Source: Prevotella illustrans
GTDB lineage: Bacteria > Bacteroidota > Bacteroidia > Bacteroidales > Bacteroidaceae
Length of the DNA: 64,000 nucleotides
Direction of reading: 5' to 3'
Assembly (NCBI RefSeq): GCF_017426725.1
Contig: NZ_JAERMS010000006.1
Location: 33,954 to 97,953, forward strand
Part shown: positions 1 to 64,000 of the stretch, piece by piece
How positions within the stretch are numbered: the stretch's first letter is position 1
Layout of the letters: each line of letters opens with the position of its first letter
The notes under the pieces: generated by a model
What the model saw: the letters and a program-made list of their open reading frames with translations, nothing else
The model's database searches: none
Told to the model about the DNA's origin: nothing
Made by a program: the position numbers and the translations under genes

Positions 1-1
1 A

Positions 2-130
2 AATTGTTTGTAAAGCATATATCTTGTTTTTATGGTTGTTTGCTATTTTGCTTTTATGATTTGTAAACTTCATAATTGTTTGTAAAGCATATATCTTGTT
101 TTTATGGTTGTTTGTTATTTTGCTTTTATG
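2..130. repeat. Tandem pair of 57-bp AT-rich direct repeats
   Basis: Positions 2-58 and 74-130 are the same 57-bp sequence with one mismatch (position 43 against 115), separated by 15 bp. The second copy continues into an inverted match: TGTTTTTATG near 99 pairs with CATAAAAACA near 136-145. A third, diverged copy lies at 8401-8468. The function is unknown; an iteron, a partition site or a recombination site are all possible. The block sits at the edge of the mobilization module. Confidence 0.8.
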
Positions 131-146
131 GTAAACATAAAAACAT

Positions 147-375
147 ATAGGCTAAACGGATGTAATCTAAGTTTCCAAGACGAAATCAGAGAGGATTGGT
201 GAAAATGAGACGTAAATCCTGTGGACAAATGGATAGAAATAAGGCATAGAAAATGTGTAGCAAGTTGTACCTTTAGGCGCCTATTTTTCAAATCAGCACA
301 TAAAGGTTACTTGCCCACAGAAGTGGGAGAAATATCGTCGCAACTCCGATATTAGGACAAAAAATGATGCCTTTT
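147..375. other. Non-coding stretch with a 10-bp palindrome
   Basis: I see no credible gene here. The only clear structure is a perfect palindrome, TAGGCGCCTA, at 274-283. A near-copy with a 2-base spacer, TAGGCGAGCCTA, lies at 805-816 on the other side of the mobC gene, so the pair may be binding sites for a relaxosome or regulatory protein. The sequence just downstream of mobC (which ends at 376 on the minus strand) shows no convincing terminator. Confidence 0.4.
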
Positions 376-765
376 TTAGATTTCCAGCAATCTTTTGAAG
401 ATGTCAGATTGCTGTTTTTTTATGTTGTTCATCATTTTTTTTAGATCAGAGACATGAGGGAGAATAATCTCTTCGTAGTATTCCTTGCCTAATTCTCCTT
501 TGTAAATTAGTTCATTTGCACGTTTGGTAATTTGATTAAGATTTATTCCTTGCTTAGATATTTCGTGATTAAATTCGGTTATCAAATCAGCTAATTTGTT
601 CAGAGATTCAATACGTTTTACTGTGCCTTTATCATTAAATTGAGCTACCGCATCACGAATCATAGCTGCCATTTGGTTGTAATTTTTTGCTTTATTCTTG
701 AATAATTCCAACTCTTTATTGTTTAGGTGGAGATTGATACGATTTATTCTTTTGTCTTCTTTCAT
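376..765 (-). CDS. mobC: MobC-like relaxosome accessory protein
   Basis: Predicted small DNA-binding protein that helps the relaxase at oriT during mobilization. It has about 129 residues, with an N-terminal RINLHLN stretch typical of ribbon-helix-helix folds and a central GINLNQITKRAN segment matching the conserved 'NLNQ(I)xRxxN' block of the MobC family. It is divergent from the MobA relaxase, with the oriT-like repeat between them. I chose the ATG at 765 rather than the longer reading from TTG at 792, because that TTG lies inside a TATCTTTG promoter box. The family call is good; the role is inferred from family and context. Confidence 0.75.
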   Translation of the reverse strand: MKEDKRINRINLHLNNKELELFKNKAKNYNQMAAMIRDAVAQFNDKGTVKRIESLNKLADLITEFNHEISKQGINLNQITKRANELIYKGELGKEYYEEIILPHVSDLKKMMNNIKKQQSDIFKRLLEI

Positions 766-789
766 GCGATGTTTTTTGAAATTCCTAAC

Positions 790-797
790 CAAAGATA
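790..797 (-). promoter_or_regulatory. -7 box of the mobC promoter
   Basis: The minus strand reads TATCTTTG, an exact match to the Bacteroidales -7 consensus TAnnTTTG, about 25 bp before the mobC ATG. No good -33 TTG is seen at the usual spacing. The imperfect palindrome TAGGCGAGCCTA at 805-816 lies just upstream and could be an operator. Confidence 0.55.
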
Positions 798-864
798 CAA
801 ATTTTAGGCGAGCCTATCGAACTAAAATTCAACTAAAAATGCTATATTTGCAGCATAGTTTCGA

Positions 865-952
865 TGCACTTTAATTTATTGACCAGTGCAGTGTGGCAGA
901 AAGTCTCCTTGGTCATTTTTAGCGAAGCTATCTTTACATCAATTAAAGTGCA
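865..952. other. oriT: Putative origin of transfer (oriT) with nested inverted repeats
   Basis: Two perfect 12-bp arms, TGCACTTTAATT (865-876) and its complement (941-952), enclose a second inverted pair, TGACCA (879-884) and TGGTCA (910-915), and the small hairpin TAGCGAAGCTA (920-930). The site sits between the divergent mobC and mobA genes and abuts the mobA start codon, which is where oriT and relaxase autoregulation sites usually lie. The nick site cannot be assigned from sequence. A related arrangement is found at 12763-12887. Confidence 0.6.
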
Positions 953-2554
953 ATGATAGCAACTATTCTCCATTCAAGCAGCACATTTAATGCTGTCAAT
1001 TATAACGAAAGAAAGGTGTCTAAGGGTACAGCCGAACTCTTAGAGATTTCTAATTTTGACTATCTTCAAAAGACAGGAAACATAACTGCTGCCAATCTGC
1101 AGGAATATCTGATTAAGTATTCGTCTATCAATCAGAACATAAAGAATACCCAGTTTCATGTTTCTATCTCATGCAAGAAGCAAGAATATACACATGATCA
1201 ACTACTTGATATTGCGCATCAGTATTTGAAAGAAATGGGTTATGCCACCAAGGGGCAACCTGTCTTAATCTATGCACACCATGATACAGGTAATAACCAT
1301 ATCCATATTGTTACAAGTAGAGTGAATCCACAAGGCAAGAAGATAGAGCATGACAACGAGCGGTTACGCTCACAGGTTATCATCAATAAAATTATAGGAA
1401 TTGAGCCAAAACGTGAAGTGAAGGGTATCATTCAAAAGGCTAAGGAATACTCATTTGCTACGTTGGGACAATTTCAGGCTATTTTGGAAAGTAATGGATA
1501 TGAGAGTTATGTGGAAGATGACAAACTCAATATTAAAAAAGGAGGTACTGTCCTGGATAATATTTCCATCAAGGATATAGAGTTGGCTATAACGAAGAAA
1601 ACAAAAGAAGAAAGTAGTAAGCAGCGCAAAAGACTAAAGGCTATTCTTTTAAAATACAAGGAACTGACTTCTAACAAAGAAGATCTCAATAAGATGCTGA
1701 AAAAGAAATTGGGTATATCGCTTGTCTTTGTAGGAAAAAAAGATGCTCCCTATGGATATATGGTGGTGGATCACAAAAACAAGGCTGTGTATAAAGGTAG
1801 TGAAGTCTTAGATATTAAGACTTTGCTTGCGTTTAAGCAACAGGAGAATATATCAGTCGGAGAACGTGAAAAGACTATTTTAGAGTTTGTACATAAGTTG
1901 ATTGAGGAAAACGATAAACTTACTATTGGTAAAGTAAATAAGTCGCTATGGTGGAAATATAAAGTGAATATCTATCATGATGGATATATCAGAGATAAGC
2001 AGCGCAAAATTTCGATTGCCGTTGAAGAGAAAGATTTTTCTATTTTACGCAAGAATTTTAGGAGGCAATGGATTCAAGAATTCAATCCAGCGACCGAAGA
2101 AGAGAGGACTATCCTATGCAAGTTTGGGCATATCGAAGATGAAAGTGTTATTCAGATAAATCCTGATAAAAATAAAGAAAAGATAGATGGTACCGTTAAT
2201 CAAATCCGGGAGATTTTGGGTACGGCGGAAAAAGGACACTTATATGATGACTTGCATAATGCCAAGATCCTTATATTCAGGAAAGAGGAATCGGTATATG
2301 CTGTTGATATGGGTAATTCCACAATCGTTAATCTACGAGATACGAATATAGACTTATCCCCATTGATGAAGCATGAGAGAGGGACGGTTGCGAAGGTACA
2401 GCCGACAAACCCACAACAAACAAATTCCCAACATATCAATACAGAGAATCTGTTACGTCCGACTGGCTCTGATCATCATTCTAACCGTGAGTGGGAAGTT
2501 GGAGGAGGAAGCAACTGGGATGATATAGATGATGAAAGAAGATTTAAGCGATAA
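953..2554 (+). CDS. mobA: MobA/VirD2-family relaxase
   Basis: Nicks oriT and pilots the single strand during conjugative mobilization. The 533-residue protein has the probable catalytic tyrosine in NAVNYNERK (Tyr17) and the metal-binding histidine motif HHDTGNNHIHIV (His109/110, His116, His118), which together define MOB-P-type relaxases. The lysine-rich C-terminal half has no domain I recognise. The ATG directly abuts the right arm of the oriT inverted repeat, so binding by MobA or MobC could repress its own expression. No coupling protein or mating-pair genes are seen, so the element should depend on a helper. Confidence 0.92.
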   Translation: MIATILHSSSTFNAVNYNERKVSKGTAELLEISNFDYLQKTGNITAANLQEYLIKYSSINQNIKNTQFHVSISCKKQEYTHDQLLDIAHQYLKEMGYATKGQPVLIYAHHDTGNNHIHIVTSRVNPQGKKIEHDNERLRSQVIINKIIGIEPKREVKGIIQKAKEYSFATLGQFQAILESNGYESYVEDDKLNIKKGGTVLDNISIKDIELAITKKTKEESSKQRKRLKAILLKYKELTSNKEDLNKMLKKKLGISLVFVGKKDAPYGYMVVDHKNKAVYKGSEVLDIKTLLAFKQQENISVGEREKTILEFVHKLIEENDKLTIGKVNKSLWWKYKVNIYHDGYIRDKQRKISIAVEEKDFSILRKNFRRQWIQEFNPATEEERTILCKFGHIEDESVIQINPDKNKEKIDGTVNQIREILGTAEKGHLYDDLHNAKILIFRKEESVYAVDMGNSTIVNLRDTNIDLSPLMKHERGTVAKVQPTNPQQTNSQHINTENLLRPTGSDHHSNREWEVGGGSNWDDIDDERRFKR

Positions 2555-2561
2555 ACAAGAA

Positions 2562-3374
2562 CTACCATTCGACTATAGGTCTTGATTGGTCTGCTGGTGC
2601 AAAAATTCTGTCAAGGTTTTGATGAGATAACAGCGTTTCGTCTAAGAAAGATATGAAGATGGTGGCAGAATTGGTTATTCCCATTATAACCTTCATATTC
2701 CCTGTTTGCCATTCTGCTTTTGGCAAGATTGCACCTGAATAGCATAAGTTGAACCAACAAACAGGTAATTGACGAAACAATTCTTTTTTGCGCAGAGGCT
2801 GTAATTTAGCTATGGGGTATTCTTTGGTTGGTGTGCCATACTTTTTGGATAGATAGGATTCTAAAGTCTCTGTTAGGCTAACCAGTTGGTTATGGAGTTC
2901 AATGTTATATACATCAAACATACATTGATTCTTGGGTAAATGCTGTTGTTCATATAAGCCAGCTGGCATATAACATAGGTTATCATTGATATCATAATAT
3001 GGGGTTTTGATAGTAACAGAAACTAAATTGTTTTCAAGAGAATAGGTCTGGCCTGTAAAGAAAAGTGGGAATGTTTCTTTCGTATAATTATCATAGTCAG
3101 TCCCTCCAATACCTGCAGCAGGAGAAATAAGGTCAGCAACATCGAAAGTAATACCATTGATGGAAATAAGATATTTCGACAGCAAGGAACTGGAGTCCGT
3201 TACCTCTGTAGCCTCTTTCATTTTTTGTGTTTGATCCCAATACTCATCAAAGTTCATTCCCAAATGATAGTAACCAAGGATAGGCTCTTGTGGCTTATTG
3301 ACAGTATTTTCTTGTGCAAAGGCTGTACACGAAAACAGGACTGATAGGATTAGCAGGCAGTACCGATAAAACAT
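2562..3374 (-). CDS. Secreted protein of unknown function
   Basis: The 270-residue product starts with a clear signal peptide (hydrophobic residues 3-17, then CTAFAQ) and no lipobox cysteine at the cleavage site. The mature part has no domain I recognise; it holds GYYHLGMNFDEYW near residue 34 and several aromatic patches. It converges on mobA with an 8-bp gap and follows the 489-residue gene upstream, but it has its own TATCTTTG box. It is probably cargo of the mobilizable element acting in the periplasm. No function can be given. Confidence 0.7.
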   Translation of the reverse strand: MFYRYCLLILSVLFSCTAFAQENTVNKPQEPILGYYHLGMNFDEYWDQTQKMKEATEVTDSSSLLSKYLISINGITFDVADLISPAAGIGGTDYDNYTKETFPLFFTGQTYSLENNLVSVTIKTPYYDINDNLCYMPAGLYEQQHLPKNQCMFDVYNIELHNQLVSLTETLESYLSKKYGTPTKEYPIAKLQPLRKKELFRQLPVCWFNLCYSGAILPKAEWQTGNMKVIMGITNSATIFISFLDETLLSHQNLDRIFAPADQSRPIVEW

Positions 3375-3400
3375 AATTTATAACTTTTGATTAATGACTA

Positions 3401-3408
3401 CAAAGATA
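3401..3408 (-). promoter_or_regulatory. -7 box before the secreted-protein gene
   Basis: The minus strand reads TATCTTTG (TAnnTTTG consensus), 26 bp ahead of the ATG at 3374. No clear -33 element is visible. Confidence 0.5.
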
Positions 3409-3448
3409 AGGCTATGATGTGGATTTTTATTATTATTTGTCAACTATT

Positions 3449-4918
3449 TCATTCACTGGAGTCAAAAACTGATGAAATCAGGGTATCGTAGGTGCGATGA
3501 GCGAGTGATGATAGTATGGCACTGCGTTCTTTGCAAGATGGTAGAGTACAGAAATATCCTCCAATGGTATTGTGAATTGGATATTCGGGTAGAGGATAAC
3601 TATTATAGCTTGCTGAAATGACGTATTCACCACTTTTCTGCTTGCGAATAACTACATCAGAATAAGAAAGTTCATAATTAAATTTCAGGTTAAGAAAACT
3701 TTCTTGCAACCCTAACTTATATAGTGGAATATCTTTCGGACTATTCACTACTAATAGAGAATGGGTATCTCTCAATATTTCGAGTTGGGGACGAGACAAT
3801 AATGCAACGGTTCGACCACGCAAGCCAAATAAGCTACACTCATATAACAGTACCTCCTTCTGAAAGGTAACAACGTCAATGGCATCATCGTCAAAAGTTA
3901 GGTAAGAATCTTCTACTTGAATAAAAATAATGGTGTCTGACGAGACAACACATTTCTTATCAAGAAAAAGCTTATACAATGCCGTATTATGTATTCTTTG
4001 ATTTCTAAGGGTTTGTGACTGGGCTTGTATAAGGTTTACCATATAAGGAAGCTGGGGCTCTACTACTCCTGATAAATTGTCTAACAGAGTAAGCCCTGTA
4101 TGACTGAAATTCCATTCATGCTCTTTGACTAATTCTATCAGTTCAGTATTGTCGATGCGCACAGAAACAGATTTTGCATCAATGATAAGTGAAGTAATAC
4201 GTATCTCTCTGATAAATCCGACTTCCTCTATTGTAATAGGAGCTGTTATAATGGGATAGGTCAGACTTTCCTGACCGACAACCATTCGTAGATAGTCCAG
4301 TATCTGTTGGATAGTTACTGGAGGTTGAACACTGATTTGTGGAAGATTTCCTGCATTGTAATATTCTACATTGAGTCGTAGTTTCTGCAATATCTTTGCT
4401 CCGTAGGGAGAAATAATCATATACGAATAGATGCTATCTCCATCAGAGAAATCGGTAATTTCCCATCCAAGCGTAAGGTATAGCTTATCGGTATCGTTAC
4501 CAATGACAACAAAAGAAGTGCCTACATCAAAAAGCACAAGTGCCTTCTCTGTGTTTTCCAAAGAATCTACAAGATTTGGCAATTGGTCAGCATCTATCCC
4601 TCCTGTCATAATAACTGGAGCATCAGGATTGAGCATAACAGACTTTTGAGAGAAGACTGATCCACTCTCCTCTGCAGCCTTTACATCGGCAGCTGGGGTT
4701 TCTTTCTTCTTTTGGTCAGCAATCTTTCGGTCTTCGTCGGCATCGTATTGGGTGAAACTGCCTAATTCGTCCTTGATGTCCACCTCCTGCTCCTCAACGT
4801 GAGCAACGGCAACAACTTCACCTGACTTGTCAAAGTAGAGATCATGGACAATATTATATCCATAATAGCCAATATATCCAATAATGATAACGGTCATGAA
4901 TGTTCCAAACATAGACAC
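3449..4918 (-). CDS. Membrane-anchored protein of unknown function (489 aa)
   Basis: Residues 4-23 form one N-terminal transmembrane segment (TVIIIGYIGYYGYNIV). An acidic, lysine-rich linker follows (to about residue 85), then a large, probably extracytoplasmic domain starting near MTGGIDADQLPNLV. There is no signal-cleavage site and no domain I recognise. It has its own promoter (4991-5020) preceded by a perfect palindrome. It stands alone between the relaxase side and the ParA operon, so it may serve transfer, surface exclusion or defence; these are guesses. ATG codons at 4918 and 4912 are both possible starts. Confidence 0.7.
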   Translation of the reverse strand: MSMFGTFMTVIIIGYIGYYGYNIVHDLYFDKSGEVVAVAHVEEQEVDIKDELGSFTQYDADEDRKIADQKKKETPAADVKAAEESGSVFSQKSVMLNPDAPVIMTGGIDADQLPNLVDSLENTEKALVLFDVGTSFVVIGNDTDKLYLTLGWEITDFSDGDSIYSYMIISPYGAKILQKLRLNVEYYNAGNLPQISVQPPVTIQQILDYLRMVVGQESLTYPIITAPITIEEVGFIREIRITSLIIDAKSVSVRIDNTELIELVKEHEWNFSHTGLTLLDNLSGVVEPQLPYMVNLIQAQSQTLRNQRIHNTALYKLFLDKKCVVSSDTIIFIQVEDSYLTFDDDAIDVVTFQKEVLLYECSLFGLRGRTVALLSRPQLEILRDTHSLLVVNSPKDIPLYKLGLQESFLNLKFNYELSYSDVVIRKQKSGEYVISASYNSYPLPEYPIHNTIGGYFCTLPSCKERSAILSSLAHRTYDTLISSVFDSSE

Positions 4919-4990
4919 AAATAAATTTTAGATTTCTTTGTTTTTTGCAAAATTTCAAAGTTCAAATAAAGGTCTTTGCAAAAACGATTA

Positions 4991-5044
4991 CAAAAGTATG
5001 GGATTAGAGTCAAAATACAATAAAATTTGTAGTATTTATACTAC
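4991..5044 (-). promoter_or_regulatory. Promoter and upstream palindrome for the 489-residue gene
   Basis: On the minus strand a TTG (5018-5020) and a TACTTTTG (4991-4998) are separated by 19 bp, matching the Bacteroidales -33/-7 architecture. Directly upstream is an inverted repeat, GTAGTAT-TT-ATACTAC (5029-5044), placed where an activator or repressor would bind. Confidence 0.6.
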
Positions 5045-5123
5045 TAAGGGAAAAAACTAACTTGTTCATGGCTTTTTCTGTGGTTAAATGGTTTAATTAT
5101 CTACATAATGCAACAGAAAGAAA

Positions 5124-5150
5124 ACGGACAACACTTTTCGTGCTGTCCGT
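5124..5150 (-). terminator. Intrinsic terminator of the ParA operon
   Basis: On the minus strand ACGGACAGCAC and GTGTTGTCCGT form an 11-bp stem (one G-T pair) with a 5-base loop, followed by a T-rich run. It lies 26 bp after the stop of the DUF3127 gene. Confidence 0.8.
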
Positions 5151-5176
5151 ATCTATCATTTATTTGCTTTCGTTGG

Positions 5177-5461
5177 TTAGGCTTGCTGTTGCTCCTTCAC
5201 CACCTCCCATGGACGGTTCGAAGGATAGTAGCTACCATTCTTCTCAGTGTAGCGTGCGTTGTATTTCACGTCTACCATATCGCCAACATGAAGGTCGTAT
5301 TTATTGATATTCTCTTCGCCAAAAGTCTCAAGCACCCAATGTTCAGGGTATTGCTGACCTTGTTCCTCGACCACCCATTGCTGGGAAGCCCACTTTCCTC
5401 TCTGACTTTCGCCAGTTCTGGTCTCGCCTATGGCGATGACCTTACCTTTGCATTGTGACAT
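5177..5461 (-). CDS. DUF3127 domain protein
   Basis: The 94-residue protein matches the DUF3127 pattern almost along its full length: KGKVIAIGETRTGES at the start, then WVVEEQGQQYP, LHVGDMVDVKYNARY and a terminal RPWEVVK. Family members are small OB-fold-like proteins found on Bacteroidetes plasmids and conjugative elements; a single-strand DNA role is suspected but not shown. I chose the ATG at 5461, which leaves a 19-bp A-rich gap after the upstream gene; an in-frame ATG at 5488 would overlap that gene. It is the last gene before the operon terminator. Confidence 0.8.
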   Translation of the reverse strand: MSQCKGKVIAIGETRTGESQRGKWASQQWVVEEQGQQYPEHWVLETFGEENINKYDLHVGDMVDVKYNARYTEKNGSYYPSNRPWEVVKEQQQA

Positions 5462-5480
5462 AATTGTTTGTTTTAATTTA

Positions 5481-6152
5481 TTAACCATGAATATTCTTTC
5501 TTCTAAGCTCGGTGAATATTTGATCTTCTGCTTCACCGTTCTCTGTAACAAATTCTAATGGATAATATACTATGAAGGGGAGTTGTATAGTGAATCCCAT
5601 TTTCTGTGCCTCTGCCTCGATATTGGCATGACGGCGTGTCTCATCATCAATATATACATCCGTACCATTGTGATCAACTTCATATCTGCATCTTTTCAGA
5701 CGATCTCGCATATGATATTTCTTTTTATTGGGGAAGAGTTTTATCTTTGTTTTCTGATTGAGACCAAAGACGGCTCTTGCCCGCTCTTTCTTGATGAGAC
5801 GGACCCTTGCTTCAGACATTATCTTACAAGTTTTCTCACGACTACGTTTTTGGAAACCTTTTGTAGCTGCATCGTTGATGGCACAATGTACAGAAGAAAC
5901 CGATATGTTCAACTTGTCGGCAATCGTTCGATACGAACAATTTTCGCTCATTCTAAGAATATTTGCCTCCAAAGATGGGAATATCTTTCGTTTAGCACAC
6001 TCTTTCTTTAATCCCAGTTCACGAGCTTTAATCTTCACATAAGGGATAGATACTCCAAGGGTATTTGCCAACTTGCGATTACTTACATGTGCATAGTTCT
6101 CGACCAAGAATTTTATCTTGTCGGCATTCCATATAGTTGCAATTCTACTCAT
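5481..6152 (-). CDS. Helix-turn-helix protein of unknown function
   Basis: The 223-residue, basic protein contains two likely helix-turn-helix units: residues 19-50 (SNRKLANTLGVSIPYVKIKA) and residues 74-95 (YRTIADKLNISVSSVHCAIN), both of the resolvase/GcrA-like type. The C-terminal third is unassigned. It overlaps the preceding small membrane-protein gene by 8 bp, so the two are translationally coupled inside the ParA operon. A DNA-binding role in element regulation or partition is inferred. Confidence 0.65.
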   Translation of the reverse strand: MSRIATIWNADKIKFLVENYAHVSNRKLANTLGVSIPYVKIKARELGLKKECAKRKIFPSLEANILRMSENCSYRTIADKLNISVSSVHCAINDAATKGFQKRSREKTCKIMSEARVRLIKKERARAVFGLNQKTKIKLFPNKKKYHMRDRLKRCRYEVDHNGTDVYIDDETRRHANIEAEAQKMGFTIQLPFIVYYPLEFVTENGEAEDQIFTELRRKNIHG

Positions 6153-6393
6153 AGCGTTTATTTTTTTCTATATGCTTGCCAAGTACACTGTCTGTCTTAG
6201 CAGGAGACAAAGGCTGTTTAGTACTCTCCATGTAGAGTTGCTGTCCCTGTTCGTACAGTCGATGACCTGTCGATTTGACCTGATCACCAATGACGCCTAT
6301 CCATGTGATGCACGCAATGACCGTAATTATAAGCCATTTGATGCATTTGGAAACAGCTTTTTTGCCAAGATGATGAAAGTACTTGCTAAGCAT
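6145..6393 (-). CDS. Small single-pass membrane protein
   Basis: 82 residues with one transmembrane helix (about residues 18-37, IKWLIITVIACITWIGVIG) and a hydrophilic tail. Its position directly after a ParA-DUF3408 pair resembles the small TraD-type gene of CTnDOT-like transfer operons, but similarity by eye is too weak to name it. It overlaps the next gene by 8 bp and lies 8 bp after the DUF3408 stop. Confidence 0.6.
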   Translation of the reverse strand: MLSKYFHHLGKKAVSKCIKWLIITVIACITWIGVIGDQVKSTGHRLYEQGQQLYMESTKQPLSPAKTDSVLGKHIEKNKRYE

Positions 6394-6401
6394 TCTCGAT
6401 G

Positions 6402-6887
6402 TTATAATAAGGACTTACCTGTAACCTTATATTGACTGAATTCTTTTTTGTAGTGCAGTACGAAACTGTGAAGAATAGCATTGATGATGGTTTGAGTGGA
6501 ATATCCCCCGACCGCATATTTACGAAATGTTGCAAGAATATCCTTATTTACTTTACAAAGAGTCATATTGCCATCTTTCCCTACTATCTTAGGTGAGTTG
6601 TCCTCTTCTTCGCACTGGCTACAGAAGGCAGTCCAAAGCGCATCACCATCTACCATTACCGAAACCGGAGCTGGTGGCAGAGCTTTCGTCAGCTTTTGTT
6701 TTTTAGTCCTTTTCGGTGCTACTGGAACAGGAGCAGGTTTAGTAAGAGTTTCGGTTTCCTTACTCTCTTCTTGTAGCGAAGAAACTTCCTTTTGCCCATG
6801 AATATCCTGGAGCATCCCTTCTAATGTGCCTGGCAATTGCATCATATTCGATGCAGAGTCAGCTATATCTGATTTGTACTTAGTCAT
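6402..6887 (-). CDS. DUF3408 / TraB-like protein
   Basis: The 161-residue protein has a long charged, proline-rich N-terminal part (PAPVPVAPKRTKKQKLTKALPP, residues 52-73) and a C-terminal ~70-residue domain with NKDILATFRKYAVGGYSTQTI, typical of DUF3408 proteins that follow ParA/TraA in Bacteroides conjugative elements. Its start overlaps the ParA stop by 8 bp. It is probably a DNA-binding partner of ParA, with the C-terminus acting as a ribbon-helix-helix domain. Confidence 0.75.
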   Translation of the reverse strand: MTKYKSDIADSASNMMQLPGTLEGMLQDIHGQKEVSSLQEESKETETLTKPAPVPVAPKRTKKQKLTKALPPAPVSVMVDGDALWTAFCSQCEEEDNSPKIVGKDGNMTLCKVNKDILATFRKYAVGGYSTQTIINAILHSFVLHYKKEFSQYKVTGKSLL

Positions 6888-7566
6888 TGTCTGCTATATT
6901 ATATATGGTCTTGTAAATAAAATCGAAGCAACGTTTGGTGTGTTTTGCCACCTTATCATTGTTGCCAATGGTGTTGTATCGTTCCAAGTCGGCATAACTG
7001 CCAACACGAGGAGCAAGAATGCCAAACTTCTGAAAGTATTCATCCACGATCTTCCATGCTTTCAGTTCGCTGTTTTTGCCTACTCGCACATCGTATTTGT
7101 TGCAGACGAAAATGAATTCTGCCTTGATTTGTGGGTGAGCTTGACGCAAACGGAATACCGTAAGGATAAAAGCACGAGTGGAATCTATCGTATTGAGGTC
7201 ATAGTGATATGGGCAGATAATGTAATCAGCATTAATCAAGAGCTGGAGCATACCGTCCTGGGTTAAGCTACCCGGTGTGTCGATCACTGTTGTGCCTGGC
7301 AGTGTACGCAAATTCTGCATGATGGTGCGAGTATTTTCAGGACTCTTAATGGTCATAGACTGTACTACATAAGGTACATCTTCCTGTCTGCGCAAATCGT
7401 CCTTACGACGACCCGAAAAAGTCTGTTGTGGGTCGGCATCAATAACAAGTAATGGCACCTTTCTGTCAACAGAAAGATAGTTCGCAAACAAGCCACATAG
7501 CGTAGTCTTACCGACTCCTCCTTTTTGATTGGCAAACAGGACTATTCTGTTTTCTTGTTGTTCCAT
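6880..7566 (-). CDS. parA: ParA-family ATPase (TraA-like)
   Basis: A deviant Walker A motif, KGGVGKTT (residues 15-22), and DADPQQ at about residue 43 place this 228-residue protein in the ParA/MinD ATPase family. Members move or position DNA or protein cargo. The order ParA-DUF3408-small membrane protein copies the start (traA, traB, traD) of CTnDOT-type transfer regions, so TraA-like is the closest label. No ParB gene is adjacent. It follows a lipoprotein gene by 11 bp and is transcribed from the promoter near 8305-8335. Confidence 0.9.
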   Translation of the reverse strand: MEQQENRIVLFANQKGGVGKTTLCGLFANYLSVDRKVPLLVIDADPQQTFSGRRKDDLRRQEDVPYVVQSMTIKSPENTRTIMQNLRTLPGTTVIDTPGSLTQDGMLQLLINADYIICPYHYDLNTIDSTRAFILTVFRLRQAHPQIKAEFIFVCNKYDVRVGKNSELKAWKIVDEYFQKFGILAPRVGSYADLERYNTIGNNDKVAKHTKRCFDFIYKTIYNIADND

Positions 7567-7577
7567 CGTCAGTCCTC

Positions 7578-8084
7578 CTAATTGATTTTGGTAAAACCTT
7601 GCTCTGGCACATAGCCGATACTGATAGACAGATCAGAGGGCTGCACGTCGATGTTTGTTGTTTGGTTACGGATAACCTTCTCGTCTTTGTACACCTTGGC
7701 ATGGACACTTACTTTACCCTCCTGTCTGTCAGAATTGGTAAGAATAAGTGAGGCGGAAAATGACGAATAAGATCCTTTAATTTGAGCAGATGCAGTGGAA
7801 AACGGACTCTTCTCATAGTGTTGCTCCCAAATCATATTCACATCCTTACCTGTCGAGGTGTGAATATCCTTGCCTTTACCTTTCAAGTCCCAGACATTAA
7901 AGGAAAGGAACGGATCGAACTTGGCATAGTCACCTGACATAGAGATTTCCATTCTGATGACAGAGTTTTTGGAATCAATAGCCTCAATGCCATCATCGGA
8001 ACTATTTGAGCCGCACGAGATAAAAAACACAGGCAAAGACAGATTCACTGCCATTGCAACAACCATAAAATAATGTTTCTTCAT
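7578..8084 (-). CDS. Lipoprotein of unknown function
   Basis: 168 residues with a lipoprotein signal peptide ending at FFISC (Cys24). The mature domain is beta-rich by composition and has no domain I recognise. I start it at ATG 8084 (MKKHYF) because it gives a standard signal peptide; in-frame ATGs at 8093 and 8105 exist. It is the first gene of the ParA operon and lies behind an unusually long, structured 5' leader. Confidence 0.7.
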   Translation of the reverse strand: MKKHYFMVVAMAVNLSLPVFFISCGSNSSDDGIEAIDSKNSVIRMEISMSGDYAKFDPFLSFNVWDLKGKGKDIHTSTGKDVNMIWEQHYEKSPFSTASAQIKGSYSSFSASLILTNSDRQEGKVSVHAKVYKDEKVIRNQTTNIDVQPSDLSISIGYVPEQGFTKIN

Positions 8085-8111
8085 TTTTATCATATTTAAA
8101 TACACGTTACT

Positions 8112-8210
8112 AAACTATGCCCCTAACAGGGCGTGATTGTTGCGGTTTTAAGAAAAACCTGCTAAAACAACAATCTCCATAGTTTGGTAGGTCACTTGGA
8201 CAAACGTCCA
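8112..8210 (-). promoter_or_regulatory. Structured 5' leader (possible cis-regulatory RNA)
   Basis: In the minus-strand transcript an 8-bp outer stem (8178-8185 with 8112-8119) encloses two hairpins. One pairs 8163-8175 with 8135-8141 and 8145-8150, 13 bp with a 3-base bulge; the other is a short GC stem around 8119-8132. This is a three-way-junction layout. A separate TGGAC-AAAC-GTCCA hairpin (8197-8210 on the plus strand) sits just upstream. It lies within a ~210-nt leader ahead of the lipoprotein-ParA operon. The structure is read by eye and the RNA class is not recognised. Confidence 0.5.
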
Positions 8211-8304
8211 TTGGAGAGGGACCCCATAACATGTAATTCGCTCACAACAGTACAAGTCTGCCTTAACACCCGAACAATGGGGGAGAGCAATTAATATGAT
8301 AGTG

Positions 8305-8335
8305 CAAAGATAGGTAAAATCTGTCTAAGTTGCAA
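8305..8335 (-). promoter_or_regulatory. Promoter of the lipoprotein-ParA operon
   Basis: On the minus strand TTG (8333-8335) and TATCTTTG (8305-8312) are 20 bp apart, a full match to the Bacteroidales -33/-7 pattern. It predicts a start near 8298 and a leader of about 210 nt. Confidence 0.7.
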
Positions 8336-8400
8336 GGAAAATGCGTTTATTTTTTGTTTTACATAAAAATAAAAATCTTGTTTGGAAAATTTTATGCTTA

Positions 8401-8468
8401 TTTGTAATACATATATTTTGTTTTTATGGGTGTTTGTTGTTTTGCCTTTATGGTAAACATAAAAACAT
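8401..8468. repeat. Third copy of the left-end AT-rich repeat
   Basis: These 68 bp align without gaps to 79-146, with 62 of 68 identical including the whole tail TGGTAAACATAAAAACAT, in the same orientation. The two sites bracket the relaxase and ParA genes. The rest of the 8,336-8,532 interval is AT-rich and shows no gene of its own. Confidence 0.75.
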
Positions 8469-8532
8469 TATTTATGCTCTTATACTGTATAAACTAAAGG
8501 GAAAATGTATGAAATATCTCCATCGTTTAACC

Positions 8533-9807
8533 TCACCGACAAAGTCCTGCCCCATATTGAAATTCCATACCTTGTTCAAAACGATTCGTAAAGTGTGTGA
8601 TTTCTCGTCGGGGAAGTCCTATGTCCTCTGCCATATTCTCCCAGTACTTCATGTTTCTTGTTACGTCCTTGATAATACCTCTTGCTGTCGTTTCATCCAA
8701 CATATAAAACTCATGGGCATTATAAAGACTATTGAGAGAACTATCGTTCGAATTGGCATCAATAAGCAATGCCTGAAACATACCGTTCGTTGGGTTTATG
8801 TCGTAAGCAGGGGACAATTCCCAGCCTTCCTTACCAAGCAGGAACGAATGATTTCTAAAGTGATCGTCGGTATTACCAATGCAGATATTAAAGGCTACTC
8901 GCTTATATAGCTCTTCTAAATTAGTCTCTATGTAGTTGCCACCTCCTGAAACGATAAAGTCCACAATATCCAAATAGCCTTTTCCTGTTCTTTGTCCGTC
9001 GCCATCAGTGAGTCCAAGAACGGTAAGAGAAGATGCCATGTGGATTCTCTTGTTTTCTGCGGTTCTGTCAAACCTCTTAGATAGAAGTATATCCTGACCT
9101 GTGCCTGCCTTTATTACTTTTGTTTCTGCTACATTGATACCACATTCTTTAGCCATCAGATGCGCGAAGTGTTCCCATCGAGATACGTTGATGTCATCAT
9201 TGATGGAAGGGAATTTGGCAAGATAAAGATGATTGCCACTTTGCACACAAGCTTTTGGACGTGCTCCACCCATTGAGGAACCAGGTTGGAAAAGCCTTTG
9301 TACCCATTTCTTTTCAGGCTCTAAATGCTTATACTCACTTTTCTCAATCTCCTTAGCAGCTTGTAAAAGTTCATCAATGTGTATGGCAGGCGGAACGCTG
9401 TAACCAGGCGTAGAGCTGATAAATGCTCCGCTATCTGGGTCCTGAAAGCGAAACCCACCCATACGCAGCTCATCTTCCACGCCTTTGAGATAGTCCCAAT
9501 CAGATAAGGTATGGCTTGCTTTCCCTTCTGTTTCTAGTGAAGTACGCAAGTCTATCAGTCGCCGCCCCCATCTGTCAGGGAGAGCATCAGAAAAACAACC
9601 GAAGATGTGGTTATCTCGGCTATATTGTACCCCAGGATATGGGCGGAGGTCTTTCCCAAAGTCAATTTTAGGAAAGGTTTTGAGCCAGTTTTTATTAAAC
9701 TCAAAAGAAAATACGTCAGAGCCTCTTAGGTATTCATGCCCAAGAATGCCTACTTTCTCTTCCTTATCCATCCAGTCGAAACTGGCTATCACATCTATTT
9801 TTTCCAT
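8533..9807 (-). CDS. hipA: HipA-family serine/threonine kinase toxin
   Basis: The 424-residue protein has the HipA hallmarks: an N-terminal coupling domain (FGCFSDALPDRWGRRL near residue 70), the glycine-rich loop GSSMGGARPKA (residues 176-186), the lysine strand YLAKFP (residue 198), the catalytic NTDDHFRNH (Asp314) and the metal site SPAYDIN (Asp336). HipA kinases arrest growth by phosphorylating a translation target (GltX in E. coli). The gene starts 3 bp after the HipB-like antitoxin. On a mobile element the pair likely acts in stabilization or defence; that part is inference. Confidence 0.9.
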   Translation of the reverse strand: MEKIDVIASFDWMDKEEKVGILGHEYLRGSDVFSFEFNKNWLKTFPKIDFGKDLRPYPGVQYSRDNHIFGCFSDALPDRWGRRLIDLRTSLETEGKASHTLSDWDYLKGVEDELRMGGFRFQDPDSGAFISSTPGYSVPPAIHIDELLQAAKEIEKSEYKHLEPEKKWVQRLFQPGSSMGGARPKACVQSGNHLYLAKFPSINDDINVSRWEHFAHLMAKECGINVAETKVIKAGTGQDILLSKRFDRTAENKRIHMASSLTVLGLTDGDGQRTGKGYLDIVDFIVSGGGNYIETNLEELYKRVAFNICIGNTDDHFRNHSFLLGKEGWELSPAYDINPTNGMFQALLIDANSNDSSLNSLYNAHEFYMLDETTARGIIKDVTRNMKYWENMAEDIGLPRREITHFTNRFEQGMEFQYGAGLCR

Positions 9808-9810
9808 GTG

Positions 9811-10128
9811 TTATCTTTTTGAAGCTCGTTTCTTATTCTTAATACCTAGGTCCTGTACCATGTGCCCCAACTTATCGTCTTTAGCCAAATGGAGTATATC
9901 CTCTTCAAGCTGCAGAGCATTGAGTACTCTCATAACAACACCAAGAGAAACCGTAGGCTCTCCTTTTTCTAAACGTGAGAGAGTAAGCCTTGTGCATTGC
10001 GCACGTTGTGCAACCTGATCCATTGTCAGATCTCTTCGTAATCGGGCAAGGCGGAATTGCTCTCCCACTACATTCAGTTTCTCTTGCAGTGATCTGGTCA
10101 TCCAGTTGGCTTTGGTGAATTTTGTCAT
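9811..10128 (-). CDS. hipB: HipB-like XRE-family antitoxin/regulator
   Basis: 105 residues containing one XRE helix-turn-helix (LTMDQVAQRAQCTRLTLSRLE, about residues 32-52) and a basic tail ending KNKKRASKR. It directly precedes hipA with a 3-bp gap and is predicted to bind both HipA and the operon promoter. The ATG at 10128 was chosen over the longer TTG reading at 10149 because that TTG forms part of the TATCTTTG promoter box. Confidence 0.85.
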   Translation of the reverse strand: MTKFTKANWMTRSLQEKLNVVGEQFRLARLRRDLTMDQVAQRAQCTRLTLSRLEKGEPTVSLGVVMRVLNALQLEEDILHLAKDDKLGHMVQDLGIKNKKRASKR

Positions 10129-10146
10129 AATGTATCTTTTGCGGTG

Positions 10147-10154
10147 CAAAGATA
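10147..10154 (-). promoter_or_regulatory. -7 box of the hipBA promoter
   Basis: The minus strand reads TATCTTTG, 18 bp ahead of the hipB ATG. No good -33 TTG is seen, as is common for autorepressed promoters. It indicates that hipBA is transcribed separately from the cluster upstream. Confidence 0.5.
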
Positions 10155-10193
10155 CAATAAAATGTTTAGTTTATAATACTTTATTTGTTTTTC

Positions 10194-10925
10194 TTATAAT
10201 ATTTCTTCATACCACCGTTTTCTCCACTGGTCGATGCCATCTGAAAGTTGTTCTTTGATATATTTGTTCAATTCATTGAATAGTGGCTGAAAGTCTTTGT
10301 CATCTATGGTAAAGTTCCATTCAAAATCCACTGGCATAATGTATTTGCTATAAATCTCAATTCCTGGTAATAGATATTCTGCAACCTTTTTTACCGAGTC
10401 AAAATATTTTGCGTAAAAGAAGAATTGACTATCTTCCCATGTCTTAAAGTAATAGTTACCTACATTATCCTTTTCAAGATGCAGATCAATGACAAATCCA
10501 TGTTGAGGAAAATCTACTTTTGTTATCTTACATCCATACTTTGTTACCTCCTCAATGAGCCTGTAGTTCATTGGGATTGTAGGGCATTTTTTTACTGTCT
10601 CCAAGTCTGGATCACCATAAGTATCTATGAAATCCCATGAAAGCCATAGGGCTAGCTTGTTAAACGGAACAACTTCCTTCTCTCTGCAAAGAAAAATGGT
10701 ATCTTCCATAGTTTGCTCACACGTTTTCATTCCAAACTGTCCTCCTTCATCTGATATTACTGGATATACATTTTGCACGGGTATCTGACACTTACGGCAG
10801 GAAGCGTTTATACCGTCTTTCATGTCTGTAATAATAAACAAGCTGCCTACTTGCAAATAAAAGCTGCCCCGATATAGGACTATTGGGTAAGGACGATCTA
10901 ACTTTATAATAGAATGTTCCACCAT
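10194..10925 (-). CDS. Unknown protein, paralogue A of a ~240-aa pair
   Basis: The 243-residue soluble protein has no domain I recognise. Its N-terminus, KLDRPYPIVLYRGSFYLQVG, matches that of the gene at 11743-12465 (KQDKPYPLVSFEGKLYLQVG). Both then share a YPVI/YPII segment, a cysteine-containing block near residue 68, and a C-terminal helix NKYIKE/NEYIQA, so they are diverged paralogues. It has CRKC at about residues 43-46. It is the last gene of a minus-strand cluster with an HNH nuclease between the two paralogues. Confidence 0.65.
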   Translation of the reverse strand: MVEHSIIKLDRPYPIVLYRGSFYLQVGSLFIITDMKDGINASCRKCQIPVQNVYPVISDEGGQFGMKTCEQTMEDTIFLCREKEVVPFNKLALWLSWDFIDTYGDPDLETVKKCPTIPMNYRLIEEVTKYGCKITKVDFPQHGFVIDLHLEKDNVGNYYFKTWEDSQFFFYAKYFDSVKKVAEYLLPGIEIYSKYIMPVDFEWNFTIDDKDFQPLFNELNKYIKEQLSDGIDQWRKRWYEEIL

Positions 10926-10970
10926 ATAATGTTGTTATTATTGAAGAGTTATTTATGTTTTAAAGAAGAT

Positions 10971-11201
10971 TTATAGTTGTGGTTTCAACCACGCTGTTAT
11001 ACCATTCCTGTGTTCATCATTGTCATCAGGAAAGTCAAGAACAATATGATCAACAACAAAAGGATCATCTGTCAAATCCCAAATGTAGACCAAATCTCCG
11101 ACGCAAGGTCTGAAATCCATTTCACGCTTCATTTTATAAGTTTCACCACTGGCGTCACCATTAAGGTCGACACAAAATTCTACATGTATTTTTTCAGTCA
11201 T
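10971..11201 (-). CDS. Small acidic protein of unknown function
   Basis: 76 residues, acidic, no membrane segment or signal peptide. It contains CVGDLVYIWDLTDDPFVV (from residue 33), which looks like part of a small beta-barrel, but I do not recognise a family. It lies 47 bp after the HNH gene and 45 bp before paralogue A, in the same direction, so it is probably part of that cluster. Confidence 0.55.
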   Translation of the reverse strand: MTEKIHVEFCVDLNGDASGETYKMKREMDFRPCVGDLVYIWDLTDDPFVVDHIVLDFPDDNDEHRNGITAWLKPQL

Positions 11202-11248
11202 ACTATTCCTTTCTATTTGTGATAATTTATATTAAGGGATTATTGGTG

Positions 11249-11542
11249 TCATTTGTTTTTATTGTTTTTACTTGTTTTTACTCTATGCACTGCATCATAT
11301 CGATTATGACAATGCTGACATAAAGCACGGAGGTTATCGGGACTACAATGCTCTGGAGTGTGGTCAAGATGAGCTATTGTAAGAACAACACGTGCCAAAC
11401 GACCAGTTCGCTCGTTGTAGCGAAAGGTATGGTTTCCCACACCACAGAACTCACACCTGTCTCCAGCACGTTCTAATATTTTCTCCCTAATCTTTTTCCA
11501 GTTCTTGGGATATAGCTTCCTGTTTTCGAGTTTGATGGGCAT
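11249..11542 (-). CDS. HNH endonuclease
   Basis: The 97-residue protein carries an HNH fold: CEFCG (first zinc cysteines), the central LTIAHLDHTPEHCSPDNL with the catalytic histidine, and CQHCHNRYDAVH with the second cysteine pair and terminal His. Small HNH proteins of this size occur in phage and mobile-element cargo as restriction or homing nucleases. It starts 4 bp after the stop of a 55-codon gene and lies between the two unknown paralogues. I chose the ATG at 11542 rather than the longer reading from 11587. Confidence 0.85.
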   Translation of the reverse strand: MPIKLENRKLYPKNWKKIREKILERAGDRCEFCGVGNHTFRYNERTGRLARVVLTIAHLDHTPEHCSPDNLRALCQHCHNRYDAVHRVKTSKNNKNK

Positions 11543-11546
11543 AATT

Positions 11547-11714
11547 TTATAATTTTGTTGTTGCTTCAACAAGTGCTGGGCGAACACGGTCTAACAAAGT
11601 TCTTGCATGGATGACACGAGGATCTTTCCTTTCTGATGTATGCAGTGTATAATCAGACAGAAGTTTCTCTATAATGTTAAGTTCGCCCCATTCTGTAATT
11701 TCTACTTTTGTCAT
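11547..11714 (-). CDS. Short gene of 55 codons before the HNH nuclease
   Basis: Reads MTKVEITEWGELN at the start and RTLLDRVRPALVEATTKL at the end. The frame is open, begins with ATG, fills the gap between paralogue B (28 bp away) and the HNH gene (4 bp away), and is cleanly spaced like its neighbours. It has no domain I recognise. It may be a small regulator or immunity partner of the nuclease; this is only a guess from position. Confidence 0.5.
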   Translation of the reverse strand: MTKVEITEWGELNIIEKLLSDYTLHTSERKDPRVIHARTLLDRVRPALVEATTKL

Positions 11715-11742
11715 ATCTTATCCCTTTATTTGTTTATTCAAA

Positions 11743-12465
11743 CTAATCCGCAGTCCATCCTGCTTGAATATACTCATTCAGCTCCTTTATGTAATTATCT
11801 CTTGCTTGGTACGATGGAAAAGAAAAAAGATACTTCTCGTTACAAGTAAAAACAAATTTTAGTTTCTTTCCTACTATGTCGCTATAATCTTTGATTATGC
11901 TCAAGAACTTTTTAGCGGTGGAGTAAACATCCAGCAAGGGAACACAGAAAAAACAAGGTTGTTCATCTGTTTCAAGATAATACTTATCTGGCTCATGATA
12001 CGTGATGAATAAATATATTTTTATGATGTCATCTGCTGGGGGCAGTATAATGCAACCATACTCTTGAAAAGCAAATGCAGTGGAAAGAGGACTAAATGGT
12101 GGTGCATAATCAATCTCGTCTGTTTTATCATCTATATGTACCCTTGAATAGAAATTATTCTCAAAATAATAGTATAGGCTGGTCAGGTTAACCTTCTCGC
12201 CTTCGTGAATATGGTTACACCCCATACACCCTGTTGTTTCAGTACAGATAGTTCTACCTATATCTTCTGTCGATGTGGCAATGATTGGATATGCTTCTTG
12301 ACTACGGTGATAGCCTAATACTTTCTTTCCATCCACAATTTCATCGGAGTCTTCATCCGTAACTACGAACAGAACTCCAACTTGTAGATATAATTTTCCC
12401 TCGAAAGAAACGAGAGGATATGGCTTGTCTTGTTTATAGATTGCCGTAGATGTATTTCTACTCAT
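11743..12465 (-). CDS. Unknown protein, paralogue B of a ~240-aa pair
   Basis: 240 residues sharing the N-terminal KxDxPYPxVxxxGxxYLQVG block and other segments with the 10194-10925 product. It differs in holding a cysteine/histidine cluster, CTETTGCMGCNHIH (about residues 74-87), which could bind zinc. No known domain is recognised. Its start overlaps the DUF3853 gene by 8 bp, so the two are translationally coupled. Confidence 0.65.
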   Translation of the reverse strand: MSRNTSTAIYKQDKPYPLVSFEGKLYLQVGVLFVVTDEDSDEIVDGKKVLGYHRSQEAYPIIATSTEDIGRTICTETTGCMGCNHIHEGEKVNLTSLYYYFENNFYSRVHIDDKTDEIDYAPPFSPLSTAFAFQEYGCIILPPADDIIKIYLFITYHEPDKYYLETDEQPCFFCVPLLDVYSTAKKFLSIIKDYSDIVGKKLKFVFTCNEKYLFSFPSYQARDNYIKELNEYIQAGWTAD

Positions 12466-12757
12466 GATTTTGGGGTTTTAATAAATTGTATATCATGCTT
12501 TTGTCAAACCAGTAGGTAGCACCAATTTTCCTGATAGCAGGATCGAGCTTGCCACTCTTCACAAGGCGGCATACAGTTGGTACACTACAATGCAAATACT
12601 TTGCAAGGTTCTTATATCCTGATAACCACACATCTTCATCGAACAGGTGTTCTGATGCTGTATCTGCGCTGGGTCGATATTCCTTCATAAGATTAACGAA
12701 ATCCTTTACGGATAATTCCGCCAATGGTGTTTGTAAGAATGCTTCTGATAGTTCCAT
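12458..12757 (-). CDS. DUF3853 helix-turn-helix protein
   Basis: 99 residues with a MerR/excisionase-type helix-turn-helix near the C-terminus (YKNLAKYLHCSVPTVCRLVK, residues 50-69), followed by an IGATYWFDKSMIYNLL wing, as in DUF3853 proteins found next to integrases of Bacteroides elements. It heads the unknown cluster and lies next to the integrase, so it may act as an excision factor or a cluster regulator. An oriT-like inverted repeat lies directly upstream. Confidence 0.7.
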   Translation of the reverse strand: MELSEAFLQTPLAELSVKDFVNLMKEYRPSADTASEHLFDEDVWLSGYKNLAKYLHCSVPTVCRLVKSGKLDPAIRKIGATYWFDKSMIYNLLKPQNHE

Positions 12758-12762
12758 ATTTT

Positions 12763-12887
12763 ACACTTTAATACGTTAAAACATAATGATGACCTTTTGG
12801 CTTGAGAGTCATTTGTCGTAGCGAAAATTGTATTAAAGGATGTCGGGAGGAAAGCTATCCACTTATTCGACAAATGTATTAAAGTGT
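12763..12887. promoter_or_regulatory. Inverted repeat resembling the oriT region
   Basis: Perfect 12-bp arms ACACTTTAATAC (12763-12774) and its complement (12876-12887) enclose an inner inverted pair, CATTTGTCG / CGACAAATG. The core CACTTTAAT and the ordered blocks TCATTT, TAGCGAA, GCTATC and ATTAAAGTG also occur in the same order in the putative oriT at 865-952, with different spacing. The left arm abuts the DUF3853 start as the oriT arm abuts mobA. It may be a second or degenerate oriT, or a shared operator. Confidence 0.5.
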
Positions 12888-12950
12888 CTCGAAACGACAT
12901 TACAAAGATAATAAATTTTATTTCATACAAGGTATCTTACCTTCTGATTT

Positions 12951-14261
12951 TTAATTATCGAACTGCTTCATATATTCAGACTTCACTTCGTCCGCTATAT
13001 CAATATAAGGTTTCATCGCTTTATAGTCACTATGACCAGTCCACTTCATTACAACACTGGGGGGGATGCCTTTAGCTAAAGCTGTGCAAATGAAAGTACG
13101 TCGTCCGCAGTGTGTACCGATAAGCTCATATTTGGGGTGTACTTCGTCGACTCGCTTATTTCCCTCATAGTGGGTTGATTTGATAGATTCATCTATGCCT
13201 GCCAACTTACAAAGTGTATGCAGGTGTTTGTTCATCTTTTGATTACTTACTACCGGCAAAACCTTCTTGTTAGGAAAATGTATTTCGGCATACTTATCCA
13301 GTATAGCTTGTGCCTTTGAATTGATTTCTATGAGAAGACGATCAGAAGTCTTGACGGTTACTATCTCTATCTTTCCATTATGTATATCATCCCATGTAAG
13401 GTTGCAAGCATCCGAGTAACGTAAGCCAGTGTAGCAAGTGAAGAGAAATACATCACGTACAGGACCGAGGGCTACATACTTGTCAGGTATTTGAAATGTT
13501 TCAAGCGTATTCAGTTCTTCTGCTGTCAAGAACACAACACGTTTGGTCGCATTTTTCAACTTTGGCTTGTAGTATTCAAATGTATGGTTTGTATGATAGC
13601 CTTTTTCGTAGCACCAACGCAAGAACCACCGCAAGAAACCGAGTTGCTTGTTGATGGTGCTGTTTTTCATACCTTTTTTGCCAAGATAATCAATAAAGTT
13701 GGCTATGCCATCTTCATCAAACTTGTCAAAGGTGAGCTTTTTGTCGAAAGTAAATAGATGATTCCGAAGGGCAGCAAATTTTTCGTGGGTTGCAGAAGTC
13801 CAGTCATTCAGTTTTCCATTGACTTTGACAAATTCATCAAAATACTTCCATAAGCCCTTATCTTTCGTCCCGTTCCTTTTTTTATCCACTTGTTGAACAA
13901 TTAGAGTTCTATCTTTATTCTTGTTCTGCTGTGCAGTTTGTGTGTGAGAGGAACGTTGCTTAGCGAAAGATTTACGAAGTTCAGGTACTGTCGGTACCAC
14001 ATTTCGTAGTTCGTATTCTCGAAATACTGCTATCATATCTGTCAACATCTGCAAAAGTTGATCATTTCGGTCAGTAGCCATGGCAACATTAGAGTTTAAG
14101 GGTAATACACGCTGTTGCACATCGTCCCAATACTCCTTGTTCAAAACGATTCCTGTCTGAAAATCCACCCTGCAACCATTGTACGAAACACGCATACGAA
14201 GTCTGCTTCCAGCATTACGCTGGTTTTGGATAGAGAATTTAATCGTTCGCTTGATGATCAT
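12951..14261 (-). CDS. int: Tyrosine recombinase / integrase
   Basis: 436 residues. An N-terminal arm-binding and SAM-like domain (to about residue 230) is followed by the catalytic domain, with Arg281 in TGLRYSDAC, His384-Arg387 in HCGRR, His410 in WTGHSD and the nucleophile Tyr419 in KPYIDI, the full R-H-R-H-Y set. It integrates and excises the element; the nearby tRNA-Ser 3' fragment suggests its target. It reads away from the junction. A TAACTTTG box at 14280-14287 (minus strand) is its likely -7 element. Confidence 0.93.
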   Translation of the reverse strand: MIIKRTIKFSIQNQRNAGSRLRMRVSYNGCRVDFQTGIVLNKEYWDDVQQRVLPLNSNVAMATDRNDQLLQMLTDMIAVFREYELRNVVPTVPELRKSFAKQRSSHTQTAQQNKNKDRTLIVQQVDKKRNGTKDKGLWKYFDEFVKVNGKLNDWTSATHEKFAALRNHLFTFDKKLTFDKFDEDGIANFIDYLGKKGMKNSTINKQLGFLRWFLRWCYEKGYHTNHTFEYYKPKLKNATKRVVFLTAEELNTLETFQIPDKYVALGPVRDVFLFTCYTGLRYSDACNLTWDDIHNGKIEIVTVKTSDRLLIEINSKAQAILDKYAEIHFPNKKVLPVVSNQKMNKHLHTLCKLAGIDESIKSTHYEGNKRVDEVHPKYELIGTHCGRRTFICTALAKGIPPSVVMKWTGHSDYKAMKPYIDIADEVKSEYMKQFDN

Positions 14262-14315
14262 ATCTGATAACTTTTATTTCAAAGTTAATCAAATCCATCA
14301 TCTTTTACCTATCTT

Positions 14316-14433
14316 TTGACCCACTTTTTGGCTGAAAAATGGTTTTGTAAAAATATTTTTTTTAATGATTGGGCGAATTATATTAGTGAAGGAATTTTTG
14401 AACTCCTTATTCTTGACCCACCGCTTGACCCAC
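14316..14433. repeat. Direct repeats TTGACCCAC (probable integrase arm sites)
   Basis: TTGACCCAC occurs at 14316-14324, 14413-14421 and 14425-14433 in the same orientation; the first and third are followed by TTTTTGG/TTTTGG. Clustered short direct repeats between a tyrosine recombinase and its attachment site are the usual arm-type binding sites. Confidence 0.5.
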
Positions 14434-14570
14434 TTTTGGAGGCGGATTATTGGAACTATCATTATCAAGAAAACAATATATTTTCAAAACATATCAACAA
14501 GGAGTTGATTTTCAAGATGTTTTGATATTATTTGATAATGAAGTTAAATGATTTTGTATTATATTCTTTA

Positions 14571-14589
14571 TCCCTCTCTCTCCGCAAAC
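14571..14589 (+). other. attR: Attachment site: 3' end of a tRNA-Ser gene
   Basis: The 15 bases TCCCTCTCTCTCCGC match the 3' acceptor and T-arm strand of Bacteroidales tRNA-Ser genes as I recall them, but the upstream TTCGAAT of the T loop and the rest of the tRNA are missing. A terminator follows 8 bp later, as expected behind a tRNA. This is what remains at the far junction after integration into a tRNA 3' end. The intact tRNA would lie beyond the left edge. The assignment rests on memory of the tRNA sequence. Confidence 0.5.
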
Positions 14590-14592
14590 AAG

Positions 14593-14630
14593 GGTGTAAA
14601 TCAGCAAGTCACGTGATTTATACCTTTTTT
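14593..14630 (+). terminator. Intrinsic terminator behind the tRNA-Ser fragment
   Basis: GGTGTAAATCA (14593-14603) pairs with TGATTTATACC (14614-14624) over 11 bp, with one G-T pair, and is followed by six T. There is no gene upstream for it to serve other than the displaced tRNA-Ser, which supports the attachment-site call. Confidence 0.75.
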
Positions 14631-14990
14631 ATTATATCTCCAAATTTACAATCAACACAGGCCATCTGTAGGTGTCATAGACTTCGATATAGAGGATTAT
14701 CGGCCACTTTTAACTATGCTACAATTGATATATTTAAAAAAATGACAGGATAATTCAATTTTATTGAAAGAAAATGCACGAATTATCATATTTGTTTTAT
14801 AATTTTTCAGCCATTCACACGAAATATGTGATACTTTTAAACAACTAAATAAATTTTACTTACAGAAAGAAAGATTGTTTTCATCAGCTATCAATAGCTC
14901 TCCCTGAAAGAAAAGCGCTATCAACGCACGTTGCTTTCAATAGGAGAACTATTGTTTTCAAATTAAAATCTCCATAATTATAAGAGAAAG
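14631..14990. other. Intergenic region before the first SusC
   Basis: I see no gene here. The segment is AT-rich up to about 14,870 and should carry the promoter of the SusC operon, but no exact TAnnTTTG box with a proper -33 element is found. A short inverted repeat, CAACG-CA-CGTTG, lies around 14922-14933. Confidence 0.4.
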
Positions 14991-17900
14991 ATGCAGAAGA
15001 TAAAATTCATCCAACGCATGTGGATTGTCCTTTTCCTGAACATCCTATGCAGCGGTCCCCTATGTCTTCCCGCGCTCGCTCAGGAGGCAAACGAAGCGAA
15101 AGTAACCCTTTCACTGCACAATGCCACCATAGAAGAGTTTGCAACGGAGGTAGCCAAACAGACAGGGCTGACCATTTCGTATGACGATAACGACGTGAAA
15201 ACCCTTAAAGGCATCACATTTGATGTGCGCAATCAGTCGTTATCGAGTTTGCTGTTGACATTGAGCAATCAGCTTCCGTTATCCTACAGCTTGGAAGGCA
15301 ATGCGCTGAGGCTGGCTAAAAAAGAACCCGCCCAACGCAAAACCGGCATTTACGGGCAGGTGACGGATGAGCACGGCGAACCTCTGATCGGTGCCATCAT
15401 TCGCGTAGAAGGCGTGAATGGCGGCTACGTCACCGACATCAATGGCGAATATCAGATTCAAACCGATAAGAAAGAAGCCCATATCACTGTTTCGTCCATC
15501 GGCTATCGCACGGTGACAAAAACAGTAAGGAATGGTTCTTCGGCCAATTTCGTCATGCGGGAGGACACACGAGAGATTCAGGAAGTAGTGGTAACAGGCT
15601 ATGTAACGAAGAATAAGAATTCATTCACGGGCGCACAGGTTGCGGTTAACCGCGAGCAACTGATGAACATGGGCACCAAGAACGTGTTGCAAAGCCTGTC
15701 GGCTTTCGTGCCAGGCATGGTCGTTTTGGAAGACAACCTGACCGGTTCGGACCCCAATAAACTGGCCGACATCAACATCCGTGGCCGTGCGACTTTCGAA
15801 GGACAGGCCAATATGCCCGTATTCGTGGTAGACGGTTCTCAGGTCTCGGCAGAGTATGTCTACGACATGGATATGAACGACATCGAATCGGTGACGGTAC
15901 TCAAGGACGCTTCGGCCTCCGCCCTGTATGGCGCCAAAGCTTCGGCGGGTGTCATCGTCATTACCACAAAGGCTTTGAAGGGTGGCAAACTGAAACTCAA
16001 CTACAGCGGAACACTCCGTCTCTCTACCCCAGACTTGCACGATTATCATTTGCTCAACGCCAGCCAAAAGCTGGAATACGAGCGCCTGGCAGGCCTGTTT
16101 ACCGACAGCGACCCCTCCCGTCAATATACCTTAGACCGAGAATACGCACGGTTGTTCAACGAGGTGCAGCGGGGCGTTGACACCGATTGGCTGTCAACCC
16201 CCCTTCGCAATGCCATTTCGCAATCGCACAGTGTGAGCATAGATGGCGGTGACGAGCGGGCCAAATACAACCTGGGCGTGCGCTACGGTAAGGACGCCGG
16301 CGTAATGAAAGGTTCTGACCGCACACGCCTTTCGACGAACTTCAAATTGTCTTACAACGTGTCGGGCAAATTCTTCGTATCGAATACAGCCACCGTCTCC
16401 TCGATAACCAGCAACAATTCGCCTTACGGCGACTTCTCTACATGGGTGCAACAGAACCCTTACGAGAACCCGTACGACGCGGAGGGAGAGTTGCGGATGT
16501 CTTTCTATCATGATATGGCGAACCCTCTTTACGAGGCATCCTTGGGCAGCTACGGCAAGAGCAACACCTTCGACTTCCTCAACACAACGAACGTACAGGT
16601 GTGGTTTGGCGAGAAATTCCGTTTGGACGGCGACTTCTCCGTCGAACGGAGCAAGCAAGACTCGCGACGCTTCGTTTCGCCATTCTCTTATAATGAGATA
16701 CGTTCCAAGTCGTCAGACCAACGTGGCTCGTTGACGGACAGTTGGGTGAACACCACCACTTACCAGGGTAAAATGATGCTGTCTTACAACAATTACTTCA
16801 TGAAAAAGCTCTTTCTCACGGCAATGGGCGGTAGCAGCATCGAGTCTTCTTCCATCGATGCGGCCGGGTATAGATCGATAGGGTTCTATTCCGACAAGCT
16901 CGGTCATCCGGGATTTGCGACCTCATACGACTTGACGGGACGCCCAACGGGTTCCGACACCCGTTCAACAGGCGTGGGCTTCTTCGTCAATGCCAACACG
17001 ATATGGGACAACAAGTATTTCCTCGATTTGATTTACCGTTATGAAGGTTCGTCAAAGTTCGGCAAGAACAGCCGCTTCGCTCCTTTCTGGAGCGTGGGCG
17101 GCGGATGGAACCTGCACAACGAAACATTCATGAAAGGAAAGCCCATCCAGCTCTTGAAACTCCGTGCCAGCATAGGATATCTCGGCAACATCAGCTTCAA
17201 CCCCTACCAGGCGCTAACGACCTACAGCTATAACAGCAACTACAATTACGGTAAGGGCACCGGCGCCACGCCGATAACCATCGGCAATCCCGACCTGAAA
17301 TGGGAACGTACATTAAGCACCAACATCGGTGTAGACTTTACGGCTTTCCGTGGAAGACTGGACCTCTCGGCAGACTATTATATCAAGAACACCGACAACT
17401 TGCTTCTCGACATCACCAAAGCGCCGTCGGTCGGTGTGGCTACCTCGCGCGAGAATAATAGGAGAAGTGGAGAACAAAGGCTTTGAAATGCGCGTTCGCA
17501 CCATCCCCATTCAAAATAAAGACTGGCAATGGTCGCTGGGTTTCACCTATTCGTACAACAAGAACAAAATCAAAAAAATCAGCAACGCGCTGCGCGAACA
17601 GAATGAGATAAACCTCGAAAAGGGCGGCGTGGCTCCGCTTCCCATATACGAGGAAGGCCAGTCTTTGACAGCCATCAAGGTGGTTCCGTCGGCAGGTATC
17701 GACCCCGTTACGGGCCAGGAGATATACATTAAGCGCGACGGTAGCTACACATTCGTGTACGATCCCAACGACAAAGTGATTTTCGGCGACACCAATCCCT
17801 ATGGCATCGGAGCCGTAAACTCCTATCTCACCTATCCGCAACTTCGCTCTGAGCGCGTCGTTCCAGTATTCGTTCGGCGGTTCTTTGTACAACGAGACTC

Positions 17901-18247
17901 TGGCCTCGAAGGTAGAAGGAGCCGACCCAAGGTATAATGCCGACAGGAGAGTGTTGAGCGACCATTGGAAAGAAATGGGCACAATAGCCAAGTATAAGCG
18001 CATCGACGACACCACGACGCCCAACCAGACGTCGCGCTTCATACAGAAAAACAACTATCTGCGCATGAGCAGCCTGGCGCTGTCTTATGAGGTTCCGGTG
18101 ACACTGATTCAAAAGTACGGCCTGAAACGCATGTACTTAGAGTTGCTGACAAACGACCTCTTCTATATCTCTACAGCCAAACGAGAGCGCGGCTTGTCCT
18201 ATCCATACGATAGGAGTATAGAGTTTTCATTACGCTTTTCATTATAA
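14991..18247 (+). pseudogene. susC: SusC/RagA-type TonB-dependent receptor, frameshifted
   Basis: Outer-membrane importer spread over three reading frames. Frame 1 (14991-17486) encodes the signal peptide, an STN domain (about residues 35-105), a CarboxypepD_reg-like domain (from GIYGQVTDEHGEPLIGA), the plug and most of the barrel. It runs out at 17454-17460, where one extra base turns expected REN-IGEVENKGFE into a dead end. Frame 2 covers to about 17836, where an extra C in CTATCCGCAAC again shifts the frame. Frame 3 ends at 18247 with the usual terminal SLRFSL. Rejoined it would be about 1,084 residues, a normal SusC. Both changes could be real mutations or assembly errors. Confidence 0.9.
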
Positions 18248-18259
18248 TAAAGGATAACG

Positions 18260-19702
18260 ATGAAGAATATATTTAAATACACGTGTCTGGCCATGTCGGT
18301 TGCGCTGCTCGCTTCATGCAACGACTTCTTAGACGTACAGCCCAAAGGACAGCTGGAGCAAGACAAGATGTTCCAAGACTTGACGGGATTTGAGGACGCC
18401 ATGTTTGGTATCTACGGCAAAATGGCCACCGGCGACCTCTACGGCGAGAACCTCTCATGGGGGCTTGTAGACGAAATCGGCCAGCAATTCGGCTATGACA
18501 ACATTCAAGAACTTGCCTATCATTTCAACCATTACGACTACAGGTATCAGCAGGCGCGCAGCGCGATTGACAAGATCTGGTCGAACCAGTATCAGGCCAT
18601 CTCTTATATTAATAATGTGTTGGAACATGCCGACCGTGCGAATTTCGCACCGACGGAAATCAGATGGATGAAAGGCGAGTGCTATGGGCTGCGTGCTTTC
18701 CTGCACTTTGACATCGCACGCCTGTTCTGCAACGACTATACCCGGAGCGACGCGGCCACACAGGGCTTGCCCTACGCCACCACTTTCGACTTGAAAAACA
18801 AGCCGAAATACACGCTCTTCGAGACCTATCGCCTTATTCTCCGCGATTTGGACACGGCCGACTCTCTGCTTGTAGACGACAACGACATCAGCTTCGACGG
18901 TGATTACCAGCGCGATTACCGCAAAGGCCGTGTGATGCTGTTCAACAAATACGTCGTAAAAGCCACCAAAGCCCGTGTATATTATGCCATGGGGAACTAT
19001 ACTGAAGCGGCACGATACGCACGCGAAGTGATTGCGGCAAACAACTTGTTTCAGTTAAACACCGGCACCACCATCGACCGTGTGATGCGCTTTCCTGCCG
19101 AAAAGGAAATAATTTTCGGCTTATATAACAATTCGAAAGCAGACGCCCTCCGCTCGGCTTTCCTTCGTACCACGGGCAGGGGAAACTTTGTGGAGGCGCG
19201 AAGAGACTTGCGCGAGCTCTACGAAACCGCCTCTTTCACGGCTTTAAGTTCCGACCTTCGCTATAGCGCCTTCTTCCGAGAGAACGCTTCGGGCAGTACC
19301 TATACGTTCAGCTTCGTGCGTCTTTTACAAAATGACGCAGAGGTTTCATCCAAGGCTTTGAAGGGGTTTGTGCTGATCAGTCTGCCCGAGATGTATTACA
19401 TCTTGAGTGAAAGCGTCTACGACGGTAATCCTACAGAAGCCGTCAGCCTGCTGAATCAGGTAAGAAGGAGCCGCGGACTGACTGCCGTCGACCCGGCCAA
19501 AGTGGCGACGAAAGACTTGTTCATCCAAGAGATGGCACGCGAAAGGACGCGTGAATTTCCTGGAATGGGCCAGACTTTCTATGCGCTGAAGCATTATAAC
19601 CGCAGCTTCACCGACTTCAGGAATGTCAACACCTACCAGCCTTCCGACGAGATTTTCAATCTGCCATGGCCCGATCGTGAGATAGAATATGGCAATAAAT
19701 AA
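18260..19702 (+). CDS. susD: SusD/RagB-family nutrient-binding lipoprotein
   Basis: Surface lipoprotein that caps the SusC channel and binds the substrate. The 480-residue product has a lipobox LLASC (Cys20) followed by the standard NDFLDVQPKGQL, helical TPR-like segments, and the C-terminal YNRSFTDFRNVN...IFNLPWPDREI(E) region that ends SusD proteins. It lies 12 bp after the frameshifted SusC and is clearly its partner. The reading frame is intact. Confidence 0.93.
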   Translation: MKNIFKYTCLAMSVALLASCNDFLDVQPKGQLEQDKMFQDLTGFEDAMFGIYGKMATGDLYGENLSWGLVDEIGQQFGYDNIQELAYHFNHYDYRYQQARSAIDKIWSNQYQAISYINNVLEHADRANFAPTEIRWMKGECYGLRAFLHFDIARLFCNDYTRSDAATQGLPYATTFDLKNKPKYTLFETYRLILRDLDTADSLLVDDNDISFDGDYQRDYRKGRVMLFNKYVVKATKARVYYAMGNYTEAARYAREVIAANNLFQLNTGTTIDRVMRFPAEKEIIFGLYNNSKADALRSAFLRTTGRGNFVEARRDLRELYETASFTALSSDLRYSAFFRENASGSTYTFSFVRLLQNDAEVSSKALKGFVLISLPEMYYILSESVYDGNPTEAVSLLNQVRRSRGLTAVDPAKVATKDLFIQEMARERTREFPGMGQTFYALKHYNRSFTDFRNVNTYQPSDEIFNLPWPDREIEYGNK

Positions 19703-19718
19703 CCCAAACGCACACAAC

Positions 19719-20423
19719 ATGTATAAAATCATCCATAAAATATTTGTCCTGGGCCTGGCCATGACGCTCTGGCAGGCATGTTCTTCCATCGACTATGACG
19801 GCGAGTATTCCAAGAACGGCGAATACAATGAGAAGAACCAGGTGTATTTCGATATAGAGAATGCCGCCGATACGCTTTTCGACTACTCGTTCGGAACACA
19901 GCCGTCGAGCATGACTACCTACACGGTCAACGTGAGAGTGATGCTGGCCGGAAGACTGAAAAAGGAGCCACAGCACTTCAAGGTGGTTGCAGACCCTTCG
20001 AGTACGGCCAAGGAAGGCATTCATTATCAGCCGTTAGACAACGACCCGGTGATACCCGCAGACAGCGGCTCAGTCGTCTTTCCCGTAGTGCTCATACGCG
20101 AGAACCTAAGCGACACACACAACGACAGCATTCGTTTGTCGTTGCGCCTGCAGCCCACGGCCGACCTGGGCCTGCGCTTTCCCGACAAGACGAAGGTGAG
20201 CATCACCTACAACAACGTGCTAACCAAACCGTCATGGTGGGACAGCTATCTGGTTGCCTATTTTGGAATGCCACCCTATACGCCCGCGAAATATCGCATG
20301 CTGTTGTCTTTTTACAACTCCGACCCTCGGGAAATCGAACGAGCTATGAACAGGACGGGCATGGCGCAGCTGTACCGTAACGTTCAGAAAGTGATTGCTT
20401 ATTTCAGGGAGCACCCCGAATAA
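19719..20423 (+). CDS. DUF4843 lipoprotein
   Basis: 234 residues, lipobox WQAC (Cys21), with a beta-sandwich-like middle part (TYTVNVRVMLAG, then HYQPLDNDPVIPADSGSVVFPVVL) typical of DUF4843 proteins encoded behind SusC/SusD. These are thought to be accessory surface proteins of the import complex. I chose the ATG at 19719 (MYKIIHKIF) for its signal peptide; the longer frame from 19689 would overlap susD. The C-terminal tail ends at a proline-rich RNVQKVIAYFREHPE. Confidence 0.8.
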   Translation: MYKIIHKIFVLGLAMTLWQACSSIDYDGEYSKNGEYNEKNQVYFDIENAADTLFDYSFGTQPSSMTTYTVNVRVMLAGRLKKEPQHFKVVADPSSTAKEGIHYQPLDNDPVIPADSGSVVFPVVLIRENLSDTHNDSIRLSLRLQPTADLGLRFPDKTKVSITYNNVLTKPSWWDSYLVAYFGMPPYTPAKYRMLLSFYNSDPREIERAMNRTGMAQLYRNVQKVIAYFREHPE

Positions 20424-20466
20424 CACGATGCGCTCATCGTTAATTACAAATCAAGAGATGTTGACA

Positions 20467-21888
20467 ATGAAAAAATACTTATGTTTAGCAGGATTGTTCG
20501 GGCTCTTATTGAGCTCGTGCATCCAAGACGACTCCACGTCAGGAAGCGACAACGTGTCGCAGTTGAGCTTGCAAACCCCTTTCGACAACACCTATACACT
20601 GAACCAGGGCGACACGCTCAGGCTGGCTCCGACAGTGGTGCAGACCAACGAGCAGCTGCCCGTTGCTTACGAATGGGAAGTGAACCATCAGAAAATATCC
20701 GACCAACCGCGTTTGGAGTACGTCTGTAAGACTTCTGGCACTTACCCCTGCCGCTTGAAGATTACCAACGGGAGAAACATCCAAGTGTATGAGTTCGCGT
20801 TGAATGTAGAGTTCGCTTACACGCAAGGCGTGTATCTCTTGGCCGAGAACAACCACCATGCCATCGTCACTTACGTTCCCTCCGAGGAGTCGAAGAAGCG
20901 TTCCGAGCTAGACGTCTTGGCAACCAACAATCCCGACATCAGCTTCGGCGAGCCTCGTTCCATGGCGTGGAACCGCACCATTGGCGGCCGTGCCAACGAC
21001 GTGCTGGTATTGGCTGCGGGCAATCCCTCCACGATTTATCAGTTGGACGGCTACCAGATGATTTCCATCTTCAGAACCTCTACGACTGGGAAAGTGACGC
21101 AAATTGTGCGCAGTTCCGACGTCGGGACACCCCAATCCATGGTGTTTATCAACAAGTCGCTCTATTCGCTGGCGCTTAACTCCAACAACCTCGTGGCGCA
21201 AAGTGCCAAGTTCAACAACGCGGTTTCTTACACCACGCAACTGGCCGACGCCATGACGCCGTGGTGGAGAAACGACTTGTTCTACGCGCATGCCGACGCC
21301 TACTTCGACAACGCCCAAGGTGCCTTGCTGGCAAATGGCATCGAGACGACGGCCGTGCCCTTGCAAATCCTCAACGGAACCTTCACGGGCGACACGCTAG
21401 TAGGCATGGGTGGCGTCGACAGGTTGCGCTATCTGGCACTCATCACTTGCAACAAAGCCACGGGAAAGTTCTATCTCACCCACCTCTTCCCGGGCTATTT
21501 CTCGACAGATGCCAGCCGGCGCATCGCCCCCAACGTGCTTTACCGCGTGGAAATGCCTTCGTCGTCAGGAATTGCCAACGGTTCCGTTGTGCGCACGGCG
21601 GGCAGCAAAAACCTGATTTACTATTCTGCCGGCAACGCCGTCTACGCGCATAACGTGCTTGCGGGGAGCGCTTTCGCCACATCGCCCCTGTTCACGGTGG
21701 GCGATAGCTCGGAAGTGATAGCCGACATGGTGTTCTCCGACGATGACAACCTGCTCTACGTCGCCACTAACAATGCCGCTGCGGCGATGCCCGGAAGCCT
21801 TTACTGCTACGATGTTCAAACCAATTCGTTGCGGTGGTCCAGGCCAAACATCACGGGGCGAATAGTAAAAGCACTCTATCGAAATTAA
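20467..21888 (+). CDS. PKD-like surface lipoprotein
   Basis: 473 residues with lipobox LLSSC (Cys18). A PKD-like fold occupies about residues 30-130 (LRLAPTVVQTNEQLPVAYEWEVN ... CKTSGTYPCRLKITN, given in parts), and the C-terminal ~330 residues look like a beta-propeller (repeats around YLLAENN, VLVLAAGNP, LLYVATNN). This SusC-SusD-DUF4843-PKD lipoprotein order recurs in Bacteroidetes loci that also carry secreted metalloproteases. The ATG at 20467 gives the cleanest signal peptide; 20458 is an alternative. Confidence 0.8.
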   Translation: MKKYLCLAGLFGLLLSSCIQDDSTSGSDNVSQLSLQTPFDNTYTLNQGDTLRLAPTVVQTNEQLPVAYEWEVNHQKISDQPRLEYVCKTSGTYPCRLKITNGRNIQVYEFALNVEFAYTQGVYLLAENNHHAIVTYVPSEESKKRSELDVLATNNPDISFGEPRSMAWNRTIGGRANDVLVLAAGNPSTIYQLDGYQMISIFRTSTTGKVTQIVRSSDVGTPQSMVFINKSLYSLALNSNNLVAQSAKFNNAVSYTTQLADAMTPWWRNDLFYAHADAYFDNAQGALLANGIETTAVPLQILNGTFTGDTLVGMGGVDRLRYLALITCNKATGKFYLTHLFPGYFSTDASRRIAPNVLYRVEMPSSSGIANGSVVRTAGSKNLIYYSAGNAVYAHNVLAGSAFATSPLFTVGDSSEVIADMVFSDDDNLLYVATNNAAAAMPGSLYCYDVQTNSLRWSRPNITGRIVKALYRN

Positions 21889-21905
21889 TCTCACAAATAA
21901 CGAAA

Positions 21906-24446
21906 ATGAACCTTTCATTTGCAAAATATGCTTTCGGGGGCGCGTTGGCGCTGCTCATGCTTCTGCAGACCTCTGTCGCAAGGGCCGACGACAAGCTCAA
22001 GACGCCCGCCAAACCGAAAAAGGAAACGAAGTACGACAAACTGTTTAAGGACAAGAAGACCGAGACGGCGCGCAGCAAATTCATCACCTTGCACAAGATG
22101 GACAACAAACTCTACTTCGAGTTGCCGCGCAAGCTTCTCAAGAAGCAAATGCTTTTGGGCGGAACAATAGCCTCGACTACCGACCCGTCGAATGTCACGG
22201 TGGGCGCACGCAACTTCAATCCCATCCTGTTCTACTTCGACATACAAGACAGTGCGGTGGTGATGAAGACCCCAAACAACGTTCTTTTCCAAGAGAACGC
22301 CACCTCGGCAAACTTGGAAGAGGCCCTGTCGCTGAACTATCGCGACGCCATTTGGCAGGGATTTAACATCCTGGCCTATAACAACGACAGCACATCGGTG
22401 GTGTTCGATGTCACGTCGCTGCTTGGCAAACCCACCAACCTGCTGCCCGTTATGCCCACGCATAATGGCAACTACACGCTGAAAGCAACACCCAAACCCG
22501 AGCTTTCGTTCATCCGCGGCATCAAGAGCTTCGACACCAACCTAACCGTTACAGACGACTTCACCTATACCATCGCCACTTCGTTGATGTCGATGCCCAT
22601 CGGCGGAGAACGTCCGACGACGGTGGGAGTGAACTATAGCGTAACGCTCTTGCCGCAAAGTGTGATGCGCCCCCGCATCATGGACTCGCGCATCGGCGTG
22701 GACTTCTCCGTTCGCTTGGCCATTCCGCAAGAGGGAGAGAAAAGCCGGCGCATCTTTTATTCGCACCGGTGGAACCTCGTTCCCAAAGACAAGAAGGCAT
22801 ACGCAAAAGGAAAACTCTGCGAGCCTGTCGCCCCCATACGTTTCTACTTGGACGATGCCTTTCCCGAAACATGGAAACAACCCATCCGCGAAGGGCTCTT
22901 GCGTTGGAACAAGCCCTTCGAGAAGATAGGCTTCCGGCATGCCATCGAAGTGGTAGACTTTCCGAAGAAGCAGGATGATTTCGACCCCGACAACATCCGC
23001 TATTCGTGCATCCGCTACATACCTAACGGTTCTTCGGCCGAGCCGACAAGCGATGTCCGTGTCAATCCCAATACGGGAGAGATTATGAACGCCTCGATGT
23101 TCGTCTACTCAAACATAGAGACCCTGCTCCACAAATGGCGGTTCGTAGAGACGGCCGCTGTCGCCCCGTCGGTACGTTCCAACCGTCTGTCGGCCGAAAA
23201 GTTTGCCGAAGGTCTTTCAATGCTGGTAACGAGAGAGGCCGGCCACATGCTGGGGCTGCTGGACAACCTCGGGGCTTCTGCCACTTACCCCACCGACTCG
23301 CTTCGCAACGCCCGTTTCACAAACACCATGGGGCTGGCCCCTAGCGTGATGGACGACACGCACTACAACTACGTTGCGCAGCCTTCCGACCGCGGGGTGG
23401 CTATGTCGCACACGGGTTTAGGCATGTACGACTACTTCACCATCAACTGGAACTACCGCTATTTCGATACCGACCGCGTTTCGATGAACGAGGAGAAACA
23501 GACTTTGGAGGCCTTTGTCGACGGCAAAGTGAAAAGTCCCCGCCTCAGATATTACGCGAACCGCAACGCCCAATGGGACCCGCGCGTGCAAGCCGGAGCG
23601 TTGGGCAACGATGCCATCGCATCGGCCAACCTGGCCATCCGCAACCTGCGCGCGGTTGAAAGCGGCTTGTCGCGCTGGATAAAGAACGACGAAGACAGCC
23701 GCATGAAGGAAAAACTCTACCTCAGCATCGCACAATCTCATTATGCGCTTTTCAAGCAAGTGGTCAGCAATGTGGGCGGAATTTACCTCAACGACATGAA
23801 AGTTTCCTCGGGCATACCCCGCTATCAGGTAGTGCCCAAAGACCTGCAACGGCGTTCTTTGCTGTGGAGTCTCCGTCAGGCTGTCAACTTCACCCGATAT
23901 GCCAACCGCCCTTTCGAGCGCAAAGGCTTTATGGCGGTGAGCTATTACGACCAGACGCTTGAGTTCATGGCCTACGACATCCTCGCCGCCCGCACACGTG
24001 TCGGCGTGTCTTCCTATCTTCTTCCTAGCGGCTATACGCAGAAAGAATACTTCGACGACGTGTACAAGGAGTTGTTCGCTAGTGTCGAACAGCTTCGTGT
24101 ACCGTCGCAGGGCGAGCGAGTTTTGCAGCGCACTTTCGTCAATTACGCACAGGCGGCCGTATCCAAAGCAACGGGCAACGGCTCTTCTTCGGCTGCTTCA
24201 CCGCGTTCGGCCCTGTCCGCCCCCACCGACAGCGCAACGCCGGGATTTGGAACGCCGGGAATGAGCCTCGCTCCGAGTGTGGATATCAACATCGCCGACA
24301 AGTCTGAGCTTTATTTCTACAACTGTTTGCTGAAGTTGCAGCCAGCCTTGCAGAAATGTTTGAAGGCCAACCTGCCCGCAGAAGCGCGGAGCCATTACGA
24401 AATGTTGCTCTTCAAGATTAACAAAACAATGGAGGTGAAGAAATGA
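21906..24446 (+). CDS. DUF5117/DUF4953 metalloprotease homologue lacking zinc ligands
   Basis: 846 residues: signal peptide (to ARA, about residue 27), a DUF5118-like segment (ARSKFITLHKMDNKLYFELP), DUF5117 (about residues 95-290) and the reprolysin-like DUF4953 domain. Where the family has HExxHxxGxxH, this protein has REAGHMLGLLD (residues 443-453): the first and third zinc ligands are replaced by Arg and Asp while the Glu and middle His remain. It is therefore probably inactive as a protease, possibly a binding or regulatory protein. Its paralogue follows with a 4-bp overlap. The frame is intact over its full length, so it is probably still selected. Confidence 0.88.
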   Translation: MNLSFAKYAFGGALALLMLLQTSVARADDKLKTPAKPKKETKYDKLFKDKKTETARSKFITLHKMDNKLYFELPRKLLKKQMLLGGTIASTTDPSNVTVGARNFNPILFYFDIQDSAVVMKTPNNVLFQENATSANLEEALSLNYRDAIWQGFNILAYNNDSTSVVFDVTSLLGKPTNLLPVMPTHNGNYTLKATPKPELSFIRGIKSFDTNLTVTDDFTYTIATSLMSMPIGGERPTTVGVNYSVTLLPQSVMRPRIMDSRIGVDFSVRLAIPQEGEKSRRIFYSHRWNLVPKDKKAYAKGKLCEPVAPIRFYLDDAFPETWKQPIREGLLRWNKPFEKIGFRHAIEVVDFPKKQDDFDPDNIRYSCIRYIPNGSSAEPTSDVRVNPNTGEIMNASMFVYSNIETLLHKWRFVETAAVAPSVRSNRLSAEKFAEGLSMLVTREAGHMLGLLDNLGASATYPTDSLRNARFTNTMGLAPSVMDDTHYNYVAQPSDRGVAMSHTGLGMYDYFTINWNYRYFDTDRVSMNEEKQTLEAFVDGKVKSPRLRYYANRNAQWDPRVQAGALGNDAIASANLAIRNLRAVESGLSRWIKNDEDSRMKEKLYLSIAQSHYALFKQVVSNVGGIYLNDMKVSSGIPRYQVVPKDLQRRSLLWSLRQAVNFTRYANRPFERKGFMAVSYYDQTLEFMAYDILAARTRVGVSSYLLPSGYTQKEYFDDVYKELFASVEQLRVPSQGERVLQRTFVNYAQAAVSKATGNGSSSAASPRSALSAPTDSATPGFGTPGMSLAPSVDINIADKSELYFYNCLLKLQPALQKCLKANLPAEARSHYEMLLFKINKTMEVKK

Positions 24447-26521
24447 AACACGGCGGTTTTCCATTCAACCAGGCATGCCGGTTCGCCGTCATAGCCCTCG
24501 TTTTGCTGGGCCATTCCTTGTCAAGTCCCGCGTTCCCCTTCTTCAAAAAGAAGAAAAAGAGCGTGCCCACAGTGAAGAAAGACGCTTACGAACGCGCGCT
24601 TTCCGACAACAAAACCTACTCGGCCAAAGGCCCTTTCATCTCGCTATATAAAACCGATGGGAAACTTCTCATCGAACTGCCGCCCGCTTCCTTGGGGCGC
24701 GATATGCTCATTGGGGCCACAGTCTCGTCGGTGTCGAGCCCGCAATTCGCCGAACTGGGAATGAAAAGTGGCTCGCTCGTACATGTACGCTTCGTGCAGA
24801 AAGACAGCTCCATAGTGATGCAAGCCATCAACAGCGAGATGGCCGACCCTCTTCCGTGCGGCGACGCACGCCAAACGGAAGTCACAAATTACGGCAACCT
24901 CGACTTCTTCTCCTTCCCCATCAAGGCACGCAACAAGGCAACGGGTGGTGTGCTTTTCGATGCCTCGTCGTTCTTTCTGAAAGAAAACCGCTACTTCCCC
25001 GTCATCGCCAAGGTTGCGGGACCTTATCGGGTGGACGCCGACTTGAAGCCCGACTGGTCGAGAATAACGGCACTCAAGTCGTTCCCTACAAACGCCTGCG
25101 TGAAGATGGAGCGCAATTACATCACCAACATGAGCGGCAACAGCGGGAAAGTGGCTGTGGCCAACCATCCCGTTTCCATCGGCGTAACCTTCACGCTGGC
25201 ACTCTTGCCCGACAAGCCCATGACGCCGCGCCTTAGCGACACGCGCATTGGGATGTTCTTAACGCCCAAGTCGATTGTTAACGAAGGTCTGCTGGAGCGC
25301 GTTAGTTTTGTGAACCGCTGGCGGATAGAGCCCAAAGACACGGCAGCCTACTTTGCCGGTAAGCCCACCGAACCCGTCAAACCCATCGTTTATTATGTGG
25401 AGAATACGTTCTCCGAGCTTTGGAAAAGCGCCATCAAGGCTGGCATCCTGCGCTGGAACAAGGCGTTTGAACGTATCGGATTTAAGGACGTCATACAAGT
25501 GAAAGACTTCCCAACAGACGACCCGTCTTTCGATCCCGACAACTTTCTCTACTCCTGCGTGCGCTATCTGCCTGTGGCCGTGGAGAACGCCATGGGCCCT
25601 TCGTGGGTGGACCCGCGCACGGGAGAAATCGTAACGGTCACGGTCTTGGTCTACAACGACGTCATCAACACCATCAACAATTGGCGGTTTGTGCAGACGG
25701 CACAGCTCGACACGGCAGCCCGAACCACCTCCATGCCCGACAGCATCGTGTCGTCGACGCTCGAATACATCATCGCGCACGAGATAGGCCACACCCTCGG
25801 CTTTATGCACAACATGGCAGCTTCGGCCGCCATCCCCACCGATTCGCTCCGCTCCGCAAGCTTCACGCAGAAGTATGGCACAACGCCCTCCATCATGGAC
25901 TATGCCCGCTTCAACTACGTGGCACAGCCCTCAGACAAAGGCGTGGCACTAACGCCGCCGTTCCTGGGTGTATACGACTATTACGCCTTGGAGTGGGCGT
26001 ATCGCGTTTTCCCCAACTCCAAGGGGTATAAGGATGATGTGAAACCTTTGAACAGACTGATAGAAGCGCATGCCGGCGACCCTATGTACCGCTACGGACT
26101 GCAACAATCGGGCTTCAGATACGACCCCTCGGCCATCGAAGAAGACCTGGGCGACGACCCAATCAAGTCGAGCGACTACGGATTGAAGAACCTAAGCTAT
26201 ATTCTGAGCCACTTCGACAAGTGGATTCCCGATGGAGACGACGGCACGAGAAAGGCCGAACTTTACCGCCAGATGGTTTCGCAATCCTATGGCTACGTGC
26301 GCAACGTCTACGCCAACGTCAGCGGCATACGCCTCTATCAGACAACGGAGACGTCGGGCTTGCCGCGCTATCGGGTGGTGCCCAAGGCCCAACAGCGTGC
26401 CGCGGCCTTATGGATGCTCAATGAAGCACGCCGTTTCGGCAAACGCGGCGTAGCCGAAATAGAGAACCGCCTGCCCCAACTCAGCAACCATCCCTACAAG
26501 ACATTGGCCAACGGCGTGTAA
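24443..26521 (+). CDS. DUF5117/DUF4953 zinc metalloprotease, C-terminus cut by an in-frame stop
   Basis: Secreted peptidase paralogous to the preceding gene, with an intact active site HEIGHTLGFMH (residues 446-456; His446, Glu447, His450, His456). A signal peptide (to about residue 30) is followed by a KKKKK cluster. The start ATG overlaps the previous stop (ATGA). The reading ends at TAA 26519-26521, but homology continues in the same frame to 26974, so a nonsense codon removes about 150 residues. The catalytic domain itself is complete, so the 692-residue protein could still work. Confidence 0.85.
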   Translation: MKHGGFPFNQACRFAVIALVLLGHSLSSPAFPFFKKKKKSVPTVKKDAYERALSDNKTYSAKGPFISLYKTDGKLLIELPPASLGRDMLIGATVSSVSSPQFAELGMKSGSLVHVRFVQKDSSIVMQAINSEMADPLPCGDARQTEVTNYGNLDFFSFPIKARNKATGGVLFDASSFFLKENRYFPVIAKVAGPYRVDADLKPDWSRITALKSFPTNACVKMERNYITNMSGNSGKVAVANHPVSIGVTFTLALLPDKPMTPRLSDTRIGMFLTPKSIVNEGLLERVSFVNRWRIEPKDTAAYFAGKPTEPVKPIVYYVENTFSELWKSAIKAGILRWNKAFERIGFKDVIQVKDFPTDDPSFDPDNFLYSCVRYLPVAVENAMGPSWVDPRTGEIVTVTVLVYNDVINTINNWRFVQTAQLDTAARTTSMPDSIVSSTLEYIIAHEIGHTLGFMHNMAASAAIPTDSLRSASFTQKYGTTPSIMDYARFNYVAQPSDKGVALTPPFLGVYDYYALEWAYRVFPNSKGYKDDVKPLNRLIEAHAGDPMYRYGLQQSGFRYDPSAIEEDLGDDPIKSSDYGLKNLSYILSHFDKWIPDGDDGTRKAELYRQMVSQSYGYVRNVYANVSGIRLYQTTETSGLPRYRVVPKAQQRAAALWMLNEARRFGKRGVAEIENRLPQLSNHPYKTLANGV

Positions 26522-26524
26522 GAA

Positions 26525-26974
26525 ATGGCACTCTCCGCCACGCCCCGCCTGGCATTGAGCTTCTACATGGACTCCACGTCTTACTCGCCTTTGGAATATT
26601 GCGAGGACATCTACCAAAACGTTTGGGCGAAAACCATCGCGGGTAACGAGGCGTTAGACGAAGACGACATCGCCCTCCAAAAGATTTATGTAGAGAAACT
26701 GAAGGCCAACATAGACGAGGTGAAGCAGGTGGGAAAGATGCGCGCACTGCAAGACACGCATGAGAACGTGTCGTTCCTGGGTTTCGGAAAGGGTTATGGC
26801 GAACCCGAAACGATGTGGACGGCCACCATCGACCGCACGTCGGAATATATCTTCCACTACGCGCTGAAACTCAAAAAGCTACTCGAAGAGCGCATCGCCA
26901 CCACGCGTTCTAACGAAACCAAAGCCCACTACGTGTTGCTCTACGCCCGTGTTCAGAAATATCTGAACTCGTAG
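26525..26974 (+). CDS. C-terminal remnant of the zinc metalloprotease
   Basis: 149 codons in the same frame as the upstream protease, beginning with an ATG 3 bases after its stop (TAA GAA ATG). It continues the family C-terminus: SPLEYCEDIYQNVWA aligns with the YTQKEYFDDVYKELFA part of the paralogue, and the end (SEYIFHYALKLKKLLEE) with its final helices. It may be a dead fragment, or be made by re-initiation after the stop. It has no signal peptide of its own. Confidence 0.7.
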   Translation: MALSATPRLALSFYMDSTSYSPLEYCEDIYQNVWAKTIAGNEALDEDDIALQKIYVEKLKANIDEVKQVGKMRALQDTHENVSFLGFGKGYGEPETMWTATIDRTSEYIFHYALKLKKLLEERIATTRSNETKAHYVLLYARVQKYLNS

Positions 26975-27002
26975 GAGCCTGGCGATACGATACGGAATAC
27001 GA

Positions 27003-27037
27003 AATCCCCGGCGATTTTTTATCAATCGCCGGGGATT
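27003..27037. terminator. Strong bidirectional terminator
   Basis: AATCCCCGGCGAT and its complement ATCGCCGGGGATT form a 13-bp GC-rich stem with T-rich sequence on both sides. It lies between the convergent protease locus (ends 26974) and the GH3 operon (ends 27106) and can serve both. Confidence 0.85.
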
Positions 27038-27105
27038 TTGTATTTTCACAAAGCATTGATACCAATCACTTGACATTTCACGGGGCGCATTCCTCATTCT
27101 CCACT

Positions 27106-29472
27106 TCACATTCTCTTCAATATATTGAATCGTTCCATGGGTCGCAGTACGCTGTGAACCTTGGTCTCTCGCGCCTTTACGTCGATCGGCAGCGTGGTCT
27201 TGATGTCGCGTGACGAAGCGCCGACGAGCAGTTGATACTTACCGGCGTCCACCCTCCAGACCGAGGTGTCGGCGTCGAACGAAGCCAGGTCGGCCGTCTT
27301 CACGGTCAGCGTAAGGGTTTCGGCCTCACCCGGTTTCAGGCTCTTGGTCTTGGCAAAGGCCTTGAGTTCCTTGGCCGGCTTGTTGAGTCGTTTACTGTCG
27401 GGAGCTGCCACATAGAGTTCTACAATCTCCTTACCATCGGCCTTGCCCACATTCTTTACGCTGACCGTCACATTAATGACGTCGTCCTTGGCATTTATCT
27501 TGGCGTCGGTATAGTCAAACTTGGTGTAGCTCAGACCGTAGCCGAAGGGATAGGACACGGCTTTATCAAAGCTATCGAAATAGCGATAGCCCACGTAGAT
27601 GTCCTCTTCATAGTCGGTGTAGTCCACGTCTTTCTCGCCGTTGCCGGCCTTGCCCTGATTGGTAAGACTCAGATCGGGAGCTTTATCGATGGGGAAATTG
27701 CGTGAAGAATAGGCGTCGGCGAAGTTGACGGGCCATGTCATCGTGAGCTTGCCCGACGGTGAAACTTTGCCACTGAGGACGTCAGCCACCGAGTTACCGC
27801 TCTCCTGACCGGCCTGCCAGGCGCAGAGGATGGCGTCGGGCAGGTCTTTCCAAGAAGCCGTCTCAATGACGCCGCCTACATTGAGCAGCACAACGACCTT
27901 CTTGCCGACCTTATGATAGGCTTCACAAACCTGCGAGACGAGGCGTCGCTCTTCCGTAGAAAGGTTGAAATCGGCCATCTTGCGGTCGACAAACTCACCG
28001 CTGATGCGACCCAAGGTGACGATGGCCACATCGGAAAGTCTCGCCTGCCGCTCGAGTTGCCGTGCCTCCATACTCATTTCCACAGGCCGCGGTGTGGGCA
28101 TGAACTTCGCCAGCATAGCCTTCTTCTTGTCTTTCTTCGCGGCAGCATTCTGTTGCTTCTCAATCTCCGCTTTCCGTTGAGTGATGTACTTGGCATATTG
28201 CTTATGCAAATCTTCATTCACCCGATAGCCCGCCTTCTTCAAGCCATCGAGCAACGACACCACGTAAGCATGGTTCACGTTGCCCGAACCGGTGCCGCCG
28301 GCAATGAAATCATAGCCGGTACAGCCGTAGAGCGCCACCTCGATATCGGTAGCCTTGGAAGCAAGGGGCAAGGTACTATCCTCATTTTTGAGCAACACCA
28401 TTCCCTCGACGGCACTTTGCCGTGTTACGGCAGCGTGTCCTTGGAGGTCGGGTTTGTTGCTGGGTTGGTAGCCCTGATAACTTGGCGTCTTTTCGATGAG
28501 GTTCAGAATGCGGATGATATTGCGATCGAGGTCGGCTTCTTTCAGCCTACCGCTCTTCACACCATCGACAATCGACATGAACTGCTCGGCCTTGCCTGGT
28601 TGCAACATGTCGTTGCCGGCCCACACCTGCGCGGCTCCGTCCTTACCTCCGAACCAATCTGTCATGACAGTTCCCTCATACCCCCACTCGTCACGCAGAA
28701 TGGTGGTAAGCAAGTCCTTACTCTCGGAGGTGTAGATACCGTTGATTTTGTTGTAAGAAGACATGACCGTCCAAGGGTGGGCTTCCTTCACCGCAATCTC
28801 AAATGGCTTGAGATAGATTTCGCGAATGGCACGCTGCGAAATGCGAGCGTCGTTATTCATGCGGTTGGTCTCCTGGTTGTTGAAAGCGAAGTGCTTGACA
28901 CTGGTGCCCACGCCGTTGCTTTGAATGCCGCGAATATAGGCTGCCGCTATCTTTCCGGCCACCACGGGATCTTCGCTATAGTACTCGAAGTTACGGCCGT
29001 TGAGCGGATTGCGGTGGATGTTGACGGCAGGAGCCAGCAATACATCGACGCCATATTCTTTCACTTCCTCCCCCATGGCCTTACCCACTTCCTCCACAAG
29101 CTGCCGGTTCCAGGTAGATGCCAGTAGCGTACCGATGGGAAAATGGGTACAGAAGTAGGTTCTTTTGTCGCCCTTGCGATGGGCATCGACACGCAGTCCG
29201 GCCGGTCCGTCGGCCAGCACGATGGCCGGTATGCCCAGCGAGTCGAGCGGATAAGTAGTTCCGGCCGCGCCGGGCACGAGCGACTTCGTCGCGCCGATGA
29301 CGGCATGATCGCCACTCATGCCTGGCATGCCCGTACCAATTACGAAATGAGCTTTGTCTTCCAGCGATAGCTTCCGGAGCACGTCTTGTTTGTCAATAGT
29401 CTTGTCCTGGGATGCGCACGACATGACAAGGGCCGTGGCCAAAGCAATGGGAAATAAGTCTTTTGTTTTCAT
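27106..29472 (-). CDS. GH3 glycoside hydrolase (beta-glucosidase/xylosidase type), lipoprotein
   Basis: Exo-acting enzyme that releases a terminal sugar from beta-linked oligosaccharides. The 788-residue protein has lipobox VMSC (Cys19), a GH3 N-domain with ADGPAGLR and KHFA, the nucleophile in GTVMTDW (Asp272), the C-domain with SGEFVDR (likely general-acid Glu) and a C-terminal FN3-like domain. The ATG at 29472 (MKTKDLF) was chosen for the signal peptide. It is the last gene of the esterase-GH3-esterase-GH3 operon. Preference for glucose or xylose cannot be told by eye. Confidence 0.92.
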   Translation of the reverse strand: MKTKDLFPIALATALVMSCASQDKTIDKQDVLRKLSLEDKAHFVIGTGMPGMSGDHAVIGATKSLVPGAAGTTYPLDSLGIPAIVLADGPAGLRVDAHRKGDKRTYFCTHFPIGTLLASTWNRQLVEEVGKAMGEEVKEYGVDVLLAPAVNIHRNPLNGRNFEYYSEDPVVAGKIAAAYIRGIQSNGVGTSVKHFAFNNQETNRMNNDARISQRAIREIYLKPFEIAVKEAHPWTVMSSYNKINGIYTSESKDLLTTILRDEWGYEGTVMTDWFGGKDGAAQVWAGNDMLQPGKAEQFMSIVDGVKSGRLKEADLDRNIIRILNLIEKTPSYQGYQPSNKPDLQGHAAVTRQSAVEGMVLLKNEDSTLPLASKATDIEVALYGCTGYDFIAGGTGSGNVNHAYVVSLLDGLKKAGYRVNEDLHKQYAKYITQRKAEIEKQQNAAAKKDKKKAMLAKFMPTPRPVEMSMEARQLERQARLSDVAIVTLGRISGEFVDRKMADFNLSTEERRLVSQVCEAYHKVGKKVVVLLNVGGVIETASWKDLPDAILCAWQAGQESGNSVADVLSGKVSPSGKLTMTWPVNFADAYSSRNFPIDKAPDLSLTNQGKAGNGEKDVDYTDYEEDIYVGYRYFDSFDKAVSYPFGYGLSYTKFDYTDAKINAKDDVINVTVSVKNVGKADGKEIVELYVAAPDSKRLNKPAKELKAFAKTKSLKPGEAETLTLTVKTADLASFDADTSVWRVDAGKYQLLVGASSRDIKTTLPIDVKARETKVHSVLRPMERFNILKRM

Positions 29473-29600
29473 TGGTCGTATCATTTTATGGAAATTTCAC
29501 TAACAAGGCTACTACGGCTGCCATGAAAAACCTCATGAAAGCGCACCTGCAGCTTGCGAAAGGGGTGTTAAATGTACTTATTTATTATAACAGAACACGT

Positions 29601-30707
29601 TTATTTGAAAATACGCTGAGCCAATTGATAAAGGTTGTTGCGCCATGTGTACCAGGTGTGTCCTCCGGGGGCTTCGGTATATTCGTATTTGATACCGGCC
29701 TTGTCAAACAAACGGAGCATGGCCTTACCATTCCGATAGGCTATGTCTTCGGGGCCGCCCTGCGTGAAGACTAATTGGCGCACGCCCTTATTAAAGTTCC
29801 GACTGATGTTGTTGAGCTGCTGCTGATAATTGGCATAGGCTTGCTTGTTATTAGCAAACCAACCGGAACTTAACACCCAGAAATAGGCAAACTTATCGTA
29901 ATCCTTCAGCATAGTCTCCAGCGTTTCCATGCCACCCATGGAAAGGCCGGCCATGGCACGATGGTCCTTATCGGCCATCACACGATAGTTGCTTTCGATG
30001 AAAGGGATGACGCTCTTCACCAAATCTTCCTCGAAGAGAGGAACCTCTCCTTCAAGGTCTTGGGTGGGAATACTGCCATTGGGCATGACCACAATCATGG
30101 GTTTTATCTTGTCTTCGGCCAGCAGGTTATCGAGAATGAAGCCTGCCGCCCCCACACCGGGCCATGCGTTGTCGGTATCACCACCGCCATGAATCAGGTA
30201 AAGGACAGGCAGCTTGTCAGTAGATTTCTCATATCCGGCTGGTGTCCATACATGCAGACGGCGTGTCATCTTGAGATTTTTCGATTCATAATAACGCCGG
30301 GCCACGGCACCATGTGGAACTTGCTTCATTGCGTAAAACTCCTTGCCGCTGCCGATGAAGGCCAAGGCTGATGTTTCTCCTGCCGTCGGCGACTTGGGAT
30401 CGTACACGTTAACGCCATCCACCACGAAGTGGTAACGATAGACGCCGTCTTTCACCTCGGGCACCACTACCGACCATACACCGTTATCGGCCCGTCGCAC
30501 GTCTAACTTCTTGCCCCACGGCATGATGTCGCCGCCTATTGAAACCGTCTTGGCTTCTGGCGCATAAATACTCAAAACAACGTTACCGTTGCCCAACGAG
30601 CGCACAGAGCGGAGCGTATCATTGGGTGTAGACGTACGTATCCACTGGGCTGACAATGGAAGAGTTGCCAGTGCCAGCATGCTTGTAATGAAGAATTTCC
30701 TGTTCAT
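29601..30707 (-). CDS. CE1-like esterase with N-terminal CBM48/E-set domain
   Basis: Likely secreted acyl-esterase that removes feruloyl or acetyl groups from glycans. The 368-residue product has a signal peptide ending LSAQ, an E-set/CBM48-like domain (about residues 35-115; VVLSIYAPEAKTVSIGG), then an alpha/beta-hydrolase of the esterase-D type with HGGGDTDNAW, nucleophile GLSMGG (Ser256) and the catalytic His in GGHTWYTWR. It starts 3 bp after the upstream GH3 stop. It is paralogous to the 33063-34274 product. Confidence 0.9.
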   Translation of the reverse strand: MNRKFFITSMLALATLPLSAQWIRTSTPNDTLRSVRSLGNGNVVLSIYAPEAKTVSIGGDIMPWGKKLDVRRADNGVWSVVVPEVKDGVYRYHFVVDGVNVYDPKSPTAGETSALAFIGSGKEFYAMKQVPHGAVARRYYESKNLKMTRRLHVWTPAGYEKSTDKLPVLYLIHGGGDTDNAWPGVGAAGFILDNLLAEDKIKPMIVVMPNGSIPTQDLEGEVPLFEEDLVKSVIPFIESNYRVMADKDHRAMAGLSMGGMETLETMLKDYDKFAYFWVLSSGWFANNKQAYANYQQQLNNISRNFNKGVRQLVFTQGGPEDIAYRNGKAMLRLFDKAGIKYEYTEAPGGHTWYTWRNNLYQLAQRIFK

Positions 30708-30710
30708 AGC

Positions 30711-33044
30711 TTAGCGATGAAGAAGATTAAGTTTAACGGTCGGCTTCATCACGTCGTTGACTTTGGTTTTCATACCGTCAACCTTGGCCGATAAAGCCTT
30801 CTCTATATGATTGGCAGAAGAGGCTATCAGGAAGTGATAAACACCTGCGTCGACTACCCATGCCGATTCTTTCTCGTTGAAAGAGGCCAGGTCGCGTGCC
30901 TCAACCTCAAGCTTCACGGTCTCACGTCGGCCGGGCTGAATCAAACCGGTTTTGGTATAATTCCTCAGTTCTTTGGCCGGTTTGCCGAGCCGTTTGTTTC
31001 TCGGGGCTGCCACAAAGAGCTCCACGACATTCCGGCCGGCCCTGTCGCCCATGTTCACTACGTCTACCGTGACTATGTATTTTTCTCCCTCTCTGTCTAT
31101 TTTCGCGTTCTCATAGGCGAACGTCGTATAACTCAACCCATAGCCAAAGGGGTAGCTTACCGGTTTGTTGAAACTGTCGAAATAGCGGTACCCCACGTAG
31201 ATATCCTCATCGTAATCGGTAAAGTCAATATTGGCTTTGGGTTCACGATCGGTATTCTGCTTGTCGTTGCCCCACATGTACATCGTGGCCAGGTCTTTCG
31301 TGTCTTTCACGTCTGCGGGGAAGTTGCGGTCGGAAGCGGCATCACCGTATTTGTTTTGGAAGGTGACGGGCAGACGACCCGACGGGTTTACCTTGCCCGA
31401 GAGGATGTCGGCAATACTGTTGCCCACCTGTTCGCCACTCTGCCAGGTACAGAGAAGACCGTCAACCAAACTTTTCCACGAAGCGGTCTCCACCGGACCG
31501 CATACATTGAGCAACACGACGACCTTCTTTCCGGCCTCGTGATAGGCCTCACTCACCTGTCTGATCATCGTCAGTTCCTTCTCATACAGGTTAAATTCGT
31601 CCCGCGTACGATCGGCGGCTTCTCCACTCTTTCGCCCAATGACGACCACGCCCACGTCGGTGTTGGCAGCCGTTTCGGCCACTTGCAGGTCGGTCATGAC
31701 GATTTCCTCAGCCCGGTTGAGCGGACGGAGCGCGAACGATGGCAGGCCATTGGGATAAAGCCGCTTCTGCTCTGCGGCGACATGTTGCCTGTATTGGTCG
31801 AGCAATGGTTTGTAAACTGTCATACCGGCATTGCGCAATCCTTCCACCAATGACACGGTATAGCGACCCACCATCGTTCCGCCAAATCCCGTTCCGCCCG
31901 GAATAATCTCGTAACCGGTACTGCCGAAGAGGGCGACCTGGCAGCCGGAAGCCAAAGGAAGCGCGCCTTTATTTTCCAACAACACCATACCTTCCGCGCC
32001 TATGACACGGTCGTCAACGGCATGCTGCTTGAGATTAGGCTCGTTGGAATAGGGATAGTTCGCGAAACTATGACTCCTTACGACAAACCGCAGAATACGT
32101 TCTACGTTGCGGTCGAGCACTGCCATGGGGAGTCTGCCGTTCTTGGCGTCTTCCATCAACTTGTCGAACTGGCGGTCCTGCCCCGGTTGCAGCATATCGT
32201 TACCGGCCAACATCGAAAGTGTAGCGTCTTTGCCGGCATTCCAGTCTGACACGACAAGACCGTCGAAGCCCCATTCCTTGCGCAGAATTGTCTCGGTCAG
32301 GTCGCCATCTTCGCACGTAAGCCTACCATTAATACTGTTGTAAGCCGTCATCACCGTCCAAGGATTACCCAACCGCACAGCCAGTTCAAACCCTCTAAGA
32401 TACAGTTCACGCAGCGCGCGCCGACTCATCCTGCTATCGTTGGCATTACGGTTAGTCTCCTGACTGTTGGCCGCGAAATGCTTGACGCAAGCCGCCGTAC
32501 CCTCACTCTGTATGCCTTTCACGTAATAGGCGGCTATCGTTCCCGAGAGATAAGGGTCTTCCGAGTAGTATTCGTGGTTACGCCCACACAGCACATTGCG
32601 CATCAGGTTCATGCTGGGAGCCAGAATCCAGTCGAGTCCATACTCTTTCGTCTCGTTGCCGATACCCTTTCCCACCAGATAAGCAGCCTGCTTATCCCAC
32701 GTGGATGCCAAGGCGATACTCGTCATATAGTCCGTGCAGTAGTAGTCGCGACTGTCATAGTCGCGATGGGCGCTCATGCGAAGTCCTTGATTGCTGTCGG
32801 CACAATAGGTAGAAGGTATGCCTAAGCGAGGAATGGCATAAGTGCTGCCGGCCGTTCCGGGGAACTTCACTTCACGCCCAAAGCCCATCCCGCAGCCTAA
32901 AACCAGGTGACACTTCTCTTCCAGCGTCATCTCTTTCACCACTTGCTCGATATTGTCGCTACGCAAGCGGGGCTGTGATACTGCCTTTGCGCCGTGCCCA
33001 CACAATAAGGCCACGACACAGATCATCATGTTACTTATCTTCAT
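30711..33044 (-). CDS. GH3 glycoside hydrolase, second copy
   Basis: 777 residues with a signal peptide (to about AKA, residue 21), paralogous to the GH3 at 27106. The nucleophile lies in GLVVSDW (Asp267) and SGEAADR probably holds the acid/base. The usual DGPxGLR substrate loop is changed to ADSNQGLR, keeping the Asp but losing Gly-Pro, so its specificity may differ from that of its paralogue. It has the same FN3-like C-terminal domain. It lies 18 bp after the first esterase gene in the operon. Confidence 0.92.
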   Translation of the reverse strand: MKISNMMICVVALLCGHGAKAVSQPRLRSDNIEQVVKEMTLEEKCHLVLGCGMGFGREVKFPGTAGSTYAIPRLGIPSTYCADSNQGLRMSAHRDYDSRDYYCTDYMTSIALASTWDKQAAYLVGKGIGNETKEYGLDWILAPSMNLMRNVLCGRNHEYYSEDPYLSGTIAAYYVKGIQSEGTAACVKHFAANSQETNRNANDSRMSRRALRELYLRGFELAVRLGNPWTVMTAYNSINGRLTCEDGDLTETILRKEWGFDGLVVSDWNAGKDATLSMLAGNDMLQPGQDRQFDKLMEDAKNGRLPMAVLDRNVERILRFVVRSHSFANYPYSNEPNLKQHAVDDRVIGAEGMVLLENKGALPLASGCQVALFGSTGYEIIPGGTGFGGTMVGRYTVSLVEGLRNAGMTVYKPLLDQYRQHVAAEQKRLYPNGLPSFALRPLNRAEEIVMTDLQVAETAANTDVGVVVIGRKSGEAADRTRDEFNLYEKELTMIRQVSEAYHEAGKKVVVLLNVCGPVETASWKSLVDGLLCTWQSGEQVGNSIADILSGKVNPSGRLPVTFQNKYGDAASDRNFPADVKDTKDLATMYMWGNDKQNTDREPKANIDFTDYDEDIYVGYRYFDSFNKPVSYPFGYGLSYTTFAYENAKIDREGEKYIVTVDVVNMGDRAGRNVVELFVAAPRNKRLGKPAKELRNYTKTGLIQPGRRETVKLEVEARDLASFNEKESAWVVDAGVYHFLIASSANHIEKALSAKVDGMKTKVNDVMKPTVKLNLLHR

Positions 33045-33062
33045 AATCTAACTTTTGTATGA

Positions 33063-34702
<1,640 letters not shown>

Positions 34703-34726
34703 CGGCGTTTTTCGAATCAAACGCCG
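34703..34726 (-). terminator. Terminator of the hybrid two-component regulator gene
   Basis: CGGCGTTT and AAACGCCG form an 8-bp stem with an 8-base loop, followed on the minus strand by ATTATTTTCTTTTTT. It lies 64 bp after the regulator stop codon. Confidence 0.75.
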
Positions 34727-34789
34727 GTCATTTTGAAATAACGCAGCCATCAGCGACTTGCTGTAAAGATTTTTCTGAATTTCCGCCGC

Positions 34790-37700
34790 TTATTTATATT
34801 CGCTGGGCGTCACGCCAAATTGACGCTTAAAGGCCGTCGAAAAGTAGGAAAGCGAGCTGAATCCCGTCATGTCGGATATTTCCGATATGTTGTAAGTCCC
34901 CTCGCGCAGCAATTCCGCCGCACGGTTGAGCTTGTAGGTACGGAAGAAAACGGCCGGTTTCTCGCCCGTAAGCCCCTTCATCTTATAATAGAACTTGGTG
35001 CGCGACATGTGCATCATCTCCGTGACACGGGTGATATCGATATCCGAATTGGAGAGTTCGGACTCCATCACTTCGTAGAGCTCTTTCATGAAACGCCGAT
35101 CTTGCGGGGCCAGCGCCTCCTCGACGTCGGTGCCGGTCTGTGTCGACCGGTTGAGCAGGGCGTGTATTTTCTTTCGGTTTTGCAGCTGCGACTTGATAAG
35201 TGCCAACAGCAGTTTGGGCTCGAAGGGCTTCGTGACATAGGCATCGGCTCCCGTGTCGAGCCCCTCTATCTGATCCTCGACCGTCGTCTTGGCCGTGACG
35301 AGCACCACAGGAATGTGGCACAGCTGCGCATCGGTCTTCACCCGTCGGCAAAACTCGTAGCCGTCCATGCCCGGCATGACCACGTCGCTCAGCACGAGGC
35401 TGGGATTTTCCTCCCCCAAAGCCTTGAACGCGCTCTCCGCGTCGAAGCGATAGATAATGCGATAGTGGGGTGACAATAGCGTTTGCAGATAGTTCACCAC
35501 GTCCGTATCGTCATCTACCACCAGTATCTGCGCCTTTTCGTCACCCGCGTCGTCGACAATAACAGGCCGCCGAGCGTCGATGGGATAGCGCTTCTCCTGC
35601 ACTTCGGTCTGCACCTTGCGCTCGTCCTCGGTATATGCCCGGTCGTCCACGGGCAACAACAGTGTGAAGACGGCACCGTGCCCGCCGTCTCGATTGCCGG
35701 CCGTCAGGCTGCCGTGGTGCAGCTGAGCCAGCTTTCGGGCATAATAGAGTCCGATGCCGGTACCCCAGTTGAGTGTGCCGGTGGCTTGGTTGTCAAGTTG
35801 ATAGAAGCGCCGGAAGATGTTTTCGAGTTCTCCGGAGGGAATACCCTTACCCGTATCGGCCACGACAATCTTCACAAAACCGTCGTCCACATCGAGTGTC
35901 ACGTCGATTTGTCCGCCTTGGGGCGTGAATTTCATGGCGTTGGAGAGTAGGTTGCTCACGATTTTATCGAGCTTGTCGGCGTCCACCCACGTCAGCAGAC
36001 AGTCGTCAAGACCATGTTTCTGCATATTGATTCCTTTCTCATGAGCATTGAAGAGAAAGATGTCGCAAATGCGGTTCATCAGCGCCGTGACGTCCATCCG
36101 TCTCACATTGAGTTTCAGCGCATCCTGATCGAGCTTACTGAAGTCCATCACCTGGTTGACCAGCCGCAGCATACGCTGAATACTGTGTCGGACGATGAGT
36201 AGCAGGTGGCGGTCGTCGTCCTTCAGACCGGCACTTTCGCCGAGCATGTCAATGGGCCCCGCGATCATCGTGAGCGGTGTACGAAACTCGTGAGAGATAT
36301 TGGCAAAGAAACTCATGTTCATCCTATTGACTCGCTGTTCCTGCTCCTTCTCCATCTTCTCCTGCCGCACAGCCCGCTTGTCGGCCTCGATGCGACGGCG
36401 TATTCGGAGCGTGAAGCGCAGGATGACGGCCGCCAGAACAATATAGACGAGCCAGGCCCACCACGAGTTGAGCGGCATGGGAGCGACATGGATTTCGATG
36501 GCATTCTCGGAAATGGGCTTTTCGCGGTCGTTGTTGGCCACCTTCACACGAAACGTATAACGGCCGGCGGGCAGGTTAGCGTAGGACGCCTCGTGGCTGG
36601 TGCCTGCGTCGTTCCAGTAACTGTCTATGCCTTCGAGCTTGTAGAAATAATGTACGCGCTCGTATTCGCTGTAGTCGATGGCCGCGTAGGATATGGAAAA
36701 ACTGTTCTGATCGTGGCTCAGACGAATCTCGGGGTTGTTGTCCATGCTCTTGTCGATACACTCGTCGGAGTAGGCATGCACTTGCCGATTGTGTACCTTC
36801 AGCGTCTCAAACACCAAAGGCAGGTTGCGGCGGGTAGTGATGTCGATGGGATTGAAGGTGGTAATACCGTGAGTACCGCCGAAGACGAGCGTCCCATCGG
36901 CCAGCCGGCAGGCCGCACGGTCGTAGAACTGATTGCCACCAATACCGTCAGAGACGTAGAACTGCGTCACTTTGTTGACGGTACGATCGTATTTGTTGAG
37001 TCCGTACATGGTACTGACCCACAGATTGCCCTGGTTATCCTCAATGATAGCGGCCACGTCCGAGCAGGATATACCGTCGATAGCGTCGAGCTGGCGGGTC
37101 CGAGGATTGTAGCGGAGCAGACCATTGCTGTCGGTACCTATCCAGATAAGCCCTTCCATGTCCTGATACAAGTCAGTGGGAATGAATGTCGGACGGCGCA
37201 TACACTTTTTCATATCCTCCCTGTCAATGGGAAAATCGGTTACGGCCATATCGTCCGGACAGATAGCCTTGATGTCGCCCATGAAACCGGCCACGAGCAC
37301 ACGGCCGTCGCTCTGGGTCAAAATGGCGGGCGAGAATAAGGCCGTGCCGACAGTCAGTCGGTCGAAAGCTGCGCTGCCGGAGTCGTATCGCGTAACCCGA
37401 TTGCCCAGACCGACGCTCCACACGTCGCCGTGACCATCCTGTGTCATGTCAAGCTGCAGCCCACCTGGATATTCGCGGACGACACTGACCGAACTACCAT
37501 TGACCTTACACTTCAAGACGCCCTTGCCGGTGGTAATCCAAAGATTGTCCTGACGGTCGGCGAAAAGGAAGTAGGGACTGTCATCGTGCAGGGAAAGAAG
37601 GTTCACGGGACTTGCTTTCTTGGTCTGAATATCGTAATGAACGAGTCCGCTGTGTTTGGCCAACACCCACAGATGGCGCTGACCGTCGGTGGCCAAGGAC

Positions 37701-38770
37701 AGTACGGGCTGCTGACCGATGTAGTCGTGCAGATGACTGTTGCTATTGAAGAGTTTGTGATCGCGGTAGTTGACGATATACCCTTCGTCTGTCGACCCCA
37801 TCCAAAGGTTGTCGCGTGAGTCGCGAAACATACAAGTGGGCCAGAACCGGCCTACCTTGACAGGAAAATCGGGGCTATCCGGAGCTATCAGCGTGTCTTT
37901 CCTCCTATGATACAGATACGTCTTGCCCGCCCCGGTCGATATCAGAATGCCGGCGACGTCGTAGGGATAGACGCAGAGCGTACGGCTACGACTGATGTCA
38001 ATGTTGGTCCGCAATACAGAGGGCAACTGCTCCAGACGGCGGGCGCGAGTGTTGTAGAGAGCGATTCCCTGGCGGAGACAAAGCCAGAGGATGCCGGAGT
38101 CGTCGAGATAGTGGACGTTGGAGTCGGAACTGTAGAACGACAGCCTTTCGAAAGCAATGTTGCGAAAGTCGCCGTCGAAGCCGTAAAGTCCGCTTTCGGC
38201 GGCCACCCATAGGTTGTCGTTCTTATCAATGACAAGCCGCATGAAAGCGCCTTTCACCCGATTGGCGTCGATGACCATCTCAAAACACTGCCTTTCAGCA
38301 TTGAAAACCATCACGCCGCACGAGTTACATATAAAAATGCGGCCACGGCTGTCCTGCGCCAGGTTGTTGCAGTTGCCGGCCTCGCCTCCGAAAGGTATCC
38401 GGACGAAGTTGTCTTGGTCGGTACGACGACATACGCCGTTGAGACAAGCCACCCACAACCGATTCTGACGATCGACCAACAGGTCGCGAACCTGATTGTC
38501 GGGTAGCCCCATGCTGTCGTCGTTGCAGAAATATTGCTGATACTGATGACCGTCAAACTTGTTGAGTCCACGGAAAGTTGCTATCCAGACGTGACCTTTG
38601 CCATCTTCCGCAAAGGCGTTGATATGGTGGTTGGAGATGTTATCAGCTATCAGGGGATTGCGTTTCTTTTTCCTGTCGTCTTGCTGGTGTTGGCTGCGAC
38701 AGGCATACAACAAAGTTAAAAAACACACGAAAAACAGAGAATCGCGAAAGCTGTGAGAAGAGATTTTCAT
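34790..38770 (-). CDS. Hybrid two-component system sensor/regulator (HTCS)
   Basis: A single 1,326-residue protein that senses an oligosaccharide in the periplasm and activates utilization genes. In order: signal segment, two beta-propellers of Reg_prop repeats (about 40-740; e.g. GHVWIATFRGLNKFDG, LIWIGTDSNGLLRY), a Y_Y_Y domain, a membrane helix (WWAWLVYIVLAAVILRF), histidine kinase with ISHEFRTPLT, an ATPase domain (N-box LLSNAMKF, GTGIGLYYA), a receiver (VVDDD, phospho-Asp in LSDVVMPGMDG) and an AraC helix-turn-helix (ISDMTGFSSLSYFSTAFKRQFG). It lies between the GH3 operon and the SusCD operon and probably controls both. Confidence 0.95.
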   Translation of the reverse strand: MKISSHSFRDSLFFVCFLTLLYACRSQHQQDDRKKKRNPLIADNISNHHINAFAEDGKGHVWIATFRGLNKFDGHQYQQYFCNDDSMGLPDNQVRDLLVDRQNRLWVACLNGVCRRTDQDNFVRIPFGGEAGNCNNLAQDSRGRIFICNSCGVMVFNAERQCFEMVIDANRVKGAFMRLVIDKNDNLWVAAESGLYGFDGDFRNIAFERLSFYSSDSNVHYLDDSGILWLCLRQGIALYNTRARRLEQLPSVLRTNIDISRSRTLCVYPYDVAGILISTGAGKTYLYHRRKDTLIAPDSPDFPVKVGRFWPTCMFRDSRDNLWMGSTDEGYIVNYRDHKLFNSNSHLHDYIGQQPVLSLATDGQRHLWVLAKHSGLVHYDIQTKKASPVNLLSLHDDSPYFLFADRQDNLWITTGKGVLKCKVNGSSVSVVREYPGGLQLDMTQDGHGDVWSVGLGNRVTRYDSGSAAFDRLTVGTALFSPAILTQSDGRVLVAGFMGDIKAICPDDMAVTDFPIDREDMKKCMRRPTFIPTDLYQDMEGLIWIGTDSNGLLRYNPRTRQLDAIDGISCSDVAAIIEDNQGNLWVSTMYGLNKYDRTVNKVTQFYVSDGIGGNQFYDRAACRLADGTLVFGGTHGITTFNPIDITTRRNLPLVFETLKVHNRQVHAYSDECIDKSMDNNPEIRLSHDQNSFSISYAAIDYSEYERVHYFYKLEGIDSYWNDAGTSHEASYANLPAGRYTFRVKVANNDREKPISENAIEIHVAPMPLNSWWAWLVYIVLAAVILRFTLRIRRRIEADKRAVRQEKMEKEQEQRVNRMNMSFFANISHEFRTPLTMIAGPIDMLGESAGLKDDDRHLLLIVRHSIQRMLRLVNQVMDFSKLDQDALKLNVRRMDVTALMNRICDIFLFNAHEKGINMQKHGLDDCLLTWVDADKLDKIVSNLLSNAMKFTPQGGQIDVTLDVDDGFVKIVVADTGKGIPSGELENIFRRFYQLDNQATGTLNWGTGIGLYYARKLAQLHHGSLTAGNRDGGHGAVFTLLLPVDDRAYTEDERKVQTEVQEKRYPIDARRPVIVDDAGDEKAQILVVDDDTDVVNYLQTLLSPHYRIIYRFDAESAFKALGEENPSLVLSDVVMPGMDGYEFCRRVKTDAQLCHIPVVLVTAKTTVEDQIEGLDTGADAYVTKPFEPKLLLALIKSQLQNRKKIHALLNRSTQTGTDVEEALAPQDRRFMKELYEVMESELSNSDIDITRVTEMMHMSRTKFYYKMKGLTGEKPAVFFRTYKLNRAAELLREGTYNISEISDMTGFSSLSYFSTAFKRQFGVTPSEYK

Positions 38771-38979
38771 GCTGATGATGGATTATATAAAGTCAAAGGT
38801 AAGCATATTTCAGACAAATCGCTTGCCGCGGAGCATGTTTTGAACAAATCGACAAATCTTTGTACACCTGCGAAAGTCAAGATGAATAAAAACGAAAATG
38901 AAAAGAATGCGGGTGCAAGCCCCGGAGCTTTAATCACGCTAACTTTGCCGACAAGAAATAAACCATCAATCTCCTTCTT

Positions 38980-40638
38980 ATGAAAACCAAAGTAATTATT
39001 TTTGCGGCACTGGCCGTGTTGCCCTGTCTATGTGCCTGCAACCGCCTTGCAAAAGAAAGACGGTTCGCCGCCGACTGCATGAACGAAGAAGTAGTTGCCG
39101 ACTCAACGACCGTTGTCGCTACCGTGAAACAAGGCAGACTGGCAGGCTATCGGACCGCAGGCGTCAACATATTCAAAGGCATTCCTTATGCCAAGGCTCG
39201 GCGCTTTATGGCACCCGAGGCGCCTGATGTCTGGACGGGCATACGCAGTTGCAGGGCTTATGGTCCCACGTGCCCGCAGGCTATACGCACAGGATGGCAA
39301 AGTGACGAGGCCGCCTTCGCTTTCAACTGGAACGACGGACATGCCGGAGAGGACTGTCTGCGGCTGAATATATGGACACGCGGACTGGGCGACCACAAGA
39401 AGCGCCCCGTCATGGTTTGGCTGCATGGCGGTGGTTTTGCCGCCGGCTCGGGGCAGGAATTGCCCGCATACGACGGTACGAATCTCGCTCGGGAGGGCGA
39501 CGTGGTTGTCGTAACGGTCAATCATCGACTCAACGTGTTAGGTTTTCTCGACCTGTCGGCGTTCGGTGAGAAGTACGGAAAGTCGGGAAACGCCGGGCTG
39601 CTTGACCTCGTCGAATCGCTACGATGGATAAAAGATAATATCCGGAGCTTCGGAGGCGACCCTGACAACGTGACTATCTTCGGACAGTCGGGCGGCGGCG
39701 GTAAGGTTTCGACATTACTGGCAATGCCTGCGGCCAAAGGACTGTTTCACAAAGCCATCATTGAAAGCGGATCGCAACTGAAGTGTATGGATCGGGAATA
39801 CTCGCGTAGAATAGGTATTGACGTGGTAAAGAAACTGGAACTCAACGCATCGAATATCGGCCGCATTGCCGAAATTCCCTACGAAAGGCTTCTCGCCGCC
39901 GGAGAAGAGGCAATAAAGGAAGAGAAAGCCGAAGCCTTGAAAAGAGGATGGAAAGGCTTCATCTTCGGCTGGGGCCCTGTCGTTGACGGCGACATACTGC
40001 CTCAGCACCCGTTCTCGCCCGCTGCTCCCGCACAGAGCAAGGACATACCTATTATTATAGGAACGACACTGAATGAATTCTGTGCCAGCGCTTATGTGCC
40101 GGCGTTGCGCAACTTACCGGAAGAAGCCGTCATGAAACAGGTGAGACAACGCTACGGCAATCTCACCGACGATTACCTAAAAGCATTTGGCGAAGCCTAT
40201 CCCGGCTATAAACCCAACGATCTGCTGGATATCGATTTGACATTCCGCCCGATGGCGATAGAACAGGCACGGCTGAAGGAGGCACAACACGGAGCGCCAG
40301 TCTACATGTATCTCTTTACGTGGCAGTCGCCCGCCATGAACGGTATTTGGCGTGCCACTCACTGCATGGAAATTCCGTTCGTGTTCGATAACACGGCATT
40401 GCAAGCCGGAATGACCGGCAACGGCTTACAGGCACGGGCTTTGGCCAAGAAAATGAGTCGGGCCTGGATCAACTTTGCCAAGACAGGGAAACCCACGGCA
40501 CATGATCTTCCCGCCTGGGAGCCCTATACCGGCACGAAGGGAGCAACCCTTTTGTTTGACAACACCTGCGCGATGCGCTACAACCACGATACAAAACTCA
40601 TCAAGATTGCGCGTCAGTGTCCGCAAAAGCCAAAGTAA
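38980..40638 (+). CDS. Type-B carboxylesterase, lipoprotein
   Basis: 552 residues with a lipoprotein-like signal (CLCAC, Cys20). An alpha/beta-hydrolase of the CE10/carboxylesterase-B type: EDCLRLNIW, the oxyanion loop WLHGGGFAAGSG, nucleophile GQSGGGG (Ser237) and catalytic His in WRATHCMEIPFVF. GQSGG replaces the more usual G(E/Q)SAGG. It is the first gene of the esterase-SusC-SusD-esterase operon, divergent from the HTCS across a 209-bp gap, and probably removes acyl groups from the imported glycan. Confidence 0.9.
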   Translation: MKTKVIIFAALAVLPCLCACNRLAKERRFAADCMNEEVVADSTTVVATVKQGRLAGYRTAGVNIFKGIPYAKARRFMAPEAPDVWTGIRSCRAYGPTCPQAIRTGWQSDEAAFAFNWNDGHAGEDCLRLNIWTRGLGDHKKRPVMVWLHGGGFAAGSGQELPAYDGTNLAREGDVVVVTVNHRLNVLGFLDLSAFGEKYGKSGNAGLLDLVESLRWIKDNIRSFGGDPDNVTIFGQSGGGGKVSTLLAMPAAKGLFHKAIIESGSQLKCMDREYSRRIGIDVVKKLELNASNIGRIAEIPYERLLAAGEEAIKEEKAEALKRGWKGFIFGWGPVVDGDILPQHPFSPAAPAQSKDIPIIIGTTLNEFCASAYVPALRNLPEEAVMKQVRQRYGNLTDDYLKAFGEAYPGYKPNDLLDIDLTFRPMAIEQARLKEAQHGAPVYMYLFTWQSPAMNGIWRATHCMEIPFVFDNTALQAGMTGNGLQARALAKKMSRAWINFAKTGKPTAHDLPAWEPYTGTKGATLLFDNTCAMRYNHDTKLIKIARQCPQKPK

Positions 40639-40696
40639 GCCATGCTTTTGATTATCTTACATACCATTTTATTAATACTTCTATCCGCTTATTTTT

Positions 40697-43600
40697 ATGG
40701 AACAATCTAAAAAATGTAGGTTTCCGGCCCTGCTGCTATTCTTGATAATGAGCACGACCGGCATGTTAGCCCAAGGTAATTTTAAGGTTACGGGCAAAGT
40801 TGTCGACACAGACAATGAGCCGATGATAGGCGTCAGTGTCGTCGAAAAGGGGACGAACAACGGCACTATCACGGACCTGGACGGAAATTATACACTCAAC
40901 ACACGCAAAGGTGCCGTCATTGAGTTTTCTTATGTCGGCTTTCTGACGAAGGCGTTGACCGCCAACAATGGTACTATGAACGTCAAAATGGCGGAAGACG
41001 CCAAAACGCTCGATGACGTTGTCGTGGTCGGTTACGGCGTACAAAAGAAAAGCAACGTAACGGGAGCTATCTCAAAAGTAAAAGATGAGGATGTAGCCAA
41101 CCGCACGCTGACCAGTGCCGAAGAGGCGCTGCAAGGCAAGACTTCCGGCGTTCAGGTCGTAACGACTTCGGGAATGCCCGGTTCTGTTCCCTCAATTCGT
41201 GTCCGCGGTTATTCGTCCAATTCAGACATGTCACCTCTATATGTGGTGGACGGCATCATCATGGGTGATATCAGCAGCATCGACATCAACGACATCGCTT
41301 CCATGGAAGTACTCAAAGACGCGGCCAGTGCGGCCATTTACGGTGCCCAGGCCGGTAATGGTGTCGTTTTGATAACGACCAAGAGCGGCATAAGGAGTAG
41401 CGACAATTGGGGACACGTCAGCTATGACTTTCAATATTCCAGCAACTCGCTGGCTCACAAGCCCAAAATGATGAATGCCAGAGAGTATGCCGAATTTATG
41501 GTTGAAGCGGGAAGTTTCTCTCAAGCGACGGTAGACGCGTTTTGGGACGGCAAGACCAATACAGACTGGCTCGGTGAAGTGTATGAGCCTACGACGATGC
41601 TGAAACACAATCTCTCTTTTTCGAATGCCGGCGATCGCGGCTCCATATATGTCTCAGCCGGTTATCTAACCAACGACGGCATGCTGAAAGGTAATTCCGA
41701 CACGTTCTCTCGCTTGAACGGACAGATAAAAGTAGACTATAAAATCAAGCCTTGGCTGAAAATAATGGGTAACGCCAACCTCAGCAAAAGCAAGATGCGC
41801 GGTGTCGTCTCAGAGGCATTAAACGACGCTTTCCTTATGGATCCGCTCACCCCCGTTTCGTATTCGCCTGACAATCTTCCTTCAAGCATGAAGGCATTGA
41901 TTGACAGTGGCAAAAACATCATGCGCGACGGAAAAGGCAACTACTACTCCGTATCCAACTTCTACACCTTCTCCAATCCGTTGGCTTATAATGCCTCGAA
42001 TGTCCAAAACCGCCGTTTTAACCGCGTGAACGGCAACTTCGCCTTGGAATTCACACCCGTGAAAGGACTCGTCTTTACAAGTAAGTTCGGCTACTTTCTC
42101 AGTTCCGGTAACAGCACGCAGTACAGTTATCCTTATTACGCCAGCGCGCAGCGTTACGCCTTACAGTCCAGCTTCTCGCAGACCAACCGCGACGGCACCG
42201 ATTATCAGTGGGACAACTACTTGAATTATGTGCTTAACATCGACCGTAGGCACGACATCACCGCTATGGTCGGTCACTCCTTCACCCGAAACACGTCGAC
42301 CTTTACTACCGGTGGCCTACAGGCTGACAAGAACAGCGGAGAGGGAGTTTTGATGAAAGACGATCCCTCACTCTTCGGATGGCTCGATTTTGCCAGCGCC
42401 TCAGCCCAAAGGACCAACGGCGGCGTACGCGCCGTCAATACAAGCGAGTCGTATTTCGGCCGCGTTACCTATGGCTACGACAACAAATACCTCTTCCAGT
42501 TCTCGCTCCGTGCCGACGCTTTCGACCTCTCCAAACTTCCCATGACCAACCGCTGGGGATATTTTCCGGCAACCTCCTTGGCCTGGGTGGCCTCGCAGGA
42601 AAACTTCTGGAAGCGTATACCGGCGTGGTTCGAGTATCTGAAAATACGCGTCAGCTGGGGCAAGAACGGCTCCATCGGCGCTCTGAATAATTATCTTTAC
42701 GCCACGACAATGGCCGGCGGCAACAAGTATGCCTTCGGAGATGACACCAATCCGCAGTACGTTACCGGCTCCGTTCCCACCTCCATGGGTAACGATAAAC
42801 TCACCTGGGAAACTTCGACGCAGTTCGACCTGGGTCTGGACGCCCGCTTCTTCAAGGGACGTCTGTCTCTCACCGTAGACTGGTACTCCAAGAAGACCGA
42901 CGATTTGCTTGTCACCGGTCTCAAGCCTTCATTGATTGCGGGAGGAACTTTCTCGCCAATGAACGCGGGGGCCGTATCCAACAAAGGACTTGAAGTAGAA
43001 CTTGGATGGCGCGATCATGTAGGTAAGCTCAGGTATGGAGTGCGCGGCAATTTCTCTACGCTGAAAAATAAGGTGACTTATCTGAGCAAGGGAATCGACT
43101 ATATCTCCGGTTATACTCGTCTGAACGACCCGTTGACAATCTTTGAGGAAGGCTCCGAGGTATGGCATTTCTACGGTTATAAATTCAAGGGTGTCGATCC
43201 TGCCAACGGCGAGCCTATGTTTGAAGACCTTACTAACGACGGCCAGATTACGACAGAAGACCGTACCAATATCGGTTCGGCCATCCCTACCGTCACCTAC
43301 GGTATTACGCTCGACGCTTCATGGAAAGGTTTCGACGCGATTATCTTCGGCTCGGGCGTAGCCGGCAACGACATTTACCAGAGCTTGTTCTCCTCCGATC
43401 GCACCAGCGGAAACCGCATCAAGAGCGAATGGTATGACGACCGCTGGACTCCGACAAACACAACAGCGACACGGCCGGCCGCCAATGCCAACATCTCGAA
43501 ATACACCCTCTCCAGCGCCATGGTCAAAGACGGCTCTTATTTCAAGATCAAACAAATTCAGCTGGGCTACACCTTACCAAAGAATCTCACCAAGAAGGCT

Positions 43601-43774
43601 TTCGTAGACAACCTTCGCCTGTACGTTTCGTTGGAAGACTTCTTTACCTTTACCAAGTATTCGGGCTTCGACCCTGAAGCAAGTTCAGCCGGTACAGGCC
43701 CGGGGCAGGGCGTAGACGTTTGCACTTACCCTGTGTCCAAGAAAGTAGTTCTTGGCGTAAACCTAACATTCTAA
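40697..43774 (+). CDS. susC: SusC/RagA-type TonB-dependent receptor
   Basis: 1,025 residues, intact: signal peptide to MLAQ, CarboxypepD_reg-like domain (GKVVDTDNEPMIGVSVVEKG), TonB-box-like DDVVVVGYG, plug (LQGKTSGVQVV, PLYVVDGI, AAIYGAQAGNGVVLITTK) and a C-terminal 22-strand barrel ending VVLGVNLTF. Unlike the receptor at 14991 it has no STN domain, so no anti-sigma partner is expected. It lies 58 bp after the carboxylesterase and 13 bp before SusD. It is the import channel of the HTCS-controlled locus. Confidence 0.95.
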   Translation: MEQSKKCRFPALLLFLIMSTTGMLAQGNFKVTGKVVDTDNEPMIGVSVVEKGTNNGTITDLDGNYTLNTRKGAVIEFSYVGFLTKALTANNGTMNVKMAEDAKTLDDVVVVGYGVQKKSNVTGAISKVKDEDVANRTLTSAEEALQGKTSGVQVVTTSGMPGSVPSIRVRGYSSNSDMSPLYVVDGIIMGDISSIDINDIASMEVLKDAASAAIYGAQAGNGVVLITTKSGIRSSDNWGHVSYDFQYSSNSLAHKPKMMNAREYAEFMVEAGSFSQATVDAFWDGKTNTDWLGEVYEPTTMLKHNLSFSNAGDRGSIYVSAGYLTNDGMLKGNSDTFSRLNGQIKVDYKIKPWLKIMGNANLSKSKMRGVVSEALNDAFLMDPLTPVSYSPDNLPSSMKALIDSGKNIMRDGKGNYYSVSNFYTFSNPLAYNASNVQNRRFNRVNGNFALEFTPVKGLVFTSKFGYFLSSGNSTQYSYPYYASAQRYALQSSFSQTNRDGTDYQWDNYLNYVLNIDRRHDITAMVGHSFTRNTSTFTTGGLQADKNSGEGVLMKDDPSLFGWLDFASASAQRTNGGVRAVNTSESYFGRVTYGYDNKYLFQFSLRADAFDLSKLPMTNRWGYFPATSLAWVASQENFWKRIPAWFEYLKIRVSWGKNGSIGALNNYLYATTMAGGNKYAFGDDTNPQYVTGSVPTSMGNDKLTWETSTQFDLGLDARFFKGRLSLTVDWYSKKTDDLLVTGLKPSLIAGGTFSPMNAGAVSNKGLEVELGWRDHVGKLRYGVRGNFSTLKNKVTYLSKGIDYISGYTRLNDPLTIFEEGSEVWHFYGYKFKGVDPANGEPMFEDLTNDGQITTEDRTNIGSAIPTVTYGITLDASWKGFDAIIFGSGVAGNDIYQSLFSSDRTSGNRIKSEWYDDRWTPTNTTATRPAANANISKYTLSSAMVKDGSYFKIKQIQLGYTLPKNLTKKAFVDNLRLYVSLEDFFTFTKYSGFDPEASSAGTGPGQGVDVCTYPVSKKVVLGVNLTF

Positions 43775-43787
43775 AAGACATACGACA

Positions 43788-45344
43788 ATGAAAAAGATAT
43801 TTGTTTGTGCCCTCGCACTGCTCACTTGTCTCACTTTCTCGGCATGCAGTGACGATCTCAATATAGAAAAGCTGGGCAACCTCGGATCGACAGACGACTT
43901 CTACAAGACGGACAACGACGCCGAGCAGGCCATCACCGCCTGCTACACCGACCTGGGAACCATCTTCGAGCCCATAAAGGCTATCGACGACCTGCTTTCC
44001 GACGACGTATGGTGCGGCGGTGGCAACCGCAATGACAACGCCCAACGTGAAACGATCGGCGACTATACTTTCGGCAGTACCAATGAACTGATCCAGCAGA
44101 CCTACGAAGGGCTCTACACCATGATTTACCATGCCAACCTCATGTTGCAAAAATTCGAGCGTTACGATACGCCCGTGAAGAAACGCGACCAGGCCGAAGC
44201 CTATTTCTTCCGTGGTCTGGCGCATTTCTATCTCGGTGCTTACTTCGGAACAGCGCCCGTAGTCGACCACCTGCTCGAACCTTCGGAATATGCCAAAACC
44301 AACAGTACGCGTGAGCAACTCTACACACAGGCGGCCGCCGACTTGAAAGCTGCCATCGGTTCCGAATCCTTAAGTCGAAAAACGGCTCTCGACACCAAGC
44401 TGGCGCGCATTTCGAAAGAAGCTGCGCAAGCTTTCTTGGGCAAGGTTCTGGTGTTCGCGGAGAACTACACGGAAGCGGCACAAAACCTCAACGAGGTGAT
44501 CAACTCCGGACTCTATCGCCTCAACACCACCATGCCTTATGAAAACTTACTGCATGCTGGTGCCGACTTCGACGCCGAACATGTGTTGGAATGGAATGCC
44601 GTAGCCGACTACGCAAACTACACACAGATACTATCGCTCTATTACATCTATCGCGGTTTCCGCGGTGAGTTCTTCAATTGGAACGCTACCGATTCGCAAA
44701 TAACCAATGTCTCTAATTCCTCTTACGGATTTTTCAATCCTACGGAAGACCTCTACAACGCTTTTGTCAAGGAGGAAGGAACAGACGGCTACCGCTTGAA
44801 TCAGTCGATCAAGACCGTAAGGCAAATCGCGGACATGGGCATCACCCTGGCATTGGGTAAGACGCTGCACGGCAACGAGGGCTATTTCAACTGGAAGCAG
44901 CGTATGCTCAACACAGACTTCATTATCTTTGGGCTCTTCCCCACGGTCAACCGTTTGTGGATGTCGTATGCCGAAGTTTTGCTGCTGGCCGCCGAGGCCA
45001 ACCTGCAAGCGGGCGACAAACCCGAGGCCCTAAAAGCACTCAATGCTATTCGTCAACGTGCCAAGCTGCCGGTAAAGACCGACTTGACCATGGATGACAT
45101 AAAAACCGAAAAGCGATTGGAACTCTGGGGGCTGGGAACACGGTGGATGGACCTCGTGCGCTGGGGCGACGCGGCAGGCAGATTAAACGGTAAGGGTAAG
45201 GAAATGCCGGGCTTCAACGGCCGAAAAATAGTAGAATATGCCAATCCCGACGCCGGTTTCAAGAGTGACAAGAACGAAATGCTGCCCATCCCCGACCAAG
45301 AGATTAAACTCAACAAGAACATGAAGCAAAACAAGGGTTATTGA
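43788..45344 (+). CDS. susD: SusD/RagB-family nutrient-binding lipoprotein
   Basis: 518 residues, lipobox FSAC (Cys20) followed by SDDLNIEKLGN. SusD-type TPR helices (RGLAHFYLGAYFG, YAEVLLLAAEANLQAG) and the C-terminal RLELWGLGTRWMDLVRW with MLPIPDQEIKLNKNMKQNKGY at the end identify the family. It pairs with the SusC just upstream and captures the glycan at the surface. Confidence 0.95.
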   Translation: MKKIFVCALALLTCLTFSACSDDLNIEKLGNLGSTDDFYKTDNDAEQAITACYTDLGTIFEPIKAIDDLLSDDVWCGGGNRNDNAQRETIGDYTFGSTNELIQQTYEGLYTMIYHANLMLQKFERYDTPVKKRDQAEAYFFRGLAHFYLGAYFGTAPVVDHLLEPSEYAKTNSTREQLYTQAAADLKAAIGSESLSRKTALDTKLARISKEAAQAFLGKVLVFAENYTEAAQNLNEVINSGLYRLNTTMPYENLLHAGADFDAEHVLEWNAVADYANYTQILSLYYIYRGFRGEFFNWNATDSQITNVSNSSYGFFNPTEDLYNAFVKEEGTDGYRLNQSIKTVRQIADMGITLALGKTLHGNEGYFNWKQRMLNTDFIIFGLFPTVNRLWMSYAEVLLLAAEANLQAGDKPEALKALNAIRQRAKLPVKTDLTMDDIKTEKRLELWGLGTRWMDLVRWGDAAGRLNGKGKEMPGFNGRKIVEYANPDAGFKSDKNEMLPIPDQEIKLNKNMKQNKGY

Positions 45345-45388
45345 GCTGCGTCAGACTATAATTGTCTTTACGGCTTCATTGTGTCAAC

Positions 45389-45425
45389 GGGCCGCGGCCT
45401 TTATCTCTCCTGGAGGGAGCGGCCC
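45389..45425 (+). terminator. GC-rich hairpin between SusD and the second carboxylesterase
   Basis: GGGCCGC (45389-45395) pairs with GCGGCCC (45419-45425) across a 23-base loop; only a weak T-containing tail follows. It may act as an attenuator or RNA-stability element that lowers expression of the downstream esterase relative to SusCD. Confidence 0.35.
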
Positions 45426-45476
45426 ATTTCTAACAATATGAAAATCTATCCAAACCGCATCCAAATAAAATTCAGA

Positions 45477-46814
45477 ATGGTGAAAATATCGCATTTGCTC
45501 ATGACGCTCTTTCTTTTCGCGACGGCCTCCATGCAGGCCCAAAATCCGGTGTTGAGCGTAACCGGTGGAAAACTTCAAGGAGTGGCTTCGGCCGCACCGG
45601 GAATCAATGTGTACAAGGGCATTCCCTATGCTACGCCCCCCGTGGGCGTACTTCGCTGGCGCCGGCCGCAACCGGTCAAACCCTGGAAAGGAATAAAGAT
45701 TGCCGACCATTTTGGCAATATCTCGTGGCAGAGCGGCCAGCAACACGGTTCATTTTACTGGAAAGAGTTTTATCAAAACGGACAGGACCCCATGAGTGAG
45801 GATTGCCTCTATCTCAACGTATGGGCACCAGCAGCCACAGCCGGGAAGCCGGACGCCAAATTGCCCGTAGCCTTTTGGGTGCACGGAGGAGGTTACATCA
45901 ACGGTTACGGCCACGAAATCACGATGGACGGCGACGCCTGGGCCATGCGGGGTGTCATTCTCGTCACAATCAACTACCGACTGGGACTCTTAGGGTTCTT
46001 GGCCCATCCGGCACTTTCGGCCGAAAGCGCTGACGGAACTTCGGGCAATTACGGCACATACGACCAAATCATGGCTCTACGGTGGGTGCACGATAACATT
46101 GCTCAGTTTGGCGGCGACCCCGACAACATTACGGTGATGGGACAAAGCGCAGGTGCCGCCAGCGTAAAGAATCTGGTCATTTCGCCTATGTCGCGCCGAC
46201 TGATTCGCCGTTGCATTATTCAGAGCGGCGGGGGAATGGGCAAATTCATCGAGCCTGACGGAGACAATAAGATTGTGGACGAACGTGGACGGCTGCTCAT
46301 GGAGAAACACGGCTACACCACTATCGGACAGCTGCGTGCCGCCCGTCCCGAAGAACTGCTAAAAATAGCGGCCTGGGGTGTGGCATCGCCGCATACCGAT
46401 GGCGTGGCACTGCCCGAAAACTTCGACTCGGCTGTGAAACAAGGCCATGTGGCCGACATCGACTACATGATAGGGTGTACCGTAGACGACATCGTACCAA
46501 TGAACAAGGCCGTAGACGCCTTCTGCTATGCTCGAGACTCCATTCATACCCATAACATCTACCAGTATCTTTTTGCCCGAAAGCTACCCGGCTCGACCGA
46601 TGGAGCCTTCCACTCGGCCGAACTTTGGTACATGTTCCACACGCTCAACCGTTGCTGGCGCCCCTTCACGAGTGCCGACTATCGGCTAGCAGACGAAATA
46701 ATGGACTACTGGACTAACTTTTGCAAGAACGGAAATCCCAACGGGGAAGGCCGTGAAACGTGGCACGCCTTCACGCGTCAGAATCCGTTTGTCATGACGT
46801 TGAATGTGAAATAA
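45477..46814 (+). CDS. Type-B carboxylesterase, second copy
   Basis: 445 residues: signal peptide ending SMQAQ, then GVNVYKGIPYATPP-like start, EDCLYLNVWAP, the oxyanion loop WVHGGGYINGYG, nucleophile GQSAGAAS and a C-terminal DYWTNFCKNGNPN. It is shorter than the usual ~500-550 residues, mainly through a short region before the catalytic His. I start at ATG 45477 for its signal peptide; in-frame ATGs at 45438 and 45381 are alternatives. It closes the SusCD operon and is related to the carboxylesterase at 38980. Confidence 0.85.
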   Translation: MVKISHLLMTLFLFATASMQAQNPVLSVTGGKLQGVASAAPGINVYKGIPYATPPVGVLRWRRPQPVKPWKGIKIADHFGNISWQSGQQHGSFYWKEFYQNGQDPMSEDCLYLNVWAPAATAGKPDAKLPVAFWVHGGGYINGYGHEITMDGDAWAMRGVILVTINYRLGLLGFLAHPALSAESADGTSGNYGTYDQIMALRWVHDNIAQFGGDPDNITVMGQSAGAASVKNLVISPMSRRLIRRCIIQSGGGMGKFIEPDGDNKIVDERGRLLMEKHGYTTIGQLRAARPEELLKIAAWGVASPHTDGVALPENFDSAVKQGHVADIDYMIGCTVDDIVPMNKAVDAFCYARDSIHTHNIYQYLFARKLPGSTDGAFHSAELWYMFHTLNRCWRPFTSADYRLADEIMDYWTNFCKNGNPNGEGRETWHAFTRQNPFVMTLNVK

Positions 46815-46832
46815 GCATTACGCATTTTGCGT

Positions 46833-48113
46833 TCATTCATACTTTCCTCCTGTTATTTCACTTACTGATAGACTTCGGTAGACGATATCGTAACCACCGT
46901 TCCGGCCATCGCGCTCATAAAGGAAGGCGAGACGCCCATTATCCATTCTGACCATCGTAGAATAACACGAGGACCGATCAGTAAGACGAAGGCCTCTTTG
47001 CCAACCGTGTTTCCAAGTCTGCGTGTCGGACATGCGTTTGCCACTTGGAACCTCTTTATAAAAGAAACCTACGCTGTCACGATTGGCACTGAGAGGTACT
47101 GACTGCAAGGCCAGCCATACCCGCTTTCCCGTAGCTACTTTCCGGACCTGCAACATTAGAATCTCACCATTACAAGCATTCACCTCATGCGCCGTCATAT
47201 TATCAGGCATGACTTCCTGTCCCCAGCGCCCAATCGCTTTGCGAGCATTCGTATAACTGAAGACATTGAATTTGCGGCCGCCCGTGAGTTCACGACAACT
47301 CAACAGTACATCACCATTAGGCAGTTCTTCTACTTTCGACTCGTCTTGGGCCGTTGAAGGAGCCACCATCGTTGCTCCGCCCAACACCTGCCACGAACGA
47401 CCAAAGTCGTCGGAATAGATAACATACGTGCCGATACGATCCCTACCCTGCTGCCGCAACGGGTGAGCAATGTAGAGGCGGTAGTATTTTCCCACTTTAA
47501 CATAGCGACTTTGCATGATACGCCCCGACGTGAGAAATATGCCATCGGCCTGTCCACTACCAGGCAGTTTACCATCGTAGAAACCATAGATCATCTCTGT
47601 CAGATCGGTACCATCGTCCCATGTCTTGCCACCATCCATACTGCGGAAAAACACAGCGTGCTGCGGATCACGACGAGTGGCACGCTGATAGCCGACATTG
47701 CCTGCCACACAATGTAGCAACACCTCGTCTGACGTGCGGTCGGCCACTAAGCTCGGATCGCCATAAGCGATGCGACGCCGCTCGACAGCATGCTCATTGC
47801 CCCTGGCCACGCATACCGTGTCCGACCAAGTAAGTCCATGATCATCGCTGGAGCGCATCACAACATTAACTTGAAACAAGCCATTCTGATTACCCCAGCC
47901 AATATCTGTCTTGCTGACACGGTAGTCGCACGCGGCTAAGAGCGTACCCCGACGGGTCTGCGCAATAGCCGGAATACGATAAGGTATGGGACTCTCGGCA
48001 TTATTAAAAACGATAACTTCATTAGCGGTCGCTTGCTGGGCATACGATAAGGCCGGACAAGCCCCTCCCAAACAAGCAACAAATAACATTGAAATAATTA
48101 ATTTACAGTTCAT
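46833..48113 (-). CDS. GH33 sialidase (exo-alpha-sialidase)
   Basis: Secreted enzyme that releases terminal sialic acid from host glycans. The 426-residue protein has a signal peptide to YAQQ, the arginine motif YRIPAI (45-50), three Asp boxes (SSDDHGLTW at 88-96, SMDGGKTW, SDDFGRSW), the glutamate region DESKVEELPNGDVLLSCRE and a C-terminal YERDG...GYDIVYRSL with the catalytic tyrosine area. It converges on the carboxylesterase operon with an 18-bp gap and has its own promoter. Its link to the neighbouring glycan locus is by position only. Confidence 0.9.
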   Translation of the reverse strand: MNCKLIISMLFVACLGGACPALSYAQQATANEVIVFNNAESPIPYRIPAIAQTRRGTLLAACDYRVSKTDIGWGNQNGLFQVNVVMRSSDDHGLTWSDTVCVARGNEHAVERRRIAYGDPSLVADRTSDEVLLHCVAGNVGYQRATRRDPQHAVFFRSMDGGKTWDDGTDLTEMIYGFYDGKLPGSGQADGIFLTSGRIMQSRYVKVGKYYRLYIAHPLRQQGRDRIGTYVIYSDDFGRSWQVLGGATMVAPSTAQDESKVEELPNGDVLLSCRELTGGRKFNVFSYTNARKAIGRWGQEVMPDNMTAHEVNACNGEILMLQVRKVATGKRVWLALQSVPLSANRDSVGFFYKEVPSGKRMSDTQTWKHGWQRGLRLTDRSSCYSTMVRMDNGRLAFLYERDGRNGGYDIVYRSLSVSEITGGKYE

Positions 48114-48132
48114 AATGATTAGGTTTTGTATG

Positions 48133-48140
48133 CAAAGTTA
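48133..48140 (-). promoter_or_regulatory. -7 box of the sialidase gene
   Basis: The minus strand reads TAACTTTG, 19 bp ahead of the sialidase start codon and directly beside the divergent capsule promoter. No clear -33 element is seen. Confidence 0.5.
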
Positions 48141-48162
48141 AACAAATTAATCACATATACGG

Positions 48163-48374
48163 TTGCCATTTCCAGAATATTAACTACCTTTGCAGAAAGT
48201 AAGCGATGAAATCGTCATACTTTTGAAAAGTAAGTTATAGAATGAATCACCGTTCAATGCATACTGCGGCTGCGAAAGATGAGATCATTGCCAAGAGGCG
48301 ACCCGTGAGATCGGAAGTTAAGAATAGAGTTAACTATCGATTTACCCCGGAATTACCTATTACACAAATACTTC
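48163..48374 (+). promoter_or_regulatory. Capsule operon promoter and UpxY leader
   Basis: TTG (48163-48165) and TACCTTTG (48185-48192) are 19 bp apart, a full Bacteroidales promoter match, placing transcription start near 48200. The ~175-nt leader before upxY is where NusG-type antiterminators of this family act. I see no flanking inverted repeats of the kind that make capsule promoters invertible, so this promoter looks fixed. An open frame of 59 codons (ATG 48242) crosses the leader; its coding status is unclear. Confidence 0.65.
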
Positions 48375-48935
48375 GTGCTATTTTCCAACAACGAGATACA
48401 TTGGTTCCTGCTCTCTCCTAATTATCGTAGAGAGCTAAAGATCAAGCAATACTTTGAGTCAAAAGGAATCGCGTGTTTCGTTCCCATGCAACACACCTAC
48501 CGTATTATTGCAGGCAAGAAGCGTCTGGTAACAGTTCCCGTCATCTCCAACTATTTATTTGTAAAGTCCACGTATGACCGGCTTAAAGCCGAGAAACAAA
48601 CGCTTGAGCAGCTTGACATGCCGTTTAAGTTTCGTATGGACACGATGAGTCATCACCAACCGATTGTTATCAGCGACCGATTGATGGAAGACTTTATCAC
48701 CGTCTGTCAAAATCAACACTGCAAATTCGTTGGTTACGACAAGCAAGCCGACATCAAGAAAGGCGATCTCGTCGAAATCGTGTCAGGCCCATTTGCCGGC
48801 GTCCAAGGCTATTATGCCCGTCCTTTCAAAGATAAGTGTGTGGTAGTATTGATTGAAAACGTCGCTGCCGTATGCACTACGTATATTCCACCCAAGGCCT
48901 TGCGCCTCGTGGGAAAACAGGGGGAATTGGTATGA
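48375..48935 (+). CDS. upxY: UpxY-type NusG-like transcription antiterminator
   Basis: 186 residues: an N-terminal NGN domain (HWFLLSPNYRRELKIKQYFESKG..., VPVISNYLFVKST) and a C-terminal KOW motif (KKGDLVEIVSGPFAGVQGYY, near residue 126). Such proteins are the first gene of Bacteroidales capsule operons and let polymerase read through the long cluster. The only conventional start is GTG at 48375; upstream in-frame codons contain no ATG. It commits the following flippase, polymerase and transferase genes to one transcript. Confidence 0.9.
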   Translation: MLFSNNEIHWFLLSPNYRRELKIKQYFESKGIACFVPMQHTYRIIAGKKRLVTVPVISNYLFVKSTYDRLKAEKQTLEQLDMPFKFRMDTMSHHQPIVISDRLMEDFITVCQNQHCKFVGYDKQADIKKGDLVEIVSGPFAGVQGYYARPFKDKCVVVLIENVAAVCTTYIPPKALRLVGKQGELV

Positions 48936-49186
48936 CACAGGAGAAGAAAGCCAGAAGAGTTGTTCAAATCATACACAGGGCATTGCAACAATAAAGACAG
49001 GTGAAGGTAGGACATTCATGCTAAGTAAAATGACGGGTAAATTAATCTCCAAAAGAATTGAGGCTCTTAGAGTTTATTTGTATATTCATCATGTCAATTA
49101 CCCGATTTAAAGTTTTGTGGAATAAGGTGGCGTTCTTCATTTTTTGTGGGTAGAGTAAAAAACGAAGAATAAAGTAAAGCTTATTT
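48936..49186. other. Gap between upxY and the flippase gene
   Basis: I see no gene; an UpxZ inhibitor gene, often found here, is absent. Sequence becomes clearly more AT-rich toward the right, marking entry into the variable part of the locus. Confidence 0.5.
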
Positions 49187-50566
49187 ATGTTTAAAATAAA
49201 AGATTCTGAGCAGATACCATTAAAGTTTAAGGAAATACTAAATGACAAGTCTTCAAGGTCGAAGGAGGCTTTAAAGAATATTCTCCTCTCTTTTGCGGCA
49301 AAAGCCATCAGTATTTTAAGTTCTTTACTTATAATCCCACTTACTATCAATTATGTCAATCCGACTCAATATGGTGTATGGCTTACTTTGTCGTCGGTCA
49401 TAGGGTGGATAAGTTATTTTGACCTTGGTCTGGGGAATGGCTTCCGAAATAGGTTCACAAAAGCAAGAGCTGATGGCGACGATTTACTTGCAACAAAATA
49501 TTTAAGCACAACTTACTTTTGTATAACCGCTATTTTAGTATGTGTATTCTTTGTTGTACTTGTACTAAATAATTTTGTGAACTGGGCATCCTTCCTAAGA
49601 ATCAGTCAAGTTTATCAGAAAGAACTTCATTCAATATTCTCTATTTTGTGTTTTTTCTTTTGCTTGAATATGGTTACGAATATTTTTGGAACCATGCTGA
49701 TAGCTGATCAAAAGCCTGGCTTAAACTCGATGATACAGGGAGGAGGACAACTTTTATCTCTCTTGGTAATCTTTATATTGACCAAGGTTTCTTCCGGAAG
49801 CCTACTGAACCTTGCCTTATTCTATTCGGGAGTTCCTTGTATACTAATGCTGATAACCTCTATTCTTGCTTTTAAGTATTCTCGATACCATAATATTCGT
49901 CCAAGACTTTCTTTGATAAGATTTTCCCTTATTAAAGACATTTTAAGTTTAGGAATTCAATTTTTTCTCATCTACATCTGCTTAATAGCAATTTTCCAGA
50001 TTATAAATATCGTGATAGCCAAAGAGATCGGTCCTATTGGTGTAACCCAATATAACATTGCGTCGCGATATTTCAATATTCTATATATGTTGATTATTAT
50101 AGTCATAACCCCTTTTTGGTCTGCTTTTACAGATGCATTTACCAAACAAGACTACAAATGGATGAGATCTGCGGTAAAGAAACTGGAAAGGGTTTGGCTT
50201 ATCAGTATCCTTGCAGAATTTATTCTACTTGCCATATCCCCTTTCGTGTATCATATCTGGATAGGCAAATCCGTACACGTCCCCTTCTTGATATCTGTAT
50301 CTGTTTGCTTGTTCATTTCTTCGCAAAGTATTGGAACAATCTATATGTATCTCATCAATGGAATAGGGAAAATCAGAATACAAACAATAATATACGTTAT
50401 ATTCGCAATTTCTTCTTGGTCTACCATGGTATATGCAAGTAAGCATTGGGGAATAAACGGAATAATCCTGTTGCCAACCATTGTATATATCATACAAGCA
50501 ATATTTGGGAAGATACAACTTTCCAAAATCTTGGAAAAGAAAGACCGTGGACTATGGGCCAAATAG
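49187..50566 (+). CDS. wzx: Wzx-like polysaccharide flippase
   Basis: 459 residues with about 12 hydrophobic helices and the family start LSFAAKAISILSSLLIIPLTINYVNPTQYGVW. It moves lipid-linked repeat units across the inner membrane. It is the first structural gene of the capsule locus and is followed by the Wzy polymerase 37 bp later. A basic, hydrophilic 30-residue N-terminal tail precedes the first helix; a start at a later codon cannot be excluded. Confidence 0.88.
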   Translation: MFKIKDSEQIPLKFKEILNDKSSRSKEALKNILLSFAAKAISILSSLLIIPLTINYVNPTQYGVWLTLSSVIGWISYFDLGLGNGFRNRFTKARADGDDLLATKYLSTTYFCITAILVCVFFVVLVLNNFVNWASFLRISQVYQKELHSIFSILCFFFCLNMVTNIFGTMLIADQKPGLNSMIQGGGQLLSLLVIFILTKVSSGSLLNLALFYSGVPCILMLITSILAFKYSRYHNIRPRLSLIRFSLIKDILSLGIQFFLIYICLIAIFQIINIVIAKEIGPIGVTQYNIASRYFNILYMLIIIVITPFWSAFTDAFTKQDYKWMRSAVKKLERVWLISILAEFILLAISPFVYHIWIGKSVHVPFLISVSVCLFISSQSIGTIYMYLINGIGKIRIQTIIYVIFAISSWSTMVYASKHWGINGIILLPTIVYIIQAIFGKIQLSKILEKKDRGLWAK

Positions 50567-50603
50567 AAAAATCCTTGCATAAAGTCTACGATCGGTTTGT
50601 AAT

Positions 50604-51812
50604 ATGAGCAAGCTTATATACACGTTAATACTGTGCTTGATATTATGGTGTGTTAATAATTTCTTTTATATTATTATCAGTCCATATTCAGTAGTTATAT
50701 ACATATTCTTGGTACTTTTCATTGTATTATCGCAAAGGAAAAAGAAATGCAAATTTGCTTTTAACAGTCCCATCTTACTGTTCATGCTTTGTTATATCAT
50801 TTCAATGCTCTATCAGATGATATACAACGTGATGCCCCTAAGTAATATTTTAAAGGGCTATATGTTATTGCTAAGCACCTTCTTGTTATATTTTCCTCTT
50901 ACTAAACTCAGGCAGAGATATGGTGATAGCATTATCAAGAATCCTATAAATATAATGGCTACTATTCTTTCCATTATACTATTAGGACAATCTTTTCTTA
51001 ACTTCCATTGGTTAAACATAGAAACCAATGAAAGGTATTATGGAATGAGAGCCTTGGTAGGATTACATTTGTTAGTGTTCTCTGCGATATTACAATTTGA
51101 CAGACTTTTCCACAAGGAGAAAAAAAACAGAATTCTTAAATATATACAGTTTCTGATAGTATTATCTGCCATAATCTTCGTGTGCCAGACACGTTCCATC
51201 AACAGTTCTATCATCATTTGCTTATCTGTTTATTTAATAGTTAGAATTTATCAGAATAGGAGGAAATGGACAAATGCCATCGTTATTTTTATTGTCATAA
51301 TCTCCATTCCCTATTCTGTCATCCAACTGTACGACTACATATATAATACCGTTTCAACCAGTTTGTCTGCCAATGAAGCATCCTCCATTCAGCGACTATA
51401 CGCCTATCATTATTACTGGACACTCTTTCTACAACATCCTTTTGTGGGAATTGGTCTACAAGAAGGAAGTCTGAATATACTCTCTTATGATGGGATACAG
51501 AACCGGTTATACATCGCAGATGTCGGCGTCGTCGGATTTGTTGCTTCCTTTGGTATTCTGGGGATTATTGTATACAGCTACCTTATAGCTAAATATGGTA
51601 GCATACTAAAGCATAATCCAAAGCCCTTATTTTTTGCTATACTCACAATTATCGTCATATTAGCTCCATTCAACGCTTTAACAAACTTCTCTGACCAACT
51701 TATCCTATTAGTCTTCTGTTTCAGCCTAATGGACAAACAGGAAACAAGAAAACCAAGAAAAAATAAATCTCACAAATTCCATGCTCATCAGCATCATCAT
51801 ACCAACCTATAA
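50604..51812 (+). CDS. wzy: Wzy-like O-antigen/capsule polymerase
   Basis: 402 residues with about 10-11 membrane helices and one large periplasmic loop holding the family motif HPFVGIGLQEGSLN. It joins repeat units after Wzx export. Very low sequence conservation is normal for this family, so the call rests on topology, motif and position. Its C-terminus overlaps the next glycosyltransferase start by 32 bp. Confidence 0.85.
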   Translation: MSKLIYTLILCLILWCVNNFFYIIISPYSVVIYIFLVLFIVLSQRKKKCKFAFNSPILLFMLCYIISMLYQMIYNVMPLSNILKGYMLLLSTFLLYFPLTKLRQRYGDSIIKNPINIMATILSIILLGQSFLNFHWLNIETNERYYGMRALVGLHLLVFSAILQFDRLFHKEKKNRILKYIQFLIVLSAIIFVCQTRSINSSIIICLSVYLIVRIYQNRRKWTNAIVIFIVIISIPYSVIQLYDYIYNTVSTSLSANEASSIQRLYAYHYYWTLFLQHPFVGIGLQEGSLNILSYDGIQNRLYIADVGVVGFVASFGILGIIVYSYLIAKYGSILKHNPKPLFFAILTIIVILAPFNALTNFSDQLILLVFCFSLMDKQETRKPRKNKSHKFHAHQHHHTNL

Positions 51813-52674
51813 AAGACCTCATTTACTATCCAAAGCTATTGACAGCTGTCTGGCACAGACCTATAAGGATGTCGAAATTATTGTTGTCAGTGACAATGAT
51901 ATAGACAGTAATGAAGAAATGGAGACCCTACAGGTAATTGAATCTTACAAAGGAAAGATACATTATCTGCCTACTATCGGTAATCATGGTGGAAGTTATA
52001 CCAGAAACAGGGGATTAAGGGAAGCTAAGGGCGAATACGTTAACTTTCTGGATGATGACGACTGTTTGTATCCGACAAAGATAGAGAAGCAAGTTGCCAT
52101 TCTTGAGAAAACAAGAGAAACGTTGGCATGCGTGGGATGTTTGGCCGCAATAAAAGATGCGGACGGGAAAATACTGAGAATAGAGAAGCCCGAGTATAAT
52201 CCTCACGATATTTTCTTCTCTGAATTAAATTGTAACATCTGCACCACAAGTGTTGCGTTGGTCAGAAAAGAAGCATGTGTAAAAAGTGGAGGTTGGCAAA
52301 CAATAGAGTCCTCCCAAGAACATCTTTTCTTCATCAACTTATTCAAAATCATGCCAACCTTTGCTTATGTACATGAGATTTTGTTGGATATCAACTGGCA
52401 CGCCGGAACAAGAGTCTCGACAAACAAGCATAAACCGTTAGGCACTCTAAAGTTGACAGAAATCATAAGGCAGTTTTATAAAAACATGCCAAAAGAGAAA
52501 GTCAGACAGATACAACTTTCCCGTCTCAAGCAAGATATATATGCTTATCTTTTATTGGATGACATCCAAAAGGCAATGGTACTTTACAGGAGAAGATTAA
52601 AGTTATCCATTCTAAATAAGGATAACATAAAAATATTAGTAAAGATTATACTCCACCTTGTGAAAGCACAATGA
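51781..52674 (+). CDS. Family 2 glycosyltransferase
   Basis: 297 residues of GT-A fold: SIIIPTYKRPHLLSKAI at the start, VSDNDIDSN, then NHGGSYTRNRGL and the metal-binding FLDDDDCLYPTK. It adds a sugar to the lipid-linked repeat unit on the cytoplasmic face; donor and linkage are unknown. It overlaps wzy at its start and the next gene by 4 bp at its end, so translation is coupled. Confidence 0.9.
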   Translation: MLISIIIPTYKRPHLLSKAIDSCLAQTYKDVEIIVVSDNDIDSNEEMETLQVIESYKGKIHYLPTIGNHGGSYTRNRGLREAKGEYVNFLDDDDCLYPTKIEKQVAILEKTRETLACVGCLAAIKDADGKILRIEKPEYNPHDIFFSELNCNICTTSVALVRKEACVKSGGWQTIESSQEHLFFINLFKIMPTFAYVHEILLDINWHAGTRVSTNKHKPLGTLKLTEIIRQFYKNMPKEKVRQIQLSRLKQDIYAYLLLDDIQKAMVLYRRRLKLSILNKDNIKILVKIILHLVKAQ

Positions 52675-53606
52675 ATTTTGAAGTAATTATCCCTATTGCG
52701 GCCAATGACATTGCCGATTTAATACAAAATATACACGAGATACACCGGCATATTCATGCTGATAAATATGTTGTAATTGGTCCAGAGTCTGTCAGAAAAG
52801 AGATTGAAAGTATTGATTTCCTTTCTTTTATGGATGAAAATGAGGTTGTTTCCGGACTTACGTTCGATAAGGTAAGGCAGGATATAGAAAGTATTTATCC
52901 CAAGGCAAGCAGAAGGACTGGCTGGTATTTTCAGCAATTTCTGAAACTTGCTTATGCTTTCCGTTGTGGGACAGATTATTACCTTTCTTGGGACAGTGAC
53001 ACCTTGCCTCTTAGAAATCTATCTTTTTTTAATTCTTACGGAAAGCCTTTTCTCGATTACCTTCCCAAAGAATATGGAGATGAAGATTACCAAGTAACCA
53101 TACAAAAGCTATTTCCCGAATTCACGTCACGTACCGATAAATCATATATTACTGAACACATGATATTTAAATGTGATATTGTCAAGACCATCATATCACA
53201 AATAGAATCCAAAGAACATCTTTCCGGGAGGGTATTCTACGAAAAGATTCTGCACTCTATCAATACTAAGGCTTTTAATCTTAGTGCTTTCAGTGAATTC
53301 GAGACATATTCAGCTTTCATCTTAAATAAGAATCCAGATTGCTATATTGAAAGAAAATGGAAAAATCTTCGAAACGGCAGATTTTATTTTGGAACTCAAC
53401 TGACAGAACCAGAAAAGAGCTGGCTTGCAAAAAGCTTTGATGTTATATCACTGGAGAATTATGACAGGCAATACTGGATTACAAGGCTTATAATAAAATA
53501 TGCGGAAGGACGAATACCATTCACTCGTATATACAAGTGGATCAATCCTGTTTATAAGATATATTATAGAATCAGACTCGCTCTAAGGAAAGTTATCAGA
53601 TCATAA
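52671..53606 (+). CDS. DUF6492-type putative glycosyltransferase
   Basis: 311 residues, soluble. The segment GWYFQQFLKLAYAFRCG, followed by YYLSWDSDTLPLRNL with a DxD motif and EHMIFK, is characteristic of DUF6492 proteins in polysaccharide clusters. The DSD suggests a GT-A nucleotide-sugar enzyme, but activity has not been read directly from sequence. It overlaps its upstream neighbour by 4 bp and abuts the next gene. Confidence 0.75.
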   Translation: MNFEVIIPIAANDIADLIQNIHEIHRHIHADKYVVIGPESVRKEIESIDFLSFMDENEVVSGLTFDKVRQDIESIYPKASRRTGWYFQQFLKLAYAFRCGTDYYLSWDSDTLPLRNLSFFNSYGKPFLDYLPKEYGDEDYQVTIQKLFPEFTSRTDKSYITEHMIFKCDIVKTIISQIESKEHLSGRVFYEKILHSINTKAFNLSAFSEFETYSAFILNKNPDCYIERKWKNLRNGRFYFGTQLTEPEKSWLAKSFDVISLENYDRQYWITRLIIKYAEGRIPFTRIYKWINPVYKIYYRIRLALRKVIRS

Positions 53607-54796
53607 TGAAGGTACTTGTACAAATTACCTCGGCCTCGACCGGAGGGATTGGGCGCCTGACAAGAGATATATGCGATACGTTGCCAGTAAGCGAATATAA
53701 GGCTTTTATTGCGTATGGACGCGGAGATTTGGTCCGAAAGAAGTATGATTATAAATTCGACCATAAGCTGGATATTTATGTTCATGCCATCTTGTCCAGA
53801 ATAGCAGATGGGACCGGGTTGGGGTCGTATGTAGGCACTCGCCGTCTCGTCAAGTGGCTTCGTCATATAAAGCCGGATATAATACACTTACATAACTTAC
53901 ATGGCTATTATATAAATATCCCTGTATTGTTCAAATATCTTGCTAAAACAAATATCCCAGTTGTATGGACTTTCCATGACTGTTGGAACTTCACTGGACA
54001 TTGTACACACTTCAGCCTTATACAATGTCATAAATGGAAAGACATGTGCTACCATTGCCCACAACTTGGAAAATATCCCATATCCTATTTTGATTATTCA
54101 ACAAGAAACTATTTCCTAAAGAAGAAATATTATTGTTCGCTACGGAATCTGACAATTGTGACTCCGAGCAAGTGGCTGCAAGGCTTGGTTGAGGCGTCTT
54201 TCTTACGAAAGTATCCGTCCATTGTCATTAATAACGGTATAGATTTAAAGTTGTTCAGGGTAAAAAGCAATTATTCAAGAATAAAAGTTGGAAACAGAAA
54301 GATTATCCTTGGCCTGGCTTCCACATGGTCTGACAGGAAAGGACTGGGGGATTTTCTTAAGCTATCTCAATCTTTAAGCGATGAGTATGTCATCGTGTTG
54401 GTCGGTCTCACAAAGTCTTTAATAAAAAAACTACCCGGTAACGTTGTGGGAATAACACATACAGAAAACGCAGAACAGCTGGTAGACTTGTATAACAATG
54501 CTTTCGTGTTTATCAATCCCACCTATGAAGACAACTTTCCGACAACCAATATAGAGGCAATGGCATGCGGCACCAGTGTGATAACCTACAACACCGGGGG
54601 AAGCCCGGAGTCTTTGACATTAGAAACAGGCTACGTATTAGAACAAGGGGATGTTAAAGGTATACTTCAGGTAATAAGATGTCATGTCAAAAATGAATTA
54701 ACAATCAAAGCATGCAGAGAGCGTGCAATGCAATTTGATAAATTCACAGTTTTCTCTAAATATAAGGAACTCTATGGCAGAATCATCAACACATAA
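53606..54796 (+). CDS. Family 4 glycosyltransferase (GT-B)
   Basis: 396 residues. N-terminal ITSASTGGIGRLTRDI and IIHLHNLHGYYIN, a cysteine-rich WTFHDCWNFTGHCTHF with CHKWKDMCYHC as in WcaC-like transferases, and the C-terminal donor site with the E-x7-E motif in PTYEDNFPTTNIEAMACG. It uses a nucleotide-sugar donor on the growing repeat unit. The following gene starts inside its last 23 bp. Confidence 0.88.
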   Translation: MKVLVQITSASTGGIGRLTRDICDTLPVSEYKAFIAYGRGDLVRKKYDYKFDHKLDIYVHAILSRIADGTGLGSYVGTRRLVKWLRHIKPDIIHLHNLHGYYINIPVLFKYLAKTNIPVVWTFHDCWNFTGHCTHFSLIQCHKWKDMCYHCPQLGKYPISYFDYSTRNYFLKKKYYCSLRNLTIVTPSKWLQGLVEASFLRKYPSIVINNGIDLKLFRVKSNYSRIKVGNRKIILGLASTWSDRKGLGDFLKLSQSLSDEYVIVLVGLTKSLIKKLPGNVVGITHTENAEQLVDLYNNAFVFINPTYEDNFPTTNIEAMACGTSVITYNTGGSPESLTLETGYVLEQGDVKGILQVIRCHVKNELTIKACRERAMQFDKFTVFSKYKELYGRIINT

Positions 54797-55895
54797 GAAA
54801 AAAGTTCTCTTTACAACGAACATTCCTGTTCCCTACAGAGTCTGTTTTTTCAATGAACTTGGAAAGTATGTCGATCTTACCGTTACATTCGAACGTTCTA
54901 ACGCAAAAACCAGAAAACAAGAATGGCTTGACAATTCTTTCCTGAACTTCAAAGGAATCTTCCTAAAAGGTATACAAATAGGAGATGACCTCTCAATAGC
55001 AACAGAGATAATCAGAATAATAAAGAGAGGTAATTTTGATGATATAATTATTGGAGCATATTATTCACCGACAGGAATCTTAGCTACAGAATACATGAAA
55101 CTGAAACGTATTCCATTTATGTTCAGTGAAGATGGCGGATTACTAAAAGAAGAATGTAAATTTAAATACCTGATAAAAAAACATTTAAAGAGTGGAGGAA
55201 AGACTTATTTCTCGCCAAGCGCACACTCTGATGATATATTAAAACACTATGGAGTAAATGAAAACAAACTATACAGATACCCTTTTACGTCATTAAATGA
55301 CGACGATATTCTTCGCAACATTCCATCTTCTGTAGAAAAGAACAGATTGAAAAATGAATTGGGAATAACATATGACAAGGTAGTATTAGGAGTAGGACGA
55401 CTCGTGGGATTTAAAAAATGGGGGTTACTGATAGAGGTATCAAGGCGAATGCCCGGTGTCGGTTTTTTCCTTGTCGGCGGAAATCCGTACGGCAGTTGTT
55501 ACGAGAAATATCTTCCAAACTTGCCAAATAATTTCCATTTCATTGATTTTAAGACAAAAGAAATTCTTTTTAAATATTATCAGGCAGCAGATGTTCTCGC
55601 CATGCCAACCTCGGGGGACGTATGGGGACTTGTCATAAATGAAGCAATGGCAAATGGCTTGCCTATTGTATCAACCGATAAATGTACAGCAAGTCTGGAA
55701 CTTCTAAAACAAAAAGAATGTGGCATCCTCTTTAAAGTAGGAGATGGCGAAGGACTAAGATGTTCTTTAGAGAAAGTTCTCTATAACGAAGAACTGCGGT
55801 ATCGTATGGCTAACAATTGTCTATCGGTCATACAGCAATATAGTATAAAAGGGATGGCTAAGGCCTATTTTGAAGGTTTAAGCAGACGAGGATGA
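54774..55895 (+). CDS. GT-B fold glycosyltransferase
   Basis: 373 residues from the ATG at 54774 (MAESSTHKKK); a longer frame from 54723 would overlap the upstream gene more and is less likely. TTNIPVPYRVCFFNELGKY opens the acceptor domain, and ADVLAMPTSGDVWGLVINEAMANGLPIV is the GT4 donor-binding segment (given here as parts of one stretch around residue 300). It overlaps the next gene by 4 bp. Confidence 0.85.
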   Translation: MAESSTHKKKVLFTTNIPVPYRVCFFNELGKYVDLTVTFERSNAKTRKQEWLDNSFLNFKGIFLKGIQIGDDLSIATEIIRIIKRGNFDDIIIGAYYSPTGILATEYMKLKRIPFMFSEDGGLLKEECKFKYLIKKHLKSGGKTYFSPSAHSDDILKHYGVNENKLYRYPFTSLNDDDILRNIPSSVEKNRLKNELGITYDKVVLGVGRLVGFKKWGLLIEVSRRMPGVGFFLVGGNPYGSCYEKYLPNLPNNFHFIDFKTKEILFKYYQAADVLAMPTSGDVWGLVINEAMANGLPIVSTDKCTASLELLKQKECGILFKVGDGEGLRCSLEKVLYNEELRYRMANNCLSVIQQYSIKGMAKAYFEGLSRRG

Positions 55896-56995
55896 TCAGG
55901 TTAGTTGTCATTTCGGAACTTACTGGTGGGGGTGTCGAATCTGTAAATACAACACTTGCACAAAACATAAATCAAGAGTTTTTTGATGTTACTGTATTAT
56001 CTGTTCATTCAATCCCCAAAGATCTTACTGAAATAAATCCATCTTATAAATGTGTTTCTCTCAATAGAACATCCATAAAGCGCTCATGTCTAAAAATCAT
56101 CATTACGCTTAGAAGGATTCAGCCAGACATCATTCTTTGCTCTATATTGGACGAAGCTTTCGTCTGTCTCCTTTATAAGAAGCTTTATAACCGAAGATGT
56201 AAACTACTATATGCCCAACACACGGTATGGTCTACTGTCTACAATACAGGATTTAAAGGAAGAGTCTTTAACAAATGGCTGCCCCATATTACAAATATTT
56301 ATAGTAAGCTGGACGGCTTGATATATGTTTCTGAGGGAGTACGGGACGATTTCAGGAGAGAATTTAAAAAGGTAAAAACCATAGAACGAGTCATTTACAA
56401 TCCTATTACAGCAGACGATTCCCACTTTCTTTTTAGGATTCTAAAACAGAATAAAGTTTCAATTGTCACTGCGGGAAGACTGGAAAAAGAAAAAAGACAG
56501 AAATTATTAATTGCTGCGGCAAAGAAATTAAAGGATGAAGGAGTAGATGTTGATATAACCTTTTATGGCAAAGGAACCTTGTTAGGCGACCTGAAACGCT
56601 ATTCAGAGGAACTTGGTATGAGAGAACAAGTCCGCTTCCCTGGCTTTATAAAGCATCTTATTCCTGCATTTATGCAATATGACATCTTTGTTTTGACCTC
56701 TGATTATGAATCGTTTGGGAATGTTCTGGTAGAGGCAATGAACACTGGCATGCCGGTTGTCTCAACCGATTGTCCTGTCGGTCCAAGAGAAATTCTTGAC
56801 AATGGGCGATATGGTGAACTTGTAAAAATGAGGGACGCCGAATCCGTTGCGAAAGGAATAAAATATTCCATAGAAACATATAATAACAATAAAGCAAAAG
56901 ATATTCTCAGACGAAGCATGGACTTCTCAATAAAAGCATCATGCTCACAATATGAAAATATGTTCATGACTGTATTGAAAAAACAAAAAATATAA
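55892..56995 (+). CDS. Family 4 glycosyltransferase
   Basis: 367 residues of GT-B fold. SELTGGGVESVNTTLAQN at the N-terminus, TAGRLEKEKRQKLLI at the domain boundary and the E-x7-E donor site in YESFGNVLVEAMNTGMPVV identify it. It is tightly packed in the operon: overlap of 4 bp before and 1 bp after. Confidence 0.9.
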   Translation: MIRLVVISELTGGGVESVNTTLAQNINQEFFDVTVLSVHSIPKDLTEINPSYKCVSLNRTSIKRSCLKIIITLRRIQPDIILCSILDEAFVCLLYKKLYNRRCKLLYAQHTVWSTVYNTGFKGRVFNKWLPHITNIYSKLDGLIYVSEGVRDDFRREFKKVKTIERVIYNPITADDSHFLFRILKQNKVSIVTAGRLEKEKRQKLLIAAAKKLKDEGVDVDITFYGKGTLLGDLKRYSEELGMREQVRFPGFIKHLIPAFMQYDIFVLTSDYESFGNVLVEAMNTGMPVVSTDCPVGPREILDNGRYGELVKMRDAESVAKGIKYSIETYNNNKAKDILRRSMDFSIKASCSQYENMFMTVLKKQKI

Positions 56996-57708
56996 TGATA
57001 TCAGTTATCACTGTCTGCTATAATAGCAGCAAGACAATTTCCAGAACATTTGAGTCTTTACTTAATCAAAGTAACAAAGACTTTGAATACATTGTCATAG
57101 ACGGAGCTTCTACAGACGGAACGATAGATATTATCAAAAGGTATCTGCCGAAATTCAAGGATGCTAATATAAGACTCCAATGGGTCAGCGAACCAGACCA
57201 TGGAATTTACAATGCTATGAATAAAGGAATTAAAAAGGCCTCTGGGAATATTATCGGTATTCTCAACAGCGATGACCAATACTTTCCATGGACAATAGAA
57301 ACGATAAGCCAGATATCCATTAAATATCCAGACTATGATATTTACCATGGATTACTAAAGCATATCTCAAATCAAAAAACTACACGCATTACGGGAACTT
57401 CCTCTGAGAATCTTTATAAAGGAATGATAGAGCATCCGACATGCTTTGTGCGCAAAAAAACATATGAGGAGCTAGGAGCATTTGACGAGAAATATACTTA
57501 TGTTGCAGACTATGATCTTATGCTAAGGTATAAAAAGGCAAACAAAAAGTTTTATTTCATTGAGAAGATTCTGGCAACTTTTGATGAGGGGGGAGGAGGA
57601 AATTCTCGTGCTTCAAGGCTTGAGGCATTAACTCTTCAACGTAAGTACAACTTAATTTCAAGGGAAAAGGCTTTTATAAAAAGAGTACGTGAATATATGA
57701 AGCAATAA
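56995..57708 (+). CDS. Family 2 glycosyltransferase (WcaE/WcaA-like)
   Basis: 237 residues, GT-A fold: ISVITVCYNSSKTISRTFES, IDGASTDGTIDII, SEPDHGIYNAMNKG and the metal motif LNSDDQYFP. It is similar throughout to the gene at 58773-59528 (SEPDHGMYEAINKG), so the two are probably paralogues placing different sugars. It starts on the last base of the upstream stop. Confidence 0.9.
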   Translation: MISVITVCYNSSKTISRTFESLLNQSNKDFEYIVIDGASTDGTIDIIKRYLPKFKDANIRLQWVSEPDHGIYNAMNKGIKKASGNIIGILNSDDQYFPWTIETISQISIKYPDYDIYHGLLKHISNQKTTRITGTSSENLYKGMIEHPTCFVRKKTYEELGAFDEKYTYVADYDLMLRYKKANKKFYFIEKILATFDEGGGGNSRASRLEALTLQRKYNLISREKAFIKRVREYMKQ

Positions 57709-57718
57709 AACTAAGTCT

Positions 57719-58783
57719 ATGTCTCAAAGAATATCTAATTTTGAATTGTTGAGAATTACAGCCATATTGATGGTTATAGTCAGCCATATATCATATCATG
57801 GTTTTTATCAACCTGGCAGTGGTTATGTATATATCAGTAATTTACCTAACCGATTGATGTTGCAGATGCTCAATACAGGAAGCCTTGGCGTGGATATTTT
57901 TGTGATGATGTCTGGATTCTTTTTAGCAAAAAGAGATTCATTTTCTCTCAGGAAGGTTCTTTCCCTTATAATCATGGTTTGGTTTTATTCAGTTATCATT
58001 TATGTTATATTTGTTAATACTGGACTTATTTCATTTAGTTGGAAAGAATGTGTAACTGCTTACTTGCCAACCACATTCGGGGTAAACTGGTTTTTTACAG
58101 CATATCTGACAATCTACATGATAAGCCCATTTCTTAACAAGATATTGAATAACAGCAAGAGTCTCCCTGAATTTAATTTAAAAAAAGATTTTTCAGGAAA
58201 AGATAATTCTCTTTCTATTATACTAATAATGTTCCTTTTCTGGAGCGTGATTCCAACTCTCTCTGGGGGTAACCACTATGCAACGGATATTCCTGTCTTT
58301 ATCATGCTTTATCTGATAGGAGGCTATATCCGCAATAATTTACAATATCTGAGAAAAGCTGGAAATTTCATCTTTGTCATAACAGTAATTATATGGGTAT
58401 TGATGCCAGTGATTGCATGGCTTACAGGGATACGACTATTGCAAGAACATATAACATTCTTTACCGCAAAGAATTCTGTTGTAACAGTTCTTCTATCGGC
58501 AGCTATAATTATAAAGACCGCTTATTGTAAGGCTTTCTACAATAAATTCATCAATTGGTTGGCATTGGGAGTCTTTGGCATATATCTCATTTCAGATAAC
58601 TATTATATCAGAATACATCTTTATAAATTCCTACATTGTAAAGAATATGCAAACTCTCCAGAACTTATCATGCTGCTTGTGATATGGTCAATTGGGATTT
58701 TCTGTTTTTGCTCCTTGATAGATTATTGCCGTCGAATTATTTTCAACAAACTTCTACAAGAAAGAAAACAAGATGAAAGTTAG
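57719..58783 (+). CDS. Membrane acyltransferase (acyltransferase 3 family)
   Basis: 354 residues, about 10 membrane helices, with the family N-terminal FELLRITAILMVIVSHISYHG (Arg and His of the active site; shown as parts of residues 8-28). It probably O-acetylates the capsule repeat unit using acetyl-CoA from the cytoplasm. It lies between two paralogous GT2 genes and overlaps the second by 11 bp. Confidence 0.88.
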   Translation: MSQRISNFELLRITAILMVIVSHISYHGFYQPGSGYVYISNLPNRLMLQMLNTGSLGVDIFVMMSGFFLAKRDSFSLRKVLSLIIMVWFYSVIIYVIFVNTGLISFSWKECVTAYLPTTFGVNWFFTAYLTIYMISPFLNKILNNSKSLPEFNLKKDFSGKDNSLSIILIMFLFWSVIPTLSGGNHYATDIPVFIMLYLIGGYIRNNLQYLRKAGNFIFVITVIIWVLMPVIAWLTGIRLLQEHITFFTAKNSVVTVLLSAAIIIKTAYCKAFYNKFINWLALGVFGIYLISDNYYIRIHLYKFLHCKEYANSPELIMLLVIWSIGIFCFCSLIDYCRRIIFNKLLQERKQDES

Positions 58784-59528
58784 TATCATCACGTCTTGCT
58801 ATAACAGAGTGTCCACCATAGAGGACACCATCAAGAGTGTTCTGTCGCAGGATTACTCTAATATTGAGTATATTATTATCGACGGGGGCTCAACAGACGG
58901 AACACTTGAGATTATCAAGCAGTATGAAGACAAGATAACCCGGATAGTCTCTGAACCTGACCATGGGATGTATGAAGCCATCAATAAGGGTATCAGACTT
59001 GCTACCGGCGACATTATCGGTTTGGTTCACTCTGACGACTTCCTCTTTGATAGACATACTATCTCGGATATTGTGACAGCGTTTGAATGCACGAGAGCAG
59101 ATTTCATCTATGGCGACGGTCTGTTCGTTGACTACTACAATATAAAGAAGCCTATTCGAAAATGGATAGGAGGGCACTTTTCCAAAAGAAAGATCCGTTT
59201 AGGCTGGCTCCCTCTTCATCCAACCTGCTATATCCGTAGAGATAAGCAGATAGAGGTGGGATTATACAATGAAAAATATAAGATTGCAGCAGATACGGAT
59301 TTCCTCATTAGGGCACTATATGAGCATAGTCTGGAAGTTGACTATATAAACAGGTATATCATCCGTATGCGTATGGGAGGACTTAGTACAGATCGCGCTC
59401 ACCGAAAAGCTATGTGGAAAGAAGATATCAGCATTTACTCTTCACACGGCTTTCAAGCTATACCGACCAAGATCATGAAAATGATATGGAAACTTCCACA
59501 GTTTATCAGTGCAAAATTTATGAAATGA
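58773..59528 (+). CDS. Family 2 glycosyltransferase, paralogue of the gene at 56995
   Basis: 251 residues: VSIITSCYNRVSTIEDTIKS, IDGGSTDGTLEIIKQY, SEPDHGMYEAINKGIRLATG and the HSDDFLFD metal motif, then an acceptor region with GWLPLHPTCYIRRD. These are features of colanic-acid-type WcaE/WcaA transferases. The base composition is slightly less AT-rich than that of its neighbours. Confidence 0.9.
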   Translation: MKVSIITSCYNRVSTIEDTIKSVLSQDYSNIEYIIIDGGSTDGTLEIIKQYEDKITRIVSEPDHGMYEAINKGIRLATGDIIGLVHSDDFLFDRHTISDIVTAFECTRADFIYGDGLFVDYYNIKKPIRKWIGGHFSKRKIRLGWLPLHPTCYIRRDKQIEVGLYNEKYKIAADTDFLIRALYEHSLEVDYINRYIIRMRMGGLSTDRAHRKAMWKEDISIYSSHGFQAIPTKIMKMIWKLPQFISAKFMK

Positions 59529-59539
59529 AATGAAATAAA

Positions 59540-60646
59540 ATGTACGACAAGATACTCGCTCTTCTGAAACTTTGTCTTATCCCACAAAGTATTCCCTCAA
59601 AAGTCATAACAAATATCGATTGGACAGAAGTGCTTGCTTTTGCGCAGGCACATGCTATTGTTGGTCTATTTTGGAAAGAAATACAAAATTTGCCACCCAC
59701 AATCAAAAACAAGCCAAGTTATAAAGATATCACAAATTGGGCTATCGCATATAAACAAATTGAGAAAAGAAATTTTTATTTATACCAGAAGTCTGCATGG
59801 GTATGCTCTAACTTTAAAAAAGAAGGATTTGAAGCCTGCATACTAAAGGGACAAGGTAATGCCATCCTTTATCCTGATATATATGAGCGTTCCCCCGGAG
59901 ATATTGATGTTTGGCTTCGCCCTGCAAATAAAGAGACGAGAAAAACGACAACCAAAGAAAGAAGGCAAATTATTATTCAATATGTAAAACAGATAATCCC
60001 TGAAGCTCCTATAAGATTTCATCATATACAATTTGATATCATAAAGGGGCTGTCCATAGAGCTACACTTTTTCCCCATTAATTTAAATAATCCTTTTGCT
60101 AACAAGAAACTACAGTGTTGGTTTCATGAAATGGAAGACTTTCAGTTTAGTCATACGGTAAAACTTCATAACAACTCTGTTATTTGCATACCGACATTGA
60201 AATTCAACTTAGTATATCAAATGTGTCACATTCTTCATCATTTCTTCGATGACGGAATTGGCTTACGGCAACTGATAGACTACTATTATCTTTTAAAACA
60301 AGAACCCAATGAAGAAACCAAAGAAGAAATCAGAAGAATGTTCTCCACACTACACATAGAGCAGTTTGCAAATGCTGTAATGTTTGTTCTTCATAATACA
60401 CTCGGACTTGAATGCAAATACCTATTATGTCCGCCCGACAAGATTCGTGGTTCTATCCTACAACAAGAAATTCTAAGAGGTGGAAACTTTGGGAAAAACT
60501 ATCGTTTCAACCACTCGACTACAGGAAAGAAATATTTCGCCAAGATCAAACGCAACATAACTCTTGTCAATTTATGTCCGAGTGAGGCTATTTGGGAGCC
60601 ATGGTTTAGGACTTGGCATTTCTTCTGGAGATTATTTAATTATTAA
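59540..60646 (+). CDS. PF14907-type nucleotidyltransferase-fold protein
   Basis: 368 residues. The core ACILKGQGNAILYPDIYERS followed by GDIDVWL shows the KGxG...DxD arrangement of uncharacterised nucleotidyltransferases (NTP_transf_5, PF14907). Members occur in capsule and lasso-peptide-like clusters, but the reaction is unknown. It is the last gene of the low-GC part of the locus and ends 87 bp before gmd, so it is probably in the same operon. Confidence 0.8.
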   Translation: MYDKILALLKLCLIPQSIPSKVITNIDWTEVLAFAQAHAIVGLFWKEIQNLPPTIKNKPSYKDITNWAIAYKQIEKRNFYLYQKSAWVCSNFKKEGFEACILKGQGNAILYPDIYERSPGDIDVWLRPANKETRKTTTKERRQIIIQYVKQIIPEAPIRFHHIQFDIIKGLSIELHFFPINLNNPFANKKLQCWFHEMEDFQFSHTVKLHNNSVICIPTLKFNLVYQMCHILHHFFDDGIGLRQLIDYYYLLKQEPNEETKEEIRRMFSTLHIEQFANAVMFVLHNTLGLECKYLLCPPDKIRGSILQQEILRGGNFGKNYRFNHSTTGKKYFAKIKRNITLVNLCPSEAIWEPWFRTWHFFWRLFNY

Positions 60647-60733
60647 ATGAATTGGTAAGGGATATGGCATTATCCTTTCAGCAAGAGCTATCAACGCTTC
60701 ATTAACGTCAACTATAAAAATATAAATAAAGAC

Positions 60734-61831
60734 ATGTCGAAACAAAACATCGCATTAATTACCGGTATCACTGGGCAAGATGGCAGTTACCTGGCAGAGT
60801 TACTATTAGAAAAAGGATATGATGTGCACGGAACGATTCGCCGGTCATCGGTTGACTATCGGGAGCGTATCGCCCACTTAGAAGGAAAGCCTCATTTCCA
60901 CTTGCATTATGCCGATCTGGGCGACTCTATGAGCATTTTAGGCGTCATCAGCAAGGTGAGACCTACGGAGATATATAACTTGGCTGCACAGAGCCATGTG
61001 CAGGTGAGTTTTGATTCACCGGAATTTACCGCGGATGTAGACGCCGTGGGAGTGCTTCGTATATTAGAGGCTGTGCGCCAGCTCGGACTGAAAGAATCAT
61101 GCCGCATCTATCAGGCGTCGACTTCGGAGCTATATGGCAAGGTAGAAGAGGTCCCACAGAATGAGAATACGCCTTTCCATCCCTATAGCCCGTATGCAGT
61201 GGCCAAGCAATATGGCTATTGGATTGTGAAAGAATACCGTGATGCTTACAATATGTATTGCTGCAATGGCATTCTATTCAATCATGAAAGTGAACGCAGA
61301 GGAGAAACGTTTGTAACACGCAAGATTACGCTTGCGGCAGCACGAATCAAGCAAGGGAAACAAAAGAAGCTGTTTCTGGGTAACCTCGGTTCGCTTAGAG
61401 ACTGGGGGTATGCCAAGGACTATGTGGAATGTATGTGGCTTATCCTGCAACATGACAAACCAGAAGATTTCGTCATCGCAACAGGTGTGCAGCACAGTGT
61501 ACGTGAGTTCTGCTACCATGCTTTCAAACGTGTGGGCATAGAACTAGAATTTCAAGGTGAAGGCATAAGCGAGAAAGGCATTGATAAGGCTACCGGCAAT
61601 GTGCTCATTGAAGTAAGCGCCGACTTCTACCGTCCTACGGATGTCGTAAATCTATGGGGAGATCCGACGAAAGCTAAAGCCAAATTGGGATGGAATCCCA
61701 ACAAAACGACATTCGAAGATCTGGTTAATCTCATGGTAGACAGCGATATGGCAAAAGTAGCTTCTGAGGGAGCCGCGGAAAAAGTAAGGACGAACTTAGC
61801 AGAATATCTGGAGAAGGGCATTGTCAAGTAA
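60734..61831 (+). CDS. gmd: GDP-mannose 4,6-dehydratase
   Basis: First step of GDP-L-fucose synthesis: GDP-D-mannose to GDP-4-dehydro-6-deoxy-D-mannose. The 365-residue protein is full length, with the NADP Rossmann loop [18 protein letters not shown], the catalytic Thr/Ser-Glu region [16 protein letters not shown] and the Tyr-Lys pair in YAVAKQYGY. It works with the GDP-L-fucose synthase at 62636. GC content rises here against the glycosyltransferase genes, so it belongs to the conserved end of the locus. Confidence 0.96.
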
Positions 61832-61834
61832 AAC

Positions 61835-61859
61835 ACGCAACCTATGGTTGCATCACGAA
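61835..61859. repeat. Partial copy of the GCAACC/GGTTGC repeat before the GxxExxY gene
   Basis: These 25 bp match the first part of the full repeats at 62311 and 62460 with three or fewer mismatches, including the inverted pair GCAACC-TAT-GGTTGC. The match ends just before the GxxExxY start codon. Confidence 0.7.
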
Positions 61860-61861
61860 AG

Positions 61862-62278
61862 ATGAAAATTGATACCATAAAGTACAGTGAATCGATTCAC
61901 CATATCATTGGCCGTGCCTTTGAAGTTTATAACGAATATGGTGGAGGCAATTTAGAATCTGCTTATGAATGCGCTTTCGCTTATCTGCTGAAGCAAGATG
62001 GTTTTTTAGTAGAAGAGCAAAAAGATGTTCCACTTTATTTCAAAGATGTAAGACTAAACAAGACATATAGGATTGATCTTTGTCTGAATAATCAGATTAT
62101 CATAGAATTAAAAGCTGTGGATAATTTACACGAGGAACATAGGGCACAGCTCTTCCACTATCTTCGAATGACGCATTGTCCTATAGGACTTCTTATCAAC
62201 TTTAGCCTTAAAGACGGAGTAAAGTTTGAGAAATACGTGTATGACAAAGAAAAGAATTGGTGTCAAGCTTTCAAGTAA
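61862..62278 (+). CDS. GxxExxY protein
   Basis: 138 residues with the defining GNLESAY (GxxExxY) motif near residue 28, then FLVEEQKDVPLYFKD, RIDLCLNNQIIIELKAV and HRAQLFHYLRM, a fold related to PD-(D/E)xK nucleases (the D...ELK residues fit). Function unknown. It interrupts the gmd-fcl pair and is bracketed by copies of a GCAACC...GGTTGC repeat. The longer frame from ATG 61844 begins inside that repeat, so I chose ATG 61862. Confidence 0.85.
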   Translation: MKIDTIKYSESIHHIIGRAFEVYNEYGGGNLESAYECAFAYLLKQDGFLVEEQKDVPLYFKDVRLNKTYRIDLCLNNQIIIELKAVDNLHEEHRAQLFHYLRMTHCPIGLLINFSLKDGVKFEKYVYDKEKNWCQAFK

Positions 62279-62310
62279 AATCATACAACCAGATTTTAGT
62301 TTAAAGAGGA

Positions 62311-62585
62311 ACGCGCAACCGATGGTTGCATCACGAATATAAACGAATATAAAGAATATAAAGACAAGATAAAGATTTTCGTTATATTCGGTTATTTTCG
62401 AGATTCCGCAATCGCGGAGCGTTAAACTTAAAACAACTGTTCATTGTAGAGAAAAAGAAACGCGCAACCGATGGTTGCATTACGAATATAAACGAATATA
62501 AAGAATATAAAGACAAAATAAAGATTTTCGTTATATTCGGTTATTTTCGAGATTCCGCAACGGCGGAGCGTTAAACTTAAAACAA
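62311..62585. repeat. Tandem 126-bp repeats after the GxxExxY gene
   Basis: Copies at 62311-62436 and 62460-62585 are collinear and differ at only four positions, separated by 23 bp. Each contains the hairpin GCAACC-GAT-GGTTGC, the A/T-rich run CGAATATAAACGAATATAAA, a complementary GTTATATTCGG, a TCCGC-N4-GCGGA hairpin and the tail TTAAACTTAAAACAA. No frame is coding. Folded structure and repetition suggest a mobile or REP-like element. Confidence 0.85.
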
Positions 62586-62635
62586 AAGCTAATCCTTTAA
62601 ACGACAGATAATTATTTTAAACATAAAACTTCATC

Positions 62636-63841
62636 ATGCTGTCTAAAGATTCAAAAATATACATTGCCGGCCATCACGGACTCGTTGGGTCAGCCATTTG
62701 GAATAATCTCAAAAAGAGAGGCTTTAACAATCTTGTAGGCTGTAGTCACCATGAGCTCGACTTGACAGACCAACAAGCCGTAAAAGCTTTCTTCGATAAG
62801 GAAAAACCGGACGCGGTCGTACTGGCCGCGGCATTCGTCGGCGGTATCATGGCAAACTCGCTGTATCGTGCCGACTTCATCATGCAGAATATGAAGATGC
62901 AGTGCAATGTCATCGAACAGGCTTATCTGCACGGCGTAAAGAAACTGCTTTTCTTAGGTTCGACCTGCATCTATCCCAAGAACGCGCCGCAACCGATGAA
63001 GGAAGAGGCCCTGCTCACTTCACCCTTGGAGTACACCAATGAGGAATATGCCATCGCCAAGATTGCCGGACTGAAGATGTGTGAGAGCTACAACCTGCAA
63101 TATGGCACCAACTATATAGCGGTCATGCCCACCAACCTCTATGGCCCTAACGATAACTTCCACTTAGAGAACTCGCACGTACTGCCGGCGATGATGCGCA
63201 AAATCTATCTGGCCAAGCTCATTCATGACCGAAACTGGGAGGCTATCCGCAAGGATATGGACAAGCGTCCGGTTAATCCTACGGACAAGCTCCGTGTCAT
63301 CATCGGCGAAGGGAATGTAGACGGCAAGAACGCGGAAGAGCGGATTTTGAAATGTCTCGCCTTTTATGGTATAGAGAATAACAAGGTGACGCTCTGGGGG
63401 GATGGCTCTCCGTTGCGCGAGCTCCTTTGGAGTGAGGATATGGCCGACGCGTCGGTGCATGTGCTCCTCAATGTAGATTTCAAGGACATCATTGGTATCG
63501 AAAAATATTCAAGTGTATTCTATGGCGCCAAGACCGACGGTGCCGTCGACCGCAACAACTCGGAAGGGCGTGGTGGCGCCATCCCGAGCCTTGGCGAAAT
63601 CCGTAATTGCCACATCAATGTAGGTACGGGTAAGGAACTCACCATCAAAGAATTGGCCCAACTCGTTGTGAAATCCGTCGGGTTTGAAGGTAAAGTATGC
63701 TGGGATGAGACGAAGCCTAACGGCACACCCCGCAAGCTGATTGATGTCAGCAAACTACATTCGTTCGGTTGGACGCATAAAGTTGAAATCGAAGACGGCG
63801 TAGAGCGATTGTATCAGTGGTATCGCGGTACGATCGACTAA
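62636..63841 (+). CDS. fcl: GDP-L-fucose synthase
   Basis: Epimerase/reductase that makes GDP-L-fucose from the Gmd product with NADPH. It has the nucleotide loop GHHGLVGSAIW, the catalytic STCIYPKNAPQP and the Tyr-Lys pair in YAIAKIAG. At 401 residues it is longer than the usual 310-360; extra segments lie around residues 215-240 (with GEGNVDGKNAEERILK) and 285-318 (with KTDGAVDRNNSEGRGGAIP). It is separated from gmd by the GxxExxY gene and repeats. Confidence 0.95.
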   Translation: MLSKDSKIYIAGHHGLVGSAIWNNLKKRGFNNLVGCSHHELDLTDQQAVKAFFDKEKPDAVVLAAAFVGGIMANSLYRADFIMQNMKMQCNVIEQAYLHGVKKLLFLGSTCIYPKNAPQPMKEEALLTSPLEYTNEEYAIAKIAGLKMCESYNLQYGTNYIAVMPTNLYGPNDNFHLENSHVLPAMMRKIYLAKLIHDRNWEAIRKDMDKRPVNPTDKLRVIIGEGNVDGKNAEERILKCLAFYGIENNKVTLWGDGSPLRELLWSEDMADASVHVLLNVDFKDIIGIEKYSSVFYGAKTDGAVDRNNSEGRGGAIPSLGEIRNCHINVGTGKELTIKELAQLVVKSVGFEGKVCWDETKPNGTPRKLIDVSKLHSFGWTHKVEIEDGVERLYQWYRGTID

Positions 63842-63881
63842 TGTAAATAAAATATCAGAAAAACGCCCTTTCAAAATATTC

Positions 63882-63931
63882 AATCCGGCAAAAGGACAAG
63901 CAAAAATAAGCTGTTCTTTTGCCGGATTTTT
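63882..63931 (+). terminator. Strong terminator at the end of the capsule locus
   Basis: AATCCGGCAAAAG (63882-63894) pairs with CTTTTGCCGGATT (63916-63928) over 13 bp and runs into a T tract. It follows the fcl stop by 40 bp. The remaining bases to the window end show no feature. Confidence 0.85.
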
Positions 63932-64000
63932 CCGTTTATATTGCAAAAATATAGCTTTCACTCTGCAATAAGGCAGCTTTTAGCAACTCAAAACTATGCT

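Follow-up and report, generated by a model that had tools for sequence, protein, structure and literature searches.

An uncatalogued Prevotella protein family, usually found ahead of a primase-helicase gene, with two members in the exchangeable cargo of a mobile element

The window, a stretch of 64,000 nucleotides from a Prevotella illustrans contig, carries a mobile element with a MobA/VirD2-type relaxase (953..2554, plus strand; PF03432, 1e-19), a ParA-type ATPase (6880..7566, minus strand) and, next to a tyrosine integrase (12951..14261, minus strand; PF00589 and Phage_int_SAM_5), a DUF3853 helix-turn-helix, excisionase-like gene (12458..12757, minus strand; PF12964, 6e-12). The ATPase and the DUF3853 gene belong to the element backbone. 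An earlier sequence-only reading had placed six open reading frames at 10194-12757, on a mobile element and with operon-like spacing, and all six were found at these coordinates as a single unidirectional run on the minus strand: paralogue A (10194..10925, 243 residues), a 76-residue acidic protein (10971..11201), an HNH endonuclease (11249..11542), a 55-codon gene (11547..11714), paralogue B (11743..12465, 240 residues) and the DUF3853 gene. The last two overlap by 8 bp, and the remaining gaps measure 4 to 47 bp. The run extends past A into a HipB-like regulator (9811..10149, minus strand) and, directly downstream, a HipA-family gene (8533..9807, minus strand; PF07804, 1e-46), so that the six-gene limit is an arbitrary cut. 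A search of the element's DNA against plasmids returned no match.

The presence of a nuclease between the paralogues was borne out by a match at 1e-22 to the phage HNH endonucleases of PHROG 1571; the Pfam HNH match (0.048) lies below the Pfam cut-off, and a search against PDB sequences returned nothing. Its start is most likely the ATG at 11542, which would give a protein of 97 residues, since for most homologues the alignment begins at residue 13-16 of a longer frame that starts with GTG at 11587 and encodes 112 residues. The protein contains CEFC, HLDH, N and CQHCHNR, which we take to be the HNH metal-binding and catalytic residues. Unlike the phage family, the window gene is element cargo, and a C5-cytosine methylase, intact or truncated, is found beside two of its homologues or one gene away. 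An identification as the ZorE protein of Type II Zorya was rejected (24 bits, with a cut-off of 600), and no ZorA or ZorB was recognised among ten element genes scanned.

A and B are diverged paralogues, as had been proposed from the common K.D.PYP.V...G..YLQVG block. Their Smith-Waterman score is 131, with a best value of 62 among 1000 shuffles; BLASTP aligns them at 36% identity over 70 residues (E 4e-11), and the genome search at 29% across most of their length (pairwise E 1e-9). A cysteine/histidine cluster, CTETTGCMGCNHIH, is indeed present in B and absent from A. A portion of this cluster falls, in the alignment, on a DC.V.C motif frequent among relatives, and for this reason the CxxxxxCxxCxHxH arrangement of B looks like a local variant, with putative zinc binding at most. 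Neither paralogue matched Pfam, NCBIfam, PADLOC or PHROGs, in line with the earlier view that they lack a known family, and searches of A against plasmids and viral contigs and of B against phages found nothing.

We refer to the uncatalogued family that contains A and B by the working name HOM. Its profile comprises 30 rows; A and B, which are themselves among these rows, match it over their whole length (E 4e-48 and 5e-40). Matches occur in 56 of 398 Prevotella genomes, including that of the window, and in one of 393 genomes across the order, which is again the window's own. Within the genomes searched, the family was thus found only in Prevotella. Among viral contigs, relatives used as queries recovered one clear member (L125, 59% identity, on a 4.1-kb IMG/VR contig) and one short match, L124, which the HOM profile did not recover; a relative of a third subtype found no viral contig, and relative L114 found no phage DNA. 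The literature search returned no title or abstract describing the family or the cassette discussed below. No invariant or near-invariant acidic residue is present among the 30 aligned relatives.

Sibling elements that share the integrase-DUF3853 side show that the genes between this side and the rest of the element are exchangeable. Three siblings have an integrase of 73-96% identity, two of these copies being cut by the stretch read, and the ParA-type ATPase is 78 and 94% identical in two siblings and 90% in a third. The integrase of genome G457 is a truncated copy. The DUF3853 gene is conserved among the siblings, and five elements that share this end differ in their cargo. A 531-residue C5-cytosine methylase occupies the slot in three siblings, and one slot also holds YopX and a second methyltransferase-like gene. 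A copy of the 55-codon gene at 80% identity adjoins the C5-methylase in one sibling, and the 76-residue acidic protein bears a weak likeness (32%) to part of a 157-residue cargo protein of two siblings. In the window's genome, matches to the conjugation ATPase of sibling G045 are confined to contigs other than that of the window.

The same comparison bears on two explanations for the paralogues. In the first, A would join the downstream HipBA pair as its third member, and in four other genomes hipB is indeed directly preceded by A-like C-terminal remnants. These remnants are truncated, however, one of them with stops, whereas the hipB and hipA alignments are complete or almost so. A is intact beside hipBA in the window, but a fifth genome lacks it at this site; an unrelated 194-residue gene takes its place in one sibling. 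We regard such a partnership as extremely unlikely. In the second, the slot would hold anti-restriction or DNA-modification cargo, with A and B protecting or processing incoming element DNA as the sibling methylases may do; YopX and the methyltransferase-like gene in one slot would also fit. A role against host restriction is conceivable because three siblings hold a methylase in the slot, but no link in sequence or fold connects HOM to a known anti-restriction protein, and the family's context elsewhere is a primase cassette. This explanation we consider unlikely.

Outside the window, 60 of the 67 full-length relatives, counted with near-identical loci left in, have a divergent DUF3987-type primase-helicase gene on the same strand within 3 kb downstream, and none has one upstream. 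Two relatives, L084 and L093, have no primase despite enough downstream sequence. The usual place of HOM is that of the first gene in a cassette, followed by a partner of ~200 residues, sometimes a small gene, and then the primase-helicase. This position is the usual context of the family and no sequence requirement for membership. It is not shared by A and B, whose neighbours are the small genes, the HNH gene and hipB; a single query found no cassette primase in their genome, and no convincing iterons lie near them within the window.

The sequence-only reading had interpreted the six genes as an undescribed defence, anti-defence or toxin-immunity module, and their close spacing on a mobile element, the nuclease flanked by two paralogues and its weak similarity to ZorE models speak for this. 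The neighbourhoods of the relatives largely refute it. No second locus carrying the whole set came to light, the relatives of both paralogues mostly precede primases and are scattered without the HNH and small genes, and all seven other HNH loci surveyed (3.3 to 14 kb each) lack a relative at a profile E of 1; the ZorE score falls far short of its cut-off, and nothing was found in support of a toxin-immunity pairing. A conserved module is therefore very unlikely, and a single-locus reading of this kind, though plausible, may dissolve on comparing relatives. From these neighbourhoods and the swapped sibling slots, the cluster is seen to be swappable mosaic cargo on a mobile element and not one system, in which A and B represent orphan copies from a cassette family. 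The main interest accordingly lies in the cassette rather than in the window cluster.

The downstream primase gene matches DUF3987 at 3e-6 and 1e-4, with scores of 27.3 bits in one copy (cut-off 27) and 21.6 in another, and BT4734-like_N at 0.016 in one split copy; no DUF3987 match was obtained for L053 or for the larger part of the L040 copy, which is split. Four aligned copies keep a G-K pair and share an invariant D101-I102-D103, as expected for motif I of archaeo-eukaryotic primases, described as hhhDhD/E (PMC5862659), and a loose hDxD pattern, counted without a control, is present in 44 of 48 copies of at least 700 residues. With its weak-to-borderline DUF3987 match and D-x-D motif, the gene looks like a divergent member of the BT4734-like/DUF3987 primase-helicases of mobile elements; it differs in that some copies match neither domain, and the passages of that description which we compared contain neither HOM nor the ~200-residue partner families (PMC5862659). 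In phage DNA the primase was found in just two unannotated short records, in which the HOM profile detected no relative. The 46 partners examined have no consistent Pfam domain, with matches in single members only (one to Relaxase at 0.007), and A, B and two relatives scanned have none, so a binding activity cannot be read from these sequences. By description, as far as the parts of the account compared go, the cassette resembles the CCPol-MP-Cch2 operon of SCCmec, a three-gene replication module with a small accessory protein, a helicase and an iteron sequence, which differs in having an A-family polymerase and the accessory protein as its middle gene (PMC7581432).

The gene directly before HOM belongs to a restriction-modification system or encodes Vsr in nine of 61 loci, and the upstream genes of two other loci include one resembling Cas9 (by reading) and one resembling Cas12f/TnpB. 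The cassette might on this account be an anti-phage defence system, with A and B as stray parts. The remaining upstream genes are varied, however, many being encoded on the other strand or separated from HOM by hundreds of bases, a PADLOC scan of A and B gave no match, and the end repeats and primase fit a replicating element with defence genes as cargo. We judge a defence cassette quite unlikely.

In an analysis of 55 cassettes, 26 have iteron-like repeats common to both flanks, compared with 0.09% of shuffled pairs, and 29 have no end repeats at the cut-off; upstream inverted repeats exceed the 95th percentile of shuffles in 67%. The two left ends tested form long hairpins (z of -5.7 and -10.3 against shuffles), and solo copies exist. 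No recombinase was recognised at the level of Pfam domains among two HOM relatives, the primase copies and the 46 partners. The shared end repeats, left-end hairpins and solo copies suggest that the cassette is a mobile element lacking any recognised recombinase. No clean empty site emerged: none of 59 genomes matched the joined flanks of one cassette (L073) contiguously, and the sequences on either side of the solo-copy locus matched separate contigs in G372. Similar short dispersed intergenic elements with internal repeats are known in a related bacterium, Porphyromonas, as MITE-like repeats such as BrickBuilt; in the sections of that report consulted, these share inverted ends with IS5-family transposons, whereas here the ends match the primase cassette and no transposase was recognised (PMC4596501).

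Alternatively, the cassettes might not be autonomous elements but ordinary passengers, flanked by two dispersed MITE-like repeats and mobilised through homologous recombination or by a transposase unrelated to them. The lack of a recognised recombinase would fit, as would one repeat type scanned, for which 11 of 13 copies lie away from known cassettes. Against this, 13 of 15 copies of another type are located at the ends of cassettes, as counted in six genomes selected because they carry that repeat, and the repeat sequence changes along with cassette subtype. This account is possible, if on balance doubtful. A bolder proposal, which we hold to be rather improbable, is that HOM, partner and primase-helicase constitute an undescribed kind of autonomous mobile element without a recognised transposase or integrase. 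Its ends would be element-specific iterons folding into a long hairpin, its non-autonomous left-end derivatives would be scattered in Prevotella genomes, restriction systems would be its cargo, and A and B would be captured copies letting the window element exploit or block it. If the cassettes do move themselves, they would represent primase-based elements without a known recombinase and with miniature derivatives, and would account for a set of dispersed Prevotella repeats.

The reading that we favour, with somewhat more confidence than doubt, joins two propositions: A and B are orphan HOM copies carried as slot cargo, and HOM acts as an accessory at the replication start of the primase cassette. 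HOM would be a non-enzymatic protein that binds the iteron/hairpin left end of the cassette or single-stranded DNA there. In the window, the swappable slot of an integrative element contains two HOM genes together with an HNH gene and small genes drawn from a pool that siblings combine with a DNA methylase; there A and B would probably assist or adjust the way in which the element processes its own DNA. Whatever their role, a previously uncatalogued family, matched in 56 of the 398 genomes searched from a genus of gut and rumen bacteria, now has a name and a testable context.

The 30-row profile has no match among PDB sequences, and structure searches with models of A and of relative L114 returned no solved fold for the family. 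For A, the model has low confidence (pLDDT 65), with a best PDB match at E 0.09 and a best Z-score of 3.9; an OB-like N-terminal half, indicated by SSB and PriB hits at E 0.2-0.4, was too weak to use. The L114 model is better (pLDDT 86; best PDB E 0.18). Its highest VIA-align score was obtained for a designed protein (Z = 6.6, r.m.s.d. = 2.9 over 78 residues), followed at Z = 4.1 to 4.7 by RNase T, ribosomal uL18/uS11, SPARTA and others. These matches mostly cover residues 127-232 and are taken to indicate a common arrangement only. A whole-length structural match was obtained for the uncharacterised protein A0A8S5VB40 of Siphoviridae sp. ct0vA12 (E 3e-8, TM 0.5, 14% identity).

The mobile element occupies the left 15 kb of the window, where G+C is low (38% vs 48% to the right), and it carries genes for a tyrosine integrase (12951-14261), a DUF3853 protein (12458-12757), ParA (6880-7566) and a MobA-type relaxase (953-2554). 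The stretch between the DUF3853 gene and the genes of a HipB/HipA pair contains five minus-strand genes separated by small gaps: gene B (11743-12465), a 55-codon gene, an HNH nuclease gene, a gene for a 76-aa acidic protein and gene A (10194-10925). The sequence-only reading had proposed that A and B are paralogues with a shared motif and that B contains a Cys/His cluster; sequence comparison bore out the paralogy, and both the motif and the cluster were recovered when the sequences were re-read. The six-gene cluster as a whole, which had been taken for a possible defence, anti-defence or toxin-immunity module, is mosaic cargo, otherwise ordinary in kind. At 14991-18247, a SusC-like receptor gene reads as if split across successive frames (831, 195 and 120 aa), seemingly a pseudogene or an assembly error.

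The suggested co-occurrence of the HNH gene with the paralogues did not hold elsewhere. Relatives of the HNH gene are present in 8 of 200 genus genomes, its own included (one match spans 29 residues), and the stretches around the seven other loci contain no member of HOM, the family of A and B, in a profile search at E 1; the same run returned A at E 2e-52 and B at E 4e-36. The HNH gene lies one gene from a C5-cytosine methylase gene in genome G025, where the methylase has beside it a copy of the 55-codon gene at 80% identity, and adjoins a truncated methylase gene in G225.

Of 249 genus genomes, four carry DUF3853 of the window type, one of them being the window's own genome; a fifth element (G457) was found via a HOM match. 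DUF3853 and integrase sequence is present in all five elements, with the integrase match limited to the last 76 residues in G457 and the gene cut off by the stretch read in G045 and G241. The lipoprotein-ParA side is present in four and was not found in G457 within the stretch read. Cargo in the slot between these sides varies. The window has the reported cluster, G025 a methylase, HNH and small genes, G045 a methylase and a 194-aa gene, G241 methylases with YopX and further genes, and G457 a split HOM gene with a 193-aa gene. In four genomes (G010, G396, G224, G241), hipB is immediately preceded by the C-terminal remnant of an A-like gene (30-93% identity to A); A therefore decays while hipBA stays. 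Two sibling elements carry a second HipBA pair in the slot (L135 1517-2993; L141 7580-9056), its HipA just 28-29% identical to that of the window. In locus L109 (9246-12999), ParA and its neighbours stand in two to three tandem copies, possibly an assembly artefact. A TraG-type conjugation ATPase gene lies outside the shared backbone in the G045 sibling (L140 5807-8725), and as a query it had no match on the window's contig.

The interest of A and B is as a lead to the uncatalogued HOM family and a possible new element. As single-protein queries against 199 genomes, B had no match outside the window's genome and A had few and distant ones, in three further genomes. A five-row profile at E 0.01 or better detected HOM in 56 of 398 genus genomes, the window's included, some matches being weak (down to E 0.007). 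Searching 74 fetched loci with an iterated profile gave 74 open frames, from 72 of the loci; 69 are at least 200 aa long, counting A and B, which appear to cluster together in a quick midpoint-rooted tree. Order-wide, 1 of 393 genomes matched, solely the window's own, in a sample listing few other members of the genus. One subtype occurs at 11 loci in another collection, in MAGs labelled Prevotella/Prevotellaceae and in Xylanibacter ruminicola D31d, and these records are why we name the genus Prevotella. Within the samples searched, the family is confined to one genus.

HOM is linked to a gene of cluster c1. In 60 of 67 relatives this gene follows HOM on the same strand within 3 kb, and in none does it lie upstream; the set leaves out fragments below 200 aa as well as A and B and includes near-identical loci (e.g. 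L043/L044 and L085/L091/L110). Four of the seven exceptions (L066, L075, L078, L096) stop at a contig end, L070 has c1 beyond 3 kb, and L084 and L093 are without it. Sixty partner genes (180-280 aa) have their start no more than 120 bp from the end of HOM, and many of them overlap it; the 46 scanned showed no consistent Pfam family. Clusters were built by single linkage (BLAST E 1e-4, 40% coverage), so c1 may contain diverged subfamilies. DUF3987 matched two c1 copies and BT4734-like_N, at a weak 0.016, part of a third; neither was detected by domain scan in the L053 copy or the larger half of the L040 copy. With D-I-D and other blocks kept in four aligned copies, c1 looks like a divergent primase-helicase. 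A and B have neither partner nor primase beside them, and one query, liable to miss distant copies, found no primase in their genome.

The cassette formed by these genes often has repeats at its ends. For each of 57 loci with sequence on both sides, the upstream flank was aligned locally with the downstream one; in direct orientation, the top match was in many cases a short iteron-like repeat, which varies in sequence with cassette type. Inverted matches scored at least as well (median 33 vs 27), which would be expected of a left end carrying the repeat in both orientations. A stricter comparison (520 bp upstream, 160 bp downstream; 55 loci, two being left out for short flanks) gave direct matches scoring at least 30 in 26 loci and at least 40 in 21, against 0.09% of 1,100 shuffled and 4.5% of 2,970 mismatched pairs at 30 or more. 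About half of the cassettes thus have end repeats. The cassette's own downstream flank was strictly best in 14 of 55 and among the best five in 27, because cassettes of one type have repeats in common. Upstream inverted repeats exceeded the 95th percentile of shuffles in 67%. Folded as single-stranded DNA, two hand-picked sequences, the L073 left end (z -10.3) and the L148 solo copy (z -5.7), gave long hairpins, and none of 200 shuffles did as well for either.

Repeats also occur away from cassettes. In six genomes picked for carrying such cassettes, one type gave 15 matches, of which 13 lay at the ends of cassettes and two were solo (reversed control, 0). A second gave 13 matches in 7 of 284 genomes (control, 0): two copies stand at the ends of the G232 cassette, and each of the remaining 11 is on a contig without a cassette listed in the five-row-profile search, whose sample may not include G281, G291 and G314. 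A solo copy in G474 aligns over 326 bp with the left end of the G474 cassette (89%) and with that of the G327 cassette (90%); in the G372 cassette it aligns with parts of the left end (91%). This solo copy is present in G327 as well. In G054, sequence left of the cassette is common to three repeats that have other iterons than the cassette types above. Five solo elements (L172, L175, L177, L148, L160) have iteron arms flanking an AT-rich core and are MITE-like repeats of Prevotella; some of them match the left ends of cassettes. Of 68 pairs of relatives whose HOM proteins are 60-90% identical, 10 have any other flanking gene cluster in common, which is consistent with cassette mobility; species divergence alone would also reduce sharing. 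The cassette is possibly a new kind of small mobile element.

Given its gene position, its lack of a conserved acidic residue and the neighbouring primase-helicase, HOM may act as an accessory protein at the replication start of its cassette; the missing acidic residue argues weakly against its being an enzyme. The best analogue is the SCCmec replication module, where an accessory protein turns a polymerase into a primase and a helicase binds a specific site having iterons (PMC7581432).

At 61 loci with a gene of at least 150 aa within 5 kb upstream of HOM, the nearest is a restriction-modification or Vsr-type gene in nine (L066, L069, L082, L088, L100, L101, L102, L104, L105; types III, IIG/MmeI and HaeIII-like), which has the same orientation as HOM and lies no more than 81 bp from it. 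Seven are confirmed by Pfam, that of L102 shares 94% identity with a confirmed gene, and that of L088 was assigned from its sequence and from PADLOC counts not naming members (51 upstream genes scanned). The other loci have varied neighbours, some of which we take, from reading the letters, to be housekeeping genes such as rpoC. Upstream of two cassettes stand a Cas9-like gene, by reading, with a repeated short sequence nearby (L038 7018-11328), and a Cas12f/TnpB-like gene, by Pfam (L046 3119-4525).
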